A DNA stretch of 34,319 nucleotides from Bacteroidales bacterium (GTDB lineage: Bacteria; Bacteroidota; Bacteroidia; Bacteroidales; UBA932), in the NCBI GenBank assembly GCA_017561665.1, contig JAFZBQ010000069.1:1-34319 (forward strand), written 5' to 3'. The notes below the pieces were generated by a model. It did not search any database. It worked only from the letters and a program-made list of their open reading frames with translations, and was not told the DNA's origin. Shown here in pieces: positions 1 to 34,319 of this stretch (within the stretch, counting starts at the first letter, position 1; each line of letters begins with the position of its first letter). Position numbers and translations under genes: made by a program.

Positions 1-28
1 TGACAGGCGCCGCCCTAATAGTCGCCAT
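1..28 (-). CDS. possible 5' end of a gene running off the window
   Basis: An ATG at 28-26 on the minus strand opens a frame reading MATIRAAPV before the window ends. It lies 32 bases downstream of the pgpH stop on the same strand, so it could be the next gene of that operon. Nine residues are too few to name a family, and no ribosome-binding site is visible, which is usual in Bacteroidetes. It could also be chance. Confidence 0.25.
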
Positions 29-60
29 TGAACTGGCGGCCGCGTCTTTCAAAAAGAAAT

Positions 61-2049
61 CTAATCCTTCTTAACGGGGTCGGGATAGGCAATCCGGCCG
101 TGATACATCTGCTGCAGGTTTTCTATGAAGACCTGCTTCACGGTGTCGATTTCTCCCATAGTGATGTCGCCCTTGGCCACCTGTCCCTCGGCGATTTTGC
201 CATCTACGATGCGGTTCACCATAGCGGCGATGCTCTCCGGAGAGTAGTCCTGCAAGGAACGTGAAGTAGCCTCCACACTGTCGGCAAACATCAGCACCAC
301 CTCTTCCTTGGCCACCGGAAGTTTGCCCTTATAGGTGAACGGCTCCACATTGGCGGCGTCGCCTCCCTCATTGCAGTACTTGGTGTAGAAATACATAGTC
401 TTGGTGGTACCGTGATGGCTGGCAATCATATCGGTAACCGCCCCGGGCAGCTTGTTGCGACGGGCCAGCGCCACGCCGTCGTCCACGTGACGGATAATAT
501 CGTGCGCACTCTGTATTGCAGTCAGGTTTTTATGATAATTGTCCCCCGCCGTCTGGTTTTCGGTAAAGCAGAGCGGATTCTCTATCTTGCCGATATCGTG
601 ATACAGGGCACCCACGCGCGCCAGACGGGTGTTTCCGCCCACCGCACGGCAGGCAGCCTCGGCCAGGTTGGCCACGTTAAGTGAATGCTGGAAGCTGCCG
701 GGCGCCTTACGCGAGAGTTCCAGCAACAGCGGATTGTTGGTGTCAGAAAGGTCCCACAGGCGCATCTGTGACACCAGGGAGAACATCCTCTCGAACAGGA
801 AGACGAACGGGAAGCCGATTACCGCCAATATCGCGTTCAGAACCAGATACACCACCGCCTTCTGCTCTATCATGGTGCCGGTGAGCAGGCGGAACGTGCA
901 ATAGACGAACATCAGCGCCAGGAAGATGAATAACGAATTGGCAAACTGGCGGAAGCCGCGGTTGAAGTATTTGTAGCTGATAAGCAGCACGGCACCCGCA
1001 AGGGCGTTCATCAGATAGAGTTCCACACCGTTGTCGCGGAGCACCAGCAACGGCAGCAGCGCCGCCAGATAGAGCGCCAGGCATACCCGGTTACGGAAAA
1101 ACTCCCGCACGTACAATATGAACAGCGAGAACGGTATCAGATAGAGGATAGTCTCGTTGGAGGCGGGGAACACGGCCGCGCCGACGTACATCAGGGCATA
1201 GAGCAGCATCAGGAAGGCGATGCGGTTGAAGTCCTTGTACAGCGTGTGGTCGGTGGTGAATATCATCAGGGCGTATATCGCCAGCAGAATCAGCACCATA
1301 AACAGGTGGCTCAACACCTGCTTGAAATCGGAATGGGTGTGGCCGCCGTAGGCCTGGATGAATTCCGCCTTGTAGGAATCCAGCTTGCGTGCGATGTCGC
1401 TGGTGACGGTCTCGCCACGGGAAACTATGGTCTGGCCGGCATACACCATTCCCGATGTCGGGGAGATGTGCTCCAGAGCCTTGCGCGCCAGATTGGCGGT
1501 AGTCTGGGCGTCGTAGTACATATTGGGGACGATGACCTCCGAGAGTTTGTTGCTGGTCAGCAGACTGTCCACATTCAGATGCGCCGACGCCGACCTGATA
1601 TCCTCGGCAAACTTGGCGCAGGCATCGGCGGTGGTATAGACGTCGCTGGCGGGCATCTGCTCTATCCGTTTGCCGCGGCGGACGCTGATCATTTCGCCAG
1701 GACCGTTTAGTGAAGATACGACTCCGCTGGCATATATGTGCCGAAGCGAACGGACCACCGCAGGCTGCAGGGAATCGGCTCCGAAAGAAGAGAATGCCGC
1801 GATGACCTGATTGATGACATTGCCGTCGTAGCGGTAGCAATCCATCAGCTGGGACGATTTTTGCTCCCTCTCCTGCAACAGTTGCTCGTCGCTCTTCAGG
1901 ACGGGGAAGTCAAAAGTCGCCTTCAGGGTCTCATAATTCCAAGGACTGCCTATCTGATAACGGTATCTGAAGTTGTTGCGGTCGGTGAAAAGAACCAGCA
2001 TCAGGATGGTGACTGCCAGAAACAAAACGGGTATGCGGAGCTTCTTCAT
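61..2049 (-). CDS. pgpH: PgpH-like 7TM-HD family phosphohydrolase (c-di-AMP phosphodiesterase type)
   Basis: A membrane HD-domain phosphohydrolase. Characterised PgpH proteins hydrolyse the second messenger c-di-AMP at the cytoplasmic face. The protein has 662 residues from MKKLRIP. Order: an N-terminal membrane helix (about 5-22), an extracytoplasmic 7TMR-HDED-like region (about 30-245), a bundle of seven hydrophobic segments (about 248-423), then a C-terminal HD domain. The metal ligand set looks complete: H455 (FQHSLN), H484-D485 (LYHDIGK), H521, H545-H546 (ASHHGT) and D590 (MFADS). A start three codons upstream (2058) is possible, but it lies inside a perfect -7 box (TACCTTTG, 2063-2056), so 2049 is preferred and the mRNA may be nearly leaderless. 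Family assignment is firm; the substrate is inferred from homologues. Confidence 0.9.
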   Translation of the reverse strand: MKKLRIPVLFLAVTILMLVLFTDRNNFRYRYQIGSPWNYETLKATFDFPVLKSDEQLLQEREQKSSQLMDCYRYDGNVINQVIAAFSSFGADSLQPAVVRSLRHIYASGVVSSLNGPGEMISVRRGKRIEQMPASDVYTTADACAKFAEDIRSASAHLNVDSLLTSNKLSEVIVPNMYYDAQTTANLARKALEHISPTSGMVYAGQTIVSRGETVTSDIARKLDSYKAEFIQAYGGHTHSDFKQVLSHLFMVLILLAIYALMIFTTDHTLYKDFNRIAFLMLLYALMYVGAAVFPASNETILYLIPFSLFILYVREFFRNRVCLALYLAALLPLLVLRDNGVELYLMNALAGAVLLISYKYFNRGFRQFANSLFIFLALMFVYCTFRLLTGTMIEQKAVVYLVLNAILAVIGFPFVFLFERMFSLVSQMRLWDLSDTNNPLLLELSRKAPGSFQHSLNVANLAEAACRAVGGNTRLARVGALYHDIGKIENPLCFTENQTAGDNYHKNLTAIQSAHDIIRHVDDGVALARRNKLPGAVTDMIASHHGTTKTMYFYTKYCNEGGDAANVEPFTYKGKLPVAKEEVVLMFADSVEATSRSLQDYSPESIAAMVNRIVDGKIAEGQVAKGDITMGEIDTVKQVFIENLQQMYHGRIAYPDPVKKD

Positions 2050-2055
2050 AGCAAC

Positions 2056-2087
2056 CAAAGGTAAACAATTCTTGGTAATTTGCGAAA
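2056..2087 (-). promoter_or_regulatory. pgpH core promoter
   Basis: Minus-strand TTTC (2087-2084), 20 bases, then TACCTTTG (2063-2056), a perfect match to the Bacteroidetes -7 consensus TAnnTTTG. The box ends seven bases before the chosen start codon. It overlaps the opposing tRNA promoter. Confidence 0.6.
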
Positions 2088-2102
2088 ATTAGCATACCTT
2101 AG
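2071..2102 (+). promoter_or_regulatory. tRNA-Cys core promoter
   Basis: CTTG (2071-2074), 20 bases, TACCTTAG (2095-2102; seven of eight consensus positions). The predicted transcription start near 2109 leaves a short 5' leader before the tRNA at 2120. It is interleaved with the divergent pgpH promoter. Confidence 0.5.
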
Positions 2103-2119
2103 CAGTCCCTTTCGCAAAA

Positions 2120-2190
2120 GGTACCATGGCCGAGTGGTTAGGCACAGGTCTGCAAAACCTGGGACAGCAGTTCGATTCTGCTTGGTACCT
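2120..2190 (+). tRNA. tRNA-Cys(GCA)
   Basis: A complete cloverleaf can be drawn. The acceptor stem GGTACCA (2120-2126) pairs with TGGTACC (2183-2189). The anticodon stem CAGGT/ACCTG (2145-2149/2157-2161) encloses loop CTGCAAA with anticodon GCA at 2152-2154. A TTCGATT T-loop is present. The discriminator base is T (2190), the U73 identity element of cysteine tRNAs. The CCA end is not encoded and must be added by nucleotidyltransferase. A terminator follows at 2202. Confidence 0.95.
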
Positions 2191-2201
2191 CAAACTTATC
2201 G

Positions 2202-2236
2202 GAGCTGACGAATTGTTTTTGGTCAGCTCTTTTTTG
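2202..2236 (+). terminator. intrinsic terminator after tRNA-Cys
   Basis: Stem GAGCTGAC (2202-2209) / GTCAGCTC (2222-2229), perfect 8 bp, followed directly by seven T residues (2230-2236). The T-run ends one base before the start codon of the next gene (2238), so this hairpin also forms the leader of any tRNA read-through transcript. Confidence 0.85.
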
Positions 2237-2237
2237 T

Positions 2238-3140
2238 ATGAAGGACACTGTAAAAAAAGGGATCAAAGAGTATCTGTTGCTCATCGTGGGCTCGTTTATC
2301 TACGCCGCCGGCGCCGTAATGCTGGTGGAGCCTTATAAATTCGCCCCCGGCGGAACCTACGGCCTGGGTATGGTATTCCACCACCTCTGGGGTTGGGAAA
2401 CCGAGTACTACGCCCTCTGTATGGATATTCCGCTGCTGATTATCGGCTTCATAGTACTGGGCAACCGGTTCGGCATCAAGACCATAGTCAGCACACTGCT
2501 GCTCCCTGTTTTCATGCAGTTCATGCACCGTGTATACGGCTATGCCTCGCTTATAGAACCGGGCGTGACCGACGGGCTGTTCCAGCACCAGATCATCGCC
2601 TCCATATTCGGCGGCGTGGTCTACGGCGTAGGCCTCGGCCTGGTTTACCGCTCGCGCGCCACTACCGGCGGCAGCGACATCATATCGATGATAATGCGCA
2701 AGTACACCCATCTGTCGATGGGCGTCTGCAACATCATCGTGGACGGACTCATCACCCTGAGCACCGTTATCGCATTCGGCGACTGGAAACTGCCGATGTA
2801 CTCGTGGATCATCATCTTCGTATGCAGCCGCGTGATTGACTTCATTCTGGAAGGTCCCAAGCGGGCCAAGACTATGATGATAATCACCGGCGAAAGCGAG
2901 AAGATACGCGACTATATCATCAACGATATGGGCCGCGGCGCCACCCTGATTCCCGGCAAGGGCCTCTATTCGGGCTCGGGCCGCGACATAATCTATGTGG
3001 TGGTTGGCCGCCGGGAGATGATACGCCTGCGCGAAAAGGTGTCACAGGTAGACCCTGCGGCATTCGTAAACGTAATCGACTCCGCCGAGATTCTCGGCGA
3101 AGGATTCCAGAACCTGGACGGTTCCTCCGATATTGTTTAG
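2238..3140 (+). CDS. YitT family membrane protein (DUF161 + DUF2179)
   Basis: A 300-residue integral membrane protein of the YitT family, whose transport or sensing role is not established. Hydrophobic segments fill about residues 12-200, with the family-typical glycine and proline pattern (KFAPGGTYGLG, about 33-43; RATTGGSDIIS, about 139-149). The last 90 residues form a soluble DUF2179 domain with MIITGESEKIRDYI and the later VNVIDSAEILGEGF. The ATG lies immediately after the T-run of the tRNA-Cys terminator, and no -7 box is visible between them. Expression may therefore depend on tRNA read-through or on a promoter I cannot see. The convergent gyrB stop is 36 bases downstream. Confidence 0.88.
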   Translation: MKDTVKKGIKEYLLLIVGSFIYAAGAVMLVEPYKFAPGGTYGLGMVFHHLWGWETEYYALCMDIPLLIIGFIVLGNRFGIKTIVSTLLLPVFMQFMHRVYGYASLIEPGVTDGLFQHQIIASIFGGVVYGVGLGLVYRSRATTGGSDIISMIMRKYTHLSMGVCNIIVDGLITLSTVIAFGDWKLPMYSWIIIFVCSRVIDFILEGPKRAKTMMIITGESEKIRDYIINDMGRGATLIPGKGLYSGSGRDIIYVVVGRREMIRLREKVSQVDPAAFVNVIDSAEILGEGFQNLDGSSDIV

Positions 3141-3176
3141 GGAATTGACCGGCAAAACCGGCCGACACCGGCGCCC

Positions 3177-5222
<2,046 letters not shown>

Positions 5223-5241
5223 CTAAAAACTCAAAAAAGAG

Positions 5242-6885
5242 CTAAAAATTTATACGCAGGCCACCGCCTATGTTGAGCGGTAGTTCCGGTATTGCAAAGT
5301 ACCTGAAATTCACATTGTTAAGAAGGTTGCCACCCTTTACGTAAACGGAGAAATGGCGGTTGATGACACCCGTCAGCACGACCGTCAGATCGGAATACGG
5401 CGGGATGTCACCTCCCCACGACTTTCTCACGCTCTGATAGGTGTATGCGGCATTGATGAAGAACCTCCTTTTGAGGTTGTATTCCAGCGAAGCGTCGGCC
5501 ATCCAGTCGGCCACCATATACACCGGCTCCTCGGTCTTGGTAAAGGAGTTGTTGTGCTTCAGATTGCCGGTTATCGTCAGGTTCTTCGACTTCCAGGAAG
5601 ATTCCAGACCGATCTGTGTCATTGCATAGTCGGAATACATCGGCAGCAGGATCGGCAGTTCGGTAGAAACGAAGTCGGTGCGAAGCTGCAAACGGTTGCT
5701 GTAGCTGTTGTAGGCAATGTACGGCGACAGGGCAAACCGACCGGCGATAATGGTTTCTATCGATATCTTTGTCTCAATATTGCGTACCCCCAGAACATCC
5801 TCTGCGGTGCTCACATGGCCTTTGAGGCCGTTGCACAGCCAGGGAGCGTCGTGCATATAGTCCACCAGGGAATTGAGTTCGTTGCCGCCCGACACCACGC
5901 CGCGCAGCCAGATGGTGTTCTTCAGCACCTCCAGCTTGAGGTCGGCCTCGGGATGGATGGTAGTATTGGCGTCGGCACCTATGTAGGTGTTGCCGAAGCG
6001 CGCCCCTACCCTCATTTTGAACGGACCCTGGACATACTCATATACCGGCATGAACTCCAGCAGGCCGACATTGAGTTTATCCTCTCCCTTGCCCGAATTT
6101 GCCATTTGGTATATCATGTTCACGTATACCCGGTGAAGTCCGAAAGATGACCCCAAAGTACCCTTGATGGACATTTTGGAGTTGTTGTAGGTCGAATCCA
6201 ACGGCGCGAGGCCGGACAGCTTCTTAGCCGCAGTGACAAAGTTGAAGTCGACGTTGTAGAACACGCTGTTATCCTGCGGATCGGCCGATACCAGGTTTAC
6301 ACCCACTCCCAGAGAATTGACATAATGCGAGAGGGGATTGTCCTTATACTCGTCGTTGAACAAACTGGTGTTATAGCCCACCACGGCCGTTAGTTCACCC
6401 TTTTTCCATGCTGTCCTCAAATTGGTGCTCAAGCCACCGTTTACGCGAACCACGCCCAGAGCCTTGTCCTCTCCCAAATAATCCAGATTCGTGGCGGTTC
6501 CCTTCAGGTCGGCATCCACGCCGATATTCAGTTTTGGTTTGGCCACCAGCTGCGAGCGGAGCATCATGTCGGCAGAAAAAGGTATCTGGCTGCCTATCTG
6601 CGCCATAACATACGGCGGACGGCGGCGGGTAACCTTGCTTATGCTGTCGGTCTGATATGGTGTAAACTCGTAGAGATCGGTGTAAGGTCTGTTAAAAATC
6701 GAATAGTCAAAATCGACGTCGAACCGCTGCAGCGAATCGGCCACGCTGTGGTCGTCGGCCATCGGACGGTCTATATCCGTAATGTTGACCTTGTACTGCC
6801 GGCTGACCTCGACCGTAGGGTCGATCTGGGCGTACAAACTGCCACAAACCAAAAGTGTGGCCGCTATCGTCAATATCTTTTTCAT
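5242..6885 (-). CDS. outer-membrane beta-barrel protein, TonB-receptor-like, without a plug
   Basis: A 547-residue exported protein with signal peptide MKKILTIAATLLVCGSLYAQ. After the signal there is a region rich in Asp and Arg (about 21-95, ending TRRRPPYV). The rest alternates aromatic and polar residues in amphipathic beta-strands, and the protein ends in GGGLRINF with a C-terminal Phe, typical of Bam-inserted barrels. It resembles the barrel half of TonB-dependent receptors, but neither a TonB box nor a plug domain is recognisable, and it is shorter than a full receptor. Its ATG follows the TPR-gene stop directly (TAGATG), so the two are probably translationally coupled and may work together at the outer membrane. 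The ligand is unknown. Confidence 0.75.
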   Translation of the reverse strand: MKKILTIAATLLVCGSLYAQIDPTVEVSRQYKVNITDIDRPMADDHSVADSLQRFDVDFDYSIFNRPYTDLYEFTPYQTDSISKVTRRRPPYVMAQIGSQIPFSADMMLRSQLVAKPKLNIGVDADLKGTATNLDYLGEDKALGVVRVNGGLSTNLRTAWKKGELTAVVGYNTSLFNDEYKDNPLSHYVNSLGVGVNLVSADPQDNSVFYNVDFNFVTAAKKLSGLAPLDSTYNNSKMSIKGTLGSSFGLHRVYVNMIYQMANSGKGEDKLNVGLLEFMPVYEYVQGPFKMRVGARFGNTYIGADANTTIHPEADLKLEVLKNTIWLRGVVSGGNELNSLVDYMHDAPWLCNGLKGHVSTAEDVLGVRNIETKISIETIIAGRFALSPYIAYNSYSNRLQLRTDFVSTELPILLPMYSDYAMTQIGLESSWKSKNLTITGNLKHNNSFTKTEEPVYMVADWMADASLEYNLKRRFFINAAYTYQSVRKSWGGDIPPYSDLTVVLTGVINRHFSVYVKGGNLLNNVNFRYFAIPELPLNIGGGLRINF

Positions 6886-9800
6886 CTATTTTGTCTTCGA
6901 TTTAATCTTCAAAAGTCTCATCTGAACCTGCTCCAGCACGTCATCCTGCTTGCCGGAAGGTTTGTAATTGTCGGCGATGCTCTGCCAGGTCGCCTTGGCC
7001 TGCTGCCAGTCGGCACGGTCGGCAAACGAGTCGCCCAGCGCTATAAAGCTCTTGGCCAGCCAGTAAACCTGGTCGGTGTCCTTGTCGGCAAACTCGTAGA
7101 CCATCGCCTCCAAAGCTTCGTAATCGCCCGAATTATAGGTATCGTCTATCAAGATATAGGCGCTCTCCGCACCGATGGCGTCGGAGACGTTGTCGGCCAA
7201 CTGTCTGAGGATGGGTTTAGCCGCCTCGCGGTTGCCCAAAACGATGTACGATTTGGCGGCGATATAGTCGGCACGGCGCAGCGTGGCCTCGTCGGTAGAC
7301 GAAGCGCGAAGCTTCTCTGCCTCCGCGATGGCTCTCATATAATGGCGGCCACCGTATTCGGAGAGGAGGATGCCCAGACGGGCCTGGTCGCGCACCGAAT
7401 CACTGGAGGTAATGCCGATAAGCTTTTCATAGGCCTCGGCAGCCTTGTCGTACTGCCCCAGACTGTAAGACAGGTCGGCATAATTGATGGTGGCCGCCTC
7501 GGCCGATTCGCCGGTAAGGGTCTCCAGGGCCTTTTCGTATGCATCCACGGCAAACTCCTTGCGGGATTGCTTGCGATATGACTCACCCATATAGTAGTAT
7601 GCCATGCCGATTTTTTCTCCCTCAGGATAAGTATCGACATAGGAACGCAACGCACGAAGGGCGTTGGCGTAGTTGCCGGAGAAGTATATCTGCTCCGCCG
7701 CGTCAAATATCATATTCTCCTTTTCGCTCTCGGTCTTGATGCCAGACATTCCGACCTTGTCCAGATAAGCCAGATACTCGGAGGGCTTGTTCTGTAACTG
7801 ATAAACACTCTCCATTCCTGCCAGGGCATTGCGGGCATCGTCGGTGCCGGGCAGCTGGCGGACAACTTTGTCGTAATAACCGATCGCCTGTTTATAATCG
7901 CCCTCGCCGGCGCTCATCATGGCCATCTCCAGCAGCGCACGGCCGTAGTAGAGTGAGTCGCGGGAGGTTATTATCTCACCAAATGCTTTGCGGGCCTTGG
8001 GTTTTTTGCCGGTATTCACGTAAGAACGGCCCAACTCGTAGAGAGAAGTCATATACAGCGGGGAGAGGCTGTTGCTTGCCACCGCCGACTCCAGAACCGA
8101 CTGTTTCTTGGTCTCGTTGCCGGAGAGGCCGTAGGCCAGCGACGCCTGATACCAGGGATACAGGTCGCCGTCCTTATACTTGCCGGCCACCTTCTCGTAC
8201 TGCGCGGCGGCATCGGCATACTTATTCTGCATGAAATACGAATCACCCAGACGGACGCCGGCATCCTTGTCCTGGGAAGAACGGCCGCCGGAACTTGCGA
8301 GATACTTTTCGAAATAGTTGGCTGCCGATGCAAAATCGTTCATCTTGAAGTGGGTGTAGGCTACGTTGTAGTTCAATTCTTTGCCAAGATCGGTCTTCAT
8401 GAACGAAGGGGTCATCAGCAACTGGTTCTGCTGAGAGAGAGCCCCCTTGTAGTTGCCGTCGTTGAATCGGCAGTCGGCCAGATAAAACTTGGAAACATTG
8501 GTCACCATATCGCTGGCGTCCAAGCCCACTGCTTCTTCCAACAGAGGTGCCGCAGAACGGTAACCGCCGTTGTTAATCAATTCCACCGAGCGGAGCAGCA
8601 GCGCCTTCTGCAGGTTGGCCACATCACCGTCGGTGGGCTTGCCGATACGGTGCAGCGCCTCTATCGCGCCGACATAGTCTTTGTTTGCCAGAGAAGAAGC
8701 AGCCACGTAAGAGTCAATTACGTCGTCTTTGCCGCTGTCCGGATATTGCTGCACGAACTTGCGGAACACCGACATGTCGCTGTTCACGTCGTAGCTGAGC
8801 TTGGCGTAGTTGAACATCGCGTCCTCGCTCACCAGCGGGTCAAAGGTGAGAGCAGCCGCCTCCTTGAAAGACTGCAGCGCAGCCATCTTGTTGCGTTTCT
8901 GCAGGAAACAGTTGCCAAGATAGTAATATGCGCTCTGACCGATGGCGTCTTCGCTGCCGGCCACCTTGCTCAGCGACTGTACGGCGCCGTCGACATCGCC
9001 CAGCGAATAGGCCAGCACTCCGTAGAAATACTGGTCCTTGCGGGTCGGGGTCACTCCGGAGTCGAGGTATTTGCGCAGGTGGCGCATCGCGTCTTCATTA
9101 TCGCCGCGGCCGAAATATGACTCCGCCACCATCCGGCTCAGGTCAGCCTTCTGCTGTTTGTTGACCCGGGAGTAGAGCTTGGGCCCGTTGGCGATGGTGT
9201 AGTCGTAGTCCTTCATCATGAACTTGCACTCCACCATATAGTACTCTGCCAGCAGCGAGAAACGGGAGTCCTCTTTTGCCTTCTCAAAGAATGAATAGGC
9301 CTCGTCGAACTTCTTCTGGAGGTATTTTACATAGCCCGAATAGTAAATGGACGGATATGTATACTGCGACTGCGGCTGGGCTATTACCTTCTGGAAGCCT
9401 TCCAGGGCATCGTCGTACTTGCCGGCGTATATGCTGCAGTAAGATTTCTTGAAAAAGAACGGTATGTGGGCACTGCGATAGAGATTGCGGGGCTGGATAC
9501 CCTCGTACATCAGCAGCGCGTCGGTATATTCCTGACTGTCGAATTTGGCGTCGGCCAGATTCAGTTTGAGAACCGCCAGCTGCGGGTCATTGGGAAAATC
9601 GACCTCCAGGTTCTTGACCAGGCCGTCCACATCATTGCGCCCGAGGGCGATGGCGCACATTATCTTGTTGGCCATCACCTCGGAGTACATAAGTGAATGT
9701 TTGTCAGGCAGATCCTTTGCCAGGGCGTCCAGCGCCTTCTCTGCAGAGACGTACATCCCGCTGTTGTACAATTCCTTGGCTTGCTCCAGCCGGACGGCAT

Positions 9801-9891
9801 AAGAATCGCTGCCCAGTTCCTGTGCTTTGGAGGGGGTCGCGGCCAGCAGCAGAGCCGCTGCGACCGCTATATAGAGTATTCTGTTGCGCAT
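6886..9891 (-). CDS. large periplasmic tetratricopeptide-repeat protein
   Basis: A 1001-residue protein with signal peptide MRNRILYIAVAAALLLAATPSKAQ. The remainder is a near-continuous alpha-helical TPR array: many 34-residue-like units with the spacing of W/L, G/A, Y, A and P, for example YYYLGNCFLQKRNKMAALQS, AYYYMGESYRKQSRKEFAVD and ADLSYSLGQYDKAAEAYEKL. No enzymatic domain is visible. TPR arrays are protein-binding scaffolds, and the absence of a lipobox suggests a soluble periplasmic form. It is the first gene of a two-gene operon with the outer-membrane barrel immediately downstream and is divergent from ftsE. A role in envelope assembly or barrel partnership is inference from context. 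Confidence 0.85.
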   Translation of the reverse strand: MRNRILYIAVAAALLLAATPSKAQELGSDSYAVRLEQAKELYNSGMYVSAEKALDALAKDLPDKHSLMYSEVMANKIMCAIALGRNDVDGLVKNLEVDFPNDPQLAVLKLNLADAKFDSQEYTDALLMYEGIQPRNLYRSAHIPFFFKKSYCSIYAGKYDDALEGFQKVIAQPQSQYTYPSIYYSGYVKYLQKKFDEAYSFFEKAKEDSRFSLLAEYYMVECKFMMKDYDYTIANGPKLYSRVNKQQKADLSRMVAESYFGRGDNEDAMRHLRKYLDSGVTPTRKDQYFYGVLAYSLGDVDGAVQSLSKVAGSEDAIGQSAYYYLGNCFLQKRNKMAALQSFKEAAALTFDPLVSEDAMFNYAKLSYDVNSDMSVFRKFVQQYPDSGKDDVIDSYVAASSLANKDYVGAIEALHRIGKPTDGDVANLQKALLLRSVELINNGGYRSAAPLLEEAVGLDASDMVTNVSKFYLADCRFNDGNYKGALSQQNQLLMTPSFMKTDLGKELNYNVAYTHFKMNDFASAANYFEKYLASSGGRSSQDKDAGVRLGDSYFMQNKYADAAAQYEKVAGKYKDGDLYPWYQASLAYGLSGNETKKQSVLESAVASNSLSPLYMTSLYELGRSYVNTGKKPKARKAFGEIITSRDSLYYGRALLEMAMMSAGEGDYKQAIGYYDKVVRQLPGTDDARNALAGMESVYQLQNKPSEYLAYLDKVGMSGIKTESEKENMIFDAAEQIYFSGNYANALRALRSYVDTYPEGEKIGMAYYYMGESYRKQSRKEFAVDAYEKALETLTGESAEAATINYADLSYSLGQYDKAAEAYEKLIGITSSDSVRDQARLGILLSEYGGRHYMRAIAEAEKLRASSTDEATLRRADYIAAKSYIVLGNREAAKPILRQLADNVSDAIGAESAYILIDDTYNSGDYEALEAMVYEFADKDTDQVYWLAKSFIALGDSFADRADWQQAKATWQSIADNYKPSGKQDDVLEQVQMRLLKIKSKTK

Positions 9892-9916
9892 TATTTTATG
9901 CTCGAATTTATAAGGT

Positions 9917-9924
9917 CAAATTTA
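9917..9924 (-). promoter_or_regulatory. -7 box of the TPR/barrel operon
   Basis: TAAATTTG on the minus strand (9924-9917) is a perfect TAnnTTTG match, 26 bases before the TPR start codon. No good TTTG lies 19-21 bases upstream. A second near-match, TAAATTCG (9910-9903), lies closer to the gene. Confidence 0.45.
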
Positions 9925-9936
9925 AGCTATTTTTTC

Positions 9937-9944
9937 TAAATTTG
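9937..9944 (+). promoter_or_regulatory. -7 box of the ftsE-nth-xerD operon
   Basis: TAAATTTG (9937-9944) is a perfect TAnnTTTG match whose last base is five bases before the ftsE ATG. If used, transcription would begin at or within a few bases of the start codon, giving a leaderless mRNA. The -33 element is poor. Confidence 0.45.
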
Positions 9945-9948
9945 GGGT

Positions 9949-10659
9949 ATGGAAACCAGTACACCCCTGATTGAATTCTCCCACGTCGATATAAACAACG
10001 GCGACAGTCTGGTCATCGCCGACCTGGACTTTATCCTTAACAAAGGAGATTTTGTCTATCTAACCGGCAAGGTCGGCAGCGGCAAGACCTCCATCTTGAG
10101 GTCGTTCACCGCGGAGAACCGGGTCCACAACGGCACCGCCCGCGTGGGCAATTTCAATCTCATAGGCATTAAACGCAAGCAAATTCCATACCTAAGGCGC
10201 TCTCTGGGTGTGGTGTTCCAAGACTTCCAACTGCTCATGGACCGCAGTGTACACGACAATCTGGCGTTTGTTTTGCGCAGTACCGACTGGAAGGACAAGC
10301 GCGCCATCGAAGAGCGTATAAGCGAGGTTCTGGAGCAGGTCGGCCTCACCAGCAAGGCGCACAAGATGCCCCACCAGCTCTCCGGCGGAGAGCAGCAGCG
10401 CGTGGCTATTGCCCGCAGCCTGCTCAACAATCCGGCGGTAATCCTGGCCGACGAGCCTACCGGCAACCTGGATAATGAAACCGCCGCCGGCATCATGGAC
10501 CTCCTGACCAAAATCAACCGGGAAGAGGGGACGGCGATAGTGACCGTAACCCACAATACCGCCCTGCTGAGCAAATATCCCGGCCGCGTGTTCGTCTGCA
10601 AGGACTGCAGCTGCCGCGAGATTGCCGGCGAACAGGAAATCATCGACCTGGATTTCTAG
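9949..10659 (+). CDS. ftsE: FtsE-like ABC transporter ATP-binding protein
   Basis: A 236-residue ABC ATPase resembling FtsE, which pairs with the membrane protein FtsX to control peptidoglycan hydrolases at the septum. Motifs are complete: Walker A GKVGSGKTS (40-48), Q-loop Q91 (VVFQDFQLL), signature LSGGEQQR (144-151), Walker B VILADEPTG (164-172) and H-loop H202 (VTHN). The VVFQDFQLL and LLMDRSVHDN stretches favour FtsE over LolD or MacB-type ATPases, though those remain alternatives. No ftsX lies beside it; the gene is followed after nine bases by nth and then xerD. The start is fixed by the conserved LIEFSHVDI beginning at residue 7. Confidence 0.8.
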   Translation: METSTPLIEFSHVDINNGDSLVIADLDFILNKGDFVYLTGKVGSGKTSILRSFTAENRVHNGTARVGNFNLIGIKRKQIPYLRRSLGVVFQDFQLLMDRSVHDNLAFVLRSTDWKDKRAIEERISEVLEQVGLTSKAHKMPHQLSGGEQQRVAIARSLLNNPAVILADEPTGNLDNETAAGIMDLLTKINREEGTAIVTVTHNTALLSKYPGRVFVCKDCSCREIAGEQEIIDLDF

Positions 10660-10668
10660 CACTCCGTT

Positions 10669-11301
10669 ATGAAAAAACACTATGCCGATATAGTCGGATG
10701 GTTCGAGCAGAATATGCCCGTAGCATTGCCGGAGCTGCACTTTGACAACCCCTGGCAACTGCTGGTGGCGGTTATGCTCTCGGCCCAGTGCACCGACAAG
10801 CGGGTCAACATGGTCACCCCCGCCCTGTTCGAGGCCTTCCCGACGCCTGCGGCAATGGCTGCCTCGTCTTTCGAAGAAATCCTGCCTTTCGTAAAATCGG
10901 TCTCCTACCCCAACAGCAAGGCGCAGCACCTGCTGGATGCGGCCCGTATGATAGTCAATGACTATGGCGGAGAGATTCCTGATGACCGGGACGAACTGCA
11001 AAAACTGCCCGGCGTAGGGCGCAAGACAGCAAACGTGATCACCAGCGTGCTCTGGAACAACCCGGTGATTGCGGTGGACACCCATGTATTCCGGGTATCC
11101 CGCCGCCTGGGCCTTTCCAAGGGGACCACGCCCCTGGCGGTGGAAAAAGACCTTACCGACAACATTCCGGAAGAGAAGCGCCCCATTGCCCACCACTGGC
11201 TCATACTGCACGGCCGCTACGTTTGCAAGGCGATAAAGCCCCTCTGCGGCGAATGCGGGCTGAAACCCTTCTGCGCAGAATACAAGAAGAAGAATGGCTA
11301 A
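10669..11301 (+). CDS. nth: endonuclease III
   Basis: A DNA glycosylase/AP lyase that removes oxidised pyrimidines in base excision repair. The 210-residue length is standard. The helix-hairpin-helix LPGVGRKTANV holds catalytic Lys119, and the catalytic Asp is D137 (AVDTHVFRVSRRLGL). The C-terminal 4Fe-4S loop is intact: C186, C193, C196 and C202 (C-X6-C-X2-C-X5-C). It overlaps xerD by eight bases, so the two are probably translationally coupled. Confidence 0.96.
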   Translation: MKKHYADIVGWFEQNMPVALPELHFDNPWQLLVAVMLSAQCTDKRVNMVTPALFEAFPTPAAMAASSFEEILPFVKSVSYPNSKAQHLLDAARMIVNDYGGEIPDDRDELQKLPGVGRKTANVITSVLWNNPVIAVDTHVFRVSRRLGLSKGTTPLAVEKDLTDNIPEEKRPIAHHWLILHGRYVCKAIKPLCGECGLKPFCAEYKKKNG

Positions 11302-12196
11302 AGATAGTTTTTCCGACACCCTTGCCGACTACCGTTCGTGGCTACGGTTCGAGCGGAGTATGTCGCCCAACACCGTCGAGAGTTACTCGAGGGATGTAAA
11401 GGCGCTGTTCGGCTGGATGAAGGAGAACGATATAGCCAAGCCGGAAGATGCCACCGGCGACGATTTGTGCCGATATGTAGGCAATCTGGCCGACAGGGCA
11501 GTCTCCAAACGCAGCCAGGCGCGGGCCATCAGTTCCATCAAATCTTTGTTCGACTTTCTGGACCGGGAAGGGCGCATCTCAAAGTCGCCCTGCGACGCTC
11601 TGGATTCACCCAAGATGCAGCGCTATTTGCCGGTAGTGCTCAGCGTAGACGAAGTCACCGCTATAATCGATTCTGTGGACCTCTCGAGGCCCGACGGGCA
11701 CCGCAACAAGGCGATGCTGGAGATGCTCTACAGCTGCGGTCTGCGTGTCAGCGAGCTCATCAATCTCAAGATATCCAACCTGTTCTTTGATGAAGGATTC
11801 ATCAGGGTGCTGGGCAAGGGAAGCAAGCAGCGGCTCGTCCCCGTAGGGGAATATGCCGTAAACGCCGTGAACCTCTATCTGGACCAGCGCCGCACGCTGC
11901 CGGTAGCCCGGGGCAAAGAAGATTTCCTGTTCCTGAACCGCCGCGGCAATCCCCTAACCCGCCAGATGGTGTTCAAGATAGTCGCCGACCACGCCGCCAA
12001 AGCGGGTATCGGCAAAGCCATCTCGCCGCACACCTTCCGTCACTCCTTCGCCACCCACCTGGTAGAAAACGGCGCAGACCTGCGAATAGTCCAGCAGATG
12101 CTGGGTCACGAATCAATCCTGACTACAGAAATCTACACCCACATCGACTCCGCCAAGTGGCAGGAATCCATCCTGAAATACCACCCGGAGCGGTAG
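11294..12196 (+). CDS. xerD: site-specific tyrosine recombinase XerD
   Basis: A 300-residue tyrosine recombinase that resolves chromosome dimers at dif with a XerC partner. The N-terminal SAM-like core-binding domain (about 5-95) contains the typical LRFERSMSPNTVESYSRDV region. The catalytic set is complete: R151 (CGLRVSEL), K175 (GKGSKQRLVP), H246 and R249 (HTFRHSFATHL), H272 (LGHESI) and nucleophile Y281 (TEIYTHI). XerD is favoured over an integrase by length, chromosomal housekeeping context and the lack of phage genes; XerC cannot be fully excluded. The stop is one base from the convergent ATPase K gene stop, with no terminator between. Confidence 0.9.
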   Translation: MAKDSFSDTLADYRSWLRFERSMSPNTVESYSRDVKALFGWMKENDIAKPEDATGDDLCRYVGNLADRAVSKRSQARAISSIKSLFDFLDREGRISKSPCDALDSPKMQRYLPVVLSVDEVTAIIDSVDLSRPDGHRNKAMLEMLYSCGLRVSELINLKISNLFFDEGFIRVLGKGSKQRLVPVGEYAVNAVNLYLDQRRTLPVARGKEDFLFLNRRGNPLTRQMVFKIVADHAAKAGIGKAISPHTFRHSFATHLVENGADLRIVQQMLGHESILTTEIYTHIDSAKWQESILKYHPER

Positions 12197-12197
12197 C

Positions 12198-14394
<2,197 letters not shown>

Positions 14395-14398
<4 letters not shown>

Positions 14399-15003
14399 GC
14401 CTGCTCCTGTTCTTCTTCCGCCGCGTGGCGGGTCTTTACTATCTTCTGGGAGGCCTTGGAGATGTTCTCCTCATCCTCCATGAATCTCTTTATCTTGCGC
14501 ATAGCCTCCTGATAGCCGGGGATCTGCACCTTCTCGTACAGGTTCACCTTCTGGGTGGTCTTCTTTCGCTGGTAGTCCAGAATGCGGGCCTTCTCCAACA
14601 GAATCATCGACTCGATGCCTATCTGGGCCAGATTCTTGAGGATTTCCACGCCATCTGTATACCACATCGGCTTGGCAAAGGCGTCGAAAGGCTTCACGCT
14701 GTAGTTTATCTCCTTCAAGTGCGGCGTCTTGACGCCTGCGACCTTGACCACATCCAGTTCGACTCCGTCTATGCTTATCAGGCCGGGCTCGAACTCGTTC
14801 CAGAGGGAGGCCATATAATCGTAGCTGGCAAGGGCTTTCTGATACTCTCCCGAAAGCTCCTCGGCCCGCTCCTTGGCGTGCTTGACCTCTGCGCGCAGGG
14901 CACTTTCCTTGTTCTTCAAGGTAGGCAGCGCGCGGGTACGGATCTTCAGCTGGCGGCCGAGTTCCGTAAGCGACGTCTTGTTATATTGATATTTGATGGC
15001 CAT
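14395..15003 (-). CDS. atpD: V/A-type ATPase subunit D (central rotor shaft)
   Basis: A 202-residue subunit of the central stalk that couples A3B3 catalysis to c-ring rotation. The N-terminal helix IKYQYNKTSLTELGRQLKIR and the C-terminal helix RKTTQKVNLYEKVQIPG are the paired long helices of the D family. The KKTTQKVNL(Y/F)E motif is diagnostic. It sits six bases after subunit B and overlaps subunit I by four bases. Confidence 0.93.
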
Positions 15004-15009
15004 CTGCCG

Positions 15010-16332
15010 TTAATCTTTCCAGTACTTCTGAATCAAAGCCTCCTTGATACCGGTCTCGGTCTTGGAGAAATATTTGCGGAACAGCTCCCATCCGGTGTCC
15101 AGCATCTCGTCTATGGTGAGGTTTACGTCAATTGCCAGCAACCGTACGGAATACTCCTTGGCATATTCCAGGCAGCGCTTGTCATAGTCGCTCAAATCGA
15201 AACCGTTCTCCAACTTGGTCTTTGCGTTGGCGGCATCGGCATACAGTCGCACGGATGTATTCATCACGGCGCTGTGGTCCTCGCGGGTTTTCTTGCCCTG
15301 AACCAGCTGTTTGAGACGTGACAGGCTGCGGAACGGGTCTATGATGACCTTTCCGGTGTCGGTGTCCATACGCAGGAACAGCTGACCTTCAGTGATATAA
15401 CCGGTGTTGTCGGGGATGGCGTGGGTGATGTCACCGTCGTTCAAAGTGGTGACGGCGATAATGGTGATGGAGCCGCCGTCGGGCAGCTGTACCGCCTTCT
15501 CGTATATCTTCGCAAGGTCGGAATAGAGCGAACCGGGCATCGAATCCTTAGATGGAATCTGGTCCATACGGTTGGACACGATGCAGAGGGCGTCGGCATA
15601 CAGCGTCATGTCGGTCAGCAGCACCAGCACCTTCTCGTGCTTGTCTACTGCAAAATATTCGGCTGCGGTGAGCACCATGTCGGGAATCAGCAGACGCTCT
15701 ACCGGCGGCTGGTCGGTGGTGTTCACAAAGCTGATGATTTTGTTCAGCGCGCCGGCCGCCTCGAATGCCTGCTTGAAATACAGGTAGTCGTCGTTGCTAA
15801 GGCCCATGCCGCCAAGGATGATTTTGTCCACGTCGGCACGCAGCGCCACCTGTGCCATCACCTGGTTGTAGGGCTGGTCGGGGTCGGCGAAGAACGGAAT
15901 CTTCTGGCCGGTGACCAGCGTGTTGTTAAGGTCGATGCCGGCGATGCCGGTCGGAATCAACTGCGAAGGCTGCTGCCTTTTGTAAGGATTCACAGAAGGG
16001 CCGCCGATAAAGCGTTTCTCCCCTTCTACCCTTGGGCCGCCGTCTATCGGATTGCCGTAGGCATCAAAGAATCGGCCGGAGAGCTCTTCGCTGACCTTGA
16101 GAGAAGGGGCTTCGCCGAAGAACTTGACCTCCGCATTGGTGGGAATGCCCTCGGTGCCGGCGAAGACCTGCAGGGTGACCTGGTCGCCCTTGATCTTCAC
16201 CACCTGGGCAAGACGCCCCGCCACGCTGGCCAGTTCGTCGTTGCTGATCCCCTCGGCGTGCAGAGAAACCGTCGCCTTGGTGATGGAATCCAGTTGTATA
16301 TATGTCCTTGCAAATGCGTTAGTTGTTGCCAT
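15010..16332 (-). CDS. atpB: V/A-type ATPase subunit B (non-catalytic)
   Basis: The regulatory nucleotide-site subunit alternating with A in the A3B3 head; 440 residues. The N-terminal beta-barrel spans about 1-85. The central domain lacks a working P-loop (KIPFFADPDQPYNQVMAQ replaces GxxGxGKT), as in the B family. IPTGIAGIDLNNTLVTGQKIP, SNRMDQIPSKDSMPGSLYSDLAK and AIPDNTGYITEGQ are family blocks. It overlaps subunit A by 14 bases. Confidence 0.95.
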   Translation of the reverse strand: MATTNAFARTYIQLDSITKATVSLHAEGISNDELASVAGRLAQVVKIKGDQVTLQVFAGTEGIPTNAEVKFFGEAPSLKVSEELSGRFFDAYGNPIDGGPRVEGEKRFIGGPSVNPYKRQQPSQLIPTGIAGIDLNNTLVTGQKIPFFADPDQPYNQVMAQVALRADVDKIILGGMGLSNDDYLYFKQAFEAAGALNKIISFVNTTDQPPVERLLIPDMVLTAAEYFAVDKHEKVLVLLTDMTLYADALCIVSNRMDQIPSKDSMPGSLYSDLAKIYEKAVQLPDGGSITIIAVTTLNDGDITHAIPDNTGYITEGQLFLRMDTDTGKVIIDPFRSLSRLKQLVQGKKTREDHSAVMNTSVRLYADAANAKTKLENGFDLSDYDKRCLEYAKEYSVRLLAIDVNLTIDEMLDTGWELFRKYFSKTETGIKEALIQKYWKD

Positions 16333-18073
16333 TGGAAAGGATATTGTTTAGTTTTTCTGAATAGTTGTAGAACTGCTCGCTCTTCCAGGGAGAGAAGTTC
16401 ATCTGGCGGAAGACATTGATGAGTTCCTTAAAGAAGTGGCCGCACTCCTCGAAAGATTCGAAGTCAAACTTGCGGTCGCACACTTTGAGTACCTCGGTGA
16501 GCATATAATCCTGACGTTCCAGCAGGCACTGGCTGTCCACAGGGTCGAACGCATCCTGCTGCAGAATCACATAATCTATGAGCTCCGACTTCCAGAAGGT
16601 CTCGTGATAGCTCAAAGGAACGCCGTCGTCGCCCAAAATGTTGATCTGCTCCGCCATCTCCTTGCCGCGGCGCAAGATGACCTTGGCACGGAGCACGTCA
16701 GCCACCCAGCCGGGACGGATTTTCTTGTCGAGATACTCTATGATCTCGGGGTATTCCAAATACTTGGAGTAGGAATCCAGCGGGTTCACAGCCGGATAGC
16801 GCTTACTGTCGGCGCGGGCCTGTTCCAGAGCGTAGAAGCAGCGGGCCGCCTTCTTGGTCGACTCGGTCACCGGCTCCTTGAGGTTACCGCCGGCGGGAGA
16901 TACCGTACCGATGAAGGTCACCGAACCCGTTTCGCCATTGTTGAGTTTTACTATGCCGGCGCGGGAGTAGAAGTTGGATATAATGGACGAAAGGTCCACC
17001 GGAAACGCATCGGCGCCGGGGAGCTCTTCCATACGGTTACTCATCTCACGCAGCGCCTGTGCCCAGCGGGAAGTTGAGTCGGCCAGCAGCAGCACTTTCA
17101 GACCCATAGCGCGGTAGTACTCGCAGATGGTCATCGCAGTATAAACCGATGCCTCGCGGGCAGCCACAGGCATGTTGGAGGTGTTGCAAATGATGGTGGT
17201 GCGTTCTATCAGCTTGCGGCCGGTGTTGGGGTCTATCAGTTCGGGGAACTCCTTGAAGATTTCCACCACCTCGTTGGCACGCTCGCCGCAGGCAGCCATA
17301 ACGATGACCTCGGCGTCGCACTGGCGGGCGATTGCGTGCTGGAGCACGGTCTTGCCGCAGCCGAACGGGCCCGGAATGAAGCCTGTACCGCCTTCTGCGA
17401 TGGGATTGTAGGTATCGATGGTGCGCAGGTGGGTCTCCATAATCTTGTATGGACGCGGCTTCTCTTTGTATCCGCCGATAGCCATCTTCACAGGCCATTT
17501 CTGAACCATCGTTACCTTGACATCGTTGCCCTTGGCATCGGTCAGGACAGCGATTGTGTCGTCTATCTTGTACTGACCAGCAGGGACAACGCTCTTGACG
17601 GTGTATATGCCCTTGAAAGAGAACGGAACCATAATTTTATGAGGCAGCCACCCCTCCTTGACCTCGCCCAGCCAAGACGCAGCCTCGACCTTGTCACCGG
17701 GTTTCGCGATGGGGGTAAAGTCCCAGATCTTGTCGTGGTCCAGGGGAGCGGTGTATTCGCCGCGCTTGAGGAACACATCTTCCATTGTGGCCAGGTTATT
17801 CTGCAGGCCGTCATAACTACTGGAAAGCAGGCCAGGGCCCAGAGTGGCCTCCAGCATATGGCCGTCGAACTCCACCTTGTCGCCCTGGCGAAGGCCGCGG
17901 GTGCTCTCGTAAACCTGTGCGAAGGCGTTCTTGCCGTTGACCTTGATGACCTCGGCCATCAGCTTGACGCCGTTCAAATCTATGTAACAGATCTCATTCT
18001 CCGCCACGTGGCCGTCGAACTGGATGGTCACGAGGTTGGAAATAATGCCCGTTACAACGCCGGTTGTCTTCAT
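16319..18073 (-). CDS. atpA: V/A-type ATPase catalytic subunit A
   Basis: The catalytic ATPase subunit, 584 residues. The N-terminal barrel (about 1-70) is followed by the non-homologous bulge region typical of V/A-type A subunits (about 110-200). Walker A GPFGCGKT lies at 235-242, ACGERANEV at 261-269, and the Walker B-like stretch is LLLADSTSRWAQALREMS. The bulge distinguishes it from F-type beta. The start is five bases after the DUF2764 stop. Confidence 0.97.
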   Translation of the reverse strand: MKTTGVVTGIISNLVTIQFDGHVAENEICYIDLNGVKLMAEVIKVNGKNAFAQVYESTRGLRQGDKVEFDGHMLEATLGPGLLSSSYDGLQNNLATMEDVFLKRGEYTAPLDHDKIWDFTPIAKPGDKVEAASWLGEVKEGWLPHKIMVPFSFKGIYTVKSVVPAGQYKIDDTIAVLTDAKGNDVKVTMVQKWPVKMAIGGYKEKPRPYKIMETHLRTIDTYNPIAEGGTGFIPGPFGCGKTVLQHAIARQCDAEVIVMAACGERANEVVEIFKEFPELIDPNTGRKLIERTTIICNTSNMPVAAREASVYTAMTICEYYRAMGLKVLLLADSTSRWAQALREMSNRMEELPGADAFPVDLSSIISNFYSRAGIVKLNNGETGSVTFIGTVSPAGGNLKEPVTESTKKAARCFYALEQARADSKRYPAVNPLDSYSKYLEYPEIIEYLDKKIRPGWVADVLRAKVILRRGKEMAEQINILGDDGVPLSYHETFWKSELIDYVILQQDAFDPVDSQCLLERQDYMLTEVLKVCDRKFDFESFEECGHFFKELINVFRQMNFSPWKSEQFYNYSEKLNNILSNGNN

Positions 18074-18078
18074 ATATA

Positions 18079-18639
18079 TCAGAATTCTATTTTGTTTCTA
18101 TTGTATGTATCGTCTATCTCCTGCACGAAATCGTCGAACAGTTTGCGGCCGGTGATGCGGTCCAGACGGTTCCAGCGGGCAATTATGTGGAATTTGGCCA
18201 GGAAGGCCAGGATGACGTTGATGTTGAAAACGTCCATCACCACCATATCCTCTATCTTGTTCCAGACCACGTTGCAAACCGCCTGCTCGCGCTTGAGGAT
18301 GTCGGGAGTCACGAAAGCCTTGTGCAGCGCCTCCTTCTCTTCGAAATCCTCGCCGCTCTCGCGACGCTCCAGATAGGCCACCTTCTCTGTGCGTAACTGC
18401 CAGTCGAAGGCGAAATACTCGCGGATGAAGCGGTTGCCGCAGCGGCGGCACTGGCGGTAGAAATCTTCGTTAAGATTCTCATCCACAAAGCCCTGTTCCA
18501 GCCACTCCACAAGCCTGCGGTCTTCCTGACTGAGCAAGAAGAAAATGTTCTCGCGGATAAACTGGTAGTCGAAATCGTGCTTTTCGAAATCGAGTACCAG
18601 GTCGGGAAGGCTCGCGATTATATACGGATAGTTATCCAT
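18079..18639 (-). CDS. DUF2764 family V/A-ATPase operon protein, possible subunit C functional counterpart
   Basis: A 186-residue soluble protein beginning MDNYPYIIASLPDL, the hallmark N-terminus of DUF2764. Also notable are FIREYFAFDWQLRTEKVAYLE and the tail LDRITGRKLFDDFVQEI. DUF2764 genes occur between subunits E and A in V-ATPase operons of Chlamydia, Borrelia and Bacteroides, as here. No recognisable subunit C (which links the rotor shaft to the c-ring) is present in the operon. The length and helical content, together with the FxREYFxFDxxLR pattern, make DUF2764 a candidate for that job; this is inference, not shown by the sequence. Confidence 0.88.
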   Translation of the reverse strand: MDNYPYIIASLPDLVLDFEKHDFDYQFIRENIFFLLSQEDRRLVEWLEQGFVDENLNEDFYRQCRRCGNRFIREYFAFDWQLRTEKVAYLERRESGEDFEEKEALHKAFVTPDILKREQAVCNVVWNKIEDMVVMDVFNINVILAFLAKFHIIARWNRLDRITGRKLFDDFVQEIDDTYNRNKIEF

Positions 18640-18653
18640 ACCAGGCCTTGCCG

Positions 18654-19262
18654 TTAACCGAAGAGTATCTTATTGGTTGCGGGACGGAGATATTCGCCAA
18701 GCAGGTCGCGGAAGCTCTCGTCTGTAAAGTCCAGATAGTATCCGCCGTCCTTGGGTGCGATGCGGAAGCCGCCGGCGAAGCTGTCGCTGAAGCCGAAGCT
18801 GAGCGTCTTAGACAGCTCCTTGTCTATATTGCTTGCAAGGAACTCCTGCAGCTTGGCCTTCATATCTTCGGGAAGAATCACCTCCAGGGGAGCTGCAGCG
18901 CCGTCGGCCTTGAATGCGCCGGCCACGGTGGCGATGAGTTTGCCCACGAATGCCTTGTCGGCAAGGGCGTCATCTACCTTGGAACCGATTGCCCGCGCCT
19001 CTACCATCTGGCTTATCTGCTGACGGAGCGCCGCCAGTGTCTGGGTGGAGGCCATCTTGATATCGCCCTCCGTACGGGTCTGGATATCCTCTGCCTGCTT
19101 GACTGCGTTGGAAATAATCTTCGCCGCCTGCACCTTTGCATCCTCCACTATCCTTGCAGCCTCTTCGCGGGCCTTTGCCAGCAAGTCTTCGGCATCTTGT
19201 TTTCCCTTCGCAAGCCCCTCATTATAAAGCTTGTCGGTGAGTTCTTGCAATTTGTTTTGCAT
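18654..19262 (-). CDS. atpE: V/A-type ATPase subunit E (peripheral stalk)
   Basis: A 202-residue peripheral-stalk subunit. The N-terminal two-fifths is a continuous Ala/Lys/Glu-rich coiled coil (about 1-85, for example LLAKAREEAARIVEDAKVQA). The globular C-terminal domain includes GGFRIAPKDGGYYLDFTDE, typical of the E family. It is the first gene of the operon. No separate G/H stalk partner gene is seen, so E may pair with an unrecognised protein or with a product encoded elsewhere. Confidence 0.88.
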   Translation of the reverse strand: MQNKLQELTDKLYNEGLAKGKQDAEDLLAKAREEAARIVEDAKVQAAKIISNAVKQAEDIQTRTEGDIKMASTQTLAALRQQISQMVEARAIGSKVDDALADKAFVGKLIATVAGAFKADGAAAPLEVILPEDMKAKLQEFLASNIDKELSKTLSFGFSDSFAGGFRIAPKDGGYYLDFTDESFRDLLGEYLRPATNKILFG

Positions 19263-19290
19263 ATCTGAAAAATATATTAGAAAAACGGTG

Positions 19291-19321
19291 CAAAGTACGC
19301 ATTTTTTCTTACAATTTCAAC
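19291..19321 (-). promoter_or_regulatory. core promoter of the V/A-ATPase operon
   Basis: On the minus strand GTTG (19321-19318), 20 bases, then TACTTTG (19297-19291), a one-base-shorter version of TAnnTTTG. The predicted start near 19284 leaves about 20 bases of leader. The -33 element abuts the terminator of the upstream SIMPL gene. Confidence 0.5.
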
Positions 19322-19352
19322 AAAAAAGCCGCCCTTTCGGAGCGGCTTTTTA
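19322..19352 (-). terminator. intrinsic terminator after the SIMPL gene
   Basis: AAAAAGCCGC (19323-19332) and GCGGCTTTTT (19342-19351) form a perfect stem with a nine-base loop. Reading minus, the stem is followed by a run of T residues, so it ends the lipoprotein/SIMPL transcript just before the ATPase promoter. The A/T arms are symmetrical, so it may work in both directions. Confidence 0.85.
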
Positions 19353-19369
19353 ATCTAGCGGAAGAACGG

Positions 19370-20074
19370 TTAATTCTTCAGCGAATAATCGACATTGGTA
19401 ACCACGCGGACCCTCTTGATCTGGGGGGTGTTGCTGTCGCGGTCGTCGATTGTGAAATAGCCCTGGGTGGCGTTGTGAATCTTGCCCAGGCGGCTGCCGG
19501 AATCATCGGCAAACTTCTGCGCGGTGGCGCGGGCGTTCTTGGTAGCCTCCTCAATCATCTCGGGCTTGATCTCGTTCAGGCCCTCGAAACTGAAGGTGGG
19601 GCGGCTGTCCCAGTCGCTGGAAAGAGTGATGCCCCTGCGGATAAGTTCGCTCTGGTCGTTCATAAGCGCCAGCACGTTGTCCACCTTGTTGGTACTTACC
19701 GTCGTGGTCGATTTCACCACATAGCGGAAGCGACGGTTGTTGCCGCCATATTCCTGGGTAAATACGTCGGAGATGCTGGGAGTGGAAGTGGATATCTCAG
19801 AATCTTCGATACCACCCTTCTTTACAAACTCCTTGATGGTGGCGTTGTTTGCCTCGAGCTGACGATACAGCTCAGACAGGTCGTCGCCCGCAATGTTGTA
19901 AGAGAGCGGCCAGATAACCTTGTCGGCGGGCACTTCGCGCTCGCAGAGGCCGCGCACGCTTACGCTGCGCTTAGAAGAATTCAACACGCTCACAGCCCTG
20001 GGGATGCTGAGCGCCACAGCAATCAGGCCAACCATAATAGCCAGACCGGCCAGAAAATTACCTTTGTTTTCCAT
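19370..20074 (-). CDS. SIMPL domain (DUF541) membrane-anchored protein
   Basis: A 234-residue protein from MENKGNF. One N-terminal membrane helix (FLAGLAIMVGLIAVALSI) is followed by a periplasmic SIMPL/DUF541 domain opening with RSVSVRGLCEREVPADKVIW. The family is widespread in cell envelopes (BP26/OMP28-like) and can form ring oligomers, but its function is not settled. An upstream ATG at 20098 would add eight polar residues and overlap the preceding lipoprotein gene by 20 bases; the internal start leaves a four-base gap and matches the family N-terminus better. It probably shares a transcript with that lipoprotein. Confidence 0.85.
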   Translation of the reverse strand: MENKGNFLAGLAIMVGLIAVALSIPRAVSVLNSSKRSVSVRGLCEREVPADKVIWPLSYNIAGDDLSELYRQLEANNATIKEFVKKGGIEDSEISTSTPSISDVFTQEYGGNNRRFRYVVKSTTTVSTNKVDNVLALMNDQSELIRRGITLSSDWDSRPTFSFEGLNEIKPEMIEEATKNARATAQKFADDSGSRLGKIHNATQGYFTIDDRDSNTPQIKRVRVVTNVDYSLKN

Positions 20075-20078
20075 ATCG

Positions 20079-20525
20079 TTATTCATTTGTCCATTCATCT
20101 GTTCTTATCATATCCCTGAGCCTGATAATCCTATCGTCCCGATAGCCCATCACGTCGCGCAGGAAATCTATGAACGCCCATTCATCCTGGGTGAAGATAT
20201 CTTTCAGCGCACCAGCATACTCACGGAGTTCATAAACCAGGTTTGCGCTCTCGCGGACACCGGCCTTTACCAGCATTGCGTGGTAGCGGCCCATTGCCCT
20301 CATAGCCATGCGTTTCTGGTTCGTATTATACCTGGTGTAGTTCTGGACATACTGCGACACCAGCCTCTCGTATCTGTCAAGGGAATAGTGCCAGTCCCTG
20401 AGGGAATACCTGTACGAATTCCTCTCCGTACGATTCACAAAATTGTTGAGACGGCACGGCACGCTGCAGGCACTTGTCAGCGCCAGCATCACCACCATCG
20501 CCGCTATGGCAAAAAACTTTTTCAT
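20079..20525 (-). CDS. small putative lipoprotein of unknown function
   Basis: I do not recognise this family. It has 148 residues from MKKFFAIAAMVVMLALTSAC. The signal sequence ends in a loose lipobox (TSAC, Cys20), so it is probably a lipoprotein, though a signal-peptidase-I substrate is possible. The mature part is helical, rich in Tyr and Arg (YRYSLRDWHYSLDRYERLVS) and lacks catalytic motifs. A perfect -7 box lies 29 bases upstream of the ATG. A GTG 24 bases upstream is less likely because the predicted transcription start falls there. SIMPL follows on the same strand. Confidence 0.7.
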   Translation of the reverse strand: MKKFFAIAAMVVMLALTSACSVPCRLNNFVNRTERNSYRYSLRDWHYSLDRYERLVSQYVQNYTRYNTNQKRMAMRAMGRYHAMLVKAGVRESANLVYELREYAGALKDIFTQDEWAFIDFLRDVMGYRDDRIIRLRDMIRTDEWTNE

Positions 20526-20553
20526 AATACAGCCTTTATCTGTTGTCACTATA

Positions 20554-20587
20554 CAAAGATAGCATTTCCGGCAATAACCTTGCCAAA
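20554..20587 (-). promoter_or_regulatory. core promoter of the lipoprotein/SIMPL operon
   Basis: On the minus strand TTTGG (20587-20583), then TATCTTTG (20561-20554), a perfect TAnnTTTG. The spacing is 21-22 bases depending on which T starts the -33 box. The predicted transcription start is near 20547. Confidence 0.55.
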
Positions 20588-20613
20588 AATACTATAGAAT
20601 AACTTTGATTTAT

Positions 20614-20930
20614 GTAGAAGGAATGAGGGGTGCGGGGGATATTGTGCTTTTTAGCTGCGCGTAAGCTTCTGAGCTCCGGTTAGAGGCGGGAGCGAAGCGA
20701 CCGACTCTAATTGAGCTCGTCAACGACGTTACAGGTGCCGGTCTGGCGCCAATCGGCTGCAGCCGATAGCGAAAGCCGAGCAGGGATGGCCTGTGGGACA
20801 GCAAGGCTGTAGCGGCGGGTCTGGGCAGCGCCCAGCAACATATAGGCGTCGCAGCGAAAAGGAGATTGGAAGCGGTTAAACGCGCAGCGTTAAGAAAAGC
20901 ACCATCCCCCGCACCCCTCATTCCTTCTGC
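20614..20930. repeat. non-coding structured element with 25-bp perfect terminal inverted repeats
   Basis: Bases 20616-20640 and 20904-20928 are exact reverse complements (25/25), and one more outer pair matches after a single mismatch. The arms continue inward imperfectly: GTGCTTTT at 20644 against AAAAGCAC, and GCTGCGCG (20654-20661) against CGCGCAGC (20881-20888). The interior holds at least five further stems: GAGCTC..TTAGAG/CTCTAA..GAGCTC (20671-20718), GGTGCC/GGCGCC (20734-20750), a 16-bp palindrome (20752-20767), ACAGC/GCTGT (20798-20810) and CTGGGC/GCCCAG (20821-20835). An outer pair ACAGG/CCTGT (20731/20790) could close a multibranch loop. No convincing protein is encoded. It may be a MITE-like mobile repeat or a structured RNA. 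No flanking target duplication is seen. Together with the two flanking promoters it fills the roughly 500-base gap between the lipoprotein and antitoxin genes. Confidence 0.8.
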
Positions 20931-20959
20931 CAACTGGACACTATTATCCAAGTTCAAAT

Positions 20960-21004
20960 AATGTAGTCAAACTGGTTGCATATTACAATCATATTGACTA
21001 CATT
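20960..21004 (+). promoter_or_regulatory. toxin-antitoxin operator: inverted repeat around the promoter
   Basis: AATGTAGTCAA (20960-20970) and TTGACTACATT (20994-21004) are perfect 11-bp inverted repeats separated by 23 bases. They bracket the -33 box and overlap the -7 box of the antitoxin promoter. A second imperfect palindrome, CCAATTGTG/ACACAATGG (21011-21028), covers the start codon. Autorepression by the ribbon-helix-helix antitoxin is the natural reading (inference). Confidence 0.6.
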
Positions 21005-21006
21005 TG
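20975..21006 (+). promoter_or_regulatory. antitoxin-toxin core promoter
   Basis: GTTG (20975-20978), 20 bases, TACATTTG (20999-21006), a perfect -7 consensus. The predicted start near 21012 rules out the in-frame ATG at 21004 and supports translation from 21025. Confidence 0.65.
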
Positions 21007-21024
21007 CATACCAATTGTGACACA

Positions 21025-21318
21025 ATGGGACAGACAGCAATGACAGTCCGAATGGACACCGACCTCAAAACGCAATTCGATGCACTCTGCGGCGAATTTG
21101 GTATGAGTACAAACACAGCATTCAATGTCTTTGCCCGAGCTGTTGTTCGGAGTCGCAAGATTCCGTTTGTGATTGAAGCCCCATTAAAAGAAGAAACAAT
21201 GGAAAAAGGGAAAAATGCTTTCGATGAGATTCGTGCTATGGCTATGAAGGGCGAAGTTCCCAACCTTACCCTGGACGAGATCAATGAGGAAATCAGACTT
21301 GCCAGGGAGGGTAAATAG
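21025..21318 (+). CDS. RelB/DinJ-family antitoxin
   Basis: A 97-residue antitoxin. The N-terminal ribbon-helix-helix is clear: TAMTVRMDTDLKTQFDALC followed by EFGMSTNTAFNVFARAVV, as in RelB/DinJ. The acidic C-terminal part (LDEINEEIRLAREGK) would wrap the toxin. The stop is followed directly by the toxin ATG (TAGATG). Base composition is visibly more AT-rich than in neighbouring genes, in keeping with horizontal acquisition. RelB/DinJ more often pairs with RelE/YafQ; here the partner is a PIN nuclease. Confidence 0.88.
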   Translation: MGQTAMTVRMDTDLKTQFDALCGEFGMSTNTAFNVFARAVVRSRKIPFVIEAPLKEETMEKGKNAFDEIRAMAMKGEVPNLTLDEINEEIRLAREGK

Positions 21319-21729
21319 ATGGTCTGTGCTGTAATCGACACCAATGTTTTAGTATCATCATTATTGTCACGACATCCTGACTCCGGAACTGTCGTGATTA
21401 GAGATTATATTCTGTCCGGTAGAGTAATACCGTTATACAATGATGAGATATTTCAAGAATACGTTGAGGTACTCCATCGCCCAAGATTAGGCCTGCCAGG
21501 CAACCTCGTGGATTCAATACTGGACACAATAAAAGCGGTTGGAATTTCTCTAGACAGGACTCCTGCAAACGAGCCTATGACCGACCCGAAAGATATCGTT
21601 TTCTACGAAATAGCCCTTTCAAAAGATGATGCATGGCTGATTACCGGCAATAAACGTCACTTTCCCAATAGCCCCATAGTCGTAACCCCAGCAGAGTTTC
21701 TGGCTATCATCAGCCACTCTGCAGATTAG
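21319..21729 (+). CDS. PIN-domain toxin (putative RNase)
   Basis: A 136-residue PIN protein of the type annotated as putative toxin component, PIN family. PIN toxins are Mg2+-dependent RNases. Acidic residues at expected places: D7 (VIDTNVLVS), E47 (EIFQEYVEVL) and D89/D92 (TDPKDIVFYEIAL). The strand LITGNKRHFP has Asn111 where many PIN proteins carry a fourth acidic residue, a variation common in this subgroup. It is directly adjacent to the antitoxin and shares its AT-rich composition. The target RNA is unknown. Confidence 0.88.
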   Translation: MVCAVIDTNVLVSSLLSRHPDSGTVVIRDYILSGRVIPLYNDEIFQEYVEVLHRPRLGLPGNLVDSILDTIKAVGISLDRTPANEPMTDPKDIVFYEIALSKDDAWLITGNKRHFPNSPIVVTPAEFLAIISHSAD

Positions 21730-21747
21730 CCTCTCAGCAGATAGTCA

Positions 21748-21836
21748 CAGAGTGAAAAATACTGCCAATACTTTCATTCTGCGGCGGTGTATTTCTCGTT
21801 TTCATAGTATTTCTTGACACAGAATGGAAAATAGTG
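21748..21836. repeat. short related repeats in the toxin-OstA intergenic gap
   Basis: CAGAGTGAAAAATACTG (21748) is loosely repeated as CAGAATGGAAAATAGTG (21820-21836), and an inverted relative lies at 21764-21781, allowing an imperfect hairpin at 21748-21781. No gene or clear terminator is seen in this 163-base gap between two convergent stops. Confidence 0.3.
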
Positions 21837-21892
21837 GGGATTTCTTCATCTTGTGACAAAGCGTGGGCTGCAATTGAAAATACGCAAAACGA

Positions 21893-24772
21893 TTACTCGG
21901 CGGCGACTGTGGCCGATTCAGGAGCCGGAGCAGCTTCTTTGGCGGCCTTTTTGGCAGCCTTCTTCGCTGCCTTCTCGGCAGCTTTTGCGGCTTTCTCAGC
22001 GGCACGTTTGGCCCGTTCCGCCTCGCGTTTGGCTGCCTTCTCGGCCTTGCGGGCCTCTCTTTCGAGCCGTTTCTGCTGACGCTTGAGTTCGCGGGCGGCC
22101 TTGCGCAGGGCACGCTTCTCCGCTCTGGTCATATTATCCTTGTCCTTAGGCAGCTGAACCTCAACGAAGCCTTCGTCTGAGTGATTTTCGATACCTTCTA
22201 TGCCGATTGCAGGCTTAACCCCAGCAACTGTATCGACCTTGCTTTCAACAGCCCGGTGCGCTGCTGCGATACTGTCACGCACAGCCTCAAGCGCGGCCTG
22301 GGCGCTGTCACGGGCGGCTTTGCGGGCGGCGAGGACGCTGTCGCGAACCATCTGACGCAGCAATGCCGCACTGTCAAGGGCGGGAGCCAGATCGGGGCCG
22401 TCCAATTTAAGCGTGGTATCGATCTTCGGCGGCGCCGGCTTCAAGGTCGCCAATGAATCTATTACGATATCTCCCTCCTTGTCAAACGCAGTAGTAATGC
22501 CCAACGTGGAATCGGCGGCAAAGTGACTCTTCATCTCCTGCTCGGCCGCCTCAAGAGAATCCCGGCGGGCCTGCTCCCTACGCGCCTGTTCCGCCCTCTC
22601 CTCTATCTGATGATAGATTTTCTGCATGTAGTTGTCGTAATACTGGTTGGCCTTGCGGAATGTGGGGAGCTTGTTGGCAGCGTACGACGCCCTCTTGGAA
22701 GTGCGCACCCTATGGCTGGTTATATCAAAACGGCTCTTGGGCTGCTCGTCAAAACGCCACTTGAAGCCCTTGAGGCGCTGCTTCTCCATAGGGAGATTGT
22801 ATATCGGATAGGCGTCCGAATTGACGCTCTCGTAGTACTTGAGCCGCTGAGCCACGCCGTCTTTCATTGTAACCATCATGAACTGCGCCTGCTTGGAGTT
22901 GAGAATGGTGATTACTGAATCCTCCTGCATATAGAACATTGCATTCACGCCGCCCAGGGCATCGAATCTGCGCAGGGTATTGTCGGTATTGAAGTAGCCG
23001 AGCATCTCGGTGGCCTTGATCTGGTCGAAATGGACGGAATCTTCCTGACTGACAATCATTGCGTTGCCGTGCAGGTTGGCCCTGTCGAAAGAATTCTCTT
23101 CCATCTTCATTATCACCGACTCTGCGCTGAGCTGATGCCGGTTGTCGTTCCAGATCACGGGATCCTGATACATTCGCATCAGGGTGTCTATCTGCGAGAA
23201 GTACAGCGAATCGCACCGCGCCTGAATGTCGGTACGATATATTCTGGCATTGCGCCAGCCTTTTATGAAGCGGAGTTTGGTGGTGTCGCGAACGGCATTT
23301 TTATCGGTTGCCAGCGAATCCACAGTCTCCAGAGAGTCGCGCGGCGGTGCGATGCTATCCACTTCGGGAAGTTGCACCTCCTCTTCCGGCAGTTCGGCAA
23401 CCGGCACTTCTTCAGGCTCTACCGCAGGCATCTCTGCCGATATGCTGTCGGCCGGAGGAATAATCTCCGTTTTCAGCGAGTCCAGCGATGCCGCCAGGGA
23501 ATCTGTCGCCGCTTGTGCCGCCAACGACGCCAGGGAATCTTGCTTTGCCTTGGCGGCAATGCTGTCCTGACGTTTCTTCTCTGCTATTTCCTTGCGCTTT
23601 TGGTAAGCTTTATATTCGGGCAGTTTCTTGATGGCCTCCTGCCGCTCCTGTTCCTTCTTCTCCAGAGCCTTCTTTTCCGCCTCGCCTATCGCATCAAAAC
23701 TGACCTGCTTGCGGGCCTCTTCGCTGTCCTTGATCTGCTCCTGGGTAACATCGCAGGCGCGCTGTGTGTAGAACAGCATCGTATCGGCCCTGCAGAAAAG
23801 GGTATCGATCTGATGTTCGGTATTCTCGCCCACATAAATAGCCGCCGGATCCAGGAATAAGGTCGCATAGAGATTGTTGACAGAATCGAAACTCATGTTG
23901 CCGGCATCAGACACAAAGTACATCTTGTGCAGCGAGTCCAGCAATTCCACGTTGCGGCGCATCCTGCCGTGACGGATGTGCTGCCAGTAATAAAGGGTGT
24001 CGCACCATCCCTCATAGTCGGGGGTGCTCATATACACGTCGGTGTCGAAATAGACCACGCCGCTGTCCTGGGCATACCAGCCGTATTCGCCGCGCAGATA
24101 GACATCCCGCTTCCACATCTGAGTCTTCTTGCCAAAGTAGGCCTTGTTCTCGTTGGTGTCGTAATCCAGGCTGTTGGTTTTGATGAAGAGGCTGTCGGTG
24201 AACATCTCCACATTGTCTTCGAAGCGGCAGATGCCGGTCTTGCCGTCGTATGTGCCGCGGTCGCTTTCGATAATCTCGCCCTTCGAGGTCCTCATAGCGC
24301 CGCCGAAGGTGAATTTGGCGGTACTGTCCTCTGTATTGTAGTCAAGATATTTGGTGCGCAGGGTATTTTTGTCCTTGTCATAGACCTCGACCAGGTCGCC
24401 GCGGAAGCGGGCCAGGTTGTCGTCGGCATAATAGATTACGTTGTCGCTCTTGAGCACCGTCTTCTTCTGCACCAACTTGACGTTCTTGTATGCCTCCACC
24501 TGATTGAAGCTGACGTTCCAGATAGCGGAGTCGCAGAACATATAGGCGCCGTTGTGCAGGAATGTGGCGGGACCTTTCACCTCCCGGTATTCGCGGTGGC
24601 CGGGACGCTCGAAGACCCTGGCGTACTCTGCATTGAGCAGGGTAAGCAGACTGTCCTGACTTCTGCGTCTGCCTCTTTTGCGCTGCGCGTCAGCATCGGG
24701 GCTGGCCACCAGCATCAGCATCACCAGAAGCAGAAAAATCCAGCCTAATCTATTTCTCGATCCAGTTTTCAC
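21893..24772 (-). CDS. OstA-like (LptA/LptD N-terminal type) envelope protein with basic tail
   Basis: A 959-residue exported protein; signal region GWIFLLLVMLMLVASPDADAQ. Residues about 40-340 and 500-700 carry repeated beta-strand units of the OstA/LptA fold (KSDNVIYYADDNLARFRGD, IIESDRGTYDGKTGICRFED, LSAESVIMKMEENSFDRANL). This fold binds LPS during transport. A Glu/Lys then Pro/Ser/Glu-rich low-complexity linker (about 345-495) splits the two. The last 80 residues (880-959) are almost only Lys, Ala, Arg and Glu, resembling a histone H1 tail. No LptD barrel is attached. The start overlaps surA by 23 bases, indicating coupling. An LPS-transport role is inferred from the fold and from the SurA neighbour. 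Confidence 0.82.
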   Translation of the reverse strand: MKTGSRNRLGWIFLLLVMLMLVASPDADAQRKRGRRRSQDSLLTLLNAEYARVFERPGHREYREVKGPATFLHNGAYMFCDSAIWNVSFNQVEAYKNVKLVQKKTVLKSDNVIYYADDNLARFRGDLVEVYDKDKNTLRTKYLDYNTEDSTAKFTFGGAMRTSKGEIIESDRGTYDGKTGICRFEDNVEMFTDSLFIKTNSLDYDTNENKAYFGKKTQMWKRDVYLRGEYGWYAQDSGVVYFDTDVYMSTPDYEGWCDTLYYWQHIRHGRMRRNVELLDSLHKMYFVSDAGNMSFDSVNNLYATLFLDPAAIYVGENTEHQIDTLFCRADTMLFYTQRACDVTQEQIKDSEEARKQVSFDAIGEAEKKALEKKEQERQEAIKKLPEYKAYQKRKEIAEKKRQDSIAAKAKQDSLASLAAQAATDSLAASLDSLKTEIIPPADSISAEMPAVEPEEVPVAELPEEEVQLPEVDSIAPPRDSLETVDSLATDKNAVRDTTKLRFIKGWRNARIYRTDIQARCDSLYFSQIDTLMRMYQDPVIWNDNRHQLSAESVIMKMEENSFDRANLHGNAMIVSQEDSVHFDQIKATEMLGYFNTDNTLRRFDALGGVNAMFYMQEDSVITILNSKQAQFMMVTMKDGVAQRLKYYESVNSDAYPIYNLPMEKQRLKGFKWRFDEQPKSRFDITSHRVRTSKRASYAANKLPTFRKANQYYDNYMQKIYHQIEERAEQARREQARRDSLEAAEQEMKSHFAADSTLGITTAFDKEGDIVIDSLATLKPAPPKIDTTLKLDGPDLAPALDSAALLRQMVRDSVLAARKAARDSAQAALEAVRDSIAAAHRAVESKVDTVAGVKPAIGIEGIENHSDEGFVEVQLPKDKDNMTRAEKRALRKAARELKRQQKRLEREARKAEKAAKREAERAKRAAEKAAKAAEKAAKKAAKKAAKEAAPAPESATVAAE

Positions 24773-26126
24773 TTACAAACTTGCACCCTTCGAAAAGCGG
24801 GTCTATCTTGATGTGAGTGGTCTTTTTCTTTTCTGTCACAAAGTCTTCTATCGCCTGGCGGGCGTTCTTCTCGTTTGCCATCGACACCAGCGCGTCGTAG
24901 TCGGTCTCGAAAGTGGCGGTGTGGGATGGCAGTTCCTCGTCCAGACGGACGATCTTGTAGATGGTGTTGCCGCGGCCCTCGGTGTCTCTGGACTCGAACG
25001 GCTCGGAAACATCACCAACCTTCATATCCTTGATAACGGCAAAGTCGGCGGGGTTCAGACGGTCCTTTTCCAAAAGCGAACTGCCGGTGTATTCATCTAC
25101 CATCATACCGCCGTTGGTGCGGGTCTTGGTATCCTCCGAATTCAGCCATGCCGCCATATCGAAGGGAATCTTGCCATTGACTATTTCTGTGCGGATGCTG
25201 TCAAGACGGGCAAAAGCCTTGTTGCGGTCGGATGCGGTGTAGGCGGGTTTAATAAGGATATGGCGGGCGTTGAACATATCGCCCTTTTTCTCTATCATCT
25301 GGATTATGTGGAAGCCGTCGGGCGTCTCCACTATCTGCGATACCTGGCCGACTTTGAGACTCATTGCAGCGTCGGAGAACTGCGGCCAGTAAACCGTCTT
25401 GGACCTCATGCCAAGTTCACCGCCGCGGGTTGCGGAACCGGGATCCTGGGAATACATACGTGCCAGTGCGGAGAACTTTTCTCCGGCAAGCACCCTCTCT
25501 CGCAAATTCAGAAGTCTTTCCTTGACCACCAGCGATGCCGACTCTTTATCCGGATAGACAACTATCTGGCGCAGACGGTACTGTGTCGGTATCACCGGAA
25601 GATCCTCCGCAGGGGTCTCGGCGCAGAGCCGCTTTACGTCGGCGGGGGTCATCTTGGGAATGCTGGTATAGACCTTCTGCTGCATCTGCTGGATGAGCAG
25701 TTGGTCGCGCATCATTTCTGTCCAGTCCGCCTTTATCTTGTAGATGGGTTTCTTGAAATACTCCTCTGTCTCCTTCTCGCCACCCAAACGGTTCATTATG
25801 TCGTCCAGACGGGCGGTCACCTGTTCCTTGACCTGCTCGTCTGTCACCGTCAGGGAGTCCAGGCGGGCCTGGGTAAGGAACAGCCTGGAAGACACCAAAT
25901 TCTCCAGTATCTGGCAGCGGGTGCTGTTGTCCACCACCATACCGCCGGCCTGCATCATTTGAACCTCCTGCTCTATGTCGGAAAGCAGGATGACATCGTT
26001 GCCGATGGTGGCCACCGACTTGTCTACCAAGCCTCCGTTATAAACCTGGGCCCCGGCGCCGAAAGAAGCGGCCAGGATCGCCGAGCACAGAATGAATATC
26101 TTTAAAACCCTGTTATTGTTCGACAT
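24750..26126 (-). CDS. surA: SurA-type periplasmic chaperone / peptidyl-prolyl isomerase
   Basis: A 458-residue exported protein (signal VLKIFILCSAILAASFGAGAQ). Order: SurA_N chaperone domain (about 30-170, VDKSVATIGNDVILLSDIE), first parvulin domain (about 180-282: YRLRQIVV, FSALARMYSQDPGSATRGGELG, TPDGFHIIQMIEK), second parvulin-like domain (about 284-390: FNARHILIKP). SurA escorts beta-barrel proteins to the Bam complex. It overlaps both neighbours, a lipoprotein PPIase relative by 14 bases and the OstA-like gene by 23, so all three are probably made together. Confidence 0.9.
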   Translation of the reverse strand: MSNNNRVLKIFILCSAILAASFGAGAQVYNGGLVDKSVATIGNDVILLSDIEQEVQMMQAGGMVVDNSTRCQILENLVSSRLFLTQARLDSLTVTDEQVKEQVTARLDDIMNRLGGEKETEEYFKKPIYKIKADWTEMMRDQLLIQQMQQKVYTSIPKMTPADVKRLCAETPAEDLPVIPTQYRLRQIVVYPDKESASLVVKERLLNLRERVLAGEKFSALARMYSQDPGSATRGGELGMRSKTVYWPQFSDAAMSLKVGQVSQIVETPDGFHIIQMIEKKGDMFNARHILIKPAYTASDRNKAFARLDSIRTEIVNGKIPFDMAAWLNSEDTKTRTNGGMMVDEYTGSSLLEKDRLNPADFAVIKDMKVGDVSEPFESRDTEGRGNTIYKIVRLDEELPSHTATFETDYDALVSMANEKNARQAIEDFVTEKKKTTHIKIDPLFEGCKFVSENWIEK

Positions 26127-26961
26127 CGTATATCGTAAGTTTTTTGGACTCGATACCCTCCTGTAACAAGTCTTGTTCCAATTTGGTGAGTATGTCCTGT
26201 TTGCGATTTATCAGAATTGCGTCCTTGATGGTCTGCCGGCAGTATTCAAACGGAGCCAGCCGGCCAACGGGAATCTTCTCTGTCAGGTATATGAAATAAT
26301 CTTTGCCGTCGCCCACCTTGATGTACTGGTTGCCGCCGCGGAAGATGGTCTCGCAACTCTCTGCGTCCAGACCGGGCACCGCCTTGGCGATTGTCGGCAT
26401 CGGCACCCAGTTCCCTCCGAAATCCTCCATCCGTTCTGCATAAGAAGCGCACATCTCACGCTTCTGGTCGGCTTCTTCGTCGCCGGTCAAAGCGTAATCC
26501 TTCTTCACCGTATCATAATTGGGAGAGTTCTGGGAAAGGGTTATTATGTTGGCTTTTGCAATTATGTACGGAAACTTGAAGTTTTCTGTGTGCTCTTCGT
26601 AATAGAGTCGCATCTCGTCGTCCGTGACGGTGGTGTCAAGTTCCTGTTCAGTGACCTGGCGTTCCAGGCGATACTTGAGAAGATTGTCGCGATAGTCCTC
26701 AACTTCGGCCTTGACATCCTTGGCGTCGGCGCTGAGCACCTCCTGAGCCTTGAGCACCTTCAGGTGCGCCAGAGCCCAGGTATTGATGTACTGTTGCACC
26801 ATGGCGGCACTGTCTTCAGGCGAAACGCCGTCGGGCAGCAGCCCCCTGATGTCCTTCATATACAGCACATTGTCGCCCACCCGGGCCACCCGGTCGCCCT
26901 CTACGTAACGGCAACCTGCAATGGCCAGCGCAGCCAGGACTATGACGGCGATTCTTTTCAC
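26113..26961 (-). CDS. parvulin-like lipoprotein
   Basis: A 282-residue protein starting with GTG, whose G is shared with the guaB stop (TAGTG). Signal and lipobox are clear (MKRIAVIVLAALAIAGC, Cys17). The N-terminal part resembles the SurA/PrsA chaperone arm (VARVGDNVLYMKDIRGLLP). The parvulin region (about 155-245) is weak: GNWVPMPTIAKAVPG and YFIYLTEKIPVG stand where active domains have GGxLG and GxHIIxL motifs, so isomerase activity is doubtful. It is probably a membrane-tethered chaperone working with SurA. Families of this kind lie next to surA in Bacteroides. Confidence 0.75.
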   Translation of the reverse strand: MKRIAVIVLAALAIAGCRYVEGDRVARVGDNVLYMKDIRGLLPDGVSPEDSAAMVQQYINTWALAHLKVLKAQEVLSADAKDVKAEVEDYRDNLLKYRLERQVTEQELDTTVTDDEMRLYYEEHTENFKFPYIIAKANIITLSQNSPNYDTVKKDYALTGDEEADQKREMCASYAERMEDFGGNWVPMPTIAKAVPGLDAESCETIFRGGNQYIKVGDGKDYFIYLTEKIPVGRLAPFEYCRQTIKDAILINRKQDILTKLEQDLLQEGIESKKLTIYDVEQ

Positions 26962-28430
26962 TACCTTGAATAGTTGGGAGCCTCGCGGGTGATGGTTACG
27001 TTGTGGGGATGGCTCTCCGCCATACCTGAAGCGGTGATCTTGACGAACTTGGCCTCGCGCAGCGCCTCCATGTTGCGGGCGCCGACATAACCCATACCGG
27101 CCTTGAGACCGCCCACCAGCTGGTATACAACCTCTGCCAGAGTACCCTTGTACGGCACCTGGGCCACGATGCCTTCCGGCACGAGCTTCTTGATATCGGC
27201 CTCCATATCCTGGAAGTAGCGGTCCTTGGAACCCTTCTGCATAGCCTCCAGCGAACCCATACCGCGATATGACTTGAATTTACGGCCGTTGAGGATGATG
27301 GCCTCGCCAGGAGCCTCTTCCACGCCGGCGAACAGGGAGCCCGCCATAATGGAACTTGCACCGGCAGCCAGCGCCTTGGTGATATCACCGCTGTAGCGGA
27401 TACCGCCGTCGGCGATGATGGGGATGCCGCTGCCCTTAAGGGCGTCGGCCACAGAAAGTACGGCCGTAAGCTGCGGCACGCCGATACCGGCGATGATGCG
27501 GGTGGTGCAGATACTGCCGGGGCCAATGCCGACCTTGACGGCGTCCACGCCGCACTCCTTGAGGGCTATGGCCGCCTCTGCGGTGGCGATGTTGCCGGCT
27601 ACAATCTGAATCTGCGGGAATGCCGCGCGAATCTTCTTGATGGTCTCAAGCACAAACACCGAATGGCCGTGGGCGGTATCCAGCACCACTGCGTCGGTGC
27701 CGACTGCGATCAGCTGCTCCACGCTGTCGAGGCTGTGGGAATTGATACCGACGGCTGCCGCAACCAGCAGACGTCCCTTGGAGTCCTTGCTGGCCTCGGG
27801 GTTGTTCTTGATCTTGGTGATGTCCTTGTATGTAATCAGGCCTACCAGTTTGCCATCCTTGTCCACGACGGGGAGTTTCTCCACCTTGGACTGCATAAGG
27901 ATTTCAGTGGCGGCGGGAATGTCGGTGTCGGGACCGGCGGTCACCAGGTTCTCCTTTGTCATAACCTCGCTTATCAGGCGGCTGTGGTCGTGCTGGAAGC
28001 GGAGGTCGCGGTTAGTGACGATACCCACCAGATAACCATTCTTGTCCACCACGGGGATACCGCCGATATGGTTGGTGGCCATCAGTTTGAGCGCATCGGC
28101 CACAGTCTGGTCGCCCTTGATGGTGACGGGGTCGTAAATCATACCGTTTTCCGCACGCTTTACCCGACGGACCTGGTCGGCCTGCATATCGATTGGCATG
28201 TTCTTGTGGATTACGCCGATGCCGCCTGCCCGGGCCATTGCGATGGCCATCTCATATTCGGTGACGGTGTCCATAGCCGCCGAAATGATGGGGACGCTGA
28301 GGGGAATCTCGCGGGTAAACATCGTGGAAACATTCACGTCGCGCGGGATTACCTCGCTGCGCGCCGGTATCAGCAGGACGTCGTCGAAGGTCAGACCTTC
28401 CATCACAATTTTGTCGGAGAAATTTTGCAT
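26961..28430 (-). CDS. guaB: IMP dehydrogenase
   Basis: Oxidises IMP to XMP with NAD+, the first step committed to guanine nucleotides. It has 489 residues from MQNFSDKIV. The catalytic loop is [12 protein letters not shown] with nucleophile C308. Two CBS domains (about 99-210) interrupt the barrel. The flap region contains SKDRYFQ and [13 protein letters not shown]. An upstream in-frame start at 28478 would place the -7 box inside the coding region and add a non-conserved sequence, so 28430 is chosen. It heads the operon with the parvulin-like lipoprotein, surA and OstA-like genes. Confidence 0.96.
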
Positions 28431-28453
28431 AGCGAAAAACGATATAAATTTTG

Positions 28454-28461
28454 CAAAGATA
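28454..28461 (-). promoter_or_regulatory. guaB -7 box
   Basis: TATCTTTG on the minus strand (28461-28454), a perfect TAnnTTTG, 23 bases before the chosen ATG. The -33 element would lie inside the end of the upstream radical SAM gene and is not a clear TTTG. The box directly follows that gene's stop codon. Confidence 0.55.
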
Positions 28462-29391
28462 CTAATTTTCCGCGGCAAACAGCCGCCCTTGAAAAGTTTC
28501 TCTGCACTCCAGTCTCTCTTCCAGCATCCTGAGCAGTTCTACATTCCGCACCAGTCCCCATGGGGTGGAATTCACAAACCGCGGCGGAACCTCCCCTGCA
28601 AAGCGCTCTATAACCAAATCGGGCCGCAACCGCTCAAGGATATCCACAAAGAAGTCAATATAACCCTCCAACGTAAACTTTTCGAACCGTTCGGGATGCT
28701 GTGCGTATTCCTCTTCCATTTTCGTGCCTTTTATTATCTGGAGCTGATGGAATTTGACGCTGTCTATCTTAAGGGCGTTGATTTTGTCGGCGGCGGAGAG
28801 CATCATTTCCCGCGTTTCGCCCGGCAGGCCAAGGATGAAATGGGCGCCGGTATATAGGCCGCGGGCGGCCGTCATTTCCACGGCCCGGACGGCTTCGGCG
28901 AATGTATGATGGCGGTTTATATGCTCCAGGGTGGCATCGTAGCACGACTCTATGCCGTACTCAACAATCACGATATGGTCTTTTGCAAGTTCGGCCAGAT
29001 AATCCAGTTTGGCCTCGTCCTCGCAGTCGGGACGGGTACCGATTACGATGCCTCGCACCTGGGGATGTGCCAGCGCCTCGCCGTATAGCCGTTTGAGCTT
29101 TTCCAGCGGCGCATAGGTGTTGGAATACGGTTGAAAATAAGCCAGGTATCCTCCGGCACGGCGGTATCGGCCGCGATGGAACTCTATTCCCTCTTCCAAC
29201 TGCTGCGAGATGCTTTTGTCGGGGGTGCTGTAGTTTGGATGGAAGGCGTTGTTGTCGCAAAATGTACAGCCGCCCCGGGCCTTGGAGCCGTCGCGGTTGG
29301 GGCAGGTGAAACCGGCGTCCACCACAAGTTTCTGCAGCCGGACGCCGTATTTCTCTTTGATGAAATCTGCCTGTGAATTATAACGCCGCAT
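28462..29391 (-). CDS. YhcC-type (TIGR01212) radical SAM protein
   Basis: A 309-residue radical SAM enzyme. The cluster-binding cysteines have the family's unusual wide spacing: C30, C42 and C45 (FTCPNRDGSKARGGCTFCDN). SAM-binding segments follow (IVIGTRPDC, VEYGIESCYDATL, FILGLPGETREMM). The reaction is not established to my knowledge. The start overlaps the stop of the upstream glycosidase-like gene by one base (TGATG), so it is likely co-translated, though no functional link is obvious. Confidence 0.9.
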   Translation of the reverse strand: MRRYNSQADFIKEKYGVRLQKLVVDAGFTCPNRDGSKARGGCTFCDNNAFHPNYSTPDKSISQQLEEGIEFHRGRYRRAGGYLAYFQPYSNTYAPLEKLKRLYGEALAHPQVRGIVIGTRPDCEDEAKLDYLAELAKDHIVIVEYGIESCYDATLEHINRHHTFAEAVRAVEMTAARGLYTGAHFILGLPGETREMMLSAADKINALKIDSVKFHQLQIIKGTKMEEEYAQHPERFEKFTLEGYIDFFVDILERLRPDLVIERFAGEVPPRFVNSTPWGLVRNVELLRMLEERLECRETFQGRLFAAEN

Positions 29392-31415
29392 CAGAGTTTG
29401 ACTTTGAATACCTTGCCTTCTTTTGTCCGGTAGGTTCTGACACGGCCGGTGGCGTTGTCGGTGACTGTGGTCTCAATCCTTTTCCCCTTGCGGAGGCATT
29501 CGATGTTGAAATCGCTGCCGAAGGCGCGGATATTGCGCAGTGCTACCCTGTCCCAATCCTTGGGGAAAGATGGCTTCATCGTGAAGGTCCTGAAGCCGAT
29601 AGGACGGATGCCGAACATCCCCTCCGTGAAGACGCGGCAGTAAAGGCCGCTCTCTGCCGAAAGGTGGCGCTGGCTGCCTTCCGGCCAGGCTTCGATGGGA
29701 TACGGCACGTGGTCTTCCAGCAGGCGGCGGTGGCTGTAGGCGCTAACCTTCGGGGTTATGTAATCGCCCTTGCCTGCATAATAGGCGCCGCGGAAGGCAT
29801 AGAGGGTGGAACGGTCCCAGTAGGTCTCCTCTCCCATCTGGGTCAGCAGCCCTTCGCCGGTGTAAAGCGGACTCTCGAACAGCGCGTCCAGAGTGGCATC
29901 GGCACGATCGAATATCCCCACCACCAGCGGCATGCAGATCCACGAGCGGAGGGTGTCGTTGCCGTCATAGTAACGGTAAGTGTCGTAGCCGCCGACTTTG
30001 GCCTCAAAGTATTTGCAAATATTGCGGCGCATCTGTTTTGCCTGGCGCATATAGCTTTTGGCCACTGTGCGCCCCTTGCCCAACTCCCTGGCCAGGTAAG
30101 ATGCGCTGATTAGGGCGTCGTAATAAAGTGTCGATGTGCAGAGGTTGGCGTCTCCATCCTCGAAACGGCCCTCCAGTTCGTCGTGGTCGGAGAGCACCAC
30201 CCCCTGGTCGTTCAGTTTCAGCCTGCAATATTCCAGGCACCACTCTATCAGCGGCCATATATCCTCTGCGACCTGCTTGTCGGCACATTCCAGGCAGTAG
30301 CGGGAAGCGCCGTAGGCGGTCATTGCAGCGTCTCCGCGGTCGCCCGCACCGTTCCAGATGTCGTCGCCTTCTGCAATGATGCTGCTGGGGATGGGTTCGT
30401 AAGCATCGTTCATAAACCGGGAATACTGCATGTAGCAGTCGTAGGCCGATTTGACACCGATATCGTAGCCCGTGAACGGGAAGAACGGGTTCACATACTC
30501 GCACTGGTCGTTGCACCATAGGGCGGCATAATAAGATTCACCGCCGGGGGCGTGCATCAAGCCTCCTTTGGTGGCTATAATGCTCTCGCTGGCGCGCAGC
30601 TTGGCAAATCCGAACTCGGTGTTTATCACCTCATCCGGGGTATCCAGCACCAGATTCTCTCCCAGCAGCTTGAATAGGTCCAACCGGGCGGCATATTCGG
30701 CCGGAAGCGAAATAGTTTCCGGGTCGATCCGTTTGGCCTCGGCTTCGTTCTTTTCGTAGGCTTGCATCACCATCGCAAAGTCACGGCCGTCGCCCGGCTC
30801 CAGGGTGAATGATCCGCCCAGCACCAGTTCAATATCCATCACGTAGCTGCCCTTTACGCCTCGTGCCGGATCGCTTTCCCACTTGTATTTATAATCGGGG
30901 ACTTCCAGCCTGACAGGTTTGTCCGACAGGTTCCTTACCGTCACCAGTTCCAGAGCCATCTGCCCGGTGCGGCTGGGAAAATCGATCCTGGTAAGTTCCA
31001 CATTTCCACCTGTTTCCGTTACCCTCAGAGTGCCGTCAATCTCCACCTTAACCGCCTTAAGGTCGGGCACTTTGCCGTCCACCTTTATCATCTGCGCCAC
31101 GTTTGTGGAGTGCCGGTACGGGAAAAACGCGTGGGTATTGTTGGGAATCATCCTCAGCAGCGGGAATACGTGGTGGTATTCGCAATAGTAACGCCCTTCA
31201 TCGTCGATGCCCCAATAATACACTATAGCGGCACGCTGCCCGCTCATCTCGATATGGTCTTTGTGAGGAGTGTTGGCCGCCGCGTCCATCACTATTATGT
31301 TGGTCTCGGGGTCCATAGTCCAGCGTGAGCCCATTTGCTCTATCGTCCATCGGGTTTCTGCCCGGGCCAGGATGCAGGCGGACAGAAGCGCCGCAACGAG
31401 TGTGATTCTTTTCAT
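29391..31415 (-). CDS. secreted six-hairpin glycosidase-like protein
   Basis: A 674-residue protein from MKRITLVAALLSACILARA, a signal peptide. An N-terminal beta-sandwich-like part (about 20-240) is followed by an (alpha/alpha)6 six-hairpin domain with acidic and aromatic motifs (WNGAGDRGDAAMTAYGASRY, VVLSDHDELEGRFEDGDANL, TYWDRSTLYAFRGAYYAGKG) and a short C-terminal beta domain. It resembles six-hairpin glycoside hydrolases, probably acting on a glycan outside the cytoplasm. The GH family cannot be fixed by eye. A start 40 codons upstream (31535) is unlikely because it would precede the promoter and bury the signal peptide. Confidence 0.78.
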   Translation of the reverse strand: MKRITLVAALLSACILARAETRWTIEQMGSRWTMDPETNIIVMDAAANTPHKDHIEMSGQRAAIVYYWGIDDEGRYYCEYHHVFPLLRMIPNNTHAFFPYRHSTNVAQMIKVDGKVPDLKAVKVEIDGTLRVTETGGNVELTRIDFPSRTGQMALELVTVRNLSDKPVRLEVPDYKYKWESDPARGVKGSYVMDIELVLGGSFTLEPGDGRDFAMVMQAYEKNEAEAKRIDPETISLPAEYAARLDLFKLLGENLVLDTPDEVINTEFGFAKLRASESIIATKGGLMHAPGGESYYAALWCNDQCEYVNPFFPFTGYDIGVKSAYDCYMQYSRFMNDAYEPIPSSIIAEGDDIWNGAGDRGDAAMTAYGASRYCLECADKQVAEDIWPLIEWCLEYCRLKLNDQGVVLSDHDELEGRFEDGDANLCTSTLYYDALISASYLARELGKGRTVAKSYMRQAKQMRRNICKYFEAKVGGYDTYRYYDGNDTLRSWICMPLVVGIFDRADATLDALFESPLYTGEGLLTQMGEETYWDRSTLYAFRGAYYAGKGDYITPKVSAYSHRRLLEDHVPYPIEAWPEGSQRHLSAESGLYCRVFTEGMFGIRPIGFRTFTMKPSFPKDWDRVALRNIRAFGSDFNIECLRKGKRIETTVTDNATGRVRTYRTKEGKVFKVKL

Positions 31416-31426
31416 CTTAGTATGGG

Positions 31427-31454
31427 TTTGTCTTACAAATTTAGCGTAAATTAG
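31427..31454 (+). promoter_or_regulatory. possible NlpC/P60 gene promoter
   Basis: TTTG (31427-31430), 16 bases, TAAATTAG (31447-31454; seven of eight consensus positions). The spacing is short of the usual 19-21, so it is tentative. Confidence 0.35.
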
Positions 31455-31466
31455 CAGAAAATAAAC
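31436..31466 (-). promoter_or_regulatory. glycosidase-like gene core promoter
   Basis: On the minus strand GTTT (31466-31463), 19 bases, TAAATTTG (31443-31436), a perfect -7 consensus. It precedes the ATG at 31415 and overlaps the divergent nlpC promoter region. Confidence 0.55.
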
Positions 31467-31470
31467 GGTT

Positions 31471-32493
31471 ATGACCATTCGAAAATTACTGTTCTGCCTT
31501 GTGCTGATGGCCGCTTTTGCCGGCTGCTCACGCAATTATGCCGTGACCACGGCCGACATGGAGCGCACCCTTCCGTTGCCCAGGGAGATTGACGACGACC
31601 AGACAAGGGAAGACTACGGCATCTGCCGGATATCGGTGATAAATGTGCGCGAAAACCCCGCCTACGAGGCGGAGATGGGCACCCAGATGCTTATGGGGGC
31701 CATTTGCTGGATAATAGAACGAAGGGACGGATGGGCAATGATCATTACGCCAGACGGATATGTGGCTTGGGTCACCGAAGGCAGCCTGCAATTTACCGAT
31801 GCGGGCGGAGCAATGGCATGGAAGGCATCCAAAAGACTGATTGTCACCGCACACTATACTCCTTTACTGGCGGCGCCGAGACGCGGCGCGGCGATTGTCC
31901 GCGATGCCGTACGCGGCTGTATAGTTGCCTGCACCGGTACTGCCGGAAGTTACTACCGCTGCCGGCTGCCCGATGGCATGTTGGCATACGTTGCCAAGCG
32001 CGACGTGGCCGAATGCCGAAACTATTTCGGGACACAGAATCCAACCGGAGCCGACATCGTCTCCGATGCAAAACTCTATATGGGCGTCCCGTATATGTGG
32101 GGCGGATCGTCCGGCAAAGCACTGGACTGCAGCGGCCTGGCGCAGCGCACCTATATGGACTGCGGCATACTGCTGCCCCGCAACGCCTCGCAGCAGGCGA
32201 CGGTGGGCGATGTGGTCGATATAAGCGGCGGCTGGGACAACCTTCAGAAAGGCGATTTACTCTTTTTCGGCCGAACCCGCGCCGACGGCAGTGTCGGGGT
32301 CTATCACGTCGCCATATATATCGGCAACTATCAATTCATTCACAGCTCCGGAGGCCTGGTCCACGTCAATTCCTTTATCCCCGACCGTGACGACTATTTC
32401 AGCGGCGTGGCCAACATAGTCTCCGCCCGCCGAATCCTGGGCAGCGAAGACGCCGCCTCTTCCCGCATCATAAACAACGGCTGGTATTTCTAA
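31471..32493 (+). CDS. NlpC/P60 cell-wall peptidase lipoprotein with SH3-like domains
   Basis: A 340-residue lipoprotein (lipobox AFAGC, Cys19). Two bacterial SH3-like regions (about 50-110 and 122-182) precede an NlpC/P60 domain (about 192-320). The catalytic set is visible: C220 (ALDCSGLAQ), H279 (GVYHVAIYIG) and H291 (FIHSSGG). Relatives are gamma-D-glutamyl-diamino-acid endopeptidases (dipeptidyl peptidase VI type) that trim peptidoglycan peptides. The glycosidase-like gene is divergent. Confidence 0.9.
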   Translation: MTIRKLLFCLVLMAAFAGCSRNYAVTTADMERTLPLPREIDDDQTREDYGICRISVINVRENPAYEAEMGTQMLMGAICWIIERRDGWAMIITPDGYVAWVTEGSLQFTDAGGAMAWKASKRLIVTAHYTPLLAAPRRGAAIVRDAVRGCIVACTGTAGSYYRCRLPDGMLAYVAKRDVAECRNYFGTQNPTGADIVSDAKLYMGVPYMWGGSSGKALDCSGLAQRTYMDCGILLPRNASQQATVGDVVDISGGWDNLQKGDLLFFGRTRADGSVGVYHVAIYIGNYQFIHSSGGLVHVNSFIPDRDDYFSGVANIVSARRILGSEDAASSRIINNGWYF

Positions 32494-32501
32494 TTTTTTG
32501 T

Positions 32502-32509
32502 TACATTTG
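32502..32509 (+). promoter_or_regulatory. -7 box of the 89-residue protein gene
   Basis: TACATTTG (32502-32509) is a perfect TAnnTTTG, nine bases after the NlpC/P60 stop and 26 before the next ATG. No clean TTTG lies 19-21 bases upstream. Confidence 0.5.
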
Positions 32510-32535
32510 CGTATCCTTATTAAAATAAAGACGAA

Positions 32536-32805
32536 ATGAATCTGAGAACCATCAAAAAAGACGTACTTTTCGTAACAAATGAGTATCTCTCCGACTGTAT
32601 CACTTTCAGTGATTACAGCGCAGGCAAGAAGGACGATAAAGTTCAGGAGTTGATCAACGACGCCCTCGTGCTCACCGACACCACTCTTGAGAAGATCAAC
32701 CGCTATCCTGCAGAGAATGTGAAGGCATACTTCAGGGAGATCACCAAGGAGTTCTATGAGGGCTATGACGCTCTCTATCAGAAGCTCAGCGAAATTACAA
32801 AATAA
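32536..32805 (+). CDS. small conserved-looking Bacteroidales protein, function unknown
   Basis: An 89-residue, charged, mainly helical cytosolic protein with no signal, metal or nucleotide motif. The opening MNLRTIKKDVLFVTNEYLSD and the spaced acidic/aromatic residues (EFYEGYDALYQKLSE) recall small Bacteroidales proteins I have seen only as hypothetical. It has its own -7 box and codon use like its neighbours, so it is likely real. I cannot assign a role. Confidence 0.7.
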   Translation: MNLRTIKKDVLFVTNEYLSDCITFSDYSAGKKDDKVQELINDALVLTDTTLEKINRYPAENVKAYFREITKEFYEGYDALYQKLSEITK

Positions 32806-32827
32806 GACGATCCTGATTGGGGTTTTA

Positions 32828-32860
32828 CAGACAGGTCCCGGAGGTTCCGAGACCTGTCTG
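32828..32860 (+). promoter_or_regulatory. perfect stem-loop in the leader of the ENPP gene
   Basis: CAGACAGGTC (32828-32837) pairs perfectly with GACCTGTCTG (32851-32860). Inside, CGGA/TCCG forms a second stem around a GGT loop. There is no T-run after it, so it does not look like an ordinary terminator. It ends 16 bases before the start codon, where it could affect translation, RNA stability or upstream transcript ends. Confidence 0.6.
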
Positions 32861-32876
32861 CATATTTAGAAACGAT

Positions 32877-34097
32877 ATGAAGAGACTTCTGTTTGCATTG
32901 GTGCTTGCCACCCTGCTCCTTTCCTCCTGCAAGAAAAATGACGGCGCCCGTTATGTGCTGATTCTCTCCATGGACGGCTTCCGGTATGACCTCCCGCAGT
33001 TGTACAACACTCCGACCCTCGATTCCGTGGCATCGGTGGGGGTATATTCCGAAATGAAACCATCTTATCCATCCATGACGCTGCCCAACCACTACACGAT
33101 GGCCACAGGACTGTATCCCGACCACCACGGCATAGTGATGAACAACTTCTACGACAGCGTCCTGGACACCGTCTTCGCGGTCAGCCGCTACGAGACCCGC
33201 TCCAATGCCGAACTATATCACGGCGAGCCCATCTGGAATACGGTGCAGCGTCAAGGACTTGTATGCAATGTCTTTGACTGGATAGGTATAGAAGCCCCCA
33301 TTAACGGCAGCTACCCCGACTACTATATCATATACGACCCGGCGCGGACCCGCAAACAGATGGCCGACATGGTGCTGGAGGTGCTCTGCCGGGAGGATGT
33401 GAGCAAGATTCCGAATCTGGTTATGTGGTATATCGATCAGCCCGACGCCATAGAGCACAGTTATTCTGCCAAAAGCGAAGAGACTCGCGAGGTGGTGGAG
33501 GATATCGATTCTGTGCTTCGCTACTTCCTTTCCGAGGTGCGTTCGTCGCCGGTGTACGATAAGATAGATTTTATCTTCACCGCCGACCACGGCCATACCG
33601 ACCTGTCGCCAGAACGCTATCTGAATCTGTATTCTTCAATCGGTTCTTTGGTAGAGCGCAGCGACAACCAGACGCCGCTGGGCCTGGTGCCGAAAGAAGG
33701 TTGCACGCAGGCCATAATGGACTCCCTGGCGGTGTATGCGCCCGGACGCTACCGCTACTGGCTGCGAGACAGCCTGCCGGAAGAATATCACTACGGCACT
33801 TTCATCTCCCGAATCCCGGATATCATTATTCAGCCAGACCTCGGCTGGAAGATATTCTGCCACCCGAACCCGGGCTACAAGATGCCGCTTCCGGGCAGTT
33901 CTGCCCATGGCTACGACCCGGAAGAGCAGGATATGCACATGGTATTCTACGCCTTCGGACCACATTTCAAACGCGGCTACAAACACGACCGCGTCTTCTG
34001 CAACGTTAATGATTATCTGATAATGTGCAGGCTGCTGAACATAGAGCCCGCACCCAATGACGGGGATATAGAAGAGATTGAGGGACTTTTCAGGTAA
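32877..34097 (+). CDS. ENPP-type alkaline-phosphatase-superfamily phosphodiesterase lipoprotein
   Basis: A 406-residue lipoprotein (MKRLLFALVLATLLLSSC, lipobox LSSC, Cys18). It belongs to the nucleotide pyrophosphatase/phosphodiesterase group. The metal and nucleophile set is clear: D33 (LSMDGFRYD), nucleophile T68 within PSMTLPNHYTMATGLYPDHHG, D190 and H194 (DQPDAIEH), D237-H238 (TADHGHTD) and a late His (SSAHGYD). These enzymes cleave phosphodiester or pyrophosphate bonds of nucleotides or lipids; the substrate is unknown here. The upstream in-frame ATG at 32817 lies before the hairpin and would bury the signal, so 32877 is chosen. Confidence 0.9.
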   Translation: MKRLLFALVLATLLLSSCKKNDGARYVLILSMDGFRYDLPQLYNTPTLDSVASVGVYSEMKPSYPSMTLPNHYTMATGLYPDHHGIVMNNFYDSVLDTVFAVSRYETRSNAELYHGEPIWNTVQRQGLVCNVFDWIGIEAPINGSYPDYYIIYDPARTRKQMADMVLEVLCREDVSKIPNLVMWYIDQPDAIEHSYSAKSEETREVVEDIDSVLRYFLSEVRSSPVYDKIDFIFTADHGHTDLSPERYLNLYSSIGSLVERSDNQTPLGLVPKEGCTQAIMDSLAVYAPGRYRYWLRDSLPEEYHYGTFISRIPDIIIQPDLGWKIFCHPNPGYKMPLPGSSAHGYDPEEQDMHMVFYAFGPHFKRGYKHDRVFCNVNDYLIMCRLLNIEPAPNDGDIEEIEGLFR

Positions 34098-34100
34098 ACC

Positions 34101-34152
34101 GGATGGATTTGCTCGCTATCGCTCGCACATCCCGGCCCCCTGGCGGGGGGCC
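34101..34152 (+). terminator. GC-rich hairpins after the ENPP gene
   Basis: GGATG/CATCC (34101-34105/34128-34132) encloses two GCTCGC copies. It is followed by GGCCCCC (34134-34140) / GGGGGCC (34146-34152) with a five-base loop. There is no T-run, so it would be a weak or factor-assisted terminator. It fills the gap between the gene and the insertion sequence. Confidence 0.4.
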
Positions 34153-34178
34153 ATCACAAGAAAAGCGCACTCTGGCTT

Positions 34179-34319
34179 TGACATGAACCCCGAAAGTTAG
34201 ACAAAAAACTTTCGGGGTTTTGTTATGTCAAAAAAGTACAAAAAGCACAGTTATGAAGATCGCCTCAAGTATATGAGGATGATGGAAGATGGGTATAGCA
34301 GCAAGTATATCCATACTCA
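34179..34319 (+). mobile_element. left end of an IS3/IS150-like insertion sequence, cut by the window edge
   Basis: A TG-starting terminus (TGACATGAACCCCGAAAGTT, from 34179) precedes a transposase frame at 34225, the layout of IS3-family ends. Between them ACCCCGAAAGTT (34187-34198) and AACTTTCGGGGT (34207-34218) form a 12-bp perfect hairpin followed by TTTTG. Such a hairpin would stop outside transcription from entering the transposase gene. The right end and target duplication lie outside the window, so the exact border is an estimate. Confidence 0.7.
34225..34319 (+). CDS. IS3-family transposase OrfA-type N-terminus (partial)
   Basis: The frame from ATG at 34225 stays open to the window end and encodes 31 residues beginning MSKKYKKHSYEDRLKYMRMM. 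The lysine-rich start followed by a helix-turn-helix-like segment (EDRLKYMRMMEDGYSSKYI) matches the N-termini of IS150-type OrfA proteins, which bind the terminal repeats. OrfB, made by frameshifting in this family, would lie beyond the window. Confidence 0.7.
   Translation, partial: MSKKYKKHSYEDRLKYMRMMEDGYSSKYIHT

What the first reader, a model, noticed from the sequence alone, without database searches (positions are those of the whole stretch)
20614..20930. Unexplained structured element with perfect 25-bp terminal inverted repeats
The two ends are exact reverse complements (25/25) about 260 bases apart. The interior is packed with at least five more stems, including a 16-bp palindrome and a GNRA-like GCGAAAGC hairpin, and a possible multibranch closing pair. 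This density is far above chance and no protein explains it. It sits between a housekeeping operon and an AT-rich toxin-antitoxin module, a typical insertion spot. Options are a non-autonomous mobile repeat (MITE or REP-like), a structured non-coding RNA, or a regulatory cruciform.
Basis: partly seen in the sequence, partly recalled or inferred. Interest (0 to 1): 0.75.

Follow-up and report, generated by a model that had tools for sequence, protein, structure and literature searches.

The report
Nested mobile folding repeats in Bacteroidales
The spot holds one small folding repeat inserted inside another; both belong to families of non-coding repeats scattered through gut Bacteroidales genomes, whose shape, including the pairing of their ends, has been kept better than their letters.

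Summary
In detail: window 20616-20640 and 20904-20928 are exact reverse complements (25/25), and the strand folds far better than shuffles (z -11.3). It is two nested repeats. Element A (20613-20929; 231-268 nt in copies without the insert) has 23 high-scoring copies in 8 of 26 genus genomes, a lower bound. Element B (20750-20841) sits inside A and also stands alone elsewhere. Both folds show compensatory changes (A 25 of 73 pairs, B 8 of 16). No Rfam family reached its threshold there. Relatives of A occur in other rumen and hindgut Bacteroidales; there the end stem keeps pairing while its letters change (14 of 14 stem pairs). Best reading: non-autonomous mobile repeats, recognised as a folded single strand and moved in trans by an enzyme I did not find. 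They work like bacterial MITEs or REPINs but keep their terminal repeats by pairing, not by sequence. The rival, a dispersed RNA gene, is not excluded: copies at one locus in two species differ by eight compensatory pairs, yet no Bacteroidetes -7 box lies inside any of 23 copies.

The parts
20613..20929 (+). Element A, full copy carrying element B
   Evidence: R1 match 1-233, 205.9 bits
20616..20640 (+). P1, left arm of the terminal stem
   Evidence: exact reverse complement of 20904-20928
20904..20928 (+). P1, right arm of the terminal stem
   Evidence: exact reverse complement of 20616-20640
20644..20652 (+). P1b left, nearly invariant; pairs with 20894-20902
   Evidence: helix 3; 98.8% of cells paired, no double change
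20654..20662 (+). P2 left; pairs with 20880-20888
   Evidence: (I7) and helix 4
20665..20677 (+). P3 left (two short helices); pairs with 20861-20873
   Evidence: helices 5 and 6
20678..20712 (+). Arm P4; in six of the 18 aligned copies it carries an extra hairpin
20713..20854 (+). Arm P5, split by element B; the copies without B read TGTAAAAG at the place of the insert
20750..20841 (+). Element B
   Evidence: R2 match 1-95, 96.9 bits
20752..20767 (+). B hairpin 1, 16-bp palindrome
   Evidence: (I12), helix 1
20968..21729 (+). RelB/PIN toxin-antitoxin module with its upstream region; neighbour, not part of A
   Evidence: Pfam; same module elsewhere in G014:C35 from 20968 on

Best explanation
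Two nested, non-autonomous, mobile repeats. A is an intergenic unit that folds, on one particular strand, into a long rod (P1-P3) ending in two arms (P4, P5). B is a 90-96 nt unit with short helices that landed in arm P5. Shown: both are dispersed repeats; A is absent from some orthologous sites; the A+B composite is at five unrelated places in two species; the fold, terminal stem included, is kept by compensatory change. Inferred: an enzyme encoded elsewhere recognises A as a folded single strand (perhaps ssDNA at replication), reading shape plus a few fixed unpaired bases, and inserts it in gene gaps, often beside gene 3' ends and tRNA genes. Recognition by shape would explain why the terminal repeats pair within a copy yet differ between copies; recognition of a fixed terminal sequence would not.
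For: 23 high-scoring copies in 8 of 26 genus genomes, only 8 candidates scored per genome. Unrelated flanks. Filled against empty: G025:C190 has the insert where G010:C65, G004:C88 and G003:C101 have 17-33 nt; window junction without A and TA in G003 and G004. Composites group together in a tree, support 0.76. Compensation in P1, P2, P3, P4 and P5; in relatives 14 of 14 P1 pairs. + strand folds better in 18 of 18 A and 34 of 34 B copies; G-T:A-C 50:14 for A and 16:1 for B.
Against: No mobilising gene found: A is at 1 and B at 0 of the 20 Y1 loci examined, and RTs do not track with copies. No clean target-site duplication; in G025:C190 another ~150-170 nt came along. The strand bias of A nearly vanishes (24:21) when pairs are chosen by folding the other strand. 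The composites lost the otherwise constant TGTAAAAG yet occur at five places. By plain identity the window copy is closest to the non-composite G000:C4 (88.4%), not to the composites (81.0-87.1%). Compensation at one resident locus suggests a role in place, which a pure parasite need not have.
Confidence: 0.55

Rival explanations
1. A is a dispersed non-coding RNA gene or RNA processing/stability element that acts as RNA where it sits; its multicopy state is a by-product.
For: Strong covariation, 8 double against 3 one-sided and 4 unpaired changes between copies at one locus in two species, + strand bias, constant internal loop in relatives.
Against: TAnnTTTG inside 0 of 23 copies on either strand, and within 60 nt upstream only in the window copy. 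Neighbouring genes run into either strand. Three relatives lie between what read as two convergent terminators, in both orientations. No expression data here.
Confidence: 0.3
2. The matching arms are kept by mutation bias: template switching during replication corrects imperfect palindromes, without selection on structure.
For: P1 is a long terminal stem with nearly free sequence, as such correction would give.
Against: Compensation also occurs in the short inner helices P2, P3 and P5, and mismatches are biased to G-T on the + strand (weak when pairs are chosen on the other strand).
Confidence: 0.1
3. A is a REPIN of a RAYT (Y1 transposase) of the Bacteroidetes type.
For: Y1 genes in 21 of 26 genomes; a Y1 gene beside A at 2 of 18 A loci whose neighbours were scanned. 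PMC6006769 (section 25 and passages read) says subclass 2.6 genes of Bacteroidetes are flanked by atypical structures.
Against: A at 1 of the 20 Y1 loci examined of 40 found. The Y1 gene of that locus is flanked on both sides by a different repeat, 80% identical over 99 nt.
Confidence: 0.15

Closest known systems
Bacterial MITEs: ERIC/RU-1, Correia/NEMIS, RUP (PMC2229807, passages read)
   Same: Small, non-coding, dispersed, intergenic; ends pair into a long stem; mobiliser unknown for most.
   Different: There TIRs of fixed size and mostly TA duplications define the families; here the terminal repeat differs between copies and is kept by pairing, and no duplication was seen. A has a branched two-arm fold.
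REPINs and RAYT-linked REPs (PMC3116915 and PMC3733652, passages read; PMC6006769, section 25 and passages)
   Same: Hairpin-forming, non-autonomous, thought to move as single-strand DNA; Y1 genes are present in the genomes.
   Different: No shared GTAG foot; far longer; Y1 genes examined are mostly not beside A, never beside B.
Bacteroidetes RNA motifs such as Bacteroidales-1 and Bacteroides-1/2 (PMC2864571, passages read)
   Same: Covarying folds in intergenic regions of Bacteroidetes.
   Different: No Rfam 15 model reached threshold on A or B; A and B are dispersed repeats and A has empty sites.

Membership tests
Bacterial MITE | Short, non-coding, multicopy and dispersed between genes | tested here: met
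   23 copies, unrelated flanks
Bacterial MITE | Terminal inverted repeat conserved in sequence across copies | tested here: not met
   P1: 10 of 15 Watson-Crick-majority pairs with double changes; relatives 14 of 14
Bacterial MITE | Target-site duplication (often TA) | tested here: inconclusive
   one filled/empty comparison, with an extra ~150-170 nt insert
Bacterial MITE | Ends shared with a transposase-bearing element | tested here: inconclusive
   only RT and Y1 genes were looked for; neighbours of 18 A loci gave no other transposase
REP/REPIN of a RAYT | GT[AG]G foot at the hairpin | tested here: not met
   read: GTAG at the start of the window copy only, not in the other 22
REP/REPIN of a RAYT | Copies flank a RAYT gene | tested here: inconclusive
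   A at 1 of 20, B at 0 of 20 Y1 loci, of 40 found
Retron msr-msd | Reverse transcriptase beside or with the element | tested here: not met
   RT in 5 of 26 genomes, none in G003 and G004, which hold the most copies
Known Rfam family | Score at or above the gathering threshold | tested here: not met
   window: tRNA only; element at E <= 5: one match, 16.9 bits against a threshold of 82; 11 loci at E <= 1: tRNAs and one sub-threshold match over a tRNA
Integron attC site | Core site, integrase and cassette array | not tested
   considered because attC is also recognised by fold (recalled)

The most novel reading that the evidence does not exclude
A is a mobile element recognised by shape: the mobilising protein reads the branched single-strand fold and its unpaired loops, so the terminal repeats may take any letters that pair. 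The design, with a nearly constant internal loop, has spread and diversified in several Bacteroidales lineages, and the same fold may act as RNA where copies settle.
Probability: 0.25. Interest if true: 0.8.

Novelty: new variant of a known kind. Interest (0 to 1): 0.55.

Why it matters
Small folding repeats are common, but it is usually unclear whether selection sees their sequence or their structure. Here the two separate: the terminal stem keeps pairing while its letters drift, in many copies and several lineages. That allows a direct test of whether a mobile element can be recognised by fold, and gives models with which to look for its enzyme and its transcripts.

Tried and rejected
Retron-like origin: TAGC right after the P1 stem suggested it (recalled), but reverse transcriptases do not track with copies, and the 5' and 3' parts pair with each other throughout.

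RAYT as mobiliser of A: suggested by a Y1 gene beside the G000:C4 copy; weakened when that gene proved to be flanked by another repeat and 19 of the 20 Y1 loci examined had no A at E <= 0.001 (two further matches of 47 nt at E 0.04-0.08).

Plasmid or phage cargo: one A copy (L046) has no match at E <= 1e-5 in 72,556 plasmid or 50,697 phage records. The core pattern is in 8 IMG/VR stretches; with R1 two of these 8 gave only 10.7 bits.

Shine-Dalgarno-like reading of AAAAGGAGG: considered, not pursued; G424 and G104 read AAAAGGGAGG and AAAAGGGCGG.

Breadth search with R3: matches in 2 of 393 genomes of the order; 5 candidates per genome were scored, so this is no count of carriers.

Papers: six searches; no listed title or abstract start names such an element. 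Most subscription papers are not held.

Full report
WHAT IS THERE. Window 20616-20640 and 20904-20928 are perfect reverse complements, 263 nt apart. The + strand folds with z -11.3, 0 of 100 shuffles as good. The region lies between an operon that includes a V-type ATPase subunit and a SIMPL protein, and a RelB/PIN toxin-antitoxin pair.

TWO NESTED REPEATS. The window's own genome has a second copy on contig C4 that lacks the middle, and places on C75, C94 and C53 that match only the middle. In the genus, 17 of 26 genomes have some match to the whole query. Alignments show an outer element A and an inner element B. B (20750-20841) sits in arm P5 of A. At that place A copies without B read GGCGCCTGTAAAAGGAGG; in the five composites the TGTAAAAG is gone.

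COPIES. With a covariance model of A (R1, from 18 copies without B), 10 of 249 genomes of the family have a match at E <= 0.001. Matches over 180 bits: 23, in 8 genomes (G004 8, G003 6, G023 3, G000 2, and one each in G006, G007, G020, G025). Eighteen of these 23 built the model. Only 8 candidates per genome were scored, so the numbers are lower bounds. G001 holds a divergent subfamily (8 matches, best 40.9 bits) and G104, of another genus, one weak match. B (model R2) matches at E <= 1e-5 in 19 of 149 genomes of three genera, 16 times in G000, with 28 candidates scored per genome.

FOLD. On the 18-copy alignment of A, 25 of 73 pairs have changes on both sides and 95.6% of cells pair; shuffles give 10.6 pairs and 91.0%, and partners slid by 1-3 columns give 5-8 pairs and 36-52%. 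By helix, among pairs whose commonest form is Watson-Crick: P1 10 of 15, P1b 0 of 8, P2 4 of 9, P3 4 of 10, P4 1 of 9, P5 6 of 18. B: 8 of 16 pairs, shuffles 4.2; one of its five measures (further pair types) is reached by 39 of 500 shuffles. Shuffles do not remove shared ancestry, and the structures came from the same alignments, so these are not probabilities.

ONE STRAND. In the same pairs G-T outnumbers A-C 50 to 14 on the + strand of A. The pairs were chosen by folding that strand; with pairs chosen on the other strand the ratio is 24 to 21, no clear bias. For B the two ratios are 16 to 1 and 5 to 1. The + strand folds better in 18 of 18 A and 34 of 34 B copies (all).

SAME LOCUS, TWO SPECIES. 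L048 (G023:C108) and L060 (G003:C129) have matching flanks, and both lie beside an EPSP synthase gene and a tRNA-Leu gene. Between them 8 pairs changed on both sides, 3 on one side with pairing kept, and 4 involve a non-pair. A second such pair of loci (L050/L052) gives 1, 4 and 3; a third (L046/L047) 0, 1 and 0. L060 has the extra P4 hairpin and L048 has not, so independent insertions at one site are not excluded.

MOBILITY. G025:C190 has A after a stop codon where G010:C65, G004:C88 and G003:C101 have only 17-33 nt; another 150-170 nt, with a palindrome of another family, came along on one side, and I saw no clean target duplication. At the window's junction G003 and G004 lack both A and the TA module. 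The TA module occurs in G014:C35, G010:C50 and G013:C32 with no A in the upstream stretch printed; those genomes have no R1 match. G024:C156 has, at the site of L039, what reads like the two ends of A joined. In a FastTree tree of 23 copies the five composites group together, support 0.76; by plain identity the window copy is nearest to the non-composite G000:C4, 88.4% against 81.0-87.1%. The likeliest course is that B entered A once and the composite then spread.

RELATIVES. The core pattern GACGTTMCNG-N(6-36)-CNGKAAAAGGMGG found 112 stretches in GTDB genomes, some surely by chance. I gave R1 56 of these 112 and all 8 viral stretches. 29 of the 64 sources match at E <= 0.001, all 29 titled Bacteroidales, Bacteroidia or Candidatus Equibacterium; the core matches by construction. 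Many of the others carry a long terminal stem of unrelated letters around the core. In an alignment of 17 relatives chosen by eye (six of the 23 listed left out: two Horse_feces44, four Equibacterium), all 14 P1 pairs show double changes, with 0-6 of 17 cells unpaired or gapped per pair. L176, L178 and L236 read like one intergenic region between two convergent genes, with A in L176 pointing the other way from L178 and L236 (by eye).

WHERE THEY SIT. In one search (simple ORF calling, 23 loci, ends padded by 15 nt), 8 of 23 have within 60 nt of the right end the stop codon of a gene read towards it, and 5 of 23 at the left end (one a broken copy, two one orthologous site). A tRNA gene lies within about 135 nt of A in 6 of 22 loci. 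B ends 1-2 nt before tRNA-Ser(GCT), same strand, in 5 of 33 loci, with tRNA-Pro(TGG) nearby in all five; 7 more of the 33 have B within about 110 nt of another tRNA. Toxin-antitoxin genes are beside A in the window and at 3 of 18 loci with scanned neighbours (L040, L042, L055; 30 of the 34 ORFs were scanned).

WHO MOVES IT. Not found. Y1 transposases are in 21 of 26 genomes, 40 matches. Of 20 such loci examined, A is at 1 and B at none. Two of 18 A loci have a Y1 gene beside A. The one examined further is flanked on both sides by another repeat. Published work says that Bacteroidetes RAYTs of subclass 2.6 are flanked by atypical structures (PMC6006769, section 25), so a RAYT not sampled here remains possible.

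RNA? Nothing here measures transcription. TAnnTTTG, the Bacteroidetes -7 box (recalled), is inside 0 of 23 copies on either strand and within 60 nt upstream only in the window copy. Neighbouring genes run into either strand.

VERDICT. A pair of nested, mobile, structure-conserved intergenic repeats. The kind is known (MITE- or REPIN-like). No Rfam 15 model reached threshold, and six literature searches listed nothing that names it. Terminal repeats kept by pairing and not by sequence set it apart.

Noticed in passing
L067 705-796, L079 1007-1102, L081 1096-1191, L094 1005-1100, L098 879-971: Element B ends 1-2 nt before the mature 5' end of tRNA-Ser(GCT) in five genomes, so it may be part of the pre-tRNA leader.
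   Followed up: partly
L116 1193-1291 and 2351-2500: A roughly 99-nt palindromic repeat (ACGGTACC...GGTACCGT type) flanks a Y1 transposase gene on both sides; relatives elsewhere in the genus. A candidate cognate REP of that RAYT.
   Followed up: partly
L046 right flank and L057 left flank: A further repeat of about 90 nt built on CTCCCAATGGG stands beside A; one search shows many places in the genus.
   Followed up: no
L055 and L058 right flanks, L195, L219 and L246 right flanks: Palindromes of the type GGTCCA...TGGACC stand close to A in different genera (by eye).
   Followed up: no
L100 1252-2584, L101 1243-2746: Two reverse transcriptase ORFs carry degenerate repeats of the stretch around their YVDD motif; L101 also has two tandem partial B matches and a tRNA-Met downstream.
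   Followed up: no
L176, L178, L236: A relative of A lies between what read as two convergent terminators, in opposite orientation in L176 compared with the other two: inversion or independent insertion.
   Followed up: partly
window 29391-31535 (-): A 714-aa ORF without a Pfam match at E <= 0.001.
   Followed up: no
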